DNA from: Bacteroidota bacterium
Lineage (GTDB): Bacteria > Bacteroidota > Bacteroidia > B-17B0 > Aurantibacillaceae
Direction of reading: 5' to 3'
Length of the DNA: 64,000 nt
Assembly: GCA_025363015.1 (NCBI GenBank)
Contig: JANYEQ010000006.1
Span: 62,001-126,000 of the forward strand
A program made the position numbers and the translations under genes. Of this stretch, positions 1 through 64,000 are shown piece after piece (the first letter of the stretch is position 1; each line of letters starts with the position of its first letter). The notes beneath the pieces are model-generated. The model worked only from the letters and a program-made list of their open reading frames with translations. It did no database searches and was not told where the DNA came from.

Positions 1-868
1 CTTCAAAACTTAAATTTAAACTACCCGTTTTTAAATTATTTTCAAAAACATAACTAGCGCTTGCATCTTTTAAAAATGTGGCGGCAAAACTTTTTCCGGC
101 TGGCACATACCAAACATCGCCATACTTTATTTCAGTAAAAACAGTTGGTAGTGATTTAGTATTGGACGCAATTAATTTTAATTCTAAATAATTTTTTTCT
201 ACTGCCTTAAAAATAGAGTCTGCTAAAGTTTCTTTCCCCACAAAAGCTGCATAAAATTTAATCCATTCGGCACGGGCTAAAGGGCTTTCCTCTAAATGAT
301 CTAAACACAAAACGGTAGGTATATTGGCTTGGTTTATTTTTTTATTTTCACTACTTTCATCATTCCCCATCCCGAATGAAAAAATAATATCTGGATTTAA
401 ACTAATTGTTCTTTCAACATCAATTTTTGGGCTTTTAACTAATTCTATTATTTGATTATTGGCAATTTTTTTTAAAACCTCTGTATTACAGTAATAATCG
501 CTATTTTCAATAGCAACAATGTGTTGCAGCTCGTTTAGTTGATAAAGCATATTGGTATAAACACTACTTAGCGATGCAATTTTTTTTACATACTGTTTAA
601 AAATAAATTCGTTTTTTGCTTTTTTTAAACTGAGTGTCGAATCTTTTAAGATAATATAAACCGCCGTTGTATCATTAATTTCAATATTGCCAAACAAATA
701 AATTAATTTGAATTGTTGGTTTTGCGAAACTGAAAAACGTTTTGCATACCGTATACTGGTATCTTTTTTTGTAGGGAAGTTTAAATACGAAGATTGATTA
801 TTTTTTTGATCTGTAGTAGAACAGGAAAAAAAAATTACTCCAAAAAAAATATAAATTAATTTATACAA
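1..868 (-). CDS. ABC transporter substrate-binding lipoprotein, BtuF/FepB-like (3' end outside window)
   Basis: This gene is read from 868 down to the window edge; 289 codons are visible and the C-terminus is missing. The start is TTG at 868, because an in-frame TAA lies three codons upstream and no ATG is near. The N-terminus is a short hydrophobic signal ending in a lipobox-like IFFSC, so the protein is probably a lipoprotein. The body has the helical-backbone binding-protein signature of the cobalamin/siderophore family: a YAKRFSV-type first strand, a segment reading LNPDIIFSFG, then NIPTVLCLD. Such proteins deliver corrinoids, haem or ferric siderophores to an inner-membrane permease. The ligand cannot be read from sequence. 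The B12 genes at the far right end suggest but do not show cobalamin. Partner permease genes would lie to the left. Confidence 0.75.
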   Translation of the reverse strand, partial: MYKLIYIFFGVIFFSCSTTDQKNNQSSYLNFPTKKDTSIRYAKRFSVSQNQQFKLIYLFGNIEINDTTAVYIILKDSTLSLKKAKNEFIFKQYVKKIASLSSVYTNMLYQLNELQHIVAIENSDYYCNTEVLKKIANNQIIELVKSPKIDVERTISLNPDIIFSFGMGNDESSENKKINQANIPTVLCLDHLEESPLARAEWIKFYAAFVGKETLADSIFKAVEKNYLELKLIASNTKSLPTVFTEIKYGDVWYVPAGKSFAATFLKDASASYVFENNLKTGSLNLSFE

Positions 869-880
869 CCCTTTATTTTA

Positions 881-997
881 TTAAAGCCTTGAAGATACAA
901 AATAAAATTTACTACCATAATTTACAAAGCCATCATACGCCACTGTATTTATATCTTTATATACAGTTTGTGAATACACTTGGTTATAATTTTGTGT
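881..997 (-). pseudogene. Orphan C-terminal coding fragment upstream of the binding-protein gene
   Basis: The minus strand is open for 38 codons here, bounded by TAA at 998-1000 and TAA at 881-883. It has no ATG, only an internal GTG. The translation has the composition of genuine protein, with segments such as DINTVAYDGFVNYGSKFYF, rich in the alternating aromatics of outer-membrane strands. Its stop is only 12 bases before the TTG of the binding-protein gene, the spacing expected of an operon partner. I infer it is the 3' remnant of a gene that once preceded that gene, possibly an outer-membrane receptor. A chance open frame is not excluded. Confidence 0.3.
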
Positions 998-1103
998 TTA
1001 CTTTTTTGAATTATGATGATTTCATATCTTAATCTTAATTAAAAATATAACAATATACCTAAAACGCAAAGTTTAAAGGCTATAATATATATTTAAAACA
1101 AAA

Positions 1104-1136
1104 AAATGCCTGTCTTAACTAAAAAGACAGGCATTT
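1104..1136 (-). terminator. Intrinsic terminator downstream of the DEAD-box helicase gene
   Basis: A 13-bp perfect stem (AAATGCCTGTCTT / AAGACAGGCATTT, 7-base loop) begins about 25 bases after the helicase stop on the minus strand. It is followed there by a T-run, from the A-run on plus at 1098-1103. It separates the helicase from the binding-protein gene. Confidence 0.85.
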
Positions 1137-1161
1137 AATAAAGTTTGTATTTTATTTATAC

Positions 1162-3054
1162 TTAAAACTTACTTTTTCCGAATGATTTTTTCTTTTCGCC
1201 ACCCGCACTTTTATCTTTGTCTCTACTTCCTCCAAACGATTTTTCTCTGCTAAAGCCACTTTTTTCTGATGATGAACCACCGTCACCAGTACGAGGGCGT
1301 TTAAAGCCACCTTCGCGTTTTTCGCCACCCTTGTAGCCGCCACCTCCGCTACCATAACTCTTACGTTCGCCACCTTTGTAACCGCCTCCACTACCACCGT
1401 AGCTCTTACGTTCTCCACCACCACTGTAACTTTTACGTTCGCCGCCTCCATCTTTCATTTTACGATTACTAACTTCTAAACTAATTTTACGACCATTAAA
1501 TTCAACATCTTGCGAATTTATGCCCATAAAATTATCTACAAACTTGCTTTCAGTTTCAAAAAACGAAAAGCTACTTTTTACATCTACGTTAAATACCATA
1601 CGAGGATGTAACTTAGCCGTATCGCTCATAAAATCTTTTAAACTATTGATATTAAAGCCATCCATTTGACCCATATTTACAAAAAAGCGAGTGGTTCGTC
1701 CGTTTCCAAAAGCACCATCAACACTGCCTTTAACGATGTTTAAATCAGGTGCGTTTTGATAGTATTCGTGAAAGCGGTTAAACTCTTCGCTAATAAAGCG
1801 TTTTATTAATTCTTCTTTACTTAAGTCTTTTAACTCTTCGTAAATAGCTGGTAAAAACGATTCTATTTCAACATCTTTTACCTCCACATTATGTAATTTA
1901 TGTACTAGATTAAACAGTTGTTTTTCGCACACATCTAAACCATTGGGTACATCTTTTTTAACAAATTGTTTTTTAAGAATGCGCTCAATATCTTTTATTT
2001 TACTGGTATCTTTTGGGGTAATAATTGCAATGGCTATACCACTTTTGCCAGCACGAGCTGTGCGCCCAGTACGGTGAGTGTAATTTTCAACATCTTCAGG
2101 CAAGTTATAATTAATAACGTGAGTTACATCATTAACATCAATACCGCGTGCTGCTACATCGGTAGCTACCAACATTTGTAAGCTACGGCTACGAAAGCGT
2201 TTCATTACAAAATCGCGTTGGCTTTGCGATAAATCGCCATGTAAAGCATCAGCACTATAACCATCTTTAATTAATCCATCCGCTACTTCTTGCGTTTCGG
2301 CCTTAGTGCGGCAAAATACTATTCCAAAAATTTCGGGATAATAATCAGCTATACGTTTTAGTGCTAAGTAGCGGTCGCGCCCTTGTACTAAATAATAAAT
2401 ATGTTCTAAATTATCAGCACCTTCATTTTTTTTGCCGGTAGTAATTTCTTTAGGGTTAGTCATATAATTTTTAGCAATACGATCAACCTCACGAGGCATT
2501 GTAGCACTAAACAACCAGGTATTTTTATCTGCAGGGGTTTCTTTTAAAATAATATCTAAATCATCTTTAAAGCCCATGTTAAGCATTTCATCTGCTTCAT
2601 CTAAAATTACAAATTTTACAGTTTTAAGGCTTATCACACGACGTTCAATCATATCAATTAAACGCCCTGGTGTAGCTACAATAACTTGCACACCGCGTTT
2701 AATTTCTTTTATTTGTCCATCAATACGTGCGCCACCATAAATGGCAGTACAAGAAAAGCCTTTTAAATATTTACTATAATTTTTAATATCATTTGTAATT
2801 TGCACACATAATTCACGGGTTGGCGCTAAAATTAATGCTTGAGTGTTTTTATCGTCGCAATTAATTAAGCTAAGCATTGGTAAACCAAAAGCTGCTGTTT
2901 TACCTGTACCTGTTTGCGCAAGGGCTACTAAGTCGGTTTTTTGTGCGCTTAATAAAGGGATTGTTTGTTGTTGAATAGGCGTAGGAGATTCGAACCCTAA
3001 TTCGGTTACCGCTTTTAATAGGTCAGCGTTAAGACCAATTTCTTGAAAAGTCAT
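1162..3054 (-). CDS. deaD: DEAD-box ATP-dependent RNA helicase, DeaD/CsdA type with glycine-rich tail
   Basis: This is an ATP-dependent RNA helicase for unwinding structured RNA in ribosome assembly, mRNA decay or cold adaptation. All core motifs are present in order: Q motif around 20-31, Walker A AQTGTGKT at 46-53, PTREL at 78-82, TPGR at 128-131, DEAD at 152-155, SAT at 183-185, the motif V stretch ATDVAARGID near 297-306, and HRTGRTARAG at 327-336. Residues about 450-530 match a DbpA-type RNA-binding domain. From about 534 to 630 the protein is a disordered Gly/Lys/Arg/Ser tail with repeats of GGGERKSY and GGGYKGGE, typical of Bacteroidota DeaD proteins. The 5' leader is about 90 nt if the -7 box at 3148-3155 is used. 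It stands alone as a transcription unit. Confidence 0.95.
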   Translation of the reverse strand: MTFQEIGLNADLLKAVTELGFESPTPIQQQTIPLLSAQKTDLVALAQTGTGKTAAFGLPMLSLINCDDKNTQALILAPTRELCVQITNDIKNYSKYLKGFSCTAIYGGARIDGQIKEIKRGVQVIVATPGRLIDMIERRVISLKTVKFVILDEADEMLNMGFKDDLDIILKETPADKNTWLFSATMPREVDRIAKNYMTNPKEITTGKKNEGADNLEHIYYLVQGRDRYLALKRIADYYPEIFGIVFCRTKAETQEVADGLIKDGYSADALHGDLSQSQRDFVMKRFRSRSLQMLVATDVAARGIDVNDVTHVINYNLPEDVENYTHRTGRTARAGKSGIAIAIITPKDTSKIKDIERILKKQFVKKDVPNGLDVCEKQLFNLVHKLHNVEVKDVEIESFLPAIYEELKDLSKEELIKRFISEEFNRFHEYYQNAPDLNIVKGSVDGAFGNGRTTRFFVNMGQMDGFNINSLKDFMSDTAKLHPRMVFNVDVKSSFSFFETESKFVDNFMGINSQDVEFNGRKISLEVSNRKMKDGGGERKSYSGGGERKSYGGSGGGYKGGERKSYGSGGGGYKGGEKREGGFKRPRTGDGGSSSEKSGFSREKSFGGSRDKDKSAGGEKKKSFGKSKF

Positions 3055-3147
3055 TTTTTTAATTTTAAGTTAAACATAAAGCTAAAAATACCTTGCTTTA
3101 ATGCTTACTGCCGACAAAAATAGGCGAGGTACTTATAGAATTGGACA

Positions 3148-3155
3148 CAAATATA
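3148..3155 (-). promoter_or_regulatory. Candidate -7 box for the DEAD-box helicase gene
   Basis: The minus strand reads TATATTTG, an exact TAnnTTTG match, about 95 bases upstream of the helicase ATG. No good TTTG lies 19-21 bases further upstream, so this is a half-promoter call. The implied long leader would suit post-transcriptional control, as known for cold-shock helicases. Confidence 0.4.
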
Positions 3156-3199
3156 AAGTATTATATTATAATAACCTACATTTAATTAATTTTAACATT

Positions 3200-3231
3200 A
3201 ATGCAAGTTTTTGCGAAAAAAGATTTGCATT
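3200..3231 (-). terminator. Hairpin after the acyl-CoA dehydrogenase gene
   Basis: AATGCAA at 3200-3206 pairs with TTGCATT at 3225-3231, and an inner TTTTT/AAAAA stem with a GCG loop extends the hairpin. It lies about 20 bases past the acyl-CoA dehydrogenase stop. There is no strong U-tract after it on the minus strand, so its termination role is uncertain. Confidence 0.4.
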
Positions 3232-3253
3232 GTTTTGAACAGTTAAAAAATAT

Positions 3254-4393
3254 TTATGCCAACAATTGCCTAGATATTACAATACGTTGCACCTCACTCG
3301 TACCTTCATAAATTTGTGTAATTTTTGCGTCGCGCATTAAACGCTCCACGTGGTATTCTTTTACATACCCATATCCACCATGAATTTGAACAGCTTCGGT
3401 AGTAACCCACATAGCGGTTTCGCTGGCAAACACTTTTGCCATTGCACTTTCTTTATCCATTGGTAAATGATTATCTTTTAACCAAGCACTACGGTATATT
3501 AATAAACGAGCGGCTTCAATTTTTGTAGCCATATCTGCCAATTTAAATTGTATAATTTGGTGTTTGCTAATTTCTTTACCAAAAGCTTTACGCTCTTTAC
3601 TATATTGTAAAGCTAATTCGTAAGCGCCACTGGCTATGCCTAATGCTTGTGAGGCTATGCCAATACGCCCGCCGCTTAACGTTTTCATGGCAAATTTAAA
3701 ACCAAAACCATCTTCGCCAATACGATTTGCTTTTGGCACCTTAACATCTGTAAACATTAAACTGTGAGTATCACTAGCTCTAATGCCCATTTTATTTTCT
3801 TTTGGCCCCACTTCAAAACCCGCCATGCCTTTTTCTACAATTAGGCAATTAATGCCTTTATGGCCTGCCTCCACATTGGTTTGTGCCATTACTAAGTAAA
3901 CCGAAGCTGTACTTCCATTAGTAATCCAATTTTTGGTGCCGTTTAATAAATAATAATCGCCTTTATCAATAGCGGTAGTGCGTTGCGAAGTAGCATCACT
4001 ACCAGCTTCGGGCTCGCTTAAACAAAATGCACCAATTATTTCGCCTTTGGCTAAGGGCACTAAATATTTTTGTTTTTGTTCTTCAGTACCAAAACTTTCT
4101 ATACCCCAACAAACTAAACTATTATTTACACTCATTACTACACTGCAACTAGCATCTATCTTACTAATTTCTTCCATTGCCAAAACGTAGCTAATAGCAT
4201 CCATTCCTCCACCACCATACTTTGGATCTACCATCATACCCATAAAACCTAATTCACCCATTTTTTTTATAAGTTCGGTAGGGAATTTTTGGTGCTCGTC
4301 GCGCTCAATTACACCTGGTTTTAATTCGTTTTGAGCAAACTCGCGAGCTGCTTTTTGTATCATTAAATGCTCTTCGGAAAGTTGGAACTGCAT
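3254..4393 (-). CDS. Acyl-CoA dehydrogenase (short-chain/butyryl-CoA type)
   Basis: This 379-residue FAD flavoenzyme oxidises acyl-CoA to trans-2-enoyl-CoA and passes electrons to an electron-transfer flavoprotein. The family length is normal. Visible signatures are FCLSEPEAGSDA (FAD/substrate strand), WITNGS, the FAD-binding stretch TEAVQIHGGYGYVKEY near 334-349, and IYEGTSEVQR close to the C-terminus. In that last motif Glu363 is the predicted catalytic base. Substrate chain length is not determined by sequence alone; the closest general pattern is the short-chain (butyryl-CoA) group. It is monocistronic, with its own well-formed promoter at 4432-4462, and divergent from anmK. Confidence 0.93.
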   Translation of the reverse strand: MQFQLSEEHLMIQKAAREFAQNELKPGVIERDEHQKFPTELIKKMGELGFMGMMVDPKYGGGGMDAISYVLAMEEISKIDASCSVVMSVNNSLVCWGIESFGTEEQKQKYLVPLAKGEIIGAFCLSEPEAGSDATSQRTTAIDKGDYYLLNGTKNWITNGSTASVYLVMAQTNVEAGHKGINCLIVEKGMAGFEVGPKENKMGIRASDTHSLMFTDVKVPKANRIGEDGFGFKFAMKTLSGGRIGIASQALGIASGAYELALQYSKERKAFGKEISKHQIIQFKLADMATKIEAARLLIYRSAWLKDNHLPMDKESAMAKVFASETAMWVTTEAVQIHGGYGYVKEYHVERLMRDAKITQIYEGTSEVQRIVISRQLLA

Positions 4394-4431
4394 ATATTAT
4401 GTTTTTAGATTTATACTATTTTTGTACCTTG

Positions 4432-4462
4432 CAAATATAACTTGTTACTAGCAGTGTAGCAA
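4432..4462 (-). promoter_or_regulatory. Bacteroidota-type promoter of the acyl-CoA dehydrogenase gene
   Basis: The minus strand has TTG (4460-4462), a 20-base spacer, then TATATTTG (4432-4439). This matches the Bacteroidota -33/-7 consensus in sequence and spacing. The start codon is 39 bases downstream of the -7 box. A second box, TATTTTTG at 4417-4424 on plus without a clear -33, may serve anmK, giving overlapping divergent promoters. Confidence 0.75.
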
Positions 4463-4468
4463 TTAAAA

Positions 4469-5557
4469 ATGCAAATTATTTTGGGAGAAAATTTAACAAC
4501 TAAACAATTAATTGTAGGGGTAATGAGTGGCACCTCTCTCGACGGCTTAGATTTAGCCCTTTGCGAGTTTGAAACCATTAATAATAAATATGTATATAGC
4601 CTTATCAAAGCCCAAACAATACACTATTCTGATGTTTGGAAACAGCGCTTAAGCGACGTAAAAATTGCTACTGCTCAACAGTATTTTAAATTAAATAGTT
4701 TGTATGGGGAATTTATTGCCGAACAAATAATACTATTTTTAAAGGATAATTCTATAGTTATTAATGCCATTGCTAGCCATGGGCATACCGTTTTTCATCA
4801 ACCACAATTAGGGTTTAGCACGCAGATAGGCTGTGGGGCAACAATAGCCGCCAAAACAGGTATTAGTACCGTTTGTGATTTTAGAAGTTTAGATGTTGCC
4901 CTTGGTGGACAAGGTGCGCCATTAGTGCCAATTGGTGATGAATTGCTATTTACTGATTATGAAGCTTGCTTAAATTTAGGCGGTATAGCAAACATATCAT
5001 TTAAAAATAATAAAGGGCAAAGAGTTGCCCACGATATTTGCGAAACCAATATGCTGCTAAATTACTTGGCTCAAAAAATGGGATATGTTTATGATGAAAA
5101 TGGTGATTTGGCAGGGGCTGGAAAGATTGATAAGCATTTGCTTGTGCAACTAAATAACTTGCCTTTTTACAAACAAATAGGAGCTAAAAGTTTGGGTAGA
5201 GAGTGGTTTGAAAATACAATTTTACCTTTTTTTGATAAAAATAAAAATGATGTAAAAGATTTATTAGCCACAAGCATAGAGCATATTGCACAAATTATTG
5301 CAAACAATTTAAACGAAAACAATATAAAAAATGTGTTATTAACAGGTGGTGGTGCATTTAATAATCATTTAATACAAACATTAACACAAAAAACAAATTG
5401 TAAATTAATAATACCAAATACCCAAACAATAAATTTTAAAGAAGCCTTAATTTTTGCGTTTTTAGGTTATTTGCGTTTGCAACAAAAAACAAATACCTTA
5501 AGCTTAGTAACGGGTGCAAGTAAAAATAGTATTGGTGGAGCGGTTTATTTAATATAA
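4469..5557 (+). CDS. anmK: Anhydro-N-acetylmuramic acid kinase
   Basis: AnmK opens the anhydro ring of 1,6-anhydro-MurNAc and phosphorylates it to MurNAc-6-phosphate, recycling murein turnover products. The 362-residue length fits the family. The N-terminal phosphate-binding motif VGVMSGTSLDG (16-26) is diagnostic, and the ATPase-fold segments LGGQGAPLVP, NLGGIANIS and TGGGAFNN follow in order. The ATG at 4469 leaves 15 residues before the motif, a little longer than usual. I kept it because no other start codon lies between it and the motif. It is divergent from the acyl-CoA dehydrogenase gene, and the two share a 75-base promoter region. MurQ is not in this window. Confidence 0.95.
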   Translation: MQIILGENLTTKQLIVGVMSGTSLDGLDLALCEFETINNKYVYSLIKAQTIHYSDVWKQRLSDVKIATAQQYFKLNSLYGEFIAEQIILFLKDNSIVINAIASHGHTVFHQPQLGFSTQIGCGATIAAKTGISTVCDFRSLDVALGGQGAPLVPIGDELLFTDYEACLNLGGIANISFKNNKGQRVAHDICETNMLLNYLAQKMGYVYDENGDLAGAGKIDKHLLVQLNNLPFYKQIGAKSLGREWFENTILPFFDKNKNDVKDLLATSIEHIAQIIANNLNENNIKNVLLTGGGAFNNHLIQTLTQKTNCKLIIPNTQTINFKEALIFAFLGYLRLQQKTNTLSLVTGASKNSIGGAVYLI

Positions 5558-5587
5558 ACTTTTTTTGAACTATTTTTTATAAAAAAA

Positions 5588-6676
5588 TTAAACAAATTTT
5601 TCGCCTTTATTTACTTTTACATCGTTTACAAAATTACGAATCTGCTGTTCGTCTTGTTTTTTACAAATCATTAAAACGCCATCACTTTCTACAACAATAT
5701 AATCTTCTAATCCTTGTAGTACCACTAGTTTTTCGTTGGGTACGTGCACAATACAATTTTTACTATCGTACGTAATTACATTTTTACCCACCAAAGCATT
5801 ACGACTTTTATCTTTAGGTATATGTGTATAAAGGCTTCCCCAAGTTCCTAAATCGCTCCATCCAAACATACTAGCTCGTACATACACATTTTTTGCTTTT
5901 TCCATTACGCTGTAATCAATAGAAATGTTTTTGCAAACGGTATATGCTTTATTAATAAATTCTTTTTCCTTTAGAGTATTGTATGTGTCCCAACCTTCTT
6001 TAAAAACGTTTGCTAATTCGGGGTCGCTACTTTCCATTGCTTTTATTACGCTTTGCGTACTCCAAATAAAAATGCCACTATTCCATAAAAAATCACCACT
6101 TTCCATAAAAAATTTTGCCATATCGTGGTCGGGCTTTTCGGTAAAGGTTTTTACTTTATAAATGCGTTTGTCGTTTTCAACAACATCGCTGTCTTTTATT
6201 TGAATGTAACCATAGCCAGTATCAGGACGAGTTGGTTTAACACCTAAAGTAATTAAGCAATCTTCTTTTTCGGCCTTTGCAAAGCATGATTTTATGGCTT
6301 TAACAAAGGTTTCTTGTTTTTTAATTAAATGGTCGCTAGGTGCAACAATGGTAATGGCTTTTGGATTTAACTTGTGGATTTTATAGGAAGCATAGGCCAC
6401 ACAAGGCGCAGTATTTTTGCGGGCAGGTTCGGTTAAAATATTTTCTTTGGGTAAATTTGGTAATTGTTGCTCTACTAATTGTTGATAGGCACTACTGGTT
6501 ACTACATAAATTTTTGAGTTATCGCATACGCCTAAAAGCCTATCGTAGGTTTGTTGCAAAAGCGTACGCCCTGTACCTAAAATATCTAAAAACTGTTTTG
6601 GGTGTTGAGTGGTACTCATTGGCCAAAAGCGTGTTCCCACGCCACCAGCCATAATTATTGCGTAATAGTTATTCAT
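5588..6676 (-). CDS. manC: Mannose-1-phosphate guanylyltransferase
   Basis: It makes GDP-mannose from mannose-1-phosphate and GTP, for surface polysaccharides and glycoproteins. The N-terminal nucleotidyltransferase signature IIMAGGVGTRFWPMS at about 7-21 and PKQFLDI are intact. So are the sugar-nucleotide motifs LTEPARKNTAPC, APSDHL, VKTFTEKPD and LWNSGIFIW. At 362 residues it is the monofunctional form and lacks the C-terminal isomerase domain of long ManC/AlgA proteins. It follows the ABC exporter on the same strand with a 93-base gap. That gap holds a possible -7 box, TATTTTTG at 6689-6696 (minus), so it may be transcribed separately. Confidence 0.93.
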   Translation of the reverse strand: MNNYYAIIMAGGVGTRFWPMSTTQHPKQFLDILGTGRTLLQQTYDRLLGVCDNSKIYVVTSSAYQQLVEQQLPNLPKENILTEPARKNTAPCVAYASYKIHKLNPKAITIVAPSDHLIKKQETFVKAIKSCFAKAEKEDCLITLGVKPTRPDTGYGYIQIKDSDVVENDKRIYKVKTFTEKPDHDMAKFFMESGDFLWNSGIFIWSTQSVIKAMESSDPELANVFKEGWDTYNTLKEKEFINKAYTVCKNISIDYSVMEKAKNVYVRASMFGWSDLGTWGSLYTHIPKDKSRNALVGKNVITYDSKNCIVHVPNEKLVVLQGLEDYIVVESDGVLMICKKQDEQQIRNFVNDVKVNKGEKFV

Positions 6677-6769
6677 TTAATTTAAAAACAAAAATATGTA
6701 TTATAAATGAGGTTTTGTATTGTTGTTTTGTTTTTTTTAATATCATAATGTAATGATTAATTACAAAAG

Positions 6770-8605
6770 TTAACTCAACTCAAACTGCATTTTACTTAGT
6801 TTTTGATAAAGCCCTTTATCATTCAACATTAACTCCTGGTGGCTACCGGTTTCTTGTACCTCGCCTTTTTGTAATACAATAATTTTATTGGCGTTACGAA
6901 TAGTGGCCAATCTGTGAGCTATAACAATACTAGTACGTCCTACCATTAATTTATCTAAAGCTTCTTGCACTAAATGTTCACTTTCGCTATCTAAACTACT
7001 AGTGGCTTCATCTAAAATTAAAATACTTGGGTTTTTAAGTACAGCACGCGCAATAGCAATACGCTGTCGTTGGCCACCCGAAAGCTGAATTCCTCTTTCG
7101 CCCACCAAGGTGTTAAATTTATCAGGGAAAGAATTTATAAACTCTAGGGCATTTGCTTTTTGGGCTGCTTGGGCTATTTCATCATCTGTTGCGTTTGGTT
7201 TGCCATACGCAATATTATCTTTTATGCTTCCTGCAAACAAAATAACATCTTGTGGCACAAGGGCAATTTGTTTGCGTAACTCCGTAAGGTTCATGGTTTT
7301 GGTATCAACGCCATCTATTAAAATTTGTCCGTTTAACGGGTCGTAAAAACGCAGTATTAAACTGGCAATGGTTGTTTTACCAGAGCCACTACTACCAACC
7401 AAAGCTACTGTTTGCCCAGCAGCTGCTTTAAAAGATATGTTTTTGAGTACTGTAAAATCGGCGCGAGAGGGGTAATTAAAAGATACGCTATTAAATTCTA
7501 TTTCGCCTTTAGAAGCTTGTGCAGGTTTGTTTTCTTTCACAATTTCAATGTTCTCTATATCTCCATCAATTAATTCAAACACCCTATCGGTAGCGCCTAA
7601 TGCACGCTGTATGCTTGCAATTTGTTCGGGCAAACCGCCTAAACTACCCGCTACAAATAACGAAAGCATTAAAAACTGACCAAATTCATCTCCTCTTATC
7701 TCACCGCTAATTACGGCACGCACCATTAAGTACAAAATAAAAAACATGGCACCAAATACAAACGATACCACAAATGCAAAAAATGCACCTCTAAAAATAC
7801 CGTATTTAATGCCAAATTTTTTTATATCGGCGGTTTTACTTGTAAATTTTTGTATTTCATAGGCCTCGTTAGTAAAGGTTTTAACGTTGGCAATACCTGT
7901 TAAACTTTCGCCTACAATTACATTTGCCTCAGCTATTTTATCTTGAAAGCCTTTTGAGTATTTTCTAATTCTTTTAGCAAAAATTATAGATACAATGGTT
8001 AACGGTGGGATTATAAAAATAAACCAGCGGGCAATTGCCCAATCTATTTTAATAATCATTAAAGCTAAACCCCCAATACCCACAATACTTTGACGAATTA
8101 TTTCGGCAATATTTACGGTAAATGCTTCACTTATAACGTTTACATCGGTGGCCATGCGGCTGCTTAATTCAGATACTTGATTTTTTGAGAAAAAACCCAT
8201 AGGCATTTGAATAATACGCTTAAAGGTGTCGTTGCGTAAGCCCTGCAAAATGCTTTCGGTTACTTGCGAAAAAAAGTAAACCCTACCAAACGAAATAATA
8301 CCTTGAAATAAAAGAATATAAAACAGGGTGGTTCCTAAAGCGCTTAATTCGCTGTATTTTTGAACTGAATCCATTTTATTATCGCTTAAAAAGCCAAATA
8401 AAGAGCCAGCTTTTAAAGGAAATATTAAACCTATGCCCGCAGAAGCAACTAAAAACAACATACCCATTAAAAATTTCCATTTTTGTTGGCCCAAATAACC
8501 AAATAAACGAAACGATTTTTTAAAGTTAGTCCAATTTAGTTTTGCCTTTGGAAGTTCGTCAGTATCAGAATTTTGAGGGCCAGCCCCTCTACGATTTTTT
8601 GCCAT
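6770..8605 (-). CDS. MsbA-like ABC exporter (permease fused to ATPase)
   Basis: This half-transporter of 611 residues has about six membrane helices in residues 40-330 and an ATP-binding domain from about 370. Walker A GSSGSGKTT, the signature LSGGQRQRIAIARA, Walker B SILILDEATSSLD and the H-loop IVIAHRL are all intact, so a functional homodimer is expected. The family exports lipids (MsbA, lipid A core), peptides or drugs. The substrate is not readable here, though the length and a manC neighbour suit an envelope lipid exporter. The N-terminal 40 residues are hydrophilic and basic. No promoter of consensus type was seen upstream. Confidence 0.9.
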   Translation of the reverse strand: MAKNRRGAGPQNSDTDELPKAKLNWTNFKKSFRLFGYLGQQKWKFLMGMLFLVASAGIGLIFPLKAGSLFGFLSDNKMDSVQKYSELSALGTTLFYILLFQGIISFGRVYFFSQVTESILQGLRNDTFKRIIQMPMGFFSKNQVSELSSRMATDVNVISEAFTVNIAEIIRQSIVGIGGLALMIIKIDWAIARWFIFIIPPLTIVSIIFAKRIRKYSKGFQDKIAEANVIVGESLTGIANVKTFTNEAYEIQKFTSKTADIKKFGIKYGIFRGAFFAFVVSFVFGAMFFILYLMVRAVISGEIRGDEFGQFLMLSLFVAGSLGGLPEQIASIQRALGATDRVFELIDGDIENIEIVKENKPAQASKGEIEFNSVSFNYPSRADFTVLKNISFKAAAGQTVALVGSSGSGKTTIASLILRFYDPLNGQILIDGVDTKTMNLTELRKQIALVPQDVILFAGSIKDNIAYGKPNATDDEIAQAAQKANALEFINSFPDKFNTLVGERGIQLSGGQRQRIAIARAVLKNPSILILDEATSSLDSESEHLVQEALDKLMVGRTSIVIAHRLATIRNANKIIVLQKGEVQETGSHQELMLNDKGLYQKLSKMQFELS

Positions 8606-8693
8606 ATATAGGCTGTAAAATTAGGGCTAATATTTTGTTAGATGTCATTAAATTGTAATTAAATGAGTTAAAAAGGTTAATTTTTTATTAAAA

Positions 8694-8724
8694 TTTGTTA
8701 GATTTGAAAAATGCTGTATATTTG
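8694..8724 (+). promoter_or_regulatory. Promoter of rpmH
   Basis: TTTG at 8694-8697, a 19-base spacer, then TATATTTG at 8717-8724: the best match to the Bacteroidota -33/-7 promoter in the window. It lies 46 bases before the rpmH start, as expected for a highly expressed ribosomal protein gene. Confidence 0.88.
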
Positions 8725-8770
8725 CAGTCCAAAATTGAATAAATTATTAACATTTAATAAATAAATAGAA

Positions 8771-8926
8771 ATGAAACGTACCTTCCAACCATCGCAACGC
8801 AAACGTAAAAATAAACACGGTTTTATGGAACGTATGGCTTCGGCTAATGGCCGTAGAGTAATTGCTGCTCGTCGTAGTCGCGGTCGCAAAAAATTAACTG
8901 TAAGCAGCGAAAAAACGCATAAATAA
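8771..8926 (+). CDS. rpmH: 50S ribosomal protein L34
   Basis: This 51-residue, strongly basic protein begins [18 protein letters not shown] and continues with the L34 core [20 protein letters not shown], followed by a short polar tail ending THK. L34 is a structural protein of the large ribosomal subunit that contacts 23S rRNA. The gene has its own strong promoter (8694-8724) and a terminator shortly after its stop. The usual downstream partner rnpA is absent; a flavoprotein gene follows instead. Confidence 0.97.
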
Positions 8927-8953
8927 TATTTAAAACTATTTTCATAGGTGAAG

Positions 8954-8989
8954 AAAAAGCCGTTTTGTAGCAATACAGACGGCTTTTTT
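8954..8989 (+). terminator. Terminator of rpmH
   Basis: AAAAAGCCG at 8954-8962 pairs with CGGCTTTTTT at 8980-8989. The stem ends in a T-run, which forms an intrinsic terminator 28 bases after the rpmH stop. Confidence 0.8.
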
Positions 8990-9028
8990 GATTTATAACA
9001 TTTAACGTATTTTATTAAAAAACTTATT

Positions 9029-10228
9029 TTGAAAAAAAGTATTTCTATAATTGGTGGTGGTGCAAGTGCTTTAATATTAGGCTGTGAGTTAAATAGTGAA
9101 AAATACGATATTACCATTTACGAAAAAAATAATGCCTTAGGGCGAAAGTTTTTAGTAGCGGGCGATGGAGGTTTAAACCTAACGCATAGCCAAAACCCAG
9201 CCAATTTTATAAAACAATATACACCTTATACATTTTTACAAAACGCTTTTACTAATTTTAATAACAGTCATTTTATTACTTGGATAAATAATTTAGGCGT
9301 TAAAACCTTTGTTGGCAGCAGTGCTAGAGTTTTTCCAAAAAAAGAATATAAACCAATAGATGTTTTAAACGCACTCTTAATAAAACTAAAAAACAATAAC
9401 GTTGCTTTAAAATATAAATACGAGTGGAAAGGTTTTTTAACAAGCACTACTTTAATTTTTGAAAACAATAATAAACTACTTGAAATAAATAGCGATTACA
9501 CCATTTTCTGTTTAGGCGGAGCAAGCTGGCAAGTTACTGGTAGCAGTGGCAATTGGACAAATTATTTTGCGCAAAAAAATATTACAATACAACCATTTAA
9601 AGCCAGTAATTGTGCTTTTAAAATAAATTGGGCAAACAATTTTAGTGCTAAAATAGAAGGTAAATTATTAAAAAACATTTCGTTAATGTGTAATACTACT
9701 ACGCATTTTGGCGAAATTGTATTTACTAAATTTGGTATTGAGGGAAGTGGCGTTTACCCACTAAGTCCCTTAATTAGAGAGCAACTAGAGCAAACTAAAC
9801 AGGCGCAAATTTATATTGATTTTAAACCAACATTAACTATTGAAAAAATTATAGAAAAAATAAGTTCTATTGTTAACAACAAGCACTTTACTCAAAATTT
9901 AAAAACAACACTAAACTTAACACCTTTACACCTACAGCTTTTAAAACATTTTTTAAGTAAAGATGATTTTTTTAACCCCGCCCTTTTAGCTCAACATATT
10001 AAAAAATTTAACTTAAACATTGATGCTTTAGCCCCTATAGATGAAGCTATATCTACTGTTGGCGGAATTTGTTTAACTGAAATAAATTCAAACTTCGAAT
10101 TATACAAACTAAAAAATAATTTTGTAATTGGCGAAATGTTAAATTATGATGCCCCAACAGGCGGTTATTTGCTACAATCGTGTTTTAGCATGGGTAAATA
10201 TGTGGCCGATTATTTAAACAATAAATGA
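9029..10228 (+). CDS. HI0933/BaiN-family FAD-dependent oxidoreductase
   Basis: This 399-residue flavoprotein belongs to the HI0933-like group of predicted NAD(P)/FAD-dependent oxidoreductases. Few of these have an assigned substrate. The N-terminal dinucleotide-binding motif is SIIGGGASAL, followed by YEKNNALGRKFLVAGDGG and LNLTHS. The latter replaces the commoner GGGRCNLTN and points to the branch known from Pseudomonas PP_4765-type proteins. The C-terminal GEMLNYDAPTGGYLLQ motif near the second FAD contact is present. The start is TTG at 9029, since it places the Rossmann glycines at the normal distance and no ATG precedes it in frame. It lies between the rpmH terminator and dnaN. Confidence 0.85.
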   Translation: MKKSISIIGGGASALILGCELNSEKYDITIYEKNNALGRKFLVAGDGGLNLTHSQNPANFIKQYTPYTFLQNAFTNFNNSHFITWINNLGVKTFVGSSARVFPKKEYKPIDVLNALLIKLKNNNVALKYKYEWKGFLTSTTLIFENNNKLLEINSDYTIFCLGGASWQVTGSSGNWTNYFAQKNITIQPFKASNCAFKINWANNFSAKIEGKLLKNISLMCNTTTHFGEIVFTKFGIEGSGVYPLSPLIREQLEQTKQAQIYIDFKPTLTIEKIIEKISSIVNNKHFTQNLKTTLNLTPLHLQLLKHFLSKDDFFNPALLAQHIKKFNLNIDALAPIDEAISTVGGICLTEINSNFELYKLKNNFVIGEMLNYDAPTGGYLLQSCFSMGKYVADYLNNK

Positions 10229-10280
10229 TTTATTATAAAATCAAATTTTAACCCAATTATAACTTTAACACTAAAAAAAT

Positions 10281-10323
10281 AAAGGCGACATATTAATTAA
10301 ATATAAAATGTAATGCCTTTTTT
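10281..10323 (+). terminator. Possible terminator; rest of the gap 10229-10534 is empty
   Basis: AAAGGC (10281-10286) and GCCTTT (10315-10320) can pair around an inner ACAT/ATGT stem, followed by Ts, about 50 bases past the flavoprotein stop. In the rest of the 306-base gap before dnaN I see no coding remnant, no clear DnaA box and no convincing promoter. It is simply very AT-rich. Confidence 0.5.
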
Positions 10324-10534
10324 ATAGCTACTATTAATACTACAACTATTTCTGCTAGTTTTTAGGTTTTACAAAATGGTAAATAGATTTGTAAAAAAAT
10401 ATCAAATTATAAGGTTTTTTAAAAACACAAGTCATTTTATGCTGTTAAAAAGTAACTTATAACTATTAGCTTTTAATAGCCCTTTTTTAGTTGTAACATA
10501 TAATTTTACTATCTTAAATTATAATTTATTCATT

Positions 10535-11656
10535 ATGAACTTTGTAGTATCAGCATCAACACTATTAAAACATTTAAAATCAATAAGTGGCGTTTTAAAC
10601 ACAAATAATACTATTCCAATTTTAGATTGCTTTTTGTTTGAAATAAATAAAAATGAGTTAACGCTTTGCGCTAGCGATATGGAAACTACCATTACCACTA
10701 CTTTAAAAATTGAGTGTAATGAAGCTGGTAATATTGCCATTCCTGCAAAAACATTAATGGATACATTAGCAAATTTACCAGAGCAGCCCATTTCGTTTAT
10801 TGTTGATAAAACAAAACATTCTATTAAAATTAAAACTGAAACTGGCGATTATAATATTACTGGACAAAATGGCGATGAATACCCAAAATTACCAAAGTTA
10901 GATTCGCAAACATCCTTAGTAATTAAAAGTGATGTGTTGGCTAATGCTATTAACAAAACTATTTTTGCTACAGGTAACGATGATTTACGCCCCGTAATGA
11001 GTGGTGTATTTTGTCAGTTTAGCGAAACCAACTCTATTTTTGTAGCTACCGATGCACATAAACTAGTTCGTTATACTCGCACCGACGCAAAAGCTGGCGC
11101 CGCCGCTTCGTTCATCATGCCAAAAAAACCATTAAATGTTTTAAAAACATTGTTAATGGGCATTGATGATGCTGTAAAGGTTGATTTTAATAAAACAAAC
11201 GCTCTATTTAGTTTTGGCAATGTAAATTTAATTTGCCGTTTAATTGATGGTAAGTATCCAAATTACGAAGCCGTAATACCTAAACAAAATCCAAACAAAT
11301 TAACTGTTGACAGAAGTGCATTTTTAGGAGCTTTAAAGCGCGTAAGTGTGTTTAGCAATAAAGCCACTCACCAAATTAGAGTAAAAGTTACAGGCAGTCA
11401 ATTACAAGTTAGTGCCGAAGATTTAGATTATGCCAACGAAGGGCAAGAAACCTTAACCTGTACTTACATCGGCGAAGATATGGAAATTGGCTTTAACTCC
11501 CGCTTTTTAGTAGAAATGGTAAGCAATTTAGAGGCGGATGAAATTACTATTGAAATGAGTGCGCCTAACCGTGCAGGTATTATTTTACCAAACAATAAAT
11601 CAAACCCTGCTGAAGATATTTTAATGTTGGTAATGCCTGTAATGCTTAATAATTAA
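10535..11656 (+). CDS. dnaN: DNA polymerase III beta subunit (sliding clamp)
   Basis: DnaN forms the dimeric ring that tethers polymerase III and many repair factors to DNA. The 373-residue length is that of the three-domain clamp. Recognisable segments are the start MNFVVSASTLLKHL, TIPILDCFLFE in domain I, LRPVMSGVF in domain II, LIDGKYPNYEAVIP, and the C-terminal LVMPVMLNN, which corresponds to the conserved end of clamps (…MPMR). No dnaA or recF is adjacent, which is normal in Bacteroidota, where dnaN is often unlinked. Confidence 0.96.
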   Translation: MNFVVSASTLLKHLKSISGVLNTNNTIPILDCFLFEINKNELTLCASDMETTITTTLKIECNEAGNIAIPAKTLMDTLANLPEQPISFIVDKTKHSIKIKTETGDYNITGQNGDEYPKLPKLDSQTSLVIKSDVLANAINKTIFATGNDDLRPVMSGVFCQFSETNSIFVATDAHKLVRYTRTDAKAGAAASFIMPKKPLNVLKTLLMGIDDAVKVDFNKTNALFSFGNVNLICRLIDGKYPNYEAVIPKQNPNKLTVDRSAFLGALKRVSVFSNKATHQIRVKVTGSQLQVSAEDLDYANEGQETLTCTYIGEDMEIGFNSRFLVEMVSNLEADEITIEMSAPNRAGIILPNNKSNPAEDILMLVMPVMLNN

Positions 11657-11686
11657 CAATTAAATAAAGTGCTTATCCATTTTACA

Positions 11687-12274
11687 TTAAAGCTTTAAAA
11701 GTTTAAATAACTCTTCTTGTTCTATTTCTATCACGTCTCCAGGTTGCATCGTGCCTAGTTCTAAATCTTCAATTTTAGTACGAATTAAGCGTCTACACTT
11801 ATGCCTAACGGCAGTACACATTTTGCGTATTTGCCTATTTTTACCTTCCGTTAAAATAAATTGCAACCATGTTTGGGGCAAATCTTCTCTTAAACTTTTT
11901 GGGCGTAAGGCTAAATTTATTGGCTTATTAATGATAGTTACTTGGCAAGCTTGTGTGGTGTAAAGCCTATTTTGGCCTTTAATTAAAATTTGCACTCCTG
12001 TGTTTAATAGTTGCAAAGCCTCTTCGCTAATCACTTTTTCTACTTGCACTATGTAACTGCGTGTGTGCTTTTTTTCTGGGTGTAATAAGCGTTGGGTTAG
12101 GGTTTTATCGGTTGTTAAAATTAAAAGGCCTTCGCTTTCATCATCTAACCTACCCACTGCATTTGTGCCCTGCGGAAAATTATACTTTAATTCGCCTAGT
12201 TTACTTTGTTCATAAGGACTAACAAATTGTGATACCATTTTATAAGGCTTATATATAATAAAATAGCGGTTCAC
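11687..12274 (-). CDS. rluE: 23S rRNA pseudouridine synthase, RluE-like
   Basis: This 195-residue enzyme of the RsuA/RluB family converts a specific rRNA uridine to pseudouridine. The catalytic motif GRLDDESEGLLILT contains the nucleophilic Asp, and the second family motif EGKNRQIRKM is present in the C-terminal half. It lacks an N-terminal S4 domain: the protein starts directly with the catalytic-domain strand YFIIYKPYKM. This matches RluE rather than RsuA/RluB/RluF. It is convergent with dnaN and divergent from the TPR/PD40 gene. The exact target base is inferred from family resemblance only. Confidence 0.85.
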   Translation of the reverse strand: MNRYFIIYKPYKMVSQFVSPYEQSKLGELKYNFPQGTNAVGRLDDESEGLLILTTDKTLTQRLLHPEKKHTRSYIVQVEKVISEEALQLLNTGVQILIKGQNRLYTTQACQVTIINKPINLALRPKSLREDLPQTWLQFILTEGKNRQIRKMCTAVRHKCRRLIRTKIEDLELGTMQPGDVIEIEQEELFKLLKL

Positions 12275-12326
12275 AAAAAAAGATGTTTAAAATTTAAATA
12301 TAGTAATTAAATTAGCTCACATTATA

Positions 12327-15278
12327 ATGAAAGCTTTTTTAATAGTATTTTTTTATTACTTTATATTTATTAGTATGAGCAATGGTATCTATGCTCAAAA
12401 ATTAGATAGTATAAAACCCAAATCGCTTGATATTAAAGAAGAGTTTACCTTAACTAAAAAAAGAAAATACACATATTTTGTTTCGGATAGATTAAGCGAC
12501 GATAATAAATACGATGTTTTTAAAATAACACCTACCAACTTGTCTCCTACTGCTATTGTTGTGCGTGGGCATTCAGAGGTAATTGGAAACCCCACTTTAA
12601 AAAAACTAAAAATATTAGTATATAATGCCTCTAACAATGAGTTAGTAGGTATTTATAATACAAATAAGTATACAGGCAATTATATTTTAGTGTTAGTACC
12701 TAACGTTAAATATGTTTTTAAAGTTGAAATAACGGGTTACGAAACACTAAGCGAAATAGTAGAAGTGCCCTTAAAAATAGATTACGAAGTGTGTAAGCAA
12801 GATTTAATTATAAAATTAAACGATAAAAGAAAACCAACCCTAAGCCTCACTAATTTTTTTGAAGATGAAGATGAAAAAGTATATTTACTCAAATCTACCA
12901 TTGATAGCACAGGCCTAAGTACTGCAAATTCTATTTTTACACAACAAAAAAACAATAAAAATAATCCTAAAGAAAAATTAATCTCCACCATTGATGCTCT
13001 AGTAAAAAAACAAGTAATAGAAGAAAATAAAAAACCCGCCGAAGCTTTAAAGGCGTTTAACGCTAATGATTTTGAAACAGCAAGCGCGCTGTATTCAGCG
13101 TTGCTAAAAAATGATCCACAAGATCCTTTTGCTAATTATTACTATGGCGCATCGCTTTTAAAATTAAACAAAAGTATTGCCAAAGCTATAAACTCATTAC
13201 AAATAGCAGTTGCAACAAAAGATATACCTATTGATGTGTATTTATATTTAGGTAAAGCGTATCATTTATCATATATTTTTCAAGATGCGTTAATTGCCTT
13301 AGAAGATTATAAAAAACGAGCATCGCCCACCGAAATACAAAAAAACAACCTATCACAATTAATTAATAATTGTAAAAGTGGTGCTACTTTAATTACCGAA
13401 CAGGTAAACATTGAAATACTTAAACGCACAACCATATTAGAAGAAAATTTATTAGCCACCTATAATGCCGAGTTAATAAATGATAGATTAAAATACAAAA
13501 CCGATTTTTTTAAGTCGGCAATTGATAAGAAAAAATTAAATAAACAGCTTTTGTGTACCTTTAATAATAACGAATACATTCACATAAGTTATGGCGATAA
13601 AGAAACCAACGGTACCGATTTATTTAAAAATATAACAATGCCAAATGGCACTATTGGCGCAAATCAAAACATTGGCGTAGCAATAAACACACCTTATGAC
13701 GAAAACTACCCCTACATAACTAAAGATGGTAATGCCCTTTATTTTAGTAGTAAAGGCCACAACAGTATGGGAGGATTTGATATTTTTAAATGCACTCGTA
13801 CCAATAGCACTAGCGCTTGGAGTGCTCCAGAAAATATGGGCTTTCCAATAAACTCTACCTACGACGATTTTTTATTTATACCCGATTCGTTAGGCGAATT
13901 TGCATGGATGTGTAGTAACCGAAAAAATAATAGATTAGAATATATTCATCTAAAATTACCAAAAGGTATTACCGAACACTCTGTGGTAAAAGGTAGTTTT
14001 GGCACCACAGACTCTTTACCAAGCCATGATGCAATTATTACGGTGTATAACTTTAGTACTAAAGAAATTGCAGGTGTTTATAAAACAAATTCACAATCGG
14101 GTAAATATTTAATGATACTTACAGCTGGCGTAAAGTATGAGATGATGGTTGAATCTGTTGGTTACCCTGAAATGAGTACTGTTTTTGATATTCCAAAAAA
14201 GAAAGGCGATTTTATTTTAAAACAAGTCATTAAATTTCAAAAAGACGCGTTTAAAAAATCGCTAAAAGTAAATAACTATTTTACAGAAACCGAAGCAGCA
14301 AACGTAACGCTCGATATTGTGGCCCCAAGCCTTGCAGTTAACAATACCAACCTAGATGTTTTAAAAACTAAAGATAAAAAACCTGTGCGCACAAAAAATG
14401 AAACTCAAAAAGATCAAGAAGATTTACACTTGGCACAACAATTAACACAGCAAACTAATTATAACGAAGCGATAATTATATACCAAGGCCTAGAACAATA
14501 TATAAATTTAGAAGCGCCCGATTTGTATAATTATGGCATTTGTTTATTTAATATAAAAAAAGATAAATCAACCTGTATAAAAGCATTAACAATAGCCGCT
14601 GCAAATAAAACTACACCTGTAGATGTGTTTTACTATTTAGCTAAAGCAACTTATTTAAGTTATAAGTTTAGCGATGCTATTAAACTTTATACTAAATTTA
14701 AAACTCTTGCAAAACCTGCCGATGTTGAAAAACTAAACGTAGATAGAGAAATAGAATGCTGTAATAATTGCATAAAATATGTAAATAACCCAACTGTATT
14801 AGAGGTATATGAAAAAAAGCATGTAGATGTTTTAACGATGCAAAATTCGTTTGCAAATATAGAATCGGGGGGTAAAGTATTAATTATTACTGATGATTTT
14901 AGAAGCAGCATTGATAAAAAGAAAAACTTTAAATCGCTTATTTATTTAACACCCGATAAAAACACAATTTTTTATTCGAGCTATGGCGAAGATGAAAATA
15001 ATGGTAAAGACATTTATCGTTTAAATAAATTAAGCAGTGGTAAATGGTGTCCTACACCACAAAATATTTCGGCTATAAATACAAATTTAGATGAAGAATA
15101 CCCTTGCCTATCTAAAGATGGTAAAACACTATATTTTAGTAGCAAAGGTTACGATAATATGGGAGGTTATGATGTGTTTAAAAGTACATGGGACAACAAC
15201 TTAAACGATTGGACAAAACCCATAAGTATGGGCGCTCCTATTAATTCGCCATACGAGGATATTTATTTTTTGGAGTAA
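12327..15278 (+). CDS. Secreted TPR / PD40 beta-propeller protein with duplicated module
   Basis: A 983-residue exported protein with a signal peptide at 1-23 (cleavage after YAQ). After one propeller-like blade (about 48-70, YFVSDRLSDDNKYDVFK) the same set of domains occurs twice. Copy one has a carboxypeptidase-regulatory-like/CNA-like domain at about 75-165, TPR-like helices at 240-350 and a PD40/WD40-like propeller segment at 390-550 (DGNALYFSSKGHNSMGGFDIFK). Copy two has the same domains at about 550-635, 700-820 and 855-983, with DGKTLYFSSKGYDNMGGYDVFK-type blades. Proteins with these domains plus a C-terminal OmpA domain include PorE of the T9SS; here OmpA is absent and the chain stops right after the last blade. 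The function is unknown; a periplasmic or surface scaffold is inferred. Confidence 0.8.
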   Translation: MKAFLIVFFYYFIFISMSNGIYAQKLDSIKPKSLDIKEEFTLTKKRKYTYFVSDRLSDDNKYDVFKITPTNLSPTAIVVRGHSEVIGNPTLKKLKILVYNASNNELVGIYNTNKYTGNYILVLVPNVKYVFKVEITGYETLSEIVEVPLKIDYEVCKQDLIIKLNDKRKPTLSLTNFFEDEDEKVYLLKSTIDSTGLSTANSIFTQQKNNKNNPKEKLISTIDALVKKQVIEENKKPAEALKAFNANDFETASALYSALLKNDPQDPFANYYYGASLLKLNKSIAKAINSLQIAVATKDIPIDVYLYLGKAYHLSYIFQDALIALEDYKKRASPTEIQKNNLSQLINNCKSGATLITEQVNIEILKRTTILEENLLATYNAELINDRLKYKTDFFKSAIDKKKLNKQLLCTFNNNEYIHISYGDKETNGTDLFKNITMPNGTIGANQNIGVAINTPYDENYPYITKDGNALYFSSKGHNSMGGFDIFKCTRTNSTSAWSAPENMGFPINSTYDDFLFIPDSLGEFAWMCSNRKNNRLEYIHLKLPKGITEHSVVKGSFGTTDSLPSHDAIITVYNFSTKEIAGVYKTNSQSGKYLMILTAGVKYEMMVESVGYPEMSTVFDIPKKKGDFILKQVIKFQKDAFKKSLKVNNYFTETEAANVTLDIVAPSLAVNNTNLDVLKTKDKKPVRTKNETQKDQEDLHLAQQLTQQTNYNEAIIIYQGLEQYINLEAPDLYNYGICLFNIKKDKSTCIKALTIAAANKTTPVDVFYYLAKATYLSYKFSDAIKLYTKFKTLAKPADVEKLNVDREIECCNNCIKYVNNPTVLEVYEKKHVDVLTMQNSFANIESGGKVLIITDDFRSSIDKKKNFKSLIYLTPDKNTIFYSSYGEDENNGKDIYRLNKLSSGKWCPTPQNISAINTNLDEEYPCLSKDGKTLYFSSKGYDNMGGYDVFKSTWDNNLNDWTKPISMGAPINSPYEDIYFLE

Positions 15279-15330
15279 GTTGGCTTTAGTAATAAAACAA
15301 TATCTTTACTAATAAGTAAATTTATAAAAT

Positions 15331-16800
15331 ATGGCTTTTGGATTATCTCCCAAACATCAAGAAATAATTGAAATAATTGATTTATCCGAAAAAGAGTTTA
15401 TTGTAATTGCTTTAGAAGTAGTTAAAAAACTCGGGTGGAATTCGAGCTATATTAGCGAAAAAGGATTTATTGCATATACAAAATTTTCGATGAGTTCTTA
15501 TGGCGAAGAATTAAAAATAACCGTTAATGCAACGAATGTTACCATAAAGAGTGAATGTACTGGCAGCCAATTAATGGATTGGGGAAAAAACAAAAAAAAT
15601 GTTGAAGATTTTGTCTTTACTTATAATCAAATTAAATCTACCTTTTCTAAAGATGAACTTGATGAAAAAATTATAGAAATTAAACAAAAGTTTATTCTTT
15701 CAGAGCAAGATGTTTTAAACCAAGCACCGCTAAATACCAAAGAAAAATTATCTGGATTTTTTTCAATATTTAAACCCACAAAAGGTTTTTACATTACGCC
15801 TATACTTCTAAACCTAAACATATTAGTTTTTATTGTTATGGCTTTTTCGGGTGTAAACATTTTTATGCCTGAAAGTGAACAGTTATTAGCATGGGGTGCT
15901 AATTTTAAACCCGCAACTTTAAATGGTCAATGGTGGCGGTTGTTTACATGTTATTTTTTACATATTGGTATTTTTCACCTGCTTATGAATATGTATGCGT
16001 TACTCTATATTGGCGTATTACTCGAGCCCATTTTAGGAACGGCAAGGTTTTTATCTGCATATGTTGTGGCAGGTATTGGAGCTAGTTTAACAAGTCTATT
16101 ATGGCACGATTTAACAATTAGTGCCGGCGCTTCGGGCGCAATATTTGGCATGTATGGTGTATTTTTAGCAATGCTCACCACTAATCATATTGAAAAATCT
16201 GCAAGGAAGGCTTTACTAACAAGCATTGCTGTGTTTGTAGGTTATAATTTACTCAATGGGATAAAAGGAGGCATTGATAATGCTGCTCACATTGGTGGGC
16301 TTTTAAGCGGAGTTATTATTGGTTACGTTTTTTATCCTAGTTTAAAAGAAACTAATTCTAAAAAATATCAAACCATTGGTATAAGTTTTATCTCTATTAC
16401 CATTGTAGTTGCAACCATTTTTATTTGTTCTAATACTTCAAATGATGTAGTAATATATGAAGAGAAAATAAAAGACTTTGTTGCCATGGAAGCTAAGGCC
16501 TTAGAGGTATACCATCTTCCCGAAAATACTTCTAACGAAAAAATATTAAATTTAATAAACAATCAAGGTATTACAATGTGGAATAAATGCATTGTGTTAA
16601 TAACAGATTTACAAAAATTAGATTTGCCATCAACTCTACAAAATAAAAATAAGCTATTAAACTATTATTGTAAACTAAGACTTGAAAATTACAAACTTCT
16701 TAGCAAAGCAATTACTGAGAATACTGATACGTATAAATTACAAATTGATAGTTGCGGAATTAAAATTGAGCAAACAATTAAAAAATTATCTGAACAATAA
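15331..16800 (+). CDS. Rhomboid-family intramembrane serine protease
   Basis: This 489-residue membrane protease cleaves transmembrane segments. Residues 1-150 form a soluble N-terminal domain, followed by six or so helices from about 155 to 360. The first loop has WWRLFTCYFLHIGIFHLLMN with the conserved His/Asn. The catalytic serine is S268 in GASGAIFG and the partner is H320 in NAAHIGG, so the dyad is complete. The C-terminal ~120 residues are a soluble, helix-rich tail without a domain I recognise. The substrate is unknown. It is co-directional with the TPR/PD40 gene upstream (52-base gap) and the cytochrome c/monooxygenase gene downstream (24-base gap), so co-transcription is possible. 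Confidence 0.92.
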   Translation: MAFGLSPKHQEIIEIIDLSEKEFIVIALEVVKKLGWNSSYISEKGFIAYTKFSMSSYGEELKITVNATNVTIKSECTGSQLMDWGKNKKNVEDFVFTYNQIKSTFSKDELDEKIIEIKQKFILSEQDVLNQAPLNTKEKLSGFFSIFKPTKGFYITPILLNLNILVFIVMAFSGVNIFMPESEQLLAWGANFKPATLNGQWWRLFTCYFLHIGIFHLLMNMYALLYIGVLLEPILGTARFLSAYVVAGIGASLTSLLWHDLTISAGASGAIFGMYGVFLAMLTTNHIEKSARKALLTSIAVFVGYNLLNGIKGGIDNAAHIGGLLSGVIIGYVFYPSLKETNSKKYQTIGISFISITIVVATIFICSNTSNDVVIYEEKIKDFVAMEAKALEVYHLPENTSNEKILNLINNQGITMWNKCIVLITDLQKLDLPSTLQNKNKLLNYYCKLRLENYKLLSKAITENTDTYKLQIDSCGIKIEQTIKKLSEQ

Positions 16801-16824
16801 AAAATAAACGTTATAACGTTTAAA

Positions 16825-18219
16825 ATGAAAATAAATATTTATTTTATATTTAGTGGTTTAGTTTTTATTCTGTTTTCTTGTTCTCAAGAGGGTAATCAAG
16901 AAAAAAAGAAGGGTTTAGTTATAGAACCAATTACCTGGAGCCAACACATTGCGCCTATTATTTTTAAAAACTGCAGTCCTTGTCATCGCCCTGGTCAAAG
17001 TGGTCCGTTTAATTTATTGAGTTATACCGATGCCATTAAAAAAGCAAAACTTATAAAATTTGTTACGCAAACCCGCTATATGCCCCCGTGGCCGGCGGAT
17101 GCCAACTATTCGCACTTTGTAGGCGAAAAAGTATTAACAAACACAGAGATTGAATTAATTAAAAATTGGGTTAATAGCGGTTTGCTACTTGGCGATAGTA
17201 TAAAGCAACCACCTGTGCCAATATTTTATAACGGTTCTGGGCTTGGCAAACCTGATTTGGTAATTAAAGCCCAAAAAGCCTATCAAATAAAGGCTAACGG
17301 CACAGATGCTTTTTTAATTATGAAATTCCCTTACCAAATTAGTAGCGATACCTTACTTGATTTTGTAGAATTTGTACCCAACCAACGTAAATTAGTACAT
17401 CATGTAAACGGCCATTTAATTAGTTATGATGAAAATAGAAATTTTAATTATATGAATGGTGAATCAATTTCAATTGATACTAAATCTCAGTTAGTAGACG
17501 TGTACAAAAACATGCACATTCCCTATACCGATAATTTACAGCCACAATTCCCAACCCTTACACCTAATGTTGTATATTATTTGCCAGGTTATATTCCGCC
17601 AAACTATCCAAAGGAATTGGGTGGTTACCGTTTAAAAAAACATGGTGCATTTTTGTTAAACAATATACATTATGGGCCAAGCAACAAGGTTTTGTTAGAT
17701 AGCAGCTACCTGAATGTGTTTTATCGTAAATCGCCTATTGAACGCCCTGTAATAGAAAGCCAACTAGGCACCTTTGGAATTTCAAAAATTGAACCTGAAT
17801 TTATTATTCCACCCAACCAAATAAAAACATTTACAACACAAACAAAATTAAGCAAAGCTATTTCGTTACTATCTATTAACCCACACATGCATTTAATTGG
17901 CAGAACCTTTTGGGCTTTTGCATTAACGCCTCATGGCGATACCATTCCACTTATAAAAATAAATAAATGGGATTTTAGATGGCAATATTACTATACTTTT
18001 TTACACCCTATTAAATTAGAAGTTGGCACTATTATAAAAGCAATTGGTAGTTTTGATAATACCACTAAAAATCCAAACAACCCCTATCATCCGCCACAAG
18101 TAATTACACAAGGTAATGGTGTGGAAAGTATGAAAACAACTGAAGAAATGTTTCAGTTTATTTTTACATACGTATTGTATAAAGAAGGGGATGAAAAAAT
18201 TAATTTAGAAAAAAAATAA
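16825..18219 (+). CDS. Lipoprotein with cytochrome c motif and PHM-like copper monooxygenase domain
   Basis: A 464-residue lipoprotein with lipobox LFSC (Cys19). An N-terminal haem-attachment motif CSPCH at 50-54 is followed by the conserved MPPWPAD of the family. The remainder resembles the copper type II ascorbate-dependent (peptidylglycine-hydroxylating, PHM-like) monooxygenase fold. It has a His pair at 192-193 (LVHHVN), HMH at 354-356 (NPHMHL) and a candidate Met ligand at 442 (TEEMF), corresponding to the CuH and CuM sites. Haem c plus copper suggests direct electron delivery to an oxidative reaction, but no substrate is known for these bacterial proteins. A paralogue with a T9SS tail lies at 44545-46125. 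Its stop is next to mqnA, which is convergent. Confidence 0.8.
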   Translation: MKINIYFIFSGLVFILFSCSQEGNQEKKKGLVIEPITWSQHIAPIIFKNCSPCHRPGQSGPFNLLSYTDAIKKAKLIKFVTQTRYMPPWPADANYSHFVGEKVLTNTEIELIKNWVNSGLLLGDSIKQPPVPIFYNGSGLGKPDLVIKAQKAYQIKANGTDAFLIMKFPYQISSDTLLDFVEFVPNQRKLVHHVNGHLISYDENRNFNYMNGESISIDTKSQLVDVYKNMHIPYTDNLQPQFPTLTPNVVYYLPGYIPPNYPKELGGYRLKKHGAFLLNNIHYGPSNKVLLDSSYLNVFYRKSPIERPVIESQLGTFGISKIEPEFIIPPNQIKTFTTQTKLSKAISLLSINPHMHLIGRTFWAFALTPHGDTIPLIKINKWDFRWQYYYTFLHPIKLEVGTIIKAIGSFDNTTKNPNNPYHPPQVITQGNGVESMKTTEEMFQFIFTYVLYKEGDEKINLEKK

Positions 18220-18221
18220 TT

Positions 18222-18974
18222 TTACAAATTAGCACTTTGTATATAGCCTAAAAATAATTGCAACGCTTTTAGTTTTTCGCTATCTAAATTATAGTTAATT
18301 CGTTGGGTTAAATACTCAATTGTTTTTTGTTTAGTAGTTGTTAAGCTCTTTTCATTTTCATCAATGGCTTGCAGGCAATTATCTGTCCCATATTTTAAAA
18401 CCGAATTAAATTCTACAATAAAATCAGCATTTAGTTTATGCGTACTCACCCAAGCTGCAAACACAAAAGGTAGGCCAGTAAATAGTTGCCATTCTTCTGC
18501 CAAATCGTACTCGTACTCAAACGTGCCATTTAGTTTAAATGTTCTGTCGCCAATAACTACTGCAGCATTGGTGCCGCTAATGTTTTGCTCAAAGTTGGGT
18601 TTTGCATTTATAAACGCAACATCTAATTTCCAAAAAAATTTGCTTAATACTTTAGTAAGTGCAATAGATGATTTTGATTGGTAATCCAGCGTTATGGTTT
18701 TAATCTCGGTTAAAGGCACGTTGCTATAAAGTTTAACGCTATCTACTTTTCCAACTGCGCCAATACAATAATTTGTTTCAATAAAGTAGTTATCTAACTC
18801 CGGTAATAAAGCTACTGGCACCAATGCTAAATCTACCTGATTAAATTTTAGTTTTTGTGCGCAAATACTTGGTATATCTTCTTGTAAATCAATTTCAGAA
18901 ATTAAAGTACTATTCTTTAAGGCCCATTTAAAGGGCAACGTATTAGTATAATTTACAATAGATATTTTTATCAT
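18222..18974 (-). CDS. mqnA: Chorismate dehydratase, futalosine menaquinone pathway
   Basis: MqnA dehydrates chorismate to 3-enolpyruvoyl-benzoate, the first step of futalosine-dependent menaquinone synthesis. The 250 residues have the periplasmic-binding-protein-like fold of the family: N-terminal IVNYTNTLPFKWAL, DLALVPVALLPEL, SKSSIALTKVL and PFVFAAWVSTHK, which match conserved MqnA positions. It is 12 bases downstream of ribH on the same strand, so the two are probably one operon. Menaquinone is the usual respiratory quinone of the phylum. Other mqn genes are not in the window. Confidence 0.88.
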   Translation of the reverse strand: MIKISIVNYTNTLPFKWALKNSTLISEIDLQEDIPSICAQKLKFNQVDLALVPVALLPELDNYFIETNYCIGAVGKVDSVKLYSNVPLTEIKTITLDYQSKSSIALTKVLSKFFWKLDVAFINAKPNFEQNISGTNAAVVIGDRTFKLNGTFEYEYDLAEEWQLFTGLPFVFAAWVSTHKLNADFIVEFNSVLKYGTDNCLQAIDENEKSLTTTKQKTIEYLTQRINYNLDSEKLKALQLFLGYIQSANL

Positions 18975-18986
18975 TTTTTATTACGT

Positions 18987-19493
18987 TTAATCTTCGCTCA
19001 TCAAATCTTCCTCTAAACTTAGCATTTTTATTGCTGTTATGGCCGCTTCATCGCCTTTATTACCGTGCTTTCCCCCTGCTCTATCTATAGCTTGCTGTAC
19101 ATTATCGGTAGTTAAAACGCCAAAAATAAACGGCATACTAAATTCACGATTTAAGTCGGTAATGCCTTGTGCCACCGCATTACAGATAAAATCAAAATGC
19201 TTTGTTTCGCCTTGTATTACACAACCAATACAAATTACAGCTTCTGCTTCGGTATGCTCTGCTAGCCATTGCGCACCAAGCGTTAATTCAAACGCACCAG
19301 GCACTGTTTTAACTATAATGTTTTTTTTAAGTACCCCATTTTCTATTAGTGTTTTTATAGCCCCTTCTTTTAAAGCGCTTGTTATTTCGGTATTCCATTC
19401 AGCCCAAACAATACCTACCACATAATCAGAAGTTTTAGCTACTTCAATATTGTTTCCTTTTACTACCGATAAATTATTTCCTTCTGTGCTCAT
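18987..19493 (-). CDS. ribH: 6,7-dimethyl-8-ribityllumazine synthase
   Basis: RibH condenses 5-amino-6-ribitylaminouracil with dihydroxybutanone phosphate, the penultimate riboflavin step. The 168-residue length is normal. Clear signatures are VPGAFELTLGAQWL, IGCVIQGETKHFDF (with the catalytic His region), PFIFGVLTTDN and RAGGKHGNKGDEAA. I saw no FMN riboswitch in the 172-base gap to the divergent porin gene. It is the promoter-proximal gene of a ribH-mqnA pair; flavin and menaquinone synthesis share no intermediate here, so the pairing may be only chromosomal. Confidence 0.96.
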   Translation of the reverse strand: MSTEGNNLSVVKGNNIEVAKTSDYVVGIVWAEWNTEITSALKEGAIKTLIENGVLKKNIIVKTVPGAFELTLGAQWLAEHTEAEAVICIGCVIQGETKHFDFICNAVAQGITDLNREFSMPFIFGVLTTDNVQQAIDRAGGKHGNKGDEAAITAIKMLSLEEDLMSED

Positions 19494-19630
19494 AATTGTA
19501 AGTTTTTTGCCTCATTGTTAATCAAAAAAACGCATTTAAAAGTACTGTTTTATTACCTAATGTTATAAAAAATAAAACTTAAAGATTGCGCTCCACGTTA
19601 TAAAAAAACAAAAATACCCTTTTTTAGGTA

Positions 19631-19661
19631 TTGTACACGGTACATGAATCCAATAGTTTTG
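19631..19661 (+). promoter_or_regulatory. Promoter with operator palindrome for the porin-Rieske-imelysin operon
   Basis: TTG (19631-19633), 20 bases, then TAGTTTTG (19654-19661) is a good Bacteroidota promoter. A palindrome TGTACACGGTACA (19632-19644; 5-bp arms, 3-bp centre) overlaps the -33 element, the position where a repressor would block polymerase. The -7 box ends only four bases before the ATG at 19666, so the mRNA is predicted to be leaderless or nearly so. Confidence 0.65.
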
Positions 19662-19665
19662 TATC

Positions 19666-20880
19666 ATGAAAATTGTAATTGCAACTTTATTAATTTATAC
19701 TTCTTTAAGCTCTTTTTCACAGGTAATAACAAAGGAAGATTCGTTAAATGCTGGCTTAACTCCAAAAAATTCGCCTACTATACTCTCTGGTTATGGACAA
19801 GCTAAGGTAGAATATAATACACGAGAAAAAACTGGTGTGGCCAATTTAACACGCAATGTTTTGTTTTTTGGACATCGCTTTAGCGAAAAAATTTCGTTTT
19901 TTTCAGAATTAGAATTAGAAAACGCAAAAGTAACTGGTAGTAATCCTGAGGGTGAAATTAGTATGGAACAATTGTTTTTAAAATTTAATATTAATCGTAA
20001 TCATTATTTAACGGCGGGTTTAATAATACCACGAATTGGTATTATTAACGAAAACCACATGCCCACAACATTTCATAGTAACGATAGGCCCTTAGTCGAA
20101 ACTCTTATCATCCCTTCCACTTGGCGTGAATTAGGGATTAGTTTTTATGGTTTTTCATACAAAATACCTGGTTTAAATTATTCGTGTGCCATTTTAAATG
20201 GCTTAAACAGTAGCGGTTTTAAGACTGGCAGTGGCATTCGCGAGGGACGTTACGAAGGTAGTAATGCATCGGCATCAAACCTTGCTGTAACAGGCGCTTT
20301 ATTGTACTATTTGTATAATTTTAGAATTCAGGTATCCACCTATATTGGTGGTAGCGCTGGTTACAATAAGCGTATGGCCGATAGTTTACAGTTAGATTAT
20401 GGCGCTTTTGGTACACCTATTATGTTAAACGAATTTAATATACAATATTTTAGCAAGGGCTTTGAGTTTAAAGCTTTAGCCTCATATTTATCAATACCTG
20501 ATGCCGCCCGCATTAATCGCGCTTTTGCAAACAACACGGCTAAGGCTATGCTAGGAGCTTATGGCGAAGTGGGTTATAATATTTTGAATTTATTTAACCA
20601 ACCTAAAAAACGATTAACAGCATTTGTTCGCTACGAATATTTAGATATGAATTATGAATTAGCAACTAACGGCGTAAACGATGATTTTATGAAACAGCAA
20701 TATATTACCACTGGATTACATTTTCAACCCACAGGAGGTGTTTCTGTTAAGTTAAATTATGTATGGCGTCAAACAGGTAACTTTAATCCAGCTTTATATA
20801 CTGTAAACCCTTTTGTAACGAGTGTGCCATTTTACACCACCAACAGTTTTGTTAATTTAGGAATAGGTTACGGATTTTAA
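19666..20880 (+). CDS. Outer-membrane porin-like beta-barrel protein
   Basis: A 404-residue exported protein with a signal peptide (cleavage after SSFSQ, about residue 19). The rest alternates polar and aromatic residues throughout and ends in VNLGIGYGF, a terminal Phe as in beta-barrel outer-membrane proteins. Segments such as FFSELELENAKV and YFSKGFEFKALASYL resemble phosphate-selective-porin (OprO/OprP-like) and related Bacteroidota porins. It is the first gene of a four-gene operon; its TAA overlaps the next ATG by one base (TAATG). The passenger is unknown. The downstream imelysin and di-heme protein suggest a metal ion or complex, by inference. Confidence 0.75.
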   Translation: MKIVIATLLIYTSLSSFSQVITKEDSLNAGLTPKNSPTILSGYGQAKVEYNTREKTGVANLTRNVLFFGHRFSEKISFFSELELENAKVTGSNPEGEISMEQLFLKFNINRNHYLTAGLIIPRIGIINENHMPTTFHSNDRPLVETLIIPSTWRELGISFYGFSYKIPGLNYSCAILNGLNSSGFKTGSGIREGRYEGSNASASNLAVTGALLYYLYNFRIQVSTYIGGSAGYNKRMADSLQLDYGAFGTPIMLNEFNIQYFSKGFEFKALASYLSIPDAARINRAFANNTAKAMLGAYGEVGYNILNLFNQPKKRLTAFVRYEYLDMNYELATNGVNDDFMKQQYITTGLHFQPTGGVSVKLNYVWRQTGNFNPALYTVNPFVTSVPFYTTNSFVNLGIGYGF

Positions 20881-21296
20881 TGCAACGACGAGAATTTATA
20901 AGAACAAGTTGTTTACTATGTGCAGGCTTGCTTATAGCACAACCTATATTACAAAGTTGTAGCACGGTACCTGTTTTAAAATTACAGGCTAAAAATGCTC
21001 AAATAATTGTAGATAAAGCAACCCTAAAACCTAATCAAAAGCTACACATTATACGTAACACAAAAATGGATTTTGATTTGCTTTTAGTTGAAAACGCAGA
21101 TGGGAGTTACCATGCACTTTATATGCAATGTACGCATTATAGCCAGCCTTTGGCGGCCAACAGCAAACAACTATTTTGTTCAGCACATGGTAGTGTTTTT
21201 AATTTTAACGGAGAGGTTTTAAAAAGTCCTGCCGAAAAAAATTTAACAAAGTATATAGTAGAACCTAGTGCTAATCAATTAATTATTAAACTTTAA
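20880..21296 (+). CDS. Rieske [2Fe-2S] lipoprotein with Tat-type signal
   Basis: A 138-residue protein. The N-terminus has a twin-arginine motif RREFIR, a hydrophobic core and a lipobox-like LQSC, so it is predicted to be exported folded by Tat and lipid-anchored. The Rieske cluster ligands are C84/H86 in CTHYSQ and C100/H103 in CSAHGS, with 13 residues between H86 and C100, near the lower limit for the family. The two extra cysteines that form the disulfide in bc1-type Rieske proteins are missing (Ser/Gln and Ser/Ala instead), so a lower potential is expected. It is translationally coupled to the porin gene and five bases ahead of the imelysin gene. Probably an electron carrier for the di-heme partner; no oxygenase is nearby. 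Confidence 0.85.
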   Translation: MQRREFIRTSCLLCAGLLIAQPILQSCSTVPVLKLQAKNAQIIVDKATLKPNQKLHIIRNTKMDFDLLLVENADGSYHALYMQCTHYSQPLAANSKQLFCSAHGSVFNFNGEVLKSPAEKNLTKYIVEPSANQLIIKL

Positions 21297-21301
21297 ATTT
21301 T

Positions 21302-22399
21302 ATGTCAAACATTTTTTGTAAATTATTTTTAGGTGTAATGATTTTTAGTTTTATAACTATTGCTTGTAAAAAATCTAAAAACAGTGCTATTGTAACTCTT
21401 AGCCCCGAAGAAAGTACGCAATTTTATAAATCTGTTTTAGCCGATTTATCGGCTAATGTGATTGTGAATACGTATAACGATTTAAAAGATAAATCTATTA
21501 TTTTTTATTTTAACTGTAAAACATTTTCTTTATCGCCAACTGCTTCCAACTTAAATATTTGTAAACAAAACTGGAAAGATGTGCGAAGTGCTTGGGAACA
21601 AGCCGAAGGATTTTTATTTGGCCCCGTAGTAATTGATAACGTTGACCCCCGCATTGACACCTGGCCAGTTAATTTTGTGAGGATAGATTCGGTTTTAAAC
21701 TCAAGCGCAATATATGATAGTACTTACATTGCGAGTTTAGAAGATGGCTTAAAAGGCTTTCACCCTATTGAATATTTATTGTTTGGCGCCAATGGTTTAA
21801 AAAACGAAACACAATTTACAGCTCGCGAAAAAGATTTATTAATTTCTTTATCCTTAAACTTAAATTATTTATGTGGCGATTTATACTCGAAATGGGACAT
21901 TACTAAGCCAAATAGTTACCATAATTATTTATCGCATGCAGGCAATAACAACAATGCTATATTTCCAAATTTAAAATCGGCTTACGACCAAATTTTAGAT
22001 GCTATGATTAGTATTTGCGATGAAGTACCAAATGGTAAAATAGCCGAACCATTTAACGCACAAAACCCTGCATTAGAAGAATCTCCGTTTGCAAAAAACT
22101 CGTTAGTTGATTTTACAAATAACATTAAAAGTGTTCAAAATATATATTTAGGTGCTTATGCATATACTGATGGCAAAGGCTTAGAAGATGTTATTAAACA
22201 AGGTAATTTAAGTATGGATGGTGTTATTAAACAAAAATTGTCTGCAGCCCTAACATCTTTAAATAACATTAGCATACCCTTTGGGCTGGCCATTAGTCAA
22301 CAACAAACACAAATACAAAATACCATTACAACAATTAACGATTTAAAAAACTATTTAGAAACAACTGTAAAACCTTATGTGCAAAGCTTGGTACAATAA
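21302..22399 (+). CDS. Imelysin-family (IrpA-like) lipoprotein
   Basis: A 365-residue lipoprotein (lipobox ITIAC) of the imelysin / M75 family, all-helical proteins related to the EfeO core and implicated in iron handling. The family GxHxxE motif is present as GFHPIE at 152-157, and the domain repeats with N-terminal YKSVLADL and a C-terminal helical half ending in a long final helix. Despite the peptidase name, the family is better supported as a metal-binding component than as a protease. Its last 23 bases overlap the start of the di-heme gene, so the two are translationally coupled. Confidence 0.85.
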   Translation: MSNIFCKLFLGVMIFSFITIACKKSKNSAIVTLSPEESTQFYKSVLADLSANVIVNTYNDLKDKSIIFYFNCKTFSLSPTASNLNICKQNWKDVRSAWEQAEGFLFGPVVIDNVDPRIDTWPVNFVRIDSVLNSSAIYDSTYIASLEDGLKGFHPIEYLLFGANGLKNETQFTAREKDLLISLSLNLNYLCGDLYSKWDITKPNSYHNYLSHAGNNNNAIFPNLKSAYDQILDAMISICDEVPNGKIAEPFNAQNPALEESPFAKNSLVDFTNNIKSVQNIYLGAYAYTDGKGLEDVIKQGNLSMDGVIKQKLSAALTSLNNISIPFGLAISQQQTQIQNTITTINDLKNYLETTVKPYVQSLVQ

Positions 22400-23756
22400 T
22401 ATAATATTTATTTTTTGTGTTTTGTTTTTATGCTTTTGCCGGAAAGCAGAAGAAATTAAAAACGAAGACGATTTAAACGACTGGTATAGTGGGGGTAAAC
22501 AAACAGTGTTTATTAATGGTAGCAATGCCTTTAGTCAATCGTTTAATGGCATGTCTGAATTAAAATTACAACAACACGAAATTGGCGATAAAGGTTTTGC
22601 TGCCGTTTTTAATAGCGATCCTAATCAATTAAATTATGGCTTAGGCCCTATTTTTAATAATGTTTCATGCGGTTCTTGCCACATAGGCGATGGCAGAGGA
22701 AAGGCTCCAAACATTGGAGAGCCTTTAAGTTCGTTATTATTAAGAATTAGTTCGGGTAACGATATAAATAATGGACCACAAGATGCACAAGGTTTTGGCG
22801 GACAATTACAACAACGTGCAATTTTAGGCACAAATGCCGAATGTATTATAACAGTTAATTATACCGAAAACGCTTTTCAATTTGCTGATGGAGAAACCTA
22901 TTCACTCAGAACGCCTGTTTATACTTTAAATAATCCCTATACTACATTGCCTGCTGGTTATTTAATTAGTGCGCGTATGGCCACACCCGTGTTTGGTTTG
23001 GGTTTATTAGAAGCAATAAGCGAAACCGATATTTTAAAAAATGCCGATGAGTTGGATGTAAATGGTGATGGCATTTCGGGCAAAGCAAACTATGGTTACA
23101 ACGTCATTGAAAATAAAAAACAGTTGGGGCGCTTTGGTTGGAAGGCAGCAATGCCAACAATTATACAACAATCAGCGGGTGCTTATAATCAAGATATGGG
23201 CGTAACAAATTTTATTTTTCCTATCGAGAGCAGTTATGGTCAACCGCAATACACTCTATCTAATGGTAAAAAAGATTTAGCCGATAGCACCTTAAGTGCC
23301 GTTGCTTTTTATATTAAAACCCTTGCTGTGCCAGGACGCAGAGATGCAAACAATGAAGAAGTAAAAAAAGGTAAAAATATATTTAAACAAATAGGTTGTG
23401 CCAAATGCCACATACAAACATTTATTACCCAAACCAATATGACAAGCCCCGAAACTAGTAACCAGCGTATTTTTCCTTATACAGATATGTTGGTACACGA
23501 TATGGGTAATGGCTTAGCCGATAACCGTAACGATTATAATGCCACTGGTAACGAATGGCGCACCTCACCTTTGTGGGGTATTGGCTTAACTAACATTGTA
23601 AATGGGCATAATAATTTTTTACACGATGGTAGGGCCAGAAATTTTATTGAAGCCATCATGTGGCACAGCGGAGAGGCCGATGCAACAAAAAATAATTTTA
23701 AAAATTTATCAAAAACCGAAAGAGATGCTGTTATTAAATTTTTAAACTCGTTGTAA
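22377..23756 (+). CDS. Di-heme oxidoreductase (DUF1111, cytochrome-c-peroxidase-like)
   Basis: A 459-residue lipoprotein (signal then lipobox FLCFC) with two haem c sites, CGSCH at 98-102 and CAKCH at 341-345. Between them is a long domain with FGLGLLEAI and ADELDVNGDGISGK, typical of the family called di-haem oxidoreductase or thiol oxidoreductase. Members are repeatedly found beside imelysins in Bacteroidota and Proteobacteria. The start ATG at 22377 lies inside the imelysin gene and gives a complete signal peptide. I infer a role in changing the redox state of a metal during uptake, with the Rieske protein as electron partner. It ends immediately beside the convergent Nudix gene. Confidence 0.87.
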   Translation: MCKAWYNNIIFIFCVLFLCFCRKAEEIKNEDDLNDWYSGGKQTVFINGSNAFSQSFNGMSELKLQQHEIGDKGFAAVFNSDPNQLNYGLGPIFNNVSCGSCHIGDGRGKAPNIGEPLSSLLLRISSGNDINNGPQDAQGFGGQLQQRAILGTNAECIITVNYTENAFQFADGETYSLRTPVYTLNNPYTTLPAGYLISARMATPVFGLGLLEAISETDILKNADELDVNGDGISGKANYGYNVIENKKQLGRFGWKAAMPTIIQQSAGAYNQDMGVTNFIFPIESSYGQPQYTLSNGKKDLADSTLSAVAFYIKTLAVPGRRDANNEEVKKGKNIFKQIGCAKCHIQTFITQTNMTSPETSNQRIFPYTDMLVHDMGNGLADNRNDYNATGNEWRTSPLWGIGLTNIVNGHNNFLHDGRARNFIEAIMWHSGEADATKNNFKNLSKTERDAVIKFLNSL

Positions 23757-24197
23757 TTACAAGGTTTTTATGAGTAATTCGGCCACGCGCCTATCAATAA
23801 TTAATGTAAAATCGTTTTCTTTTAATTGGCTTAAACTAATCCAACGTAAACTTTGGGCACCTGGTTTATTTATAAAATCAAAAAGTTTTTCGCTAGTTTT
23901 AAATGTTAATGGCTGTTTTGCTTTTACGTAATAATAAATACTAATTACTTGGCTTTTGGTATCAAAGGCCGATAGTACAAAAAAATCGGTAGTATAAAAA
24001 TGATCTGTAACCTCTACATCTAAATCTAATTCTTCTTTAAATTCACGCGCTAAGCCTTCTTTTAATCCTTCGCCAAACTCTAAACCTCCTCCTACAAACT
24101 TGGTAATTTTATTGCCTTTAATGTATTCATCCGATACTAAAAGAGCATTATTCTCAATTAGCAAGCCATAAACTCTAACATTAAATTTTTTTAGCAC
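23757..24197 (-). CDS. Nudix hydrolase
   Basis: A 146-residue hydrolase of nucleoside diphosphates linked to another moiety. The Nudix box is GGLEFGEGLKEGLAREFKEE, with the metal-binding REFKEE glutamates intact; the usual Gly after the EE-x pair is Asp. The substrate is not predictable. The start is GTG at 24197, preceded by an in-frame TAA nine bases upstream, so no longer form exists. The GTG lies within the perfect inverted repeat shared with the divergent PBP1A gene. It is convergent, stop to stop, with the di-heme gene. Confidence 0.88.
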   Translation of the reverse strand: MLKKFNVRVYGLLIENNALLVSDEYIKGNKITKFVGGGLEFGEGLKEGLAREFKEELDLDVEVTDHFYTTDFFVLSAFDTKSQVISIYYYVKAKQPLTFKTSEKLFDFINKPGAQSLRWISLSQLKENDFTLIIDRRVAELLIKTL

Positions 24198-24273
24198 AGG
24201 TAATTATAAATTATGTTACTAAGGTAGGTTAAATCTTTTGTTTTTGGTATTTTTACTCTTTTAATTACCTGTG
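24195..24273. repeat. 12-bp inverted repeat spanning two divergent GTG starts
   Basis: CACAGGTAATTA at 24195-24206 is the exact reverse complement of TAATTACCTGTG at 24262-24273. Each arm holds the GTG start codon of one divergent gene (Nudix on minus, PBP1A on plus) and the nine bases before it, including the in-frame TAA. The arms are separated by 55 bases. They could be a shared regulator site, a hairpin at both mRNA starts, or a duplicated translation-start segment. Confidence 0.7.
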
Positions 24274-26508
24274 AAAAAACCTAACAAATACATTAAATGG
24301 CTGTGGATACTGCTATTAAGCCCATTTTTATTTCTTTTTTTATTTATATTTTTAATTAACGTGGGTACCTTTGGCTCGTTACCAAAGGTTGACGAACTTT
24401 TAAATCCTAAAAACAATTTGGCAACCGTAGTATATAGCGGCGATATGAAAGTGTTGGGTAAATATTATAGCGAAAATCGCGTTAACGTAAATTTTAACCA
24501 AATTGATAAAGATTTAGTGGAGGCCCTTGTAGCTACTGAAGACGCCCGTTTTTATGAACACAGTGGCGTAGATATTAAAGCCTTGGGGCGTTCGTTTTCA
24601 GGAGCTTTTACTGGTGGTAGCAAAGGTGGTGGTAGTACCATTACCCAACAATTAGCCAAAATGATGTTTCCGCGCGAAAAATTAAGCAAGCCGCAATTAA
24701 TTATTCGTAAAATAAAAGAGTGGATTATTGCCACAAAATTAGAAAAATATTACACCAAAGATGAAATAATGGCTTTATACCTTAATAAGTTTGATTTTTT
24801 AAACTTAGCGGTAGGTGTAAAATCAGCAGCGCAAATTTATTTTAACCGTACACAAGATAGTTTAAAAATAGAACAGGCGGCAATGCTTATTGGTATGGCA
24901 AAAAATCCGTCGCTATTTAATCCCATTCGCCATGCCGATACTACACTCCATCGTCGAAATGTGGTAATGAACCAAATGGTAAAATATGGCTACCTATCCA
25001 AACAAAAATACGATAGTCTAAAAATATTGCCTTTAGGTTTAAGTTTTCACCCCGAAGACCATAATGATGGGCTAGCAACTTATTTTAGAGAATACTTGCG
25101 CGATAATTTTTTAAAAGCTTGGTGCGAAAAACATATTAATCCAGCTACAAACGAACCTTATAATATTTATAAAGATGGTTTGAAAATATATACTACTATT
25201 GATTCGCGTATGCAACAACACGCCGAAGAATCGGTTAACGAGCACATGTACGATTTGCAAAAACAATTTAGTAAAGAATGTTTAACCAAAAAAAATGCGC
25301 CCTTTGCTTGGAATGTGAGTAAAGACGAGATTAAAGGGATAATGGAATCTTCTATTAAACGTAGCGAACGCTATCGTGCAGGTAAAAAACAAGGTTTGTC
25401 GCACGAACAAATTGTGGCCACATTTTATAAACCGGTACAAATGAGTGTATATAGCTTGCGTGGCGATATTGATACTACCATGACACCCTTTGATAGTATT
25501 AAATATTACAAGTCCTTTTTACAAACTGGTTTTATGGCTATGGAACCACAAACTGGCTATGTAAAAGCTTGGGTAGGTGGCATTAACCACAAACATTTTA
25601 AATACGACCATGTAAAAGTTAGTAAACGCCAAGTAGGCTCTACCTTTAAACCCTTTGTATATGCTTTAGCTATTGATAATGGCTCATCGCCTTGCGAACA
25701 AATACCAAATGTTAGAACCTGTATTGAAACCCCTGACGGAAAACAATGGTGCCCCGATAATAGCGATGGCCTAAAAGGTACTGGGCAAATGATTACTTTA
25801 AAACGTGCTTTAGCCTTATCGGTAAACTTTGTAACAGCTGCTTTAATGAAGCGCTATGGCCCACATGCAGTAGTAAATTTAGTGAAACGAATGGGTATTA
25901 CCTCCGATATTCCCGAAGTGCCCTCTATTTGTTTAGGTACACCCGATATTAATGTGTTTGAAATGGTAGGCGCAAATTCTACTTTTGCAAATAAAGGCAC
26001 TTACATTCAACCCACATTTATTACCCGTATTGAAGATAAAAATGGTAAAGTATTAGAAGAGTTTATACCCAATAGCGACGAAGTTTTTAGTGAAGAAAAA
26101 GCTTACGTTATGATACAATTAATGCAAGGGGTTGTACAATACGGTACAGGTGCTCGTTTGCGAGGCAGTAAATTTAAATTAACCAATCAAATTGCTGGTA
26201 AAACAGGTACCACTCAAAAAAATGCAGATGGTTGGTTTATCGGCTTAACTCCCGATTTAGTGGCAGGTTGCTGGGTAGGTGGCGAAGATAGAAGTGTACA
26301 TTTTAATAGCATTGTTGAGGGGCAAGGCGCAAGTATGGCATTGCCTATTTGGGGTAAGTTTTTTAGAAAAATTTACGATGACAAACACTTAAAGGTTGGT
26401 AAAGGTGATTTTCCTCGTCCAAAAAACTTAGATCCTAATTTAGAAATAGATTGTAGTAAGTACGATAACGCCCCATTAGATGGGTATGAAGAACCGCCTG
26501 AGTTTTAA
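24271..26508 (+). CDS. Class A penicillin-binding protein 1A (transglycosylase/transpeptidase)
   Basis: A 745-residue bifunctional peptidoglycan synthase with one N-terminal membrane helix (about 10-32). The glycosyltransferase domain shows EDARFYEHSGVD and GGGSTITQQLAKMMF (roughly residues 90-130). The transpeptidase domain has the active-site serine in STFK at 457-460, SVNF as the SxN motif, and KTGTTQ. It polymerises lipid II and cross-links stem peptides in the periplasm. The start is GTG at 24271, fixed by an in-frame TAA three codons upstream. It is divergent from the Nudix gene across the inverted repeat. It is of the PBP1A/mrcA type and is not adjacent to the alpha-2-macroglobulin gene at 39-44 kb. 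Confidence 0.94.
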   Translation: MKKPNKYIKWLWILLLSPFLFLFLFIFLINVGTFGSLPKVDELLNPKNNLATVVYSGDMKVLGKYYSENRVNVNFNQIDKDLVEALVATEDARFYEHSGVDIKALGRSFSGAFTGGSKGGGSTITQQLAKMMFPREKLSKPQLIIRKIKEWIIATKLEKYYTKDEIMALYLNKFDFLNLAVGVKSAAQIYFNRTQDSLKIEQAAMLIGMAKNPSLFNPIRHADTTLHRRNVVMNQMVKYGYLSKQKYDSLKILPLGLSFHPEDHNDGLATYFREYLRDNFLKAWCEKHINPATNEPYNIYKDGLKIYTTIDSRMQQHAEESVNEHMYDLQKQFSKECLTKKNAPFAWNVSKDEIKGIMESSIKRSERYRAGKKQGLSHEQIVATFYKPVQMSVYSLRGDIDTTMTPFDSIKYYKSFLQTGFMAMEPQTGYVKAWVGGINHKHFKYDHVKVSKRQVGSTFKPFVYALAIDNGSSPCEQIPNVRTCIETPDGKQWCPDNSDGLKGTGQMITLKRALALSVNFVTAALMKRYGPHAVVNLVKRMGITSDIPEVPSICLGTPDINVFEMVGANSTFANKGTYIQPTFITRIEDKNGKVLEEFIPNSDEVFSEEKAYVMIQLMQGVVQYGTGARLRGSKFKLTNQIAGKTGTTQKNADGWFIGLTPDLVAGCWVGGEDRSVHFNSIVEGQGASMALPIWGKFFRKIYDDKHLKVGKGDFPRPKNLDPNLEIDCSKYDNAPLDGYEEPPEF

Positions 26509-26509
26509 T

Positions 26510-27226
26510 TTATTGAATAACTTTTTTAAGCCATTTTTTAATGTCATTTAATTCGTTACCCATTATGGCATGAGGCATTTCGTAATTTTTATATGTAACG
26601 TCAATTACTTTTTTTGATTTTAAAAAGGCATTTACTTTATCAGCTTCTGCAATTTTTATTACATTATCTGAATAGCCATGTGCTATAAAAAATTTTACGT
26701 TTACGGCTTTTGTCCAATCGGTTTTTATGGCTTTAGTCTCTTCTAACAACAAGCCACTTAATGCAACTACGCCTTTAATTTTTGTAGGTGAAGATAGCGC
26801 TAAATCATAAGCCATAATTGTGCCTTGGCTATACCCCATTAAAATTACCTGCGAACTATCAACATTATATGCTTTACAGGCATTACTAATAAAGCTTAAA
26901 ATTTTTTTTCTACTTTCTTTTGCTTCTTTATAATTATAAGTAAATTGTTGCTGTGGCAAAAACTGTAAATCGTACCAACTATAACCTCCATCTTTTAAAA
27001 CATAAGGGGCTCTTAAACTAAAAACTATATAACGTTCATCTATTGATTTAGAAATATCAAATAAGTCGGTTTCGTTACTGCCATAGCCGTGTAGCATAAT
27101 TAAGACAGGTGTTTTTTTAGTTACTTGAGCGGGCTTATTTACTTTGTATATTAAATCGGTTGTAACAGTTTGCGACTTTGCACCAAAATTTAATAATAGC
27201 AATACAATAATTATAATTTTATACAT
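26510..27226 (-). CDS. Exported alpha/beta-hydrolase (carboxylesterase/phospholipase family)
   Basis: A 238-residue protein with a signal peptide (cleavage after AKSQ) and an alpha/beta-hydrolase fold. The oxyanion segment is LIMLHGYGSNETDL, the nucleophile elbow is GYSQG, the acid region is around FIAHGYSDNVI, and the catalytic His is in MPHAIMGNEL. This is the pattern of the carboxylesterase / phospholipase YpfH-like group, which hydrolyses small esters. The natural substrate is not readable. It is convergent with the PBP1A gene and divergent from the glycosyltransferase. Confidence 0.85.
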   Translation of the reverse strand: MYKIIIIVLLLLNFGAKSQTVTTDLIYKVNKPAQVTKKTPVLIMLHGYGSNETDLFDISKSIDERYIVFSLRAPYVLKDGGYSWYDLQFLPQQQFTYNYKEAKESRKKILSFISNACKAYNVDSSQVILMGYSQGTIMAYDLALSSPTKIKGVVALSGLLLEETKAIKTDWTKAVNVKFFIAHGYSDNVIKIAEADKVNAFLKSKKVIDVTYKNYEMPHAIMGNELNDIKKWLKKVIQ

Positions 27227-27306
27227 ACTAATTTGTTTAAATAATATTAAAGTAATTAAATATTTTTTGTAATTATATAATAGTGTAAATTTACCAAACT
27301 AATGTT

Positions 27307-28449
27307 GTGGAAACTAAAAAATTAAAAATATTTATTATTGGTCCTGCCTACCCTTTGCGTGGTGGCCCTGCTAAGTTTAACGAAAATTTATGTGAAGAGT
27401 TAATAATGGCTGGGCACGATGCGCAGATTATATCTTTTTCACTACAATATCCTAATTTTTTATTTCCTGGCTCCAGCCAATTTGAAACAAATGCTCAAGC
27501 CCCAAAAAACATTAAAATTCATAGCTTAATAAATACAATAAATCCTTTTAACTGGTTAAAGGTTGCTAAATTCATTAAACAACAACAGCCCCATTTTATT
27601 TTGTTTAGATATTGGTTACCTTTTTTTGGACCCAGTTTAGGTACCATTGCAAAGCTTGTAAAACACAAAACAAAAGTATTAGCATTAACTGATAATATTA
27701 TTCCGCACGAAAAACGTTTTGGGGATAAGCCTTTTACCAACTACTTTGTAAAAAACTGCCATGGTTTTATTGCTATGAGTAAAGCTGTATTAAACGACAT
27801 TAGTAAGTTTACTCTTAATAAAAACAAAGTATATAGCCCACACCCAATGTACGAAACGTATGGCGAGCAGGTATCAATGTCTGTTGCGCGCGAGAAATTA
27901 AATTTAAATGCCAATGATAAATTAATTTTATTTTTTGGTTTAATTAGGCATTACAAAGGTTTAGATATCTTGTTAGAAGCTATGGCAAATGAGGATATAA
28001 AAAAACAAAATATTAAATTGCTAATTGCCGGCGAATTTTATGAAGATAAAAAACCTTACTTAGATTTAATAGCCAAACATCATTTACAAAACCATATAAT
28101 TTTGCATGATAAGTTCATCGCTAATGAAGATGTGCGTTATTACTTTTGTGCTAGTAATTTAGTAGCTCAAACCTATAGAAATGCCACTAATAGTGGTGTT
28201 ACAATGATTGGGTACTATTACGAAAAACCCATGTTGGTAACAAATGTGGGTGGCTTAGTAGAAATTGTTCCAAACCAAAAATGTGGTTATGTAGTAGAAG
28301 CAGATATTAAAAAAATTGCCGAAAAAATATTAGATTATTTTACAAATAATAAAGAAAAAGAATTTACCGAAAACGTAAAATTAGAAAAGAAAAAATATGA
28401 ATGGCAAACCTTTATTGCCAAACTGTTGGAATTATACCAAACATCTTAA
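27307..28449 (+). CDS. Glycosyltransferase, GT4 family
   Basis: A 380-residue GT-B glycosyltransferase. The N-terminal glycine-rich loop is PAYPLRGGPAKFNENL. The C-terminal donor domain has LILFFGLIRHYKGLDILLEA, LLIAGEF and, near the end, the ExxxxxxxE-like region GVTMIGYYYEKPMLVTNVGG, less acidic than in typical GT4 enzymes. It probably transfers a sugar in surface polysaccharide or glycolipid synthesis. The start is GTG at 27307; the nearby ATG at 27302 is in another frame and closes within eight codons. No other polysaccharide genes adjoin it, so the acceptor is unknown. Confidence 0.85.
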   Translation: METKKLKIFIIGPAYPLRGGPAKFNENLCEELIMAGHDAQIISFSLQYPNFLFPGSSQFETNAQAPKNIKIHSLINTINPFNWLKVAKFIKQQQPHFILFRYWLPFFGPSLGTIAKLVKHKTKVLALTDNIIPHEKRFGDKPFTNYFVKNCHGFIAMSKAVLNDISKFTLNKNKVYSPHPMYETYGEQVSMSVAREKLNLNANDKLILFFGLIRHYKGLDILLEAMANEDIKKQNIKLLIAGEFYEDKKPYLDLIAKHHLQNHIILHDKFIANEDVRYYFCASNLVAQTYRNATNSGVTMIGYYYEKPMLVTNVGGLVEIVPNQKCGYVVEADIKKIAEKILDYFTNNKEKEFTENVKLEKKKYEWQTFIAKLLELYQTS

Positions 28450-28454
28450 TTCGC

Positions 28455-31400
28455 TTAACTAACTTCTACCACGCTCAAGGTATCAATATAAACCAATAGC
28501 ATTTTAATGTTTTTGTAGCCCATACCTTGTAAAGCATTTTGGTATTTTAATAATTGATTAACGTATTTTTTAGTATTTTCTTTTCCTGTTTTATAATCGA
28601 TAATGATTGTTTCGGTATCTGAAAAAATTAGTTTGTCGGGGCGAAGAAGCTCGCTATTGCTGGTTATTAACTCAGATTCTAGTTTCTGGCTAACATCTTC
28701 TTTATAAAAATTAATTAGTTGCGGATGGTTAATAACAGCCAAAATTTTTTGCTTGTACTCGTTTAGTTCTTTAGTTAAAATTAAACCATTTAGTATTTCG
28801 TTACCCAGTACAACTTCTATATCGCTTTGTGTTTTAATTTTAGATAAAATAGTATGCATTACAATCCCCTGTTGCTTGGCATCTTCTGCCTCTATACTAT
28901 TTTGTAAGTAAGTAGCTTTTATTTTTACAACGTCATTGTTTATATTAAAGTTTAAAGGTTGAAGGTTATAAGTAAGGCTCTTTTCATTTTTGTGTATAAG
29001 AGGTTTACATGTTATATCGCCAAACTCAAAATAATTATTTGGAGTGGTTATAAATTTTTCTGTTATATAATCCTCAAGCCAACTACTAATTAGCTTTTGA
29101 GTATTGCCCACTGATGAATGTGTAATAATATGTAAACGATTAACAGCGCGTGTAAAAGCAACATACAATAAATTTATACTATCTAAAATTTGTTCTTGCG
29201 TTTCGGCTTCAAACTCTGTTTGTAAACCTGCATTTTTAAGCGAGCCGTTTAATTTTACAACAGCCACTGGTAACTTTGTTTGGGTGCTATTTATATTTAC
29301 CCAACTATCATTAGCTTTATATTGTTGCCAATTACAATAAGGCACAATCACAACAGGAAACTCTAAACCTTTACTAGCATGAATGGTCATTATTTTTACA
29401 GCATTAATTGATGCAGGAATAATCATCGATGCAGACTTGCTTTTGGTTTCCCACCAATCAATAAAAGAAGTGAGATTACTATTTTTTGTAACTAAATATT
29501 CATTAACCTCGTCTAAAAAAAAGCGCAAATACGTATAACCATTTTTATTTAAGTGTAAAGCATTAATAAAAAAAATACAATTATCTAAAAGGTTTGATAA
29601 GCCATAGTCGGAGCTTTGTATAGAAATGCTATATGTATTTAAAATTTCAAATAAGGATTTGTTTTGGGTTAATTGGCTGAGTGCATCATTAAACTGTTGT
29701 TGATTCATTAAACTGGTTTGTAAAGCGTAGTTTAAAACTGTTGCCCCACTTATAATATCATTTGTATTTGCTAAATATTTTAAAAATGCTACCAGAGTAT
29801 TTACCTCTAAATTAGATTGTAGTAATAACGAATCGCTCGATACTACTGGTATTTTTTGTTCAACTAAATAATTTGCAATTTTACTACCATCCGCTACTTT
29901 ACGAGTAATAATACATACATCTTTATATTCAAATTTATTTTCTATTGCTTGTTGAATGTATTTATTTGTTAATTCAAAATTAAGTTCATCAACCGCTTCT
30001 TTTTCTACTTTACCTGTATTAACAGTAACGTAGCCTAATGCTTCATTTTTTATTTGCTGTGCTTGATGCGAATAAATTGGTTTTGTGGTATCGTTTAATA
30101 ATTTCTCGCTTAACACATCAAACAAATTATTATTAAACTCTATAATTGTTTTAGTACTACGGTAATTAGTATCTAAAATATTTTGCTTAAAATTTCTCGC
30201 TAATACGTCACCTCGTTCTTCTATAATTAAACTATTTGTTTTATTTTCTAGTTTAGGTAAAATACTAAACTGATTAACATTTGCATTTCGCCAACGGTAA
30301 ATGCTTTGCTTGCCATCGCCTACAATTAAATTAAACCAGCCATTTGCTAGCGAATTATCTAACAAGGGTAGTAAATTTTGAAACTGTAAAGTACTGGTAT
30401 CTTGAAACTCATCTAATAAAAAATGATGGTATTTGTCTCCTAAACGTTCATATATAAAGGGTGTGGGCTCGTTATTAATTAGATCAAAAATATTTTTGTT
30501 AAACTCGCTAATAAAAACAATTTGTTCTTCGTTCTTTTTCTCTTCCGTTATTTCTTCAATTTTTTTAAGGAGTAATAGAGGGTAAATTTGTTTAGAAATT
30601 ATAGTACATAAACTATAGGAATTAAAATTTGTTTCAACAAAATGTATTAATTCTTTTGCGTCTTGTGTAAGTTGTATCGAAATACTTTCAATAAATGAAT
30701 AGTTTTGACTTTCTTTTTTGGCCCACTTATTATCTATAATTGTATTTTGTATTCTGCTACCTTGTGTATCATCAAGGGTAATTTCATTGCTAAAACATTT
30801 ATAAAAAAAATTTATTGGTCCACTTTTACCATAGTAAAAATCTTCAGTATGTAAATTGTGTTTTTCAAGCACATCTAAAGTTTTTTTAGCAAGTATTTTT
30901 AAATTAGATTTATAGTAAGTAATAAACTCTAATAATTCTTTTCGTATTTCTTCTAATTGAATTACATCAAATTGTTTTAGTTGTTGTAAATAAACATCCG
31001 AGTTTTCTTTTTGTAGCAAGTTTGCAAATTCTTTAATATGTTGCTCTGGGTCCCAACCAACATTGTCTTCTGCTTTAGCAAGTACATATTCTCTCAATAG
31101 TTTACTTACATATTCGTCTTCGCCAATTTTATTAATTAAAGTAGTAATTACGGTTTCGTAAAAACTTTTTACATCTAATTCTACATTAAAATTTATGGGT
31201 AGCTTTAAATCAAATGCAAATGTTTTTACTAATTTGTATGTAAAACTGTCAATCGTTCCTACAGAAAAATCGGAGTAATGATGTAAAATATGATTTAAAA
31301 CTAACTCCGCTCGTTTTTTTAATTCACTTTCAGTAATTTGTAATTCGTTGCATAATAAACTTCCAACGTATGGAAACTCACTGGCGCTATATATTTGATG

Positions 31401-31586
31401 TAAAGCCGAAACAATACGCTCTTTCATTTCTGTAGCCGCCTTGTTGGTAAAGGTTACGGCTAAAATGCGTTTATAATTAGAGGTTAGTTTTTTTTCGTCG
31501 CCTAAGGCTAAACGTAAATACTCTTTTACAAGTGTAAACGTTTTACCACTACCAGCACTAGATTTATAAACTATAAAATTTTTCAC
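28455..31586 (-). CDS. UvrD-family helicase-nuclease, AddA/RecB-like
   Basis: A 1043-residue superfamily 1 helicase with a C-terminal RecB-type nuclease domain, as in AddA. Walker A is SAGSGKTFTL near residue 9, motif Ia is AVTFTNKAATEMKERI, motif II is FLLDEFQDTS, motif III is VGDGKQSIYRWR, and motif VI is LLYVAFTRAVNRLHI. The nuclease has RPDKLIF, IIDYKTGK (catalytic D and K) and a QLLKYQNAL helix, so it looks catalytically intact. It probably resects double-strand breaks for recombination. No addB-like gene is adjacent. It is two bases downstream of the DUF3052-like gene in an rlmD operon. Confidence 0.9.
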   Translation of the reverse strand: MKNFIVYKSSAGSGKTFTLVKEYLRLALGDEKKLTSNYKRILAVTFTNKAATEMKERIVSALHQIYSASEFPYVGSLLCNELQITESELKKRAELVLNHILHHYSDFSVGTIDSFTYKLVKTFAFDLKLPINFNVELDVKSFYETVITTLINKIGEDEYVSKLLREYVLAKAEDNVGWDPEQHIKEFANLLQKENSDVYLQQLKQFDVIQLEEIRKELLEFITYYKSNLKILAKKTLDVLEKHNLHTEDFYYGKSGPINFFYKCFSNEITLDDTQGSRIQNTIIDNKWAKKESQNYSFIESISIQLTQDAKELIHFVETNFNSYSLCTIISKQIYPLLLLKKIEEITEEKKNEEQIVFISEFNKNIFDLINNEPTPFIYERLGDKYHHFLLDEFQDTSTLQFQNLLPLLDNSLANGWFNLIVGDGKQSIYRWRNANVNQFSILPKLENKTNSLIIEERGDVLARNFKQNILDTNYRSTKTIIEFNNNLFDVLSEKLLNDTTKPIYSHQAQQIKNEALGYVTVNTGKVEKEAVDELNFELTNKYIQQAIENKFEYKDVCIITRKVADGSKIANYLVEQKIPVVSSDSLLLQSNLEVNTLVAFLKYLANTNDIISGATVLNYALQTSLMNQQQFNDALSQLTQNKSLFEILNTYSISIQSSDYGLSNLLDNCIFFINALHLNKNGYTYLRFFLDEVNEYLVTKNSNLTSFIDWWETKSKSASMIIPASINAVKIMTIHASKGLEFPVVIVPYCNWQQYKANDSWVNINSTQTKLPVAVVKLNGSLKNAGLQTEFEAETQEQILDSINLLYVAFTRAVNRLHIITHSSVGNTQKLISSWLEDYITEKFITTPNNYFEFGDITCKPLIHKNEKSLTYNLQPLNFNINNDVVKIKATYLQNSIEAEDAKQQGIVMHTILSKIKTQSDIEVVLGNEILNGLILTKELNEYKQKILAVINHPQLINFYKEDVSQKLESELITSNSELLRPDKLIFSDTETIIIDYKTGKENTKKYVNQLLKYQNALQGMGYKNIKMLLVYIDTLSVVEVS

Positions 31587-31588
31587 TA

Positions 31589-32041
31589 TTATTTTTTAAT
31601 GCGTTCTTTACCCTTTTCGCTAATTGCAAAATTTCGTTTTAAGGTTTTTATTTTGTCTACTTTCTTAAAACGAAGCGCCGTCCAATCGCTGTCAATAGCT
31701 ACCGCTCTAACAGGCTCGTAATTTAAATTGCCAAGTACTTGCCAAGCGTTATCGCGATTTACTTCGCTTTTATACTTTTTACTACTTTGTTTTGGGAAAC
31801 AGAACCAAAGCAAGGCTGTATTTGTTAGATTTTTATGTACTAGTTTAGTATAAGTTTCAACCTCTTTAAATGTTGTAACAAAAATCAAAGCAAATTCGAT
31901 GTTGTTTACTGTTTTAAAATCGTTAATAATATTAACATCCTTGCTAAATTCGGTTACTAAATTTTCTAAATCTAGCGGCATATTTACAAGTAGTAATTGG
32001 GCTTGATTTTTAAAATTTAATTTTTTTAATAAAACATTCAT
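31589..32041 (-). CDS. DUF3052-like conserved hypothetical protein
   Basis: A 150-residue soluble protein with no signal peptide or known catalytic motif. The central strand-helix pattern EFALIFVTTFKEVETY, then ALLWFCFPKQSSKKYKSEVN, then NYEPVRAVAIDSDWTALRFK resembles the DUF3052 family. The order is a possible small Rossmann-like fold with a conserved Trp and a basic C-terminus. I recognise the family only by pattern and its function is unknown. It sits between rlmD and the AddA-like gene with gaps of five and two bases, so it is co-transcribed with RNA and DNA maintenance genes. Confidence 0.6.
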   Translation of the reverse strand: MNVLLKKLNFKNQAQLLLVNMPLDLENLVTEFSKDVNIINDFKTVNNIEFALIFVTTFKEVETYTKLVHKNLTNTALLWFCFPKQSSKKYKSEVNRDNAWQVLGNLNYEPVRAVAIDSDWTALRFKKVDKIKTLKRNFAISEKGKERIKK

Positions 32042-32046
32042 AATTA

Positions 32047-33456
32047 TTAATTAATTCGTTCTAGTAAAACCACATTTTCTACGTGTGCTGTTTGAGGAAA
32101 CATATCTACGGGTTGAGTTTTAATTATTTTATACTGTTGTTTCATTAAATCTAAATCGCGTGCTTGGGTGCTTGGGTTACAACTTACATACACTATTTTT
32201 TTTGGTGCAGCATTTAAAATTACTGAAATCACTTCAGGCGCCATGCCTGCACGAGGTGGGTCGGTAATAATTACATCGGGTGTGCCATTTTGTAAAATAA
32301 ACTCGTTGGTTAGTACGTTTTTCATATCCCCTGCAAAAAAAGAAGTGTTGTATATAGTATTAGTTACTGAGTTTTGTTTGGCGTCTTCAATAGCAGCTTC
32401 TACGTACTCAATCCCCACTACTTTTTTAGCTTTTTTAGCAATAAAATTTGCAATAGTACCTGTGCCTGTATATAAATCATAAACGGTTTCATTGCCTGTT
32501 AGTCCTGCAAAATCGCGCGTAATTTTATATAAATTATACGCCTGTTCTGAATTGGTTTGATAAAATGATTTTGCTGAAATTTTAAATTGTAAATCTTCCA
32601 TTTGCTCCACAATACAATTGTTGCCATAATATGTTTTTATGTCTAAATCCTGTATAGTATCATTACCCTTTGGGTTATGAACGTATTGAAGCGAAGTAAT
32701 GTTAGAGAAATTGGTTTTTAAAAATTCTAATAAGCCAAATAATTCTTTTTCTAAATATTCAAATACTGAAACTACAACCATTACTTGTTTGGTAGAGGTT
32801 GTTCTGATTGTTACAGTTCGTAAAAAATTAGCTTTGTTTCTAATATCAAAAAAAGTTAAATTATTTTCAAGTGCATATTTTTTAATGGCATTTCGTATGC
32901 TATTGCTGGGCTCGGCTTGTAGGTAGCAATTTTCAATATCTAAAATTTTATCAAACAGGCCTGGTATATGAAAGCCCAATGCGTTTTTATTATCAATTAC
33001 TTCTTCGTTAAAAATTTGCTCGGTAGTTAGCCATTTTTTATTTGAAAACGAAAATTCTAATTTATTACGATAATAGTATTCAGTAGCATTTCCAAGTATG
33101 GGCAGGATGTCCGGAAACTCTAATTTACCAATGCGCGTAAAGGCATCGTACACATATTTTTGTTTAAACTCTAACTGCTTTTGATAGTTAAAATTTTGCC
33201 ATTTACACCCCCCACAAGTACCAAAATTTTCGCAGGTTGGTTTGTTTCTAAAAGGCGATGGGCTAATCAATTGATGTACCTTTCCTTCGGCAAAACTGTT
33301 TTTTTTACGGTGTACCATCACATCAACCACATCGCCTGGCACCGCGTTATCAATAAATACCACTAAACCTTCATGCTTTGCAATAGCTTTACCTTCTGTG
33401 CTTATATCAACTACTTCTAAGTTTGATAAAATAAAATTTTTTTTGATTTTCGACAT
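32047..33456 (-). CDS. rlmD: 23S rRNA (uracil-5-)-methyltransferase, RlmD/RumA family
   Basis: A 469-residue SAM-dependent enzyme methylating C5 of a 23S rRNA uridine. An N-terminal TRAM domain (about 8-65) is followed by the iron-sulfur cysteine cluster CENFGTCGGCKWQ. The methyltransferase core has DLYTGTGTIANFIA, ITDPPRAGM and YVSCNPSTQARDL with the nucleophilic Cys. Target position (U1939-type versus U747) cannot be told from sequence here. It is the first gene of a three-gene minus-strand operon and is divergent from truA. Confidence 0.93.
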   Translation of the reverse strand: MSKIKKNFILSNLEVVDISTEGKAIAKHEGLVVFIDNAVPGDVVDVMVHRKKNSFAEGKVHQLISPSPFRNKPTCENFGTCGGCKWQNFNYQKQLEFKQKYVYDAFTRIGKLEFPDILPILGNATEYYYRNKLEFSFSNKKWLTTEQIFNEEVIDNKNALGFHIPGLFDKILDIENCYLQAEPSNSIRNAIKKYALENNLTFFDIRNKANFLRTVTIRTTSTKQVMVVVSVFEYLEKELFGLLEFLKTNFSNITSLQYVHNPKGNDTIQDLDIKTYYGNNCIVEQMEDLQFKISAKSFYQTNSEQAYNLYKITRDFAGLTGNETVYDLYTGTGTIANFIAKKAKKVVGIEYVEAAIEDAKQNSVTNTIYNTSFFAGDMKNVLTNEFILQNGTPDVIITDPPRAGMAPEVISVILNAAPKKIVYVSCNPSTQARDLDLMKQQYKIIKTQPVDMFPQTAHVENVVLLERIN

Positions 33457-33521
33457 ATAATAGTTACGAAATTACTATTATTTTATTGAATATATATTTG
33501 TAAAAAACGTAATTTTACAAA

Positions 33522-34286
33522 ATGGCTCGGTACTTTTTAACCCTCTCCTATAATGGAAAAGACTATAACGGTTGGCAAGCACAAAATAATACCACAAATA
33601 CTGTACAACAGGTTTTACAAGAGAAATTAGAATTAGTTTTAAAACAAAAAATAGAATTAGTAGGTTGCGGACGAACAGACACGGGCGTTAGCGCAAAAAA
33701 TTATGTTGCTCATTTTGATTACGATTTAGAAAATTTAATTAGCAATAAACCATTTTGGCTTCATAAATTTAATACCATTTTGCCTGATTGTATTAGTGTT
33801 GAGAATTTGCAAGCAGTAACCAACACCGCTCACGCTAGATTTGATGCTCAAAACAGAACCTATCATTATTTTATTAACCAGCAAAAAAACCCGTTTTTAC
33901 AAAAATATAGTTACTACTTTTTTGGTGATTTAGATTTTAAGCAGATGAATACTGCGGCTATCGAATTATATAATTATACTGATTTTACTAGCTTCAGTAA
34001 ACTCCATGCACAAACAAAAACCAATAATTGTAAAATTACAAACGCCGTTTGGGAAGAATTAGAAACCAACCAATGGCGATTTACAATTACAGCAGATAGA
34101 TTTTTAAGAGGCATGGTGCGTGCAATTGTTGGTACGCTGATATTGGTAGGTAAATACAAATTGACTATAGCTGAATTTAAACAAATTATTGAGGCAAAAA
34201 ATCGCCAACATGTTGGAAATAATGCACCAGCCACCGCACTTTTTTTAACCGAAATAAACTATCCACAATATATATTTAATGACTAA
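33522..34286 (+). CDS. truA: tRNA pseudouridine synthase A
   Basis: TruA makes pseudouridine at positions 38-40 of the tRNA anticodon arm. The 254-residue length fits. The catalytic motif GCGRTDTGVSA holds the nucleophile Asp53, and later motifs are ARFDAQNRTYHYF and FTITADRFLRGMVRAIVG. The stop overlaps the start of the ABC exporter gene by eight bases, so the two are translationally coupled. The upstream -7 match TATATTTG at about 33486-33493 has no clear -33 partner. Confidence 0.96.
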   Translation: MARYFLTLSYNGKDYNGWQAQNNTTNTVQQVLQEKLELVLKQKIELVGCGRTDTGVSAKNYVAHFDYDLENLISNKPFWLHKFNTILPDCISVENLQAVTNTAHARFDAQNRTYHYFINQQKNPFLQKYSYYFFGDLDFKQMNTAAIELYNYTDFTSFSKLHAQTKTNNCKITNAVWEELETNQWRFTITADRFLRGMVRAIVGTLILVGKYKLTIAEFKQIIEAKNRQHVGNNAPATALFLTEINYPQYIFND

Positions 34287-36033
34287 AGACAAAAAAAACA
34301 AAGCATTAAATATTAATTTAATACGCCGTATATTAAGTTATACAAAGCCTTATAAACTATTGTTTTACGCTGCAGTGTCCATTACGCTGTTGCTTTCTGC
34401 TGTAGCAATTGTTCGCCCTATATTAATAAGTTATACTTTAAATGAATTTGTAACTAAGCAACAAAATGCTAACGGATTAAACTATATGTGTGCTTTAATA
34501 TTTGCCTTTTTAATTATAGAAAGTTTATTACAAATAATTAATTTACGCATCACCAATTTGCTAGGACAAAATATTGTAAAGGATTTACGAAGCCAGGTAT
34601 ATACGCACATTATTGGGCTAAAAAATACTTATTTTGATAACACGCCCATTGGTATGCTTGTTACCAGAGCCATTTCAGATATTGAAAGTTTAAGCGATGT
34701 ATTTGCACAAGGCTTTATTGTTATTGCAGGCGATATTGTAATGCTACTTGTTTTTATAACAGTAATGTTGTTTAATAATTGGATGTTGGCACTACTATCT
34801 TTTAGTACCATACCTTTATTGTTAATAGCTACTACTATTTTTAAACGTGGTGTAAAAAAAACATTTACCGAAGTTAGAAATGCTGTATCAAACCTAAATA
34901 CCTTTACACAAGAACATATTACAGGTATGCGTTTAGTGCAATTGTTTAACAGAGAAGCGCAAGAGTTAGATAAATTTAAAGAAATAAATAAAGAACACCG
35001 TGAGGCAAATATTCGTTCTATATTTTATTATTCTGTTTTTTTTCCAATTGTAGATATTTTAGCTGGTTGTTCAATTGCTCTATTAATATGGTTTGCAGGA
35101 CTTAATGCAAACGCTTTACACATTAGTTTGGGCGACATTACTTTTTTTGTAATGATGATAAATATGGTATTTAGACCCATTAGAATGTTAGCTGACAGAT
35201 TAAACACCCTGCAAATGGGCTTTGTGAGTGCTGAACGGGTATTTAAGGTTTTGGATACTAACGATATAATTAGCCAAACTGGTATTAGGCCTTTTGTAGC
35301 CGTAAAAAATAGTATAGAATTTAAAAACGTTTGGTTTGCTTATAAAGACGATAACTATGTCTTAAAAAATGTGTCGTTTACCATACAAGCTGGTAAAACA
35401 GTCGCCCTAATTGGCGCTACAGGCGCAGGTAAATCAAGTACTATAAATTTATTAAGTAGGTTTTATGAATATAATAAAGGTGATATTTTAATTGATGGTA
35501 TAAGGATAAATGATTTCGATTTAAAATTATTACGAAAAAATACGGGTGTTGTGTTACAAGATGTGCATTTATTTAACGACAGTATATTAAACAACATAAC
35601 CCTTAATAACCCTGATATAACACTTAACACTGTAATTGAAGCCACTAAACAAATTGGTTTATATGAGTATGTAATAAGTTTGCCAAACGGCTTTGATTAC
35701 CAAGTGGCCGAGCGTGGGCAAAGCCTTTCGGCAGGGCAACGCCAACTCATTGCTTTTATTAGGGCGTTTGTTTACCAACCTAGTATTTTTATTTTAGATG
35801 AAGCCACGGCTACTATTGATACACAAACCGAATTGTTAATACAACGGGCTACTCAAAAAATTTCAGAAGGTAGAACCTCTATTGTAATAGCACATCGCCT
35901 ATCTACCATAAAACATGTTGATTATATTTTTGTATTTGATAAAGGAGAAATTATAGAAGAGGGAACTATTAACGAATTACTAAATAAAGAAAGTAGATTT
36001 AAAAAAATGTACGATTTAAACGTATCTACTTAA
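34279..36033 (+). CDS. ABC exporter (permease fused to ATPase)
   Basis: A 584-residue half-transporter, with six membrane helices in residues 20-310 and an ATPase domain from about 350. Walker A GATGAGKSS, a variant signature LSAGQRQLIAFIRA, Walker B SIFILDEATATID and the H-loop IVIAHRLST are present. The signature has LSAGQ in place of LSGGQ, common in the heterodimeric or MdlB-like subgroup, so it may pair with another half-transporter. No partner is adjacent; the MsbA-like gene at 6770-8605 is unlinked. The substrate is unknown. It is coupled to truA. Confidence 0.88.
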   Translation: MTKDKKNKALNINLIRRILSYTKPYKLLFYAAVSITLLLSAVAIVRPILISYTLNEFVTKQQNANGLNYMCALIFAFLIIESLLQIINLRITNLLGQNIVKDLRSQVYTHIIGLKNTYFDNTPIGMLVTRAISDIESLSDVFAQGFIVIAGDIVMLLVFITVMLFNNWMLALLSFSTIPLLLIATTIFKRGVKKTFTEVRNAVSNLNTFTQEHITGMRLVQLFNREAQELDKFKEINKEHREANIRSIFYYSVFFPIVDILAGCSIALLIWFAGLNANALHISLGDITFFVMMINMVFRPIRMLADRLNTLQMGFVSAERVFKVLDTNDIISQTGIRPFVAVKNSIEFKNVWFAYKDDNYVLKNVSFTIQAGKTVALIGATGAGKSSTINLLSRFYEYNKGDILIDGIRINDFDLKLLRKNTGVVLQDVHLFNDSILNNITLNNPDITLNTVIEATKQIGLYEYVISLPNGFDYQVAERGQSLSAGQRQLIAFIRAFVYQPSIFILDEATATIDTQTELLIQRATQKISEGRTSIVIAHRLSTIKHVDYIFVFDKGEIIEEGTINELLNKESRFKKMYDLNVST

Positions 36034-36074
36034 TTTTTTGTGTTTAGGGAAAGAAACTGTATCCACATCATACC

Positions 36075-36092
36075 AAGGCGCTAGCCTTTTAT
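36075..36092 (+). terminator. Terminator of the truA-ABC operon
   Basis: AAGGC-GCTA-GCCTT (36075-36088) followed by TT/ATTTG on plus, 42 bases after the ABC exporter stop. It overlaps the dxs stop codon (CTA at 36081-36083). The stem is only five base pairs, so the call is moderate. Confidence 0.45.
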
Positions 36093-38045
36093 TTGTTTTA
36101 TATCAGTACTTGTTTTTTTATCCTTTAAACTACCAATTACCGCTTGCGCAATTTGTTTAGGTGAAAAGCCGCACTCTTCGTATAGTTCTGTTTGTTCGCC
36201 ATGTTCAATCCACTTGTCAGGAATACCTAAGCGTACTAATTGAGCTTGGTAACCATTATCCGCCATAAATTCTAATACAGCGCTACCCATACCACCCATA
36301 ATACAACCATCTTCAATAGTAATTATTTTTTTGTAAGTTGAAAAGACTTCGTGTAGTAATTGTTCATCAATAGGTTTTACAAAACGCATATCATAATGCG
36401 CAGGGCTAATACCTTGTAGGTTTAATTCTTCAATGGCTTGTGTAACAAAGTTTCCAGGATGCCCAATTGATAAAATTGCAACATCTTTTCCGTCTTTTAT
36501 TTTTCTGCCTTTGCCAATTTCTACTTTTTTAAACGGTGTTTTCCAATCTACCATTACGCCATTGCCTCGCGGGTAACGAATACTAAATGGACTTTTAATT
36601 TCATCTAACTGAGCCGTGTACATTAGGTTGCGCAACTCCTCCTCATTCATGGGTGCACTCACAATCATATTTGGCACACACCTAAAATAAGCAAAATCAA
36701 AGGCTCCATGATGTGTTGGTCCGTCTGCTCCTGCTAAACCACCTCTATCTAAACAAAAAATAACTTTTAGGTTTTGTAAGGCCACATCGTGCAATACCTG
36801 ATCGTAAGCCCGTTGCATAAACGATGAGTAAATATTACAATAAGGCACTAAGCCTTGTGTGGCAAGCCCTGCACTAAATGTAACCGCATGTTGTTCGGCA
36901 ATACCTACGTCAAAAGCTCTATCTGGCATAGCTTTCATCATAATGTTTAACGAACAGCCACTTGGCATAGCGGGTGTAATACCCATTATTTTTAAATTTT
37001 TTTCTGCCAACTCCACTATTGTATGTCCAAATACATCTTGATATTTAGGGGGTTGTGGCGTTTTTGGAATTACTTTTATAATCTCTCCGGTAACTTTATT
37101 AAATAAACCAGGAGCGTGCCATACGGTTTCATTTCCTTCTTCGCTAAATTTATAACCCTTGCCTTTTTTAGTTAAAATATGTAATATTTTTGGGCCAGGT
37201 ATATCTTTTAAATCGGCCAATACTTTTGTTAGGCGCACTACATCGTGCCCATCAATGGGGCCAAAATATCTAAATTTTAAACTTTCAAATAAATTACTTT
37301 GTTTTAAAAGGCTTGTTTTAACGGCATTTTCTAGTTTACTCGCTATTTCTTGGGCATTGGGACCAAACTTACTTATTTTGCCAAGCAGTTCCCAAACTTT
37401 ATCTTTTGTTTTGTTGTAGGTATGAGAAGTAGTAATATCTGTTAAATAATCGCGTAAAGCTCCAACGTTAGGGTCTATACTCATACAGTTGTCGTTTAAA
37501 ACCACCAATAAATTAGCGTTTTCAACACCTGCGTGATTTAGTGCTTCAAAAGCCATTCCTGCGGTCATAGAGCCATCACCAATAACAGCTATGTGTTGTT
37601 TGTTGTTTAGCTTATTAAATTTGCTAGCAACAGCCATACCCAGCGCAGCGCCAATACTGGTACTGGAGTGACCAACGCCAAAGGTATCATATTCACTTTC
37701 GCTACGTTTAGGAAAACCACTAATACCTTTATAAATACGGTTAGTATGGAACACATCTCTGCGCCCTGTTAAAATTTTATGGCCGTATGCTTGGTGACCA
37801 ACATCCCAAACTAATTGATCGTAAGGAGTATTAAAAATATAATGTAATGCAACCGTAAGCTCTACAACGCCTAACGATGCGCCAAAATGGCCGCCTTTTA
37901 CTGATACTAAATCAATAATGTACTGACGTAATTCGTTACTCAGTTGTTGTAACTGCCCCTCTTTTAAAAGTTTTAAATCGGCGGGCGAATTAATTTTAGC
38001 TAATAAATCTCCTGGTATAAAACCTGACCCTTTTACAATTTCCAT
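36081..38045 (-). CDS. dxs: 1-deoxy-D-xylulose-5-phosphate synthase
   Basis: Dxs is a thiamine-diphosphate enzyme condensing pyruvate and glyceraldehyde-3-phosphate, the first step of the MEP isoprenoid pathway. The 654 residues include the family N-terminal segment LRQYIIDLVSVKGGHFGASLGVVEL, the TPP/Mg motif GDGSMTAGMAFEAL…LNDN near 160-190, GPIDGHD, the pyrimidine-domain FVDVGIAEQHAVTF-like stretch (here AFDVGIAEQHAVTF), and DRGGLAGADGPTHHG. The protein is a little longer than E. coli Dxs because of a polar C-terminal extension. It stands alone between the truA-ABC operon, which is convergent, and rluF. Confidence 0.97.
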   Translation of the reverse strand: MEIVKGSGFIPGDLLAKINSPADLKLLKEGQLQQLSNELRQYIIDLVSVKGGHFGASLGVVELTVALHYIFNTPYDQLVWDVGHQAYGHKILTGRRDVFHTNRIYKGISGFPKRSESEYDTFGVGHSSTSIGAALGMAVASKFNKLNNKQHIAVIGDGSMTAGMAFEALNHAGVENANLLVVLNDNCMSIDPNVGALRDYLTDITTSHTYNKTKDKVWELLGKISKFGPNAQEIASKLENAVKTSLLKQSNLFESLKFRYFGPIDGHDVVRLTKVLADLKDIPGPKILHILTKKGKGYKFSEEGNETVWHAPGLFNKVTGEIIKVIPKTPQPPKYQDVFGHTIVELAEKNLKIMGITPAMPSGCSLNIMMKAMPDRAFDVGIAEQHAVTFSAGLATQGLVPYCNIYSSFMQRAYDQVLHDVALQNLKVIFCLDRGGLAGADGPTHHGAFDFAYFRCVPNMIVSAPMNEEELRNLMYTAQLDEIKSPFSIRYPRGNGVMVDWKTPFKKVEIGKGRKIKDGKDVAILSIGHPGNFVTQAIEELNLQGISPAHYDMRFVKPIDEQLLHEVFSTYKKIITIEDGCIMGGMGSAVLEFMADNGYQAQLVRLGIPDKWIEHGEQTELYEECGFSPKQIAQAVIGSLKDKKTSTDIKQIKG

Positions 38046-38153
38046 TTAATATAACAAAATATAACAAATATACAAAATTTTAAAATACTGACGTTGCCAG
38101 GTAAGGCTTATTGTGCTAATAAATATAATATTTGTTAATATTACATTTGTAAA

Positions 38154-38849
38154 TTATTTTATAGCATCTAACAACATTGCCAATTCGTTTTGAGTTAAAT
38201 AACGCCACTCGCCTGGTTTTAATTTATCTAAATGAATGTGCATTATACGCACTCGTTGTAATTTTATTACTTGATAATCATAAGCATTACACATACGACG
38301 GATTTGCCTATTTAAACCTTGTGTTAAAATAATTTTAAAAAGCCGTTTAGTGCCTTCTACTATATTAACGGTACAGGGTTTTGTTTCTTCGCCCAAAATC
38401 TCAATTCCTGACGAAATTTCTTCTAAAAACTTTGTGCGCACGGGCAAATTTAAAGTAACTATATATTCTTTTTCGTGCCCAAACATAGAGTTAGCAATTT
38501 TATCAATTGCTTCACCATTATTCGTTAATAAAATTAAGCCTTCCGAATCTTTATCCAATCTGCCTACTGGATAAATTTTTTCGGGATGATTAATGGCATC
38601 TACAATATTATTTTTAATTTTTTCGGTAGTACAAATTATGCCTTTAGGCTTATTATAGGCTATATAAATAGGCACAAATTCTTTAGCTATTAATTCAACA
38701 TCATCTATAAATACTTTATCTCCTTCTGCAATTTTAGTGCTATGTGTTGCAATTTTGTTATTTACTTTTACACGCTTTTCGTCTATTAAATCAACCGCTT
38801 TTCGTCGCGATGTGTAACCACTTTGTCCAATGTATTTATCTACTTTCAT
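38154..38849 (-). CDS. rluF: 23S rRNA pseudouridine synthase, RluF-like
   Basis: A 231-residue RsuA-family enzyme. An S4 RNA-binding domain at the N-terminus (VDKYIGQSGYTSRRKAVDLI, about 3-60) precedes the catalytic domain with GRLDKDSEGLILLT and TQGLNRQIRRMC. The last motif and the ending LKPGEWRYLTQNEL are those of RluF, which acts on U2604 of 23S rRNA and tRNA-Tyr U35. It differs from the S4-less RluE-like protein at 11687-12274, so the two are not duplicates. It stands alone, with no clear promoter. Confidence 0.87.
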   Translation of the reverse strand: MKVDKYIGQSGYTSRRKAVDLIDEKRVKVNNKIATHSTKIAEGDKVFIDDVELIAKEFVPIYIAYNKPKGIICTTEKIKNNIVDAINHPEKIYPVGRLDKDSEGLILLTNNGEAIDKIANSMFGHEKEYIVTLNLPVRTKFLEEISSGIEILGEETKPCTVNIVEGTKRLFKIILTQGLNRQIRRMCNAYDYQVIKLQRVRIMHIHLDKLKPGEWRYLTQNELAMLLDAIK

Positions 38850-38903
38850 TATACAAAGGTATTTAAAGTATTTTTGAAAATTAGTTGTTAATTAAAAATA
38901 AAA

Positions 38904-39305
38904 TTACTTCCAATGAAAACAACTACTCACATTTTTGTTATTTCGAAGGAAATACTTTTTTTTACCGCGATGCCCTATATTAAAATTAAAAATTTTATAC
39001 GTTTTATTCCTGCGATGTAGCTTAGTTATGTTTTTAAAATGCTTGGTTTTAACATTGCTATTATTAGAAGGGTTTGCTGAGACTAAAAGCCCTCCTTCGG
39101 TTCCACTTAGGATGACAGGGTTGTTATTTTTATTTAATTTTCTAAATTCTTCATCCGCTAATTTTTGATATTTGTGGCAAGGGCAATTGGGGTTGCGTGG
39201 ATCGTTTAGTTTATATTTTACTTTTGTCGAATCTTCAAAAAAAGTTATAGCGCTTACGACTTTAAAAAAAAGTAAGAAGATAAATATAAAGGTAACTTTT
39301 TTCAT
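38904..39305 (-). CDS. Small secreted hypothetical protein carrying a dispersed-repeat segment
   Basis: A 133-residue ORF with a signal peptide (cleavage after VVSA, about residue 19). The region after it has a CPCHKY motif (41-46) and then NPVILSGTEGG at 62-72, which is encoded by a dispersed nucleic-acid repeat (39091-39120). The remainder is very basic and ends in SSCFHWK. The signal peptide and the conserved-looking DPRNPNCPCHKYQKLADEEF region suggest a real small exported protein whose 3' half has been overwritten or extended by repeat DNA. No function is recognised. It is 35 bases downstream of the alpha-2-macroglobulin gene. Confidence 0.5.
   Translation of the reverse strand: MKKVTFIFIFLLFFKVVSAITFFEDSTKVKYKLNDPRNPNCPCHKYQKLADEEFRKLNKNNNPVILSGTEGGLLVSANPSNNSNVKTKHFKNITKLHRRNKTYKIFNFNIGHRGKKKYFLRNNKNVSSCFHWK
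39091..39120 (+). repeat. Dispersed 'CCTTCG…AGGATGACA' repeat element
   Basis: The plus strand here reads CCTCCTTCGGTTCCACTTAG then GATGACAGGG. It matches the widespread interspersed element of the form CCTTCG..TCCGCTCAGGATGACA, familiar when translated as VILS(E/G). I recognise it from memory of many genomes. It is GC-richer than its surroundings. Only this copy was seen in the window. Confidence 0.55.
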
Positions 39306-39340
39306 TTTGTTTTCTTTAAAAAATTCGACAACGAGTTAAA

Positions 39341-42300
39341 TTAACTCGCTTTTTTAATTGTAATTTTATCTGTACCGCTCCAGGTTTTAAATTCATTAGT
39401 ATAATACAAGTAAGCTACCGAAGCTGGTGCATCGTACTCGCCGGGCATCTCTGCTTTTAAATCTAGGTTAATTTGTTTAACCGAATTGGCACCCATACCA
39501 CGGTAATAAATGGCGATATTGTTACCTTTTATTTCGTAATAATCGAATACTTGTTTTTCTTGCAATTCTTTTAATTGCCAAGGTTGTACGCTAAAGCCCG
39601 CAGGAATTCCAACAATAACCATAGTGCTTGGTATATCGGTACTTTTTTTGTTGGTTACCGTTGCACTTAAACGAACGGTTTCGCCAACATTAGCAGTTGT
39701 TTGCGCTAATTTTGTTTTTAAATCAACAGCACATTCTGCTTGGCTGTTTGGCAATGTTGTATTCCAATTTACAGCAACCGAATAAGGCAGAGGAGTTTTA
39801 ACACCAATATATTTTACTTTAATATCGTGTTTGCCTTCTTTGGTTAAATATTGCTCCAAGCCGTCAACCGTTATAGCGCCTTTATCACCAGCTTTGTACT
39901 CTTTTTCAGCTACTTTTTTACCATCTACATAAATTTGTATGGTGCCATCTTCTGTAGTTTTTTTACTGGCTTTTGCAAATTCGGTTAAGGCTTTTAATGC
40001 TAAAATAGTACCTTGAGTGCTACTAAATACACCATAACCACTGCGCGAATTAACTAAAAACTTAACGGCATTACTTAATTCGTTTGCATTTTTACCATTA
40101 GCTTTTAAAATAGCCATCATTGTAATAGCAGTAGTTTCAATAGTTAACGATTGCCCTTGGGAGTAGGTAATAGAATGCGTAGAGCCCGTCCAACTACCAT
40201 CTTTAGCCTGTAACGGAATTAAAACATTCATAATTTGTTCAGCAGTTTTTGTATCGTTTGATTTGTAAGCTGCGTTTGCCATCATTGCTAATATATAGGC
40301 ATCTTTTGTTTCTAAAGCTTTTTTAACAGATGCAGCGTATTGTGTTTTTAATCCGGATGCATCAGGCGCAAATCCTGCTTCGCTCATTGCATACACAATG
40401 TAAGCATTCATAACATCATCGCTAATTCTGCCAAAATCATGGTACGCTTGTGTGTTGCGTTTAAAGCCTCCTTTTTCATCTTTTTGCGATAAAATCCAAT
40501 CGGCAGTTCTATCAATCATTTTTTGATCTACATCGCCACCAGCTTTTTTCATATCTACAAATTCCATAATACCTAAAGCTGTTAAGCCTTGGTGGGCGGG
40601 ACTTGCGCCAAACCATTCGTAACCTTTATCTTTTGTTTCAAAAGTAGTTAAACGTTTGTAACCCCTGTCTAACAAGCCACCTGCGTAAGCCAACGTTTTA
40701 TCATCTTTACTATCGGTTGATTTTAAATAATCTAACACCATAGCATTTGGATAAGCACTCATAGACGTTTGTTCAAAACATCCGCCCGGTTCACGTAAAA
40801 TACCTTCAACGCCTTTCATTAAATCGCTAACAACGTTTGGATAGGCTGTAAATATTGCTTTTGCAGAGCCATTGATTACTTTATTCATTGTAAACGAAAA
40901 TTGATTTTCAACTTCTTGCCCTGAGAATGAAGTAGCCACAGGGAAACCTTTTGGGGCGATTTTAATTTTTTGTGTAAATGCATCGCCTAAGCCACAAGCT
41001 TTGTAGGTAATTGTCATATTGCCATAGCCCATTTTATCTAATACTTTATAATCTAAATAAATTGTTTTTGCTTCGCCTGGCATAATTGTTTGAATGCTTG
41101 GTGTAGCCACTATAGCTTGCAGTGCATCGGGCGCAGTAATATTTAATAAGCCACCAATTGGTTTGTTGGTATTGTTTTTAATAGTTAACGGAATAGACAC
41201 AATATCTTCAGTAGCAACCTCAACAGGAATTTTAGTACTCATAGCAAACGGTAATTGAGAGAAAAATGTTTTTTCAACTCTACCCAAACTACCATCGTTA
41301 CTCATTCCTTCAACCGTTGTTCTAAACGAAGTAATATCATCAGATGTAAAAAACTCAATTGTTTTTTTACCTGAGTAGCCAATTTCAATATTCGGGTTCC
41401 AATAAATGGTGTTACGAAAATCGGTACGTGTTTCGGTAGTTTCTTCTTCTTTGTAAAGTGGGGCAGGATATTGGCGCGCTCTGTAATATTTAATAACACT
41501 TGCTTGATTTTGCATCGCTTTATCACCTGCTAATCCACCAAATGCATTGGCTCTTCTATCGACCACCTCCATTTTATCGTCTGCTTTTTTTGAATCTTGT
41601 GAAACAACTCTTAATTGGTCTAAGTCTCCTTCTTTATCTTTTAAAACAATTTCATCTTTATGTGCTTTTTGTTTTTCTTCGCGCTTTACTTTATTTGGTG
41701 CATTAAGCGGTCCCTTAAAGATGTTATTCCTTTCTGGTGCTTCAAAATCTTCGTTCACAGCCTCACCCATAGCTACTGATGGTAATTGTTGTGGGGCAAA
41801 ATTACCCTTTTTACTTCTAGAATTACTTGTTGTTTTTGGATAATTATAATAGTTATAATTTGTAGGATATAAATACACAATCATATCTTGATTATACGAT
41901 TGAATATATTGCGCTTGATCAGAATAACCTTGTGCTTTAAATGTAACGGTTTGCGGGTTTGCCAAATCTAACCCTTTTAAATAAAATTGTCCATCCCAAT
42001 CAGTGTTAAACTGTAAGCCGTTAGTGATTTTTATTTGCGAAGAGTTTATTGGCTTTCCGGTATAAGCATCTACAATTTTACCACTCACAACCGTTTTTTC
42101 GGCGGTAAAATTAATTATTGGAGTCTCGCCTTCTAATACTTTTTCCCAAGTAAAACGTCTCCAGCCACTTGTTAATAATAAATTATCTAAAGCTTGTGTT
42201 GATTTGATTTCTTTTTCATCGAAATAAAAATTAGGCTCTTCTACTTTGTCTTTAATATCTTGTTGTAACAAAAATTGTGCTAGTATATTGCCTTGTTTGT

Positions 42301-43783
42301 CATCAGCAAATGACAATAATTGATCGTTAGCTACTGCCATACTTAAGTTTGCGGGCATTGGTAAGCCGCGTTCATCTTTTACACTCACTGTCATTTTTAC
42401 TTTTTCGCGCGGTAAATATTTTTCTTTATCTGTTTCAACCGTTATATTTAATTGTTTGTTTTTATTTACAAAAGCCAAACGTTCGGCTCGCGCAATTCCT
42501 TTACTGTCAAACAAAGTAATTTGTGAAACACCTATTGGAAAATTATTAGTTGGGAATAAAATTTTAGTATTTCCTTTTTTTACATTTACTGAAGTAGTAT
42601 AATACACTTTACCGCGCACTTGTGCTACTAACGATAACTCTTCGTTTTCGGTAGAATTTATATTCGCTAATACCTGTTCTTCGCTTGAGTTATCAATATT
42701 TAAAGCATACCCTCGTTGTAAGGCTTCTGGTAAGTTAAATGTTTCGGTAATGCCTTCGGGCTTAGTAATTTTTACAGTATATTTTTGTTTTGCAAAAGGG
42801 TTTAATTTAAAAGTGCCCATCCCTTGATGAAAACTACTGAATGTTGTAATTGTATTTCCTTTATCATCCAGAACAATCCCTTCAATATCTGCAGGTTTAT
42901 CAAATTCGTTTAAAGCGCGGAAAGCAATATTATTGTTGAAACCACACAGCATATCACCACCTTCGGGAAAAGCAGCAAACTTTACTTTATTTAAAATTAT
43001 TGGAATAGAGCGTGAAATACTTTCGGTACTTCCGTTATAATCAATTAATACATTTAATAAACCATCGCTGGTTTTTAACTCTTTTGGTAAATTAAATTTA
43101 ATGTATTTAATTCCTTCTTCATCTGTAATATCAGCTTTTTCAATAATTTTTTGTCCGTTTAAATTGGCAACGAATTTAATTTTATAATCGCTTAGGGGTT
43201 TATTTTCGTTGGTGTTTAACTCTAATTTTGCAATTACTTCATCGCCAGCGCCAAATGCTTTTTTCTCGAAATTTAATTTCATTTTTAAATTTGGTAATAT
43301 AACATCTTGCACTTGTACCTCTTTTACAAAGGCATTATCCTCACCTTCATTTTTCATCCAATTGGTGTAAGCGCGTACTTTATATAGCCCGCCCAAGGCT
43401 TCGTTATCTAATTGAAAATCGCCCGCGGCTTTGCCATTTTTAGCAATTATATTTAACGATTTTTCTACGCCGCCTTTTGGGTTTAATAATTCAACATGAA
43501 TAATATCACTTTTTTGAGATGGTTTTAAGCTCTGCCCATCCCGTAAATAGGCACTAAACCAAATGGCTTCGCCTGGTTCGTAAAATGGTTTATCAAAATG
43601 TAAATAAACGCGTTCTTCGGTTAAGGTTTCGTTGTACGTGTTTATTTTTTTTTGAATGTTTTTAATAACATCGTTTTCTAAAACTAATTTATAAACACTT
43701 TTTGGTGTAACCCAAGCGGCTAACGATAAGGTTAATAAGCCTATTGAAAGGGTTTTTGCGGTTTTTGTTGTGAAGGATTTCAT
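39341..43783 (-). CDS. Alpha-2-macroglobulin family protein with thioester
   Basis: A 1480-residue periplasmic or surface protein with an N-terminal signal/anchor. Macroglobulin-like beta domains fill residues about 50-560 (start motif YLHFDKPFYEPGEAIWFSAY). A carboxypeptidase-regulatory-like domain at about 565-640 is inserted in the chain, and a low-complexity charged linker covers about 645-760. The thioester motif is CFEQ at 1002-1005 within GGCFEQTSMSAYPN. Then come the alpha-helical TED region with repeated QTAW/GWF-type helices, and C-terminal beta domains. The family traps proteases through the thioester. In Proteobacteria it is usually paired with pbpC; here no pbpC adjoins. The next gene upstream is a conserved hypothetical 83 bases away. 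Confidence 0.92.
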   Translation of the reverse strand: MKSFTTKTAKTLSIGLLTLSLAAWVTPKSVYKLVLENDVIKNIQKKINTYNETLTEERVYLHFDKPFYEPGEAIWFSAYLRDGQSLKPSQKSDIIHVELLNPKGGVEKSLNIIAKNGKAAGDFQLDNEALGGLYKVRAYTNWMKNEGEDNAFVKEVQVQDVILPNLKMKLNFEKKAFGAGDEVIAKLELNTNENKPLSDYKIKFVANLNGQKIIEKADITDEEGIKYIKFNLPKELKTSDGLLNVLIDYNGSTESISRSIPIILNKVKFAAFPEGGDMLCGFNNNIAFRALNEFDKPADIEGIVLDDKGNTITTFSSFHQGMGTFKLNPFAKQKYTVKITKPEGITETFNLPEALQRGYALNIDNSSEEQVLANINSTENEELSLVAQVRGKVYYTTSVNVKKGNTKILFPTNNFPIGVSQITLFDSKGIARAERLAFVNKNKQLNITVETDKEKYLPREKVKMTVSVKDERGLPMPANLSMAVANDQLLSFADDKQGNILAQFLLQQDIKDKVEEPNFYFDEKEIKSTQALDNLLLTSGWRRFTWEKVLEGETPIINFTAEKTVVSGKIVDAYTGKPINSSQIKITNGLQFNTDWDGQFYLKGLDLANPQTVTFKAQGYSDQAQYIQSYNQDMIVYLYPTNYNYYNYPKTTSNSRSKKGNFAPQQLPSVAMGEAVNEDFEAPERNNIFKGPLNAPNKVKREEKQKAHKDEIVLKDKEGDLDQLRVVSQDSKKADDKMEVVDRRANAFGGLAGDKAMQNQASVIKYYRARQYPAPLYKEEETTETRTDFRNTIYWNPNIEIGYSGKKTIEFFTSDDITSFRTTVEGMSNDGSLGRVEKTFFSQLPFAMSTKIPVEVATEDIVSIPLTIKNNTNKPIGGLLNITAPDALQAIVATPSIQTIMPGEAKTIYLDYKVLDKMGYGNMTITYKACGLGDAFTQKIKIAPKGFPVATSFSGQEVENQFSFTMNKVINGSAKAIFTAYPNVVSDLMKGVEGILREPGGCFEQTSMSAYPNAMVLDYLKSTDSKDDKTLAYAGGLLDRGYKRLTTFETKDKGYEWFGASPAHQGLTALGIMEFVDMKKAGGDVDQKMIDRTADWILSQKDEKGGFKRNTQAYHDFGRISDDVMNAYIVYAMSEAGFAPDASGLKTQYAASVKKALETKDAYILAMMANAAYKSNDTKTAEQIMNVLIPLQAKDGSWTGSTHSITYSQGQSLTIETTAITMMAILKANGKNANELSNAVKFLVNSRSGYGVFSSTQGTILALKALTEFAKASKKTTEDGTIQIYVDGKKVAEKEYKAGDKGAITVDGLEQYLTKEGKHDIKVKYIGVKTPLPYSVAVNWNTTLPNSQAECAVDLKTKLAQTTANVGETVRLSATVTNKKSTDIPSTMVIVGIPAGFSVQPWQLKELQEKQVFDYYEIKGNNIAIYYRGMGANSVKQINLDLKAEMPGEYDAPASVAYLYYTNEFKTWSGTDKITIKKAS

Positions 43784-43866
43784 ATATCTAAATTTTAAAT
43801 GATTGAACGTTTAAAATTTAGATGCAACATTTTTAACTATTCCATAAAAAAATAATTCCCTTTTAT

Positions 43867-44364
43867 TTATTTAATAGAGTTGCTTTTTACAAAGAGATCT
43901 TCTAGGTCTCTTAAATAATCGTTTTGTAAATCGGGATGTAGGGTTGTTATAAGTGTATTTATTTTTTTTAATTGTTGATTGTGCATATTAATAAGTAATT
44001 GGCTTTTTTGGTAGGGTATGCCTGAGGCTTTAAATTTTTTGCAAAAGTAAATGTGTAGCTCTGCCGCCAAAGCTTTATCGGCTATATATTTGCAATACTT
44101 TGTAATAATTCGCAACAATTTGCGCAAACTTTTTTTTACAAAATACAAGTTCTGTTGGGTTTTTAACTCATTGAAATGTTCATCAATTTGTGTTTTTACA
44201 TTGCTTATAAAATTATTTTTATCGTGGGCTTCAAATAGTAAATAATCTAAAAACTCTTTATTATCCTTTTTATATTTGGCAAGGGTAAGGCATAACTCAA
44301 GCAATTGTTTTTGGGGCAGCTCGTTTAATTCTTTTTTTAATTCGCTTAAAGTGGCAGTTTTCAT
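43867..44364 (-). CDS. Conserved hypothetical helical protein
   Basis: A 165-residue soluble protein, almost entirely helical, with no signal peptide. It begins KTATLSELKKELNELPQKQL and contains LCLTLAKYKKDNKEFLDYLL, then VKKSLRKLLRIITKYCKYIADK and LHIYFCKKFK. I recall similar proteins as conserved in Bacteroidota without a named domain or function. It is 83 bases upstream of the alpha-2-macroglobulin gene on the same strand, so it may be co-transcribed; nothing in the sequence ties the two together. A short stop-interrupted frame precedes it at 44385-44459. Confidence 0.65.
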   Translation of the reverse strand: MKTATLSELKKELNELPQKQLLELCLTLAKYKKDNKEFLDYLLFEAHDKNNFISNVKTQIDEHFNELKTQQNLYFVKKSLRKLLRIITKYCKYIADKALAAELHIYFCKKFKASGIPYQKSQLLINMHNQQLKKINTLITTLHPDLQNDYLRDLEDLFVKSNSIK

Positions 44365-44544
44365 AAGTACATCTTGTTTTTTTGTTATAACTCGTACCGC
44401 TTAATGCGGTGTGGTTTAGCCAGTTTCTTTTTGTTTATTCTTTAGGCAAACACGGCCATTTCATATTAATTTAAATATAATATTAGTTTAGTGGCTTTGT
44501 TTAATAATTTATGTACATTTATATTAAATATTAACATTTGTTTT

Positions 44545-46125
44545 ATGAAAAAAAATTTATTTTTTACTGTTTTAGCATTTTTAACCTTTAGTCATTTAAA
44601 ATCTCAAGTGACCTATAAAGATGTAGCTGGTATTTTTTATGCGCGTTGCACAAGTTGCCACCACACGGGCGCAAATATATATCCGTATATGAATTACAGC
44701 CAAACTGCTTGGATGGCGCCCAGCATTCAATACGATTTAAATACCAATAAAATGCCACCATGGAGTGCTGATACCACTTACAAACGCTTTCAACACGAGC
44801 GTTTAATTACAAGTGCCGAAAAAATGCAAATATTAAACTGGATAAGCGGTGGGGCGCTAAAAGGCGATACTACCCAAGCTCCAACGGCACCAACGTATCC
44901 AAATCAATACCAATTAATAGGCACACCTGATTTAATAGTAGGTATCGGAACGTTTACAAGCACATCTAGCACTACCGATAAATATTACTGTTTCTCGATT
45001 CCAACTAATTTAACACAAGATAGAATGCTTAGAGCTTATGAAGTAGTTCCGGGTAATAAGCAAATTGTGCATCATGCTGTCATTACATCCGACACAACTT
45101 CAAACGCTGTAAGCGATTTATCAGGTGGCTGTTATAATTTAATAGGAAGTGGTATTGGCACGTATGCGCCAGGAAGCAGAGCTACAGTATTTCCTAGCCA
45201 AGCACCGGTTAAGGCTGGTATGTTATTAAAAGCTGGTTCAAAAATAAGAATTCAGATGCATTACCCTGCTGGAAGTGCTGGGCAAGTTGATAGTACAAAA
45301 ATTAGATTGTTTTTTTACCCCATTGGTGCAACGGGAGTTAGACAGCTTTATTCAACCACGCCTTTACAAAATTGGTCAATGGCAATACCTCCTAATGCGG
45401 TGGTAGGCTATTCTGCTTATTATCCAACATCTGGTACGCTATCCACTTCATTATCTGCTTTTGCGGTAATGCCACACTCGCATTTATTATGCACAAGTAT
45501 TATATACTATGCTGTAAACCCAGGTATTGATACAATACCTTTAGTTAAGGTTAATAAATGGGATTTTGAATGGCAAGAGTATTATACTTTTAAAAAACTG
45601 GTTAAAATACCTACGGGATACCGTTTATACTCAAAACACATGTATGATAATACTACTAGTAATCCTAATAATCCTAATAACCCGCCAATAACTGTATATT
45701 CAAATACAGGCACGCACGATGAAATGTTGTTTGATGGAATGATGTATATGTATTACCAACCTGGCGATGAGTTAGTAGATATTGAAGCCATTATAAATAG
45801 CGACCCTTTATTGTTGGGCGTAAAAGAAAGTAATTCTAATAGTAACTCGGCCATTACAAACGCTATTGCTTTTCCAAATCCGTTTAACAATACCGTATCG
45901 ATACGTTATTTATTAAACCAAACAAGTGATGTTAGTATTGATATTACAGATGTAATAGGACGTAAAATTTGCTCTTATACTATAGGGAAACAAAGCGATG
46001 GCACACATGATTGGGAATGGGATGGTAAAGATTTAAAAGGAAATAAAACCAGCAGTGGCATTTATTTTTATAAACTAAAAGCAAATAATTTTACTTTTGA
46101 AAGTAAGATTATTAAGAAAGATTAA
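44545..46125 (+). CDS. T9SS-exported cytochrome c / PHM-like copper monooxygenase domain protein
   Basis: The reading frame opens at 44491, but I choose ATG at 44545, which starts a proper signal peptide (cleavage after HLKSQ); the protein is then 526 residues. The haem motif CTSCH is at 35-39. The His pair is at 176-177 (IVHHAV), HSH at 311-313 (MPHSHL), and the candidate Met ligand at 394 (HDEML), so the CuH and CuM ligand pattern of the PHM fold is complete. The segment VNKWDFEWQEYYTF is shared with the paralogue at 16825-18219. From about 448 the chain is a T9SS sorting domain (FPNPFNNTVSIRY … GIYFYKL). The lipoprotein paralogue is membrane-anchored, while this one is released or attached to the surface. 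Confidence 0.85.
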   Translation: MKKNLFFTVLAFLTFSHLKSQVTYKDVAGIFYARCTSCHHTGANIYPYMNYSQTAWMAPSIQYDLNTNKMPPWSADTTYKRFQHERLITSAEKMQILNWISGGALKGDTTQAPTAPTYPNQYQLIGTPDLIVGIGTFTSTSSTTDKYYCFSIPTNLTQDRMLRAYEVVPGNKQIVHHAVITSDTTSNAVSDLSGGCYNLIGSGIGTYAPGSRATVFPSQAPVKAGMLLKAGSKIRIQMHYPAGSAGQVDSTKIRLFFYPIGATGVRQLYSTTPLQNWSMAIPPNAVVGYSAYYPTSGTLSTSLSAFAVMPHSHLLCTSIIYYAVNPGIDTIPLVKVNKWDFEWQEYYTFKKLVKIPTGYRLYSKHMYDNTTSNPNNPNNPPITVYSNTGTHDEMLFDGMMYMYYQPGDELVDIEAIINSDPLLLGVKESNSNSNSAITNAIAFPNPFNNTVSIRYLLNQTSDVSIDITDVIGRKICSYTIGKQSDGTHDWEWDGKDLKGNKTSSGIYFYKLKANNFTFESKIIKKD

Positions 46126-46142
46126 AAACAAAAACGCTAAAC

Positions 46143-46183
46143 AAAAAGCCCCGTTTTATTGAACTAAAATGGGGCTTTTTTTG
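46143..46183. terminator. Bidirectional terminator between convergent genes
   Basis: AAAAGCCCCGTTTTA and TAAAATGGGGCTTTT pair (one G-T) around a short loop, with T-runs on both strands. It terminates the T9SS gene at 46125 on plus. The Gre-like gene's stop on minus (46187) lies just beyond, so it can serve both. Confidence 0.88.
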
Positions 46184-46186
46184 TTT

Positions 46187-46642
46187 TTAAAAAATAGCGT
46201 TAATGGTATAATGAATTGCTCCCATACTTACACTTTGATTTACTTTTTTATTTATAAGCACTTGTGCTAATGGCGATAGATAAGATATAGCAAACACCTC
46301 AACCTCATTACTAATCTTAATTTTTCCTAAACCTATTCCAATAAATAGTATTCCGTTATTAGTAGTAACCAAACTACCATTTGTTATTTGTGTATATATT
46401 TTAGTGCAGTTTATTTTTTGTAGCTCGTTTACCTGTGTGTTTAAAATAGCAAGTTGCGCACTTAGTTTTTCTTGTTCTAGCTGCATCATTGCCTTTGCGG
46501 TTTCATGCTTATCACCAGCTGTACTTTTGGTTTCGTTATTTGCGGCTTCGTTTACTGAGGCTAAAGCACTTTTTAAATCTGCTATTTTTTGTTGGAGCAA
46601 AATATTACATTCATTTACAATTTTTTGTTTTAATTCAATCAT
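46187..46642 (-). CDS. GreA/GreB-like RNA-polymerase-channel protein
   Basis: A 151-residue protein with an N-terminal coiled coil (about 5-70) and a C-terminal GreA/GreB-like FKBP-fold domain (about 85-150), seen in IKISNEVEVFAISYLSPLAQVLINKKV compared with the Gre pattern ISPIARALIGKEVGD. The coiled-coil tip has TAGDKHETAK, carrying Asp and Glu as in Gre factors. It may act in the secondary channel of RNA polymerase, as Gre or Gfh proteins do. In databases such Bacteroidota proteins are often mislabelled. Its TAA is three bases from the next start, so it is co-transcribed with the LpxR-like gene upstream. Confidence 0.7.
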   Translation of the reverse strand: MIELKQKIVNECNILLQQKIADLKSALASVNEAANNETKSTAGDKHETAKAMMQLEQEKLSAQLAILNTQVNELQKINCTKIYTQITNGSLVTTNNGILFIGIGLGKIKISNEVEVFAISYLSPLAQVLINKKVNQSVSMGAIHYTINAIF

Positions 46643-46645
46643 ATA

Positions 46646-47620
46646 TTAAAAATTACTAATAATTGTGCATTTTCCCCAGCCATGGTCTACACCATTTTCA
46701 AACTCTTTTGTAATATATGCATAACCATACTCTAAACTAAAATGCTTATAGGCTAATACTATATAAGCACTTGCATCGTAAGCCAAGCGACTAATTTGAT
46801 TAGCGTTAAGAGTATAAACATTACTATTATTAAATGCACCCCCTTGTAATGTTGCATTATAAGCAACAGCTTTAGCATTAGATTTTACAACAACATATAT
46901 TTTATATTTAGATGCGGTGGTTTTTAAATAATTTTTTTCTAAACCTAAGTTTTTAAAATAATTGGTAAATAACCCTACTCTTACATTTAAGCCTGCTGAA
47001 ACATCGTTATATAAAGAGCCAAACCTTACTGTAGTTTGCGCTATGGTTTGAAAATAATTGGTATTAATAATTCCTTTTTCTAAGCCTATTTTATAATTTA
47101 AAATAACATCGTTGGATAGTTGATACTCCCAACCTTGAGGTTGTATATTTAATAAGGCTCTATGAATTGCTTTTTGCTCATCTTCGCACCTTGCGCACTT
47201 GCCAATGCCTCCAATTTCTAATTGAGTTTTTAATGCTATTTGTTTATTAAAGTTTAGCGATGTTAATTGGTGCGCTAACGAAAATGTACCCGTAAAAGGG
47301 CGCTCGTTATAAAAAATTTCCTCGTGCCTAATACTTACTGGTGTAAAACAATTTTGCTCTAAAGTAGCGCCATAATAATTAGATGTAGCCTGCTTTAAAC
47401 GAATTAACGTTTTAGATACTGGCGAATATTTAATAAATGGATGAATAACCGTTAGTTGTAAGCCTTGTGTATAATACCTATCTGTGGCTGTAAAAAAATC
47501 GTTTTCGTAATTAAAGCGAATGTAATTTTCGAGCTGGGTGCTAGAATCGGCAGCGCTTATGAGTTGTGAAAACATACAAAAACTAAAACAGCAATAAACT
47601 AAAACTAAAACCTTCTTCAT
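46646..47620 (-). CDS. LpxR-like lipid A deacylase family outer-membrane protein
   Basis: A 324-residue exported beta-barrel protein with a signal peptide (cleavage near MFSQLISAADS). The family (DUF2219/LpxR) signature is NYENDFFTATDRYYTQGLQL near 34-53, where the Asn/Asp and His region form the calcium and catalytic site. LpxR removes 3'-acyl chains from lipid A. Here the match lies in the N-terminal signature and general barrel pattern, so the reaction is inferred. It is 44 bases downstream of the exported endonuclease/phosphatase gene and three bases upstream of the Gre-like gene. Confidence 0.8.
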   Translation of the reverse strand: MKKVLVLVYCCFSFCMFSQLISAADSSTQLENYIRFNYENDFFTATDRYYTQGLQLTVIHPFIKYSPVSKTLIRLKQATSNYYGATLEQNCFTPVSIRHEEIFYNERPFTGTFSLAHQLTSLNFNKQIALKTQLEIGGIGKCARCEDEQKAIHRALLNIQPQGWEYQLSNDVILNYKIGLEKGIINTNYFQTIAQTTVRFGSLYNDVSAGLNVRVGLFTNYFKNLGLEKNYLKTTASKYKIYVVVKSNAKAVAYNATLQGGAFNNSNVYTLNANQISRLAYDASAYIVLAYKHFSLEYGYAYITKEFENGVDHGWGKCTIISNF

Positions 47621-47664
47621 AACTTAATATACGAGATTTTTAAAGTAATGGGGTAATCAACCGT

Positions 47665-48681
47665 TTAAAAACTAAGTTGTATATACACTGCTAAATGATC
47701 GCTATAGCCATTATAATATTTGTTGCCATAACCATACGTACGATTAGGCTTTACTTCGCCAGTTTTAAAATTTTTAAATAATACAAAATCTTTTTTTAAC
47801 ACAAAAGCCGTGTTTGGTTTAAACTGCAATCCTTTAGCTTGCATAAACGCTTGCGACATAATGATATGATCAAATACATGCCACTCCCCCTTATCATAAT
47901 GCGTGCCGTCTTTATTTTTTTCCATATTAAAAAACGGATTTAATAATTCGTTGCTTGCTTTTTTAGGATTGGCGTTGGCTTTTAATGTAGTTAAAACAGA
48001 TGCATTTGTGGGGTAGTCGTTTAAATCGCCCATTACAATTGCTTTAACATTTGCGTTTAGCTTTTGTAAATCGTCTATTTTTTGGCGTACTATTTTTGCG
48101 GCATAAATTCTACGAGGTTCCGTTTCTTTCTCACCATCGCGGCGGCTAGGCCAATGGTTTACAAAAAAATAAATTAATTCGTTAGTGCTTTTACACTTTA
48201 AGGTTACAAACAAAACATTGCGAGTTTTATAATTTGCAATATCGGTGTTGGTTACATTTAATTCTTTACTTTCTACAAAATCAAAAACTAAAGGGTTATA
48301 AATTAAACCTACATTTATTCCTCTATCATCAAGCCCGGTGCTTGTTAGTACAGCATACTTTTTTATTTTTAATTGGCTGTTATTTATTAAATCGGTTAAT
48401 ACTTTTTTGTTTTCTATTTCGCAAAAACCAACCACATCGGGCAGGCCAATGCCTGCCACACTCGAATCAACCACCTGGGCAATGTGTTGTATTTTACTGT
48501 TGTATTTTTTATCATCCCATTGCAACTCAGAGGTAGGTAAGTATTCTTCATCTTGTGTTTTTGGATCGTCAACGGTATCAAAAAAATTTTCAACATTATA
48601 AAACATTACTGTTATTGGAGGTTGGGCTATCATACAATTTTTAAACAGTATTAAGGTAAATATAAAAATTAGTTTCTTCAT
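47665..48681 (-). CDS. Exported endonuclease/exonuclease/phosphatase family protein
   Basis: A 338-residue EEP-fold enzyme with a signal peptide (cleavage after CMIAQ). Metal and active-site motifs are FYNVENFFD (start strand), FCEIENKKVL (Glu ligand), FVNHWPSRRDG (catalytic His), VMGDLNDYPTNASV (Asp/Asn) and GYSDHLAVYIQL (Asp-His). These place it in the DNase I/exonuclease III-like superfamily. Exported members act on phosphodiesters such as extracellular DNA or lipids. The substrate is not determined. It lies between the TonB receptor (60-base gap) and the LpxR-like gene in a minus-strand run. Confidence 0.88.
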   Translation of the reverse strand: MKKLIFIFTLILFKNCMIAQPPITVMFYNVENFFDTVDDPKTQDEEYLPTSELQWDDKKYNSKIQHIAQVVDSSVAGIGLPDVVGFCEIENKKVLTDLINNSQLKIKKYAVLTSTGLDDRGINVGLIYNPLVFDFVESKELNVTNTDIANYKTRNVLFVTLKCKSTNELIYFFVNHWPSRRDGEKETEPRRIYAAKIVRQKIDDLQKLNANVKAIVMGDLNDYPTNASVLTTLKANANPKKASNELLNPFFNMEKNKDGTHYDKGEWHVFDHIIMSQAFMQAKGLQFKPNTAFVLKKDFVLFKNFKTGEVKPNRTYGYGNKYYNGYSDHLAVYIQLSF

Positions 48682-48741
48682 TTTGTTTTTGTAGGTATTG
48701 GTTTTTGTAAAAAAAATATTAAACTAATAATAAACACAATT

Positions 48742-51117
48742 TTAAAGCTTAATGGCTAACTGACCAACATACTGAGTGGGAGCACGCAAATCGCCGGGGC
48801 GAGCCTGATACGATACATTTGTAACGTTATTTACAATAAATGAAAATTTTATATTTTTACCTAAGTTACAAGAAATACGAGCATCGTGAACCCAAACTGC
48901 TTTTGCAAATTCGTTGTAGTTTTCTTTTAGGCCAGGTAAAATATAGGTAGAAGGCACATCGTCCCAACTAAAGCCAGAACCCACCTCATTGTATTCATGC
49001 AAAATACTTTGTATAAAACGCCTGTCAATATTTTCGGTTTTGCTTTGAAAACGAGTGCTCCAGCCTATTGAAATAAATTTATAATCTAACTGAATATCGT
49101 TTTTTAACAAGTGTTTGCTTCGGTATTTTAAAATATTAGTGTTTGGCAATCCTAAAGTATCTTTTAACGGATTGTAGTTAGGGTTAATGGGATTCATATA
49201 CGTATAGCCACTAAAAATAGTTACGTTAATAGGCCCAATTTTGCCTGTACCCCCAATAGATAATTCGGCACCTGTAATTTGTGCTTCGCCTATGTTTTGT
49301 GATTTAAAGCCTGCCCAAGGCACATCTAAATAAAAGGTTCCTGTCCTTCCGCCTGGTTTATAAATATCAAATACAAACTCAATCATGTTATGATAACGAG
49401 TATAAAAGCCTGCCAAATCTAAAAATCCTTTAAAGTTGGCTATTTTAAATCCTTGCTTTACGCCTATCTCTGCACTATAACCGCGCTCGGGTTGTAGATT
49501 TGGGTTTGGAAATATTTTTAATGAACTAACCGCTGTGCTTATAAACTTTTCGGCAACGGTTGGAAAGCGGTATCCTTGCCCAAAGGAAGCGCGTATAAAT
49601 GTAAATTCTAAAGCTTGATAATTTAAGCCAATGCGTGCTACGGGTTGAAACGGTAATTTTACTTTATGAGTAGTTGGCAATAAATAGCCGTTTGTTTTAG
49701 CGGTATCTATTCTATAAAACTCACCCCTTAACCCTATCGAGACTGTTAATTTTTTAAAGAATTTTTTATCGGCTTGAAGATAACCAGCAATATTTTTACC
49801 CTTATGTTTGCCATAAAGCGAGTCGCCTAAAATTACTTGTTCCATATACACGGCACCTGTTGTAATGTTTAAACCATTTGCAAAACGTTTTTGGTATTGT
49901 CCTTCGCTATAATATAATTCGGCATAACTGCCTTGATTTTTATCGTTACGGTTTACGGTTTTAAAATAACGGTTCCGTAAACTAAATTTATTACTGCCTT
50001 TATAGTAAGTAATAAAAGGATCTACATTAAATCTATCGTTATTGTATTGTTGTATTTTATAGCCTTGTGGTATGTATGCCGAGTCGTAATTTTGCCATAA
50101 AAAAAACAAGCCGCCTTTTGTATTCATCATATTGGTATTTATACCCGCAGCAAGCCCTTGTATTTTTTTAAAGTTGTAGCGTAAATTAATATTAAAACGC
50201 TCTCGGTTTTCGGTTTCAAGCATTCTAAAACCATCGTCTCTAAATTTATGGCCACCAATTACAATATCTAAATTACCAACCTTTTGCGCATGCGAAATAT
50301 TAATACCACTTTGCGTTTGCGAACTACCTTTCCACCATTTATAAGTGTGGCGAGGGGCATCGTAACTACCGTAATACGAAATAATTTTTGTTTGTGGTTT
50401 ATCTTTAGCGTAAGCGGTACGTAAATTAATAACGCCGTTTAAAGCACTACTACCAAATAAAGCAGAAGCGGCACCTTTTATAACCTCTACTTGTTCAATA
50501 TTTTCTAAAGGCAAATAATTCCATTTAATGTCTCCTGCATCGGCACTAATCATTGGCATTTCATCTACCAACATTAATACTCGGCTACCTGCGCCATAAC
50601 TAAAGCCACTTCCACCTCGTATACTTGCTTGCCCATCTGCTACACTTACGCCAGGCACTTGGTTAATAATGGCATCTATACTTGTGGTATTTTTATTGTC
50701 AATAAGTGCAGGTTTTATTACCTCCATACTAACAGTCACTTCACTTAGTTTTTGCTCAAATTTTCCTGCGCTAATTACTACTTCATCTAATGCCGTATTA
50801 CTACTTTCAGTTAATTTAATATTAAAAGTAGTATTTGTGTTTTCAATTATATCAAGCGTTGTTTCAAATGTTTTATAACCCAGCATGGTACATTTTAAAG
50901 TATATTTTCCTGCTGCCGTAGTTAATTGGTAAAAGCCTTGTAAATTGGTAGTAGCCCCTGTTGTTTGGTTAATGCTAACAATAGCGCCTATAAGGGTATC
51001 CACTCCCTTACTATCACTTACAAAACCGCTAAGGGTACCTTGGCTTGTTTGCGATTTTGCTATGTTGCTACAAAACAAAGCAACACCTAATAGTATTTTG
51101 AGTGTAAATTTGTACAT
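48742..51117 (-). CDS. TonB-dependent outer-membrane receptor
   Basis: A 791-residue receptor with a signal peptide (cleavage after IAKSQ), a carboxypeptidase-regulatory-like domain (about 25-110), a plug domain (about 115-225 with GSGFSYGAGSRVLMLVDEMP and GAASALFGSSALNGVINLRT) and a 22-strand-type barrel to the end. The C-terminal ending QLAIKL does not finish in the usual aromatic residue. The ligand is unknown; no SusD partner adjoins, so it is more like a metal, haem or vitamin receptor than a glycan one. Endonuclease, LpxR-like and Gre-like genes follow on the same strand. Confidence 0.92.
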   Translation of the reverse strand: MYKFTLKILLGVALFCSNIAKSQTSQGTLSGFVSDSKGVDTLIGAIVSINQTTGATTNLQGFYQLTTAAGKYTLKCTMLGYKTFETTLDIIENTNTTFNIKLTESSNTALDEVVISAGKFEQKLSEVTVSMEVIKPALIDNKNTTSIDAIINQVPGVSVADGQASIRGGSGFSYGAGSRVLMLVDEMPMISADAGDIKWNYLPLENIEQVEVIKGAASALFGSSALNGVINLRTAYAKDKPQTKIISYYGSYDAPRHTYKWWKGSSQTQSGINISHAQKVGNLDIVIGGHKFRDDGFRMLETENRERFNINLRYNFKKIQGLAAGINTNMMNTKGGLFFLWQNYDSAYIPQGYKIQQYNNDRFNVDPFITYYKGSNKFSLRNRYFKTVNRNDKNQGSYAELYYSEGQYQKRFANGLNITTGAVYMEQVILGDSLYGKHKGKNIAGYLQADKKFFKKLTVSIGLRGEFYRIDTAKTNGYLLPTTHKVKLPFQPVARIGLNYQALEFTFIRASFGQGYRFPTVAEKFISTAVSSLKIFPNPNLQPERGYSAEIGVKQGFKIANFKGFLDLAGFYTRYHNMIEFVFDIYKPGGRTGTFYLDVPWAGFKSQNIGEAQITGAELSIGGTGKIGPINVTIFSGYTYMNPINPNYNPLKDTLGLPNTNILKYRSKHLLKNDIQLDYKFISIGWSTRFQSKTENIDRRFIQSILHEYNEVGSGFSWDDVPSTYILPGLKENYNEFAKAVWVHDARISCNLGKNIKFSFIVNNVTNVSYQARPGDLRAPTQYVGQLAIKL

Positions 51118-51179
51118 ATTAACTTACAGTTTAAGGTTACAATATAGTAATCTTACTAAATAAAATAAAATTTTTATCA

Positions 51180-52289
51180 ATGATTTTAGACGAGCCCCTT
51201 TACCAAATAGCACTAACTTTAATAGATGGTGTGGGAGATGTAAACGCTAAAAGCTTGTTGGCCTATTGCGGTAGCGCTAGCCAAGTATTTAAACATAAAA
51301 AAAACGATTTATTAAAAATACCTGGCATAGGCCAATACACGGCTAAAAGCATATTTGCGAGTAAAGATATATTAAAACGTGCCGAAGAGGAATTAAAATT
51401 TATTGAAAAATATAAAATAACACCTTTGTTTTTTACCGACACAAATTACCCCAACCGCTTAAAATATTGTAGCGATAGCCCAATATTATTATATTATAAA
51501 GGCAATGCCAATTTAAATACGCAAAAAATTGTAAGCGTGGTGGGTAGTCGTAAGCCTAGCGATTATGGAAAACAATTAACCGAAGATTTTATTAAAGAAT
51601 TAAGCAGCCTTAATATTTTAATTTTAAGTGGCCTAGCTTATGGTATTGATGTGTGCGCGCATAAAAGTGCTTTAAATAACAACCTACAAACGGTGGGCGT
51701 TTTAGCCCATGGCTTAGATAGAATTTACCCACAACAACACAGCAATATTGCCAAAAAAATGATAGAACAGGGGGGCTTATTAACTGATTTTATGAGTGGT
51801 ACTAACCCCGATGCTGTTAATTTTCCGAAACGAAACCGAATAGTAGCAGGTCTTTGCGATGCTTTGGTGGTAGTAGAAAGTAAACGAAAGGGTGGTAGCT
51901 TAATAACAGCCACTATTGCTAGTAGTTATAATAAAGATGTGTTTGCTTTTCCTGGAAGGGCAACCGACGAACTTTCGGAAGGATGCAACGGACTTATAAA
52001 ACAAAATCGTGCTACTTTAATTGAAGGCGCAGCCGATTTATTATATGCCATGCAGTGGGAAGAACAATTACCCACAAAAACTAAAAGCGCACAAATACCT
52101 TTATTACTTAACCTTACAGCAGATGAACAGCTTATTGCCAATGCTTTTAAAACCAAAAATCCGTTGCAAATTGATGAGTTGTGCGGCCTAACCACTATGC
52201 CTGTAAGCAAAGTAGCCGGACTTTTATTGCAATTAGAGTTTAGTAATTTAATAAAAAGCAAACCTGGCAAAATGTATGAAATGCTTTAG
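51180..52289 (+). CDS. dprA: DNA-protecting protein DprA
   Basis: DprA loads RecA on incoming single-stranded DNA in natural transformation. The 369 residues include an N-terminal helix-hairpin-helix region (about 15-60, IPGIGQYTAKSI) and the Rossmann-like DprA core: VSVVGSRKPSDYG at about 118-130, SGLAYGID at 150-157, GVLAHGLDRIYPQQH, then FPKRNRIVAGL and RKGGSLITATIA. A C-terminal winged-helix (DprA_WH) segment of about 70 residues follows. It is divergent from the TonB receptor gene. Its presence is compatible with transformation, but other competence genes are not in the window and DprA is widespread. Confidence 0.95.
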   Translation: MILDEPLYQIALTLIDGVGDVNAKSLLAYCGSASQVFKHKKNDLLKIPGIGQYTAKSIFASKDILKRAEEELKFIEKYKITPLFFTDTNYPNRLKYCSDSPILLYYKGNANLNTQKIVSVVGSRKPSDYGKQLTEDFIKELSSLNILILSGLAYGIDVCAHKSALNNNLQTVGVLAHGLDRIYPQQHSNIAKKMIEQGGLLTDFMSGTNPDAVNFPKRNRIVAGLCDALVVVESKRKGGSLITATIASSYNKDVFAFPGRATDELSEGCNGLIKQNRATLIEGAADLLYAMQWEEQLPTKTKSAQIPLLLNLTADEQLIANAFKTKNPLQIDELCGLTTMPVSKVAGLLLQLEFSNLIKSKPGKMYEML

Positions 52290-52297
52290 TTAGTTTT

Positions 52298-52305
52298 TAT
52301 ATTTG
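52298..52305 (+). promoter_or_regulatory. Candidate -7 box upstream of the DinB gene
   Basis: TATATTTG lies 20 bases before the DinB start, in the gap after dprA. It is an exact TAnnTTTG match without a clear -33 partner. It would let the DinB gene be transcribed independently of dprA. Confidence 0.4.
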
Positions 52306-52325
52306 CATATTAATACATTAAAAAA

Positions 52326-52838
52326 ATGACACGAGCACAAGAATTATTAAGTGAATTAAAATTAGAAGCTGCCGTTACACGCAATTATTTACAAAAAGTA
52401 CCTTTTAATCGTTTGGATTATAAGCCAAACGAAAAATCAGAAACCTTGGGTAGGCTGGCCGTGCATGTTGCTGAAATTATTGCTTGGTGGAAAGATGTTT
52501 TAACTACAAATGCCTTAGATTTTATAAATTTTAAACCAAAGGAATTTGAAACAAATACTCAACTGTTGGCCTATTTTGATGAATTACTATTAGAGGCAAC
52601 AAATGTATTAACAGAAGCCAAAGATGAAGATTTTGAAAAAGAGTGGCAAATGAAGCATGGCGACACTATTTATTTTACCTTATCAAAAAAACAATCGCTT
52701 CGGCTTTTTTGTATGAATCATTTAGTGCATCACCGAGCACAATTAGGGGTGTATTTACGATTATTAAACATCGCCATTCCTGCTACGTATGGCCCATCAG
52801 CCGATGATGAAAATATACTCTTAATAGATAAATTTTAA
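52326..52838 (+). CDS. DinB-family protein
   Basis: A 170-residue four-helix protein of the DinB/YfiT-like metalloenzyme superfamily. The likely metal-binding histidines are in VHVAEIIAWW (helix 1 end region) and NHLVHHRAQLGVYLRLL (last helices). Known relatives include bacillithiol transferases and maleylpyruvate isomerases, and the name comes from a damage-inducible gene. No substrate can be assigned. It is 36 bases downstream of dprA on the same strand and convergent with the response-regulator gene. Confidence 0.8.
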   Translation: MTRAQELLSELKLEAAVTRNYLQKVPFNRLDYKPNEKSETLGRLAVHVAEIIAWWKDVLTTNALDFINFKPKEFETNTQLLAYFDELLLEATNVLTEAKDEDFEKEWQMKHGDTIYFTLSKKQSLRLFCMNHLVHHRAQLGVYLRLLNIAIPATYGPSADDENILLIDKF

Positions 52839-52852
52839 TTTTACTAAAATAA

Positions 52853-53470
52853 TTAAATTAAGTTATGCGTAATAGCAAACTTTATAAGTACTGCTGTATT
52901 GCTTAAATTGTATTTTGTAAGCATGTTTTTTCGGTGAGAGTTAATAGTGGTTACATCTAAAAATAATTTATCCGCTATTTGCGGGTTTGTAAACCCTTCG
53001 GCTATTAGTTCTAAAACCTGTTTTTCTCTTTTTGTAAGCAATGGTAAACTATCGTTTTCACTTTTCTTTTTTAAAACTTCTTCAACAGATTGGCTTACAT
53101 AAGTTTTCCCTTTTACTACCGTTTGTATTGCTTTTATGATTTCATTTTTTAACGCATCTTTTAATAAATAACCCGACGCACCATTTTCCATCATTTTGCG
53201 AATAACACTGGCTTGGTCGCTAGTGCTTAAACCAATAATTTTAATGGCTGGATATTTGTTTTTAACTTCTAAACATAAATCTAAGCCGCTTTTTTGTGGT
53301 AAATTAATATCCATTAACAATACATCGGGCTGTTTTTTTAGCAAAAATAAATTCAACTCTTCGGGTGTTTTGGCACTTCCTAACCACTCTATGTCAATTT
53401 CATCTTTTAGTAAAGTAAAAATACCTTCTAAAATAAGTTGATGGTCGTCTATAATAAATACTTTAATCAT
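52853..53470 (-). CDS. NarL/LuxR-type response regulator
   Basis: A 205-residue regulator. The receiver domain has the acidic pair at 8-9 (IIDDH), the phosphoacceptor Asp54 in LLMDINLP, the switch Thr/Ser region LSTSDQAS and Lys in LLKDAL. The LuxR/GerE helix-turn-helix is at about 138-205 (LTKREKQVLELIAEGFTNPQI … TTINSHRKNML). It overlaps the histidine-kinase gene by eight bases, so the pair is translationally coupled. A likely target is the palindrome at 55475-55488 upstream of the kinase and the divergent T9SS gene. Confidence 0.93.
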   Translation of the reverse strand: MIKVFIIDDHQLILEGIFTLLKDEIDIEWLGSAKTPEELNLFLLKKQPDVLLMDINLPQKSGLDLCLEVKNKYPAIKIIGLSTSDQASVIRKMMENGASGYLLKDALKNEIIKAIQTVVKGKTYVSQSVEEVLKKKSENDSLPLLTKREKQVLELIAEGFTNPQIADKLFLDVTTINSHRKNMLTKYNLSNTAVLIKFAITHNLI

Positions 53471-55433
53471 GGCTTATATTTGGTAGTTCAATATTTATTG
53501 ACGTTCCTTTTCCTAATTCGGTTTGCACATCTATCTTTCCATTAATATAGGCTACGCGGCTGTATAAATTAGAATAGCCAATACCTGTATTGTTTTTAAG
53601 AATAGAAATATCAAAGCCTTTTCCATCGTCTTCAACCGTAATACTTAAGGTGTTATTTGTTTTTATAAACTGTACCAAAGCTGTTTTTGCATGGGCGTGT
53701 TTAATAATATTATTTACTAACTCCTGAATAATACGATAAATAGTAGATACTTTATTATTGGAAACATCTTCGTCTTTTAAATCAAACGATTGGTAGGTAA
53801 GTTGTAACGCACTGTTTTTATTTATGACTTCGCAAAAATCTTGTAAAGCCGTATTTAAGCCAAATTTTACTAATGCTTCAGGCATCATATTGTGTGCTAC
53901 TCGTCGCAACTCTCTTATCGATGTATCTAAAATAGTTAATCCGTTTTCAAATGCCAAGGTACTTTCTTCTGTTATACTTAAATTATTTTTTAGGTTACTA
54001 AACGCATATTTTGCGCTCGATAAAATACCGCCTAAGCCATCATGCAAATCTTTCGCTAAACGTGTTCGTTCCTCTTCTTGCCCTTTAATAATAGATTGAG
54101 AAATGATTAGTTTTTTTTCTGTTTCTAATTCCTGTATGCGATGTTGTTTGTATAAGGTATCTGCTACTAATAGTTTACGTTTTTGGCTATAGTTTTTATA
54201 CACTAAATAAATAATACATAAAACAATTGTAATACCTACTATTAAACTCATAATAAGTAGCTGTTGTTGATTTTTGGTGTGTTCTAATTCTAAAATTTGT
54301 TTTTCTTTTTTTGCCGTTTGATACTTTATTTCTAATTGTTCTATTTCTTTAGTAAGGTTTTGATCGTTTATACTATCTTTTAAGTCTTTTGATATGCTTA
54401 AGTTTTGATATGCTAACTTATAGTTATTTATTTGCGCATATTCTTGTGCCACGAGTTCATAAACTTTGTATAATTCTGAAACAATATTGTTTTTTTTACC
54501 AAAAACAATGGCTTCTTCACCCAGTTGAATAGCCATTGTATAGTTTTTATTTAAATAATAGCAACGCGTTAATATTTTAAGCGCTTCCATTTGGCTGTAT
54601 TTAGAATCAATGGCAATAGCACGCTCAAGCCCCAGTTTAGCATAGGCAATACTTTTATCAAATAGATTTTGTTTCACAAAAATTTCGGCAAGGGTAAGGT
54701 TTGCGTTAATTTCGAGGTAGGTACTTTTTATTTGTTTAGCAATAGTGAGGGCTTTGAGTGTTGTGTTTTCGGCCTCCATCAATTTATTTAATACTTTTTG
54801 TTGTGTTCCAATGTTTAATAAAGCGGTGGCTATTTCCATGCTATCATTAATTTCTGTAGCCTTTTCTAAGGCTTTTTTATGATAGGTTAATCCCTTTTCT
54901 TCCTGCCCAATATTGGAAAAAATGCCGCCAATATTATCATACGCAACCGCCGTTTTTTTAATCAGTTTTAATTCTTCAAATATTTTTATGGCTTGTAGGT
55001 AATAAGCAATGGCTTCGTCATACTTTGCCATGTTGTTGTAGCTTGAGCCGGCATTAAATAAGCAAGTAGCAATCTGTTCGGGCGAGCCTTTTTGTTTTGC
55101 AAATTCAATACTTTGTAAATTTAATTTTAAACTTAAATTGTATTTGCCTTGTTGGTTTAAAATAAAGGTATAATTACCGTAATATTTTATTTCGCCATTT
55201 ACATAATTAATTTTTTGCGATAGCTCGTGCATTCTTAAATAACATTGGGCGGCACTATCCATGTTATAGGTTTCCCACCACCAACCGTAATTTAACAATG
55301 CCAATACTTTATTTGTATCAGGCTTTAAAGTGGCAATTTTTTTTGCAATACTATCACGCTGTTTTTTCCATTCGGGTTGGCTTTTACCTAGCATTAAAAG
55401 CAAACAAAATAATACTAAAAATAAGCGTTTCAT
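53463..55433 (-). CDS. TPR-containing sensor histidine kinase (HisKA_3)
   Basis: A 656-residue sensor. A signal/anchor (about 1-19) is followed by some eight tetratricopeptide repeats (about 25-370) in the periplasm, a membrane helix at about 390-412 (LIMSLIVGITIVLCIIYLVY), then a HisKA_3 dimerisation domain with phosphoacceptor His464 in RTRLAKDLHDGLGG. The ATPase domain has N-box ELVNNIIKHAHA and G1 VEDDGKGFD. This is a NarX-like kinase with a TPR sensor. It is cotranscribed with the LuxR-type regulator, while the T9SS gene at 55545 is divergent. Confidence 0.92.
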   Translation of the reverse strand: MKRLFLVLFCLLLMLGKSQPEWKKQRDSIAKKIATLKPDTNKVLALLNYGWWWETYNMDSAAQCYLRMHELSQKINYVNGEIKYYGNYTFILNQQGKYNLSLKLNLQSIEFAKQKGSPEQIATCLFNAGSSYNNMAKYDEAIAYYLQAIKIFEELKLIKKTAVAYDNIGGIFSNIGQEEKGLTYHKKALEKATEINDSMEIATALLNIGTQQKVLNKLMEAENTTLKALTIAKQIKSTYLEINANLTLAEIFVKQNLFDKSIAYAKLGLERAIAIDSKYSQMEALKILTRCYYLNKNYTMAIQLGEEAIVFGKKNNIVSELYKVYELVAQEYAQINNYKLAYQNLSISKDLKDSINDQNLTKEIEQLEIKYQTAKKEKQILELEHTKNQQQLLIMSLIVGITIVLCIIYLVYKNYSQKRKLLVADTLYKQHRIQELETEKKLIISQSIIKGQEEERTRLAKDLHDGLGGILSSAKYAFSNLKNNLSITEESTLAFENGLTILDTSIRELRRVAHNMMPEALVKFGLNTALQDFCEVINKNSALQLTYQSFDLKDEDVSNNKVSTIYRIIQELVNNIIKHAHAKTALVQFIKTNNTLSITVEDDGKGFDISILKNNTGIGYSNLYSRVAYINGKIDVQTELGKGTSINIELPNISHD

Positions 55434-55474
55434 TTAATTAATACCGTGTATGTAAATATAGCAGTTTAAAAATT

Positions 55475-55488
55475 CCCCCTTTTGGGGG
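55475..55488. promoter_or_regulatory. CCCCC-TTTT-GGGGG palindrome, putative response-regulator site
   Basis: A perfect 5-bp-arm palindrome with a TTTT centre sits in otherwise AT-rich DNA, between the divergent kinase gene (start 55433) and the T9SS gene (start 55545). It ends 23 bases upstream of the -7 box TACTTTTG at 55512-55519, just where a class II activator would replace the missing -33 element. A Rho-independent terminator is unlikely, since no gene ends here. Confidence 0.6.
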
Positions 55489-55511
55489 ATAAAAATTAAA
55501 GTTACTTAAAA

Positions 55512-55519
55512 TACTTTTG
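55512..55519 (+). promoter_or_regulatory. -7 box of the T9SS beta-propeller gene
   Basis: TACTTTTG matches TAnnTTTG. The -33 position (about 55489-55491) has no TTG, suggesting an activator-dependent promoter; the palindrome at 55475-55488 adjoins that position. Confidence 0.5.
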
Positions 55520-55544
55520 TTTATTGAATTTAAAACAACCATTT

Positions 55545-57176
55545 ATGAAAAAAATTACGACAACTTTTGCCTTATTACTTGCCTTTTTAGTTAATAATGC
55601 ACAAACCGCGCCTGCTTGGGCGAAGTATGTAAATTATTATAATGTGCAAAATTACGATGTTATAAATGTTTCAACAGGGGTAGATACTTTGGGAAACATA
55701 TACACCGCTGCTTCTATTTATGATAGTACTGCCGTAAATAATAAAGAAAAAATAATGTTAGTTAAGTACGATACATTTGGCGTGCAGCAATGGATAAAAT
55801 ATTACGTAAACACATCAAACACGAGTAACATTTGCTACGCTGCTAAATTATTGGTAGATAAGGCGGGCAACTGTTATGTGTGCGGTTATGGTAGCCACAA
55901 CGCTACCTCATCGTTAGATTTTATGGTAGCAAAATACGATAACACTGGATTTCAACAATGGGTAAGTTATTATGATGGTGGGCAAAATATTGCCGATTAT
56001 TTAACTTGTGCCAAATTTGATGCTGCTGGTAATGTGGTAGTGGCGGGTAATACCAACTTTCAAGGCACTAATCAGTACGATATTGCGGTTGTAAAAATTG
56101 GTATTTCGGGTACGCAATTTTGGTCTTACAATTACAATAATGCTACTTCTAATTTTGATGAAAATGTTTATGATTTAGCCACGGATATAAATAACAATGT
56201 ATATATAACAGGCAATACCTACGTTACCAATGCCCGCAATATGCTCACAATAAAACTAAACAGTAGCGGTGTTAACCAATGGACAAATATAGTGCCTCAT
56301 TCAAACTCTGGAACCGATGAGTATGGCTATGGCATTACTGCTGATGCACTTGGCAATTGCTATGCCACTGGTGCACTAAACGATTGGGCCACTATAAAAT
56401 ACAATGCAGGTGGTGCGGTAGTATGGACAAATCACCGCCCAGCAAGTACACTAAACAGTTTTTCGCCAAAACATATACTGCTAGATAAATTTAATAATGC
56501 CATTATTGCTAGTGATGCATTTTTTGGTATAGGTGCTGGCGGCACTAATTTGGAAGTAAATAAAATTAACGGTACTAATGGTGCTACAATTTGGTCAACC
56601 AATTATAATTTTGGTGGCACAGATTCTTATGTTTCATTTCAAAAAGATACAGCCGATAATGTTTTTGTTGCTGGTTTTTTTGATGGTCCACTAAATAAAG
56701 ATATAAGTGCTTTAGTTTTATCACCCAATGGCGTTGTAGTATGGCAAACTAGTTTTACCAATACAACTTTAGCCACAGGTGTTGATAGGGCTTGCCAGTT
56801 AGTGTTAGATAAAAATAAAAATATAATTATAGCAGGTAACGCTGAAAGAAGGGGCTCAGGCAGTAGTAATTCTGTAGATGTTGTAACTTTAAAATATAAC
56901 ACACTAGCTGTAGGTATTAAAATAAATACCTTAGATGAAGGGCAGCTAAGTATTTTTCCAAACCCAACTAAAGGCACTTTAAACCTAACTACACAAAACG
57001 CTAATTTAATAGGCGCTACAATATTAATTAACGATTTAGTGGGTAACACTGTATTAGAGCAAAGGTTAACCGAACTTAATCAATCCATAACATTAAGCGG
57101 TTTGGCAAAAGGTATTTATATATTAAAGCTAAGTAATACCCATTCAACCATAAGCAAAAAGTTAATTATTGAATAG
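55545..57176 (+). CDS. T9SS-exported beta-propeller (SBBP-type) protein
   Basis: The frame can be opened at a TTG at 55524, but the ATG at 55545 begins the signal peptide (cleavage after NNAQ), giving 543 residues. The body has seven or so repeats of a blade pattern: VDTLGNIYTAASI … VKYDTFGVQQW, then DKAGNCYVCGYG … AKYDNTGFQQW, and DAAGNVVVAGNT. This is the SBBP (Seven-Bladed Beta-Propeller) type. The last 80 residues are a type A T9SS sorting domain (IFPNPTKGTLNLT … GIYILKLSNTHSTISKKLIIE). The function is unknown, probably a surface or secreted adhesin/scaffold. It is divergent from the two-component system that likely controls it. Confidence 0.85.
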   Translation: MKKITTTFALLLAFLVNNAQTAPAWAKYVNYYNVQNYDVINVSTGVDTLGNIYTAASIYDSTAVNNKEKIMLVKYDTFGVQQWIKYYVNTSNTSNICYAAKLLVDKAGNCYVCGYGSHNATSSLDFMVAKYDNTGFQQWVSYYDGGQNIADYLTCAKFDAAGNVVVAGNTNFQGTNQYDIAVVKIGISGTQFWSYNYNNATSNFDENVYDLATDINNNVYITGNTYVTNARNMLTIKLNSSGVNQWTNIVPHSNSGTDEYGYGITADALGNCYATGALNDWATIKYNAGGAVVWTNHRPASTLNSFSPKHILLDKFNNAIIASDAFFGIGAGGTNLEVNKINGTNGATIWSTNYNFGGTDSYVSFQKDTADNVFVAGFFDGPLNKDISALVLSPNGVVVWQTSFTNTTLATGVDRACQLVLDKNKNIIIAGNAERRGSGSSNSVDVVTLKYNTLAVGIKINTLDEGQLSIFPNPTKGTLNLTTQNANLIGATILINDLVGNTVLEQRLTELNQSITLSGLAKGIYILKLSNTHSTISKKLIIE

Positions 57177-57318
57177 TATATTTTTTTACTACAACTAAAA
57201 ATGGTTTCGCATCTGCTACTTCATTTGAAGTGTCAGCCCATTCTTTAGAGAAGTACAAAGCTCTATCTTTTATTTCATTCCAACCACGTATAATAAAAAA
57301 ACTGCGTAAGATATAAAA
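57166..57318 (-). pseudogene. Remnant of a type IIL/MmeI-like restriction-modification methyltransferase
   Basis: On the minus strand an open stretch with no start codon (stop at 57166-57168, upstream TAA at 57319-57321) encodes GWNEIKDRALYFSKEWADTS followed by EVADAKPFL. This matches the N-terminal signature of MmeI-like fused R-M enzymes and related class I methyltransferases (…SWNEIxxRAxxFSKEW…EAKPFLxEFFNVFG). Homology ends abruptly after PFL at about 57196, exactly where the T9SS gene's 3' end lies, so the rest was deleted. The remaining ~32 codons are a scar. I see no second piece nearby. Confidence 0.65.
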
Positions 57319-57391
57319 TTAAAAAAGTAATGGGATTAAACAGCTGTAAATCGTAACATTTTATATTGTATTCTAACAACAACAAGGCAAA

Positions 57392-58033
57392 TTATAAAAC
57401 AAGTTTGTAAACCACAGCCTCTAAATACCTATTTGTTTTTAACTCGGTAACTAATTTAAAGTTTTTTGTATTAAATGGCTCCTTGTATTGGGGGTTCATA
57501 TATACAAACCAAGTTTCGCTGAGGGTGTTACTGCAAATTGTATGTAATACGTTTTGTAAAATAGCCTCACTAAAGGGGTTAAACAAAAAATAAACAGTGG
57601 GTTCGTTTTTATACTTATAATTTAAGGCATTAGCATGCGTAAAATGTATAGTGGCTGGCTTGTTTTGTTTTGTGTATTTTTTTAAATTATCATTAGCTGC
57701 TGTAATTAGTTCGTTATCTAAATCTATTCCTACCAAATTTTTATAACCACAGCTTTCGGCTACAAAAACGGCTCTGCCTTTGCCACAGCCAATATCAAAA
57801 AAAGTAAAGTTGGGTGTTTGCTTAACCAGTTGGGGCAAAATTTTTAATAATACCCAATAACTAGCGCCTTGGTAATGGTAAAATTGCTTTGAATTACTTT
57901 TTTTAATTAATGCCGTTGCTATACCAAATTGTTTTTCGTACACCCCCTCGGCCTTTAAAAGTTTAAACGTGTTTACTGCCCCACGCATAAAAACCGACCT
58001 AAAAAAATAATATATATATATATAAATCTTCAA
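57392..58033 (-). CDS. Class I SAM-dependent methyltransferase
   Basis: A 213-residue methyltransferase with motif I FFDIGCGKGRAVFVAESCG, motif II VGIDLDNELI and a motif IV region VYFLFNPFSEAIL. N-terminal YYFFRSVFMRGAVNTFKLL resembles the membrane-peripheral start of related Bacteroidota methyltransferases, so I keep the ATG at 58033. An alternative ATG at 57988 (residue 16) would remove a stretch encoded by a TA dinucleotide repeat. The substrate is unknown. It is divergent from relA and next to the R-M scar, but is not related to it by sequence. Confidence 0.75.
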   Translation of the reverse strand: MKIYIYIYYFFRSVFMRGAVNTFKLLKAEGVYEKQFGIATALIKKSNSKQFYHYQGASYWVLLKILPQLVKQTPNFTFFDIGCGKGRAVFVAESCGYKNLVGIDLDNELITAANDNLKKYTKQNKPATIHFTHANALNYKYKNEPTVYFLFNPFSEAILQNVLHTICSNTLSETWFVYMNPQYKEPFNTKNFKLVTELKTNRYLEAVVYKLVL

Positions 58034-58089
58034 TAGTTTTTAATATCTAGTAAAAATAATACCTTTAAAACTATATTGTACTATTAATT

Positions 58090-60288
58090 ATGGAAATAGA
58101 TTTAGAAGCCGAACGCAAAGAAATACTAAAACGCTACAAACTTTTAATAAAAGCAACCAAACGTAAGTTAGAAAAAACTGATAAAGAAACCATTCGCAAA
58201 GCGTTTGAGGTAGCCGTTGAAGCACATAAAGAAATACGTCGCAAAAGTGGCGAACCTTATATTTACCACCCCATTGCGGTAGCGCAAATTTGTGCTGAAG
58301 AAATTGGCTTGGGCACCACTGGTATTGTATGCGCCTTGTTGCACGATACCGTTGAAGATACCGACTTAACCCTTGATGATATAAAAGGCTTATTTGGCGA
58401 AAAGGTTTCTAAAATTATAAACGGACTCACAAAAATTTCGGAAGTAATTGATAACTCCTCATCTATACAGGCCGAAAATTTTAGAAAAGTTTTATTAACC
58501 ATGAGCGAAGATATTCGCGTGATATTAATAAAACTAGCCGATAGATTGCACAACATGCGCACCCTTGAGCACATGAAACGCGATAAGCAAATAAAAATAG
58601 CTAGCGAAACCTTATTTTTATATGCCCCATTGGCGCACCGCTTAGGTTTAAATACTATTAAAGTGGAGCTAGAAGATTTAGGTTTAAAATACACCAACAC
58701 CGAGGCCTACTACGATGTTGCCATAAAACTAAAAGAAAGCGAACCCGAACGTAAAAAATTTATTACCAAGTTTATAGAGCCTCTTAAGGACATTTTAACC
58801 GAACAAGGTTTTAACTTTAAAATTTTTGGTAGACCAAAATCTATTTTTAGTATTTACAATAAAATAAAAACTAAACATGTAGCCTTTGAAGAAATTTACG
58901 ACCTCTTTGCCATTCGAATAATTATTGATACTCCACTTGAACAAGAAAAATCAGATTGCTGGAAAGTATACTCTATTATAACCGATTTTTATCACCCAAG
59001 TCCTGAGCGCCTGCGCGATTGGATAAGTACCCCAAAAAGCAATGGTTACGAAAGCCTACACACCACCGTTATGGGTCCCGATGGCAAGTGGGTAGAAGTG
59101 CAAATACGTACCGTTAGAATGGATGAAATGGCCGAGAATGGTTTTGCTGCCCATTGGAAGTATAAAGAAAGTTCTGCCGATAAAGAAAGTAAATTAGAAA
59201 ATTGGTTACTACGCATTCGCGAAATGTTAGAAAACCCCGACCCTAACGCCCTAGAATTTATTGATGATTTTAAATTAAACTTATTTAGCGACGAGCTATT
59301 TGCCTTTACCCCAAAAGGCGATATGAAAACCCTACCCATTGGCGCTACTGCTTTAGATTTTGCTTTTGAAATTCATACCAAAGTGGGCGAGCATTGCCTT
59401 GGCGCAAAGGTAAACCATAAATTAGTACAGTTAAATTACGAAATAAAAAGTGGCGATCAAATTGAAATTTTAACCAGTAGCAAACAAACCCCAAAAGAAG
59501 ATTGGTTAAAATTTGTAATTACAGCAAAAGCAAAGTCTAAAATAAAAAACTGTTTAAAAGAGCATCGCAAAAAAGTTTCGGAAGATGGTAAAGAAATTTT
59601 AGAACGTAAATTTTATAAGTGTAAACTTGATTATACTCTACAAAACGTAAACGATTTTTGTAGTTTTTTAAAACTCCCCTCGTCGCAAGAATTATTTTAT
59701 CGCGCTGCCCTTGGTAATATTGATGTAAAAGATATTAAATTATTTATTCGCTTTAAAGAATCACCTCAAAAGGTACATAAAAAATCGAGCGCACCAAAAA
59801 TAGAACAGCTTGTTACCAATGCCCGTGGCAGTAGCGATATGCTGGTTATTGGCGATGACATGCAAAAGCTAGATTATAAGCTATCGCCTTGTTGTAACCC
59901 AATACCTGGCGATGATGTGTTTGGTTTTGTAACCGTGGGCGAAGGCATTAAAATACATCGTGTAAATTGCCCAAACGCCCTAAAACTTTTATCTAACTAT
60001 GCGTATAGGGTTGTAAAAGCCAAATGGCTAAACGACCAATTAATTTCGTTTTTAGCAGGTATAAAAATTATTGGTACCGATGAGTTAGGCATTGTAAATA
60101 ATATTACTAAGATAATATCTAACGAAAACAATATTAATATGCGTAGCATTAGTTTTGATACCGATGGTGGCCTATTTGAAGGCACCATTATGGTATATGT
60201 GCACGATACAAAACATTTAAACCATTTAATCATAAACTTAAAAAAGGTAAAAGGCGTAAATAGGGTGGATAGAATGGATGATAAATAA
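58090..60288 (+). CDS. rsh: Bifunctional (p)ppGpp synthetase/hydrolase (RelA/SpoT family)
   Basis: A 732-residue long Rsh protein controlling the stringent response. The hydrolase HD domain is at about 50-180 with HDTVED at 85-90, and its key residues are intact. The synthetase domain is at about 240-370, with RPKSIFSIYNK, YDLFAIRIII and PNGYESLHTTV-like STPKSNGYESLH. A TGS domain follows at about 400-465 and an ACT domain at 655-730. With both HD and synthetase motifs complete, it is probably bifunctional, as most Bacteroidota Rsh proteins are. It is a single-gene unit ending about 100 bases before the riboswitch operon. Confidence 0.96.
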   Translation: MEIDLEAERKEILKRYKLLIKATKRKLEKTDKETIRKAFEVAVEAHKEIRRKSGEPYIYHPIAVAQICAEEIGLGTTGIVCALLHDTVEDTDLTLDDIKGLFGEKVSKIINGLTKISEVIDNSSSIQAENFRKVLLTMSEDIRVILIKLADRLHNMRTLEHMKRDKQIKIASETLFLYAPLAHRLGLNTIKVELEDLGLKYTNTEAYYDVAIKLKESEPERKKFITKFIEPLKDILTEQGFNFKIFGRPKSIFSIYNKIKTKHVAFEEIYDLFAIRIIIDTPLEQEKSDCWKVYSIITDFYHPSPERLRDWISTPKSNGYESLHTTVMGPDGKWVEVQIRTVRMDEMAENGFAAHWKYKESSADKESKLENWLLRIREMLENPDPNALEFIDDFKLNLFSDELFAFTPKGDMKTLPIGATALDFAFEIHTKVGEHCLGAKVNHKLVQLNYEIKSGDQIEILTSSKQTPKEDWLKFVITAKAKSKIKNCLKEHRKKVSEDGKEILERKFYKCKLDYTLQNVNDFCSFLKLPSSQELFYRAALGNIDVKDIKLFIRFKESPQKVHKKSSAPKIEQLVTNARGSSDMLVIGDDMQKLDYKLSPCCNPIPGDDVFGFVTVGEGIKIHRVNCPNALKLLSNYAYRVVKAKWLNDQLISFLAGIKIIGTDELGIVNNITKIISNENNINMRSISFDTDGGLFEGTIMVYVHDTKHLNHLIINLKKVKGVNRVDRMDDK

Positions 60289-60388
60289 ATGCATGTAACG
60301 GTTTGCGATTTAGCTAAATTTTAGCCAAAAAAACAATAGTTAAACAGCACTACAAATTTTAAAACCTAACAAAACTAAATATAATTTA

Positions 60389-60396
60389 TACCTTTG
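60389..60396 (+). promoter_or_regulatory. -7 box for the cobalamin operon
   Basis: TACCTTTG, an exact TAnnTTTG, sits 7-8 bases upstream of the riboswitch start. No TTG is at the expected -33 position. The transcript would begin near 60402, directly before the aptamer. Confidence 0.55.
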
Positions 60397-60402
60397 CTAA
60401 AA

Positions 60403-60495
60403 TTAAGATGCTTCGGCTTTAAAAAGGAATCTTGTTAAATTCAAGAACTGGCGCGCAACCGTAATGATTAATCATCTAAGTCGGGATACTTGTCT
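60403..60495 (+). ncRNA. Cobalamin riboswitch
   Basis: The region carries the class I cobalamin aptamer elements in order: AAAGGAATCTTG…CAAGAA (60419-60438) in place of the GGGAA…GAA core, GGCGCGCAACCGTAA (60440-60454) corresponding to the GCCACTGTAA B12 box, and AAGTCGGGATACTTG (60478-60492) as the 3' P3 closing strand (AGTCAGGATAC in the consensus). It precedes a T9SS protein and cobT-cobS-cobC. It would repress when adenosylcobalamin is bound. The expression platform is the hairpin at 60511-60534. Confidence 0.9.
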
Positions 60496-60510
60496 AATTA
60501 CAACAAAACA

Positions 60511-60534
60511 TTTACTCTCGCGATACAGAGTAAA
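60511..60534 (+). promoter_or_regulatory. Riboswitch expression-platform hairpin
   Basis: TTTACTCT (60511-60518) and AGAGTAAA (60527-60534) form a perfect 8-bp stem with the loop CGCGATAC. The loop's CGCG is self-complementary to CGCG in the aptamer's L5 region (60442-60445), so a kissing-loop (L5-L13) contact is possible. A following A/T-only palindrome AAATAAATA-C-TATTTATTT with a T-run (60542-60563) may add a terminator. Confidence 0.55.
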
Positions 60535-60591
60535 GGCTTTAAAATAAATACTATTTATTTTTTAGTTATAACGGTATCGTTTTATATTATC

Positions 60592-61572
60592 ATGAAACGG
60601 TTAATTTATTTTTTTAGTTTAATATCCATTTATGGATATTCTCAGTTTGCCCCACAAGTAGGTCAAACCGGAACAACGGCCATATACAAAGACAGCTCGC
60701 TAATTGTAAATTGGGCAACTACCTGCAACGTTCTTAGAGGCTGGCAAGATATTAGCAATACGGGTTTAGGCAAAGCAACGGCCGGCGATAGCTCTATGGC
60801 TATTGGGCATGCCGATGGTACCGGTGTTGTTAGTTTGGGTGATGGCGGAAGCGCTATTCTTACTTTTCAATCACCCATAAAAAACGGACTTGGGTTTGAC
60901 TTTTGTGTGTTTGAAAATAGTTTTAATGCTACTTTTTTAGAATTAGCGTTTGTTGAGGTAAGCAGTAATGGTATTAATTTTTTTAGATTTCCTGCTACAA
61001 GCAACACACAAACCCTTACTCAAATTGGTGCTTTTGATAATGTTGGCGACGCTACAAAATTAAATAATTTAGCAGGTAAATATCAAGTCAATTACGGCAC
61101 ACCTTTTGATTTGCAAGATTTGCAGAGTGTTGCGGGCTTAGATATAAATAATATTACCCATATAAAAATAATAGATGTAGTTGGTAACATTAATTTGCCT
61201 TATGCAACTTACGATAAAAACAATAATCCCATCAATGACCCATGGGCCACACCCTTTGCCAGTAGTGGCTTTGATTTAGATGCCGTTGGGGTGATAAATC
61301 AGCAACCAGTAGGAATAAATGAGAAGACGGATTTAAAAAATTTAATTAGCGTTTTTCCAAACCCTTGTTCTAATTACCTTACAATACATTCAAGTTTAGG
61401 ACTAGTAAAAAGCTACAAATTAGTAAACGAATTTGCGGAAATAGTTTTAGCCGAAGATTTTAAAAACTCCGTAGCGTATTTAAATACCTCTTCATTAACT
61501 AAGGGGTTTTATATTTTACAATTAATTTTAAAAGATGGGGGACACGTTTCAAAAAAAATTATTAAACTGTAG
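60592..61572 (+). CDS. B12-riboswitch-controlled T9SS surface protein
   Basis: I start at ATG 60592 (MKRLIYFFSLISIYGYSQ), which gives a signal peptide of about 18 residues and a 326-residue protein. A longer frame from 60490 runs through the riboswitch platform and is not likely. Residues about 20-255 form one beta-rich domain with GTTAIYKDSSL, GDGGSAILTF, GLGFDFCVFENSF, LELAFVEVSSNG and a final ASSGFDLDAVGVI. From about 266 comes a T9SS sorting domain (VFPNPCSNYLTI … KGFYILQLILKDG … KKIIKL). It is the first gene of a cobalamin-salvage operon, so a role in catching corrinoids at the cell surface is the simplest inference; no named corrinoid-binding fold is claimed. CobT starts three bases later. 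Confidence 0.85.
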   Translation: MKRLIYFFSLISIYGYSQFAPQVGQTGTTAIYKDSSLIVNWATTCNVLRGWQDISNTGLGKATAGDSSMAIGHADGTGVVSLGDGGSAILTFQSPIKNGLGFDFCVFENSFNATFLELAFVEVSSNGINFFRFPATSNTQTLTQIGAFDNVGDATKLNNLAGKYQVNYGTPFDLQDLQSVAGLDINNITHIKIIDVVGNINLPYATYDKNNNPINDPWATPFASSGFDLDAVGVINQQPVGINEKTDLKNLISVFPNPCSNYLTIHSSLGLVKSYKLVNEFAEIVLAEDFKNSVAYLNTSSLTKGFYILQLILKDGGHVSKKIIKL

Positions 61573-61574
61573 AT

Positions 61575-62624
61575 ATGAATGAAACTCTAAGGCACACTCT
61601 CAAAAAGCCCTCTCAACAATTAGGCGAAGCCATAAAGCACAAAATAAATTTTAAAACAAAACCATTAGGCGCCTTAGGTGTTTTAGAAGAGTTAGCTTTA
61701 CAAATCTGTCTTATTCAACAAACCGATTCACCAATATTAAAAAATCCACACATACTTGTAATAGCTGCCGATCACGGTATTGCACGTGAAGGTGTAAGTG
61801 CATACCCGCAAGACGTTACATGGCAAATGATACGTAATTTTTTAAGTGGTGGCGCAGCCATAAATGTGTTTGCAGCCCAAAATAATATTGCAATTAAAAT
61901 AGTAGATGCGGGTGTAAACTATCCATTCGAATCAACTACACCAAATTTAATACAACTTAAAATTGCAAAAGGTACGGCATCGTTTTTAAACCAAAATGCT
62001 ATGACGGCGATACAATGCCAACAGGCTTTAAAAAATGGTGGATTATTAGTTGAGCAATGTCATTTAGATGGATGTAATGTAATTGGTTTTGGCGAAATGG
62101 GAATTGGCAATACCTCATCAGCGGCATTAATTATGAGTTTAATTACACGCATCCCTATTGCCGAATGTGTGGGAAAAGGGGCCGGGTTAGATGATGAAGG
62201 TTTAAAACAAAAAATAAATGTATTAACCCAAGCATATAACTTTCATTGTGAAAGAACCGATGCTATGGATATTTTATCCTCAGTAGGGGGCTTTGAAATT
62301 GCCACAATAACAGGTGCAATGTTAAGGGCTGCCGAATTAAATATGCTAATTTTAGTAGATGGATTTATTTCTACAGCTGCATTTATAATTGCGCATGCGT
62401 TACAAAAAAATATAATAGATTATGCCGTATTTTGTCATCAATCTAATGAACAAGCACATAAAAAAATGCTACAGTATTTAAATGTAGCTCCTATTTTAAA
62501 TTTAAATATGCGTTTGGGCGAAGGCACAGGCTGTGCAATAGCCTATCCAATGCTACAATCGGCAGTAAATTTCATCAATCAAATGGCAAGTTTTGAAACT
62601 GCGAACGTTTCTAATAAACACTAA
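61575..62624 (+). CDS. cobT: Nicotinate-nucleotide–dimethylbenzimidazole phosphoribosyltransferase
   Basis: CobT makes alpha-ribazole phosphate from NaMN and DMB, for the lower ligand of cobalamin. The 349 residues show KTKPLGALGVLEELA, AADHGIAREGVSAYPQ (near 58-73), GGAAINVFAAQ, GFGEMGIGNTSSAALI with the catalytic glutamate, and LDDEGLKQK with GAMLRAAELNM. It is the second gene of the riboswitch operon, followed by cobS three bases later. A cobU gene, usually near cobT, is absent here. Confidence 0.95.
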   Translation: MNETLRHTLKKPSQQLGEAIKHKINFKTKPLGALGVLEELALQICLIQQTDSPILKNPHILVIAADHGIAREGVSAYPQDVTWQMIRNFLSGGAAINVFAAQNNIAIKIVDAGVNYPFESTTPNLIQLKIAKGTASFLNQNAMTAIQCQQALKNGGLLVEQCHLDGCNVIGFGEMGIGNTSSAALIMSLITRIPIAECVGKGAGLDDEGLKQKINVLTQAYNFHCERTDAMDILSSVGGFEIATITGAMLRAAELNMLILVDGFISTAAFIIAHALQKNIIDYAVFCHQSNEQAHKKMLQYLNVAPILNLNMRLGEGTGCAIAYPMLQSAVNFINQMASFETANVSNKH

Positions 62625-62627
62625 AAA

Positions 62628-63398
62628 ATGCGTACAGTAAAAAATGAAATAAAAATTTTCTTCACTGCTTTAATGTTTTATACGCGCATACCCTGTCCTA
62701 AATGGGTAAATCATGATGCGGATTATTTAACAAAAGCAACGCGTTATTTTCCTTTAATTGGTTGGCTTGTAGGCGCAATAAGCGCACTCGTTTTTTTTGG
62801 GGCATTGTTTGTGTTTACAAAAGAGGTAAGTTTAATTCTATCTATTATAACAAGCATTTTGCTCACAGGTGCTTTTCATGAAGATGGCTTTGCAGATGTG
62901 TGCGATGGGTTTGGTGGTGGTTGGACAAAAGAAAAAACATTAGAAATAATGAAGGATAGTCGCGTGGGGGCCTATGGCGTTATAGGCTTAGTGTGTTTAT
63001 TCAGTTTAAAGTTTTTTTTATTATTAAGTATAGATGCAAAACTAATACCATTAGTTTTATTTGTTACTCACGCTTTTAGCCGTTGGTGTGCTGTTACTGT
63101 TATTTACACCCATTTATACGTGCGTGAGGATGAATTGAGTAAAGCCAAGCCAATTGCAAAATCTATAACCTTTACCAATTTTTGCTTGGCTACATTTTTT
63201 GGTATTTTACCTTTTGTTGTTTTTAAAAATGGGTACGTTTTTGGTTTAATTATTCCTATTTATTGTGTAAAATATTTTTTAGCACGCTATTTTAAAAAAT
63301 GGATTGGTGGCTACACTGGCGATTGTTTAGGAGCTACACAGCAAGTATGTGAACTATTTTTTTATTTATTTTTTATTGTTTTATGGCCATTTATTTAG
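62628..63398 (+). CDS. cobS: Adenosylcobinamide-GDP ribazoletransferase
   Basis: CobS (CobV) joins adenosylcobinamide-GDP and alpha-ribazole to give adenosylcobalamin (phosphate). It is an inner-membrane enzyme of 256 residues with several membrane helices. The characteristic metal-binding segment GAFHEDGFADVCDGFGGG is at 81-98, followed by MKDSRVGAYGVIGL. The C-terminal helical region includes YFKKWIGGYTGDCLGATQQV, also family-typical. Its last 16 bases overlap cobC, so the two are translationally coupled. Confidence 0.96.
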   Translation: MRTVKNEIKIFFTALMFYTRIPCPKWVNHDADYLTKATRYFPLIGWLVGAISALVFFGALFVFTKEVSLILSIITSILLTGAFHEDGFADVCDGFGGGWTKEKTLEIMKDSRVGAYGVIGLVCLFSLKFFLLLSIDAKLIPLVLFVTHAFSRWCAVTVIYTHLYVREDELSKAKPIAKSITFTNFCLATFFGILPFVVFKNGYVFGLIIPIYCVKYFLARYFKKWIGGYTGDCLGATQQVCELFFYLFFIVLWPFI

Positions 63399-63907
63399 TG
63401 CGACATACACCAACTATTTTACCAAAAACTGTTTGCTATGGGCAGTTAGACGTTGGGTTACAAACCCCCTATTCTTTATTGTTTGATGCTGTTTTAAAAC
63501 AACTTCCAACACAAATAAACACCATCTATTCAAGCCCACTAATTCGTTGTAAGCTGCTTGCAAATTTTATTGCTAAAAAAAACAATGCTGCTAAATTAAA
63601 TTTTGATGACAGATTAAAAGAATTACATTTTGGTGATTGGGAAGGTAAAAGTTGGGACGCATTACCACCAAATGAATTAAATCCTTGGATGGAAGATTTT
63701 GTAAACATATCGGTACCAAACGGAGAATGTTTTAAGGATTTATACAGCCGCTCTGTTGCATTTTTTCAAACTATAACAAATAATAATAATACTATAATTA
63801 TTTCGCATGCCGGCGTTATTAGAAGTATATTATGCTATCTAAATAATAAACCTTTAGTCGATGCCTTTTCTTTTAAATGTGATTTTGGAGAAGTTATAGG
63901 AATTTGA
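63383..63907 (+). CDS. cobC: Alpha-ribazole phosphatase
   Basis: CobC removes phosphate from alpha-ribazole-5'-phosphate or adenosylcobalamin phosphate. The 174 residues belong to the histidine-phosphatase superfamily. The catalytic RHT is at 7-9 (YLVRHTPT), SSPLIRCKLLA gives the second Arg, ELHFGDWEGKSW supplies the acid, and SHAGVIRSIL at 141-150 contains the second catalytic His142. Operon position and the family GxxEG-type loop support CobC rather than a generic phosphoglycerate mutase. It is the last gene of the cobalamin operon seen here. Confidence 0.93.
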   Translation: MAIYLVRHTPTILPKTVCYGQLDVGLQTPYSLLFDAVLKQLPTQINTIYSSPLIRCKLLANFIAKKNNAAKLNFDDRLKELHFGDWEGKSWDALPPNELNPWMEDFVNISVPNGECFKDLYSRSVAFFQTITNNNNTIIISHAGVIRSILCYLNNKPLVDAFSFKCDFGEVIGI

Positions 63908-63951
63908 TTATTCAAAAAAAATATATAAATAAATTATTATTAAATTATTAT

Positions 63952-63959
63952 TAGATTTG
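63952..63959 (+). promoter_or_regulatory. -7 box of the gene at the right edge
   Basis: TAGATTTG, a TAnnTTTG match, 10 bases before the ATG at 63970. No clear -33 is present. The transcript leader would be very short. Confidence 0.4.
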
Positions 63960-63969
63960 CTTAAACAAT

Positions 63970-64000
63970 ATGTTTATGGCACATTTATCAAATAGAATAA
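63970..64000 (+). CDS. Start of a gene cut by the window edge (possible aminotransferase)
   Basis: Ten codons are visible from ATG 63970 (a second in-frame ATG is at 63976): MFMAHLSNRI. The pattern M..LS(N/D)RI is the usual start of aspartate/aromatic aminotransferases of the AAT-I family (…LSDRI…ESATLAM). That is a guess from a very short piece. The -7 box at 63952-63959 supports an independent transcription unit after cobC. Confidence 0.3.
   Translation, partial: MFMAHLSNRI

Follow-up and report, generated by a model that had tools for sequence, protein, structure and literature searches.

A porin, a Rieske lipoprotein, an imelysin and a di-haem protein in a probable iron-acquisition operon of Bacteroidota

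The four-gene operon described here lies in a 64,000-nucleotide stretch of Bacteroidota DNA (the window) and quite probably represents an iron-acquisition system. It combines a gene set that is kept across relatives with the promoter site of a ferrous-iron importer, and is therefore probably a little-studied means of iron scavenging in which the charge of the metal is changed. The conserved operon, the lipoprotein and cofactor motifs of its products and the common promoter site with its fixed geometry are established at the level of sequence. The fuller reading, in which an iron-starvation operon would give periplasmic iron to FeoB with the Rieske and di-haem proteins as redox step, has in our view an even chance of being right. 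For the redox step itself reduction of Fe(III) is the direction that we prefer, though tentatively.

Operon layout and gene products

The promoter elements and genes are located as follows (positions in the window).

19615..19633, + strand: candidate site for a NarL-type activator, formed by the 7-2-7 palindrome TACCCTTTTTTAGGTA plus TTG and overlapping with the -33 element
19632..19644, no strand assigned: dyad TGTACACGGTACA between -33 and -7, with a role proposed from its position only
19654..19661, + strand: Bacteroidota-type -7 element TAGTTTTG, exact match to TAnnTTTG
19666..20880, + strand: outer-membrane porin, predicted 16-strand barrel
20880..21296, + strand: Rieske [2Fe-2S] lipoprotein with twin-arginine signal
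21302..22399, + strand: imelysin lipoprotein, GxHxxE motif GFHPIE at 21755-21772
22377..23756, + strand: di-haem protein of the DHOR/DUF1111 family; its CxxCH motifs lie at 22668-22682 and 23397-23411

All four open reading frames were confirmed at these places, and so was the tight coupling reported by the first-pass annotation. The porin stop and the Rieske ATG have one base in common (TAATG at 20878-20882), so the junction described there as one-base is an overlap. The gap between the Rieske and imelysin genes is 5 nt, and the imelysin and DHOR genes overlap by 23 nt. The identities proposed earlier (barrel porin, Tat-type Rieske lipoprotein, imelysin and two-haem DUF1111 protein) agree with the Pfam results, the motifs and the AlphaFold/Foldseek barrel.

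The porin (404 aa) scores 19.9 bits against Porin_O_P (PF07396), just under the gathering cut-off of 20.9, and is thus not assigned to that family by score. Its AlphaFold model is a 16-strand barrel (pLDDT 83) that matches general porins in Foldseek. An outer-membrane electron conduit of the MtrCAB type, in which a multi-haem cytochrome runs through a large barrel, was rejected given the size and general-porin fold of this barrel and the presence of only two haem motifs in DHOR.

The Rieske protein belongs to PF00355 (42.6 bits, cut-off 20.3, E 6e-11) and carries an RREF twin-arginine motif and a lipobox with Cys27. Its cluster ligands Cys84, His86, Cys100 and His103 (CTH...CSAH) are invariant in 28 sequences. 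We rejected its identity as the Rieske subunit of complex III (bc1/b6f): the score against the respiratory Rieske equivalog is 26.9 bits (cut-off 97.4), the extra disulphide cysteine pair (CTHxxC/CxCH) is absent from Rieske proteins of the four-gene type, and cytochrome b does not occur among the genes neighbouring the operon.

The imelysin is of the IrpA/ICMP type (Peptidase_M75, PF09375: 160.5 bits, cut-off 23.5, E 8.5e-47) and has relatives in the PDB (3n8u, 4ecg, 7xrx). Across 24 sequences the Gly and Glu of GFHPIE are invariant and the His is kept in at least 90%. DHOR is a clear member of PF06537 (358.8 bits, cut-off 22, E 5e-107); both CxxCH motifs are invariant in 22 sequences, and it is probably a lipoprotein, judging from its invariant Cys21. 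Its model shows a weak fold match to the di-haem cytochrome c peroxidase 1eb7 of P. aeruginosa (probability 0.99, E 2e-3, TM 0.31-0.43) and a match to chain C of hydrazine synthase 5c2v (E 7e-5). A PDB sequence search with DHOR returned a cytochrome c555 match and nothing else. By its model, DHOR may resemble di-haem peroxidases rather than known ferric reductases, which counts against the reduction of Fe(III).

The imelysin and DHOR genes are adjacent almost always among the homologous loci, and fusions of imelysin with a peroxidase partner have been reported (PMC3143127). Both would suit a DHOR that acts as a MauG/MbnH-like enzyme, oxidising an aromatic residue of the imelysin to build a metal site with Rieske as its redox partner. 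Trp91 and Trp198 are invariant and might be the residues concerned; six Trp lie close to the PIBO domain interface. Nonetheless, the NCBIfam match of DHOR to the MbnH family is far under the cut-off (18.6 vs 362.85 bits), the accessible reports on published imelysin structures do not mention a modified residue, and we regard this explanation as very improbable.

Conservation of the gene order

The four-gene order is kept in 22 of the 25 Bacteroidia orthologues of the window imelysin. Among the sampled Bacteroidia genomes, 21 others show the identical order, mostly beside different flanking genes, which excludes a chance arrangement. Most of the porins in homologous operons are 46-63% identical to the window porin.

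The Rieske gene had been called unusual for this cluster in the first-pass annotation, a view that the comparison does not sustain. Counting L203, L206 and L224, whose Rieske genes came from a six-frame search, Rieske is found at 67 of 79 informative named loci. Where the porin is of the matching type, 66 of 67 operons have it, against 0 of 11 where the porin is of another type. Given the kept order and the 67 loci, Rieske is the norm in this imelysin subfamily, and its absence accompanies a different porin. The genus of the window's genome has further imelysin loci, and no Rieske gene was seen at these. A variant arrangement, DHOR-Rieske-porin, occurs at L126-L128.

Promoter and candidate regulator

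The palindrome in the window agrees at 11 of 11 positions with a motif derived from these same operons (0 of 2000 shuffles were as good), and it precedes the -7 element by 23 nt. A near-identical palindrome, also 23 nt before a -7 element, lies upstream of feoAB in the same genome, and similar sites are located upstream of feoA in two other genomes (G226 and G082). We took as the mark of iron acquisition a promoter site in common with an established iron importer encoded in the same genome, and the operon has such a site. Over 16 genomes the pattern gave 101 matches against 31 with a reversed control, and it is also seen upstream of genes such as enolase and ThiL. A scan for sigma-70 promoters yielded no excess (30 vs 29 expected), as is to be expected because the phylum uses other promoters.

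Boxes resembling the published Fur consensus (13 or more of 16 positions) lie ahead of 21 of the 34 homologous operons, compared with 12 of 172 promoters in the control set; for the named Rieske operons the figures are 26 of 63, against 7 of 182 controls. Such a box was searched for in the window promoter and not found, and genome-wide the window's genome has no overall excess of Fur-like sites (9 vs 13 in the control). Several relatives have a Fur-like box at the position of the window dyad, which is the only such dyad in the window.

A NarL/FixJ-type response regulator is encoded in the window's genome (G000:C129:46068-46724; an orthologue with 39% identity) and carries a 14/16 Fur-like box 7 nt ahead of its ATG. 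This gene is the likely regulator of the operon. Fur would control it, and it would in turn bind the palindrome, both in the operon promoter (19615-19633) and at feoA.

Further indications come from neighbouring genes. Some homologous operons are adjoined by FeoB and DtxR genes or by HmuY/HmuR, and feoAB adjoins the homologues at L095 and L126. The earlier proposal of one metal-linked unit thus stands as regards iron, with the Fur-like boxes, the feoAB-type promoter site and the FeoB, DtxR and HmuY neighbours as evidence. That annotation had named a lack of Rieske in most relatives, or regulation by something other than metals, as counting against its proposal; the comparison of loci and promoters favours the iron reading instead.

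It might be argued that copper, manganese or haem is handled rather than free iron, and that regulation by iron is indirect. HmuY/HmuR are haem-uptake genes that adjoin several homologues, on the same strand and directly after porin-Rieske at L120 and L122; the DtxR-family neighbours could sense Mn, and EfeM binds Cu and Zn besides Fe (PMC9174327). The feoAB/feoA-type site in three genomes and the Fur-like boxes nevertheless indicate iron, and we consider another metal improbable.

Proposed redox step and relation to known systems

Under iron shortage the operon would be switched on and act in concert with FeoAB, the importer of ferrous iron. The porin may let iron or small iron complexes diffuse through, after which the imelysin lipoprotein would capture or position the iron. 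The Rieske and di-haem lipoproteins could then pass electrons that convert Fe(III) to Fe(II), and Fe(II) would be carried over the inner membrane by FeoB.

The main rival to this reading of iron starvation and reduction is protection against peroxide tied to iron uptake, which we consider somewhat unlikely. DHOR would be a di-haem peroxidase fed by Rieske that removes H2O2 from the envelope and so keeps incoming Fe(II) from Fenton chemistry, while the imelysin binds iron. The weak fold match to 1eb7 fits this idea. So do findings in Leptospira, where the genes for imelysin and 'thiol peroxidase' are up in the presence of H2O2 and in a perRA perRB double mutant (PMC7567364, PMC8638851); imelysins are also up under iron limitation there (PMC7567364, PMC8638851). 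The peroxide response includes the imelysin operon (PMC7567364). However, the Fur-like boxes and the promoter site common with feoAB indicate iron supply, and the strict porin-Rieske pairing would be left unexplained.

Electrons might also flow the other way, with DHOR oxidising Fe(II) that has entered by the porin, Rieske leading the electrons out and the imelysin holding Fe(III). Oxidation by a partner enzyme ahead of M75 binding is one model for EfeUOB (PMC9174327). The operon is without Ftr1/EfeU or a cupredoxin domain, however, and the probably co-regulated importer FeoB is a Fe(II) carrier; we therefore hold such oxidative capture to be unlikely.

With EfeUOB(M) the operon has the M75 domain, a haem enzyme partner and iron in common. 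By Pfam, though, the EfeU permease, the EfeO cupredoxin domain and a DyP-type EfeB are all absent among its proteins, DHOR being a c-type protein with two CxxCH motifs and not a DyP peroxidase, and membership was rejected. EfeB itself is a DyP peroxidase according to the accessible text of PMC3577903 and DUF1111 according to PMC3143127. FeoAB, in spite of the near-identical palindrome and spacing, is an inner-membrane importer, and none of the four operon proteins is a Feo component.

Also related are the ICMP/IrpA-type clusters such as P. aeruginosa PA4370-PA4373, in which a GxHxxE imelysin likewise stands beside DUF1111 with a link to iron and Fur (PMC3143127). The earlier statement that imelysin and DUF1111 genes are known as iron-linked neighbours agrees with that paper, where the association is already described. 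The P. aeruginosa-type operons hold two imelysins and have no dedicated porin or Rieske described for them, whereas the window operon has a single imelysin, to which a Rieske lipoprotein and a porin of its own are added. It is thus a variant of the imelysin/DUF1111 iron clusters that is new in form.

Our search for literature naming both 'imelysin' and 'Rieske' found the MliR paper alone (PMC9478572). In Bizionia argentinensis, a Rieske gene (BZARG_RS03005), a cytochrome c gene with a neighbouring tag (BZARG_RS03000) and an imelysin-like gene all drop on deletion of the iron-homeostasis regulator MliR. Its authors read the Rieske protein as complex III. Homology of this locus to the window operon or to the DHOR-Rieske-porin variant is a lead only.

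Despite years of association with iron, imelysin and DUF1111 still lack an agreed biochemical role. The Rieske protein, the matching porin and the FeoAB promoter site turn 'iron-related' into a testable redox model, for which Chryseolinea, Mucilaginibacter, Chitinophaga and Pelobium are indicated as cultured hosts. The results also suggest that annotation of free Rieske lipoproteins in such genomes as complex III should be avoided. A bolder proposal, possible but rather doubtful at present, is that many Bacteroidota have a dedicated envelope pathway for ferric reduction (porin, free Rieske lipoprotein, imelysin and di-haem protein) feeding FeoB. It would be switched on by an undescribed Fur-controlled NarL-type regulator that has three conserved cysteines, may itself sense iron or redox state and would activate feoAB and the operon from one -33 palindrome. 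If true, Bacteroidota would gain a specific route from outer-membrane iron entry to Feo, and Fur would not be their only iron regulator.

Conservation of the four-gene operon

The window (G000:C53:62001-126000) comes from a 3.3-Mb Bacteroidia assembly of 143 contigs, and the features of its operon are listed here.

Features of the operon region (window positions)
19615-19633: 7-2-7 palindrome TACC-N8-GGTATTG, perfect match (0/2000 shuffles)
19666-23756, all one strand: porin (19666-20880), Rieske lipoprotein (20880-21296), imelysin (21302-22399) and DHOR, a di-haem DUF1111 protein (22377-23756)

The porin and Rieske genes overlap by 1 base, the Rieske and imelysin genes are 5 bases apart, and imelysin and DHOR overlap by 23 bases. 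RibH and MqnA on the 5' side and a NUDIX gene on the 3' side lie on the opposite strand and are unrelated to the operon. Motifs for cofactor binding and export are intact. The Rieske protein has RREF, Cys27 and CTH/CSAH, DHOR has both CxxCH motifs, and the imelysin, which is the genome's sole M75 protein, has GFHPIE. The Rieske Tat signal peptide also holds a CxxC (window 20910-20921, residues 11-14) that is nearly invariant in 28 homologues, even though it is N-terminal to the lipobox Cys27 and is expected to be lost on processing. Beyond MqnA and RibH, a gene at 16825-18219 encodes a lipoprotein-like protein of 464 aa; it carries the haem motif CSPCH and matches Cytochrome_CBB3 weakly, below the cut-off.

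A search of 395 Bacteroidia genomes with the window imelysin finds 24 further clear orthologues (E < 1e-50, aligned at 33-48% identity), set apart by a gap from the remaining imelysins (best 1e-27). In the regions of up to 19 kb taken around them, the order porin-Rieske-imelysin-DHOR occurs at 21 of 24 loci (22 of 25 counting the window); the exceptions are porin-imelysin-DHOR in two cases and an imelysin without the other three in one. Because the flanking genes mostly differ from locus to locus, the four genes appear to be held together as a set by selection. Pairwise divergences of the four proteins correlate across 18 complete operons (Mantel r 0.54-0.84, 0/2000 permutations each), these being raw values that include shared species history. 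At L113:9516-10566 (genome G418) the imelysin lies in two frames, through a frameshift or a sequencing error, and its close relative in L096 is intact.

That imelysin stands beside DUF1111 and that the pair is linked to iron was already known (PMC3143127). For the complete operon no published description was found, subscription papers and preprints being outside the search. The nearest data come from Bizionia argentinensis, where a Rieske gene, a cytochrome c gene and an imelysin-like gene decrease together in the transcriptome of a mutant of the iron regulator MliR; the cytochrome c locus tag neighbours that of the Rieske gene, which the authors assign to complex III (PMC9478572). This is a candidate for the same kind of locus.

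Porin types and the Rieske gene

A scan of named genomes yields 80 loci, with the Rieske gene present in 67, absent from 12 and cut by a contig end in one (six-frame check). Since these loci were picked by likeness to the window imelysin, and overlap with the first sample, the fractions hold for this imelysin subfamily and not for imelysins overall. The porin is clearly different in 11 of the 12 Rieske-less loci (from Latescibacterota, Gemmatimonadota, Myxococcaceae, Methylococcales, Saprospiraceae and other Bacteroidota MAGs), and the Rieske protein therefore accompanies one porin type. A porin adjoins 29 of the 30 best Rieske matches in the class (the window's own counted), together with imelysin and DHOR in 17, alone in 9 and with DHOR in 3. 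Our reading is that porin-Rieske is one module and imelysin-DHOR another, and that the two are usually joined. A single-sequence search of imelysin loci in the window's relatives (about 1.5 kb flanks) found no Rieske gene beyond the window's own. Four Rieske-less porin-imelysin-DHOR loci of Latescibacterota and Gemmatimonadota (L246, L252, L260, L267) have a divergent gene of ~866-870 aa immediately upstream, by size alone a candidate TonB-dependent receptor.

Iron-related neighbours and promoter sites

In L095 the genes directly upstream on the same strand encode a DtxR-type protein, a DtxR/FeoA-domain protein and a split FeoB, and end 77 nt from the porin. FeoB and a DtxR-FeoA protein adjoin DHOR-Rieske-porin in L126, and HmuY with a TonB receptor stands alongside in L092, L108, L120 and L122. 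HmuY, DtxR or FeoB occur in the fetched flanks of only 7 of the 80 named loci; counted without a background frequency, such neighbours are no more than supporting evidence for the iron link. The variant order DHOR-Rieske-porin is also found in the window's genus (L127) and family (L128), with a DtxR-like gene at the corresponding place and an extra cysteine pair in the Rieske protein that the four-gene type lacks.

For Riemerella anatipestifer the Fur-box consensus ATTTAGAATTATTCTAAAT has been proposed (PMC5609570). It was taken from the literature ahead of promoter inspection, and a slightly extended form was scored (at least 13 of 16 positions). Such a box lies upstream of 21/34 homologous operons against 12/172 control promoters at those loci; several controls share a divergent promoter with the operon. 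Counts for the named set, which overlaps the 34 operons, are 26/63 Rieske operons against 7/182 controls. The window operon's promoter has no Fur-like box by this score, and its genome shows no overall excess of such sites (9 against 13 in the control). One 15/16 box (G000:C7:69695-69715, L288) lies ~160 nt upstream of a succinate dehydrogenase cytochrome b gene.

NarL-family regulators bind 7-2-7 palindromes like that at the window promoter. Because TACC-N8-GGTATTG was derived from these same operons, independent support was sought. In 16 genomes the pattern gives 101 matches against 31 for the reversed pattern; intergenic ones include feoA in two genomes (G226, G082), an imelysin gene and the gene of the regulator discussed below, and the palindrome also precedes other genes, e.g. 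enolase and ThiL. As feoA carried it in G226 and G082, we inspected the window genome's own feoA promoter. A wider version of the pattern, TACCYN6RGGTA, occurs 10 times in this genome against 5 for the control. One copy is at the operon promoter; another stands 45-60 nt ahead of feoA in the FeoAB operon, and the probability that a site falls by chance within that stretch of 100 bp is near 3e-4. In most copies a TAnnTTTG -7 element follows 22-23 nt after the palindrome, with a spacing of 23 nt in the window (TAGTTTTG) and at its own feoA (TAACTTTA, 5/6 positions). At this spacing the GGTATTG half would lie across the -33 element, a common position for an activator. L192, L196 and L200 each have a Fur-like box between the -33 and -7 elements, a common position for a repressor; at this place the window has the dyad TGTACACGGTACA.

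A candidate regulator and the proposed function

In L093, L119 and L124 the gene immediately before porin-Rieske encodes a NarL/FixJ-type response regulator; in L121 this gene lies just upstream, and in L092 and L115 it adjoins HmuY genes. The regulator is the likely activator at the palindrome. Its best match in the window genome (C129:46068-46724) has 39% identity, and TGTTTAAAATTAGTCTAAATA, a 14/16 Fur-like box, stands 7 nt before the ATG of that gene. Since Fur-like sites are not in genome-wide excess, Fur control of the regulator rests on the position of the box. The proposed cascade would run from Fur to this regulator and on to feoAB (FeoB imports Fe(II)) and the four-gene operon. Three cysteines, in KDC..., in F(F/I/M)CGK(I/V) and as the Cys of CDG/CEG/CAG, are common to the regulators of L092, L093, L119, L121, L124 and the window genome (L190:6066-6734, G000:C129). 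They suggest metal or redox sensing, and we know of no description of this three-cysteine family.

In the operon's Rieske protein the additional cysteine pair is missing and a Phe stands where bc1 proteins have Tyr, which suggests a lower potential than in respiratory Rieske proteins; if so, this would suit a reductant. We infer the direction of the redox step, Fe(III) reduction, tentatively, as a good possibility short of a probability. Oxidative capture seems a quite improbable role. Peroxide defence is a rather unlikely one, although two observations speak for it and against Fe(III) reduction: the DHOR model may weakly resemble di-haem peroxidases, and the Leptospira imelysin operon responds to peroxide, its imelysins responding also to low iron (PMC7567364, PMC8638851).

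An assimilatory iron path is the simplest reading, because one promoter site is common to feoAB and to the genes for a diffusion channel, an imelysin and two envelope-anchored redox proteins. The four-gene operon would then be this path, and reduction of Fe(III) would be its redox step.
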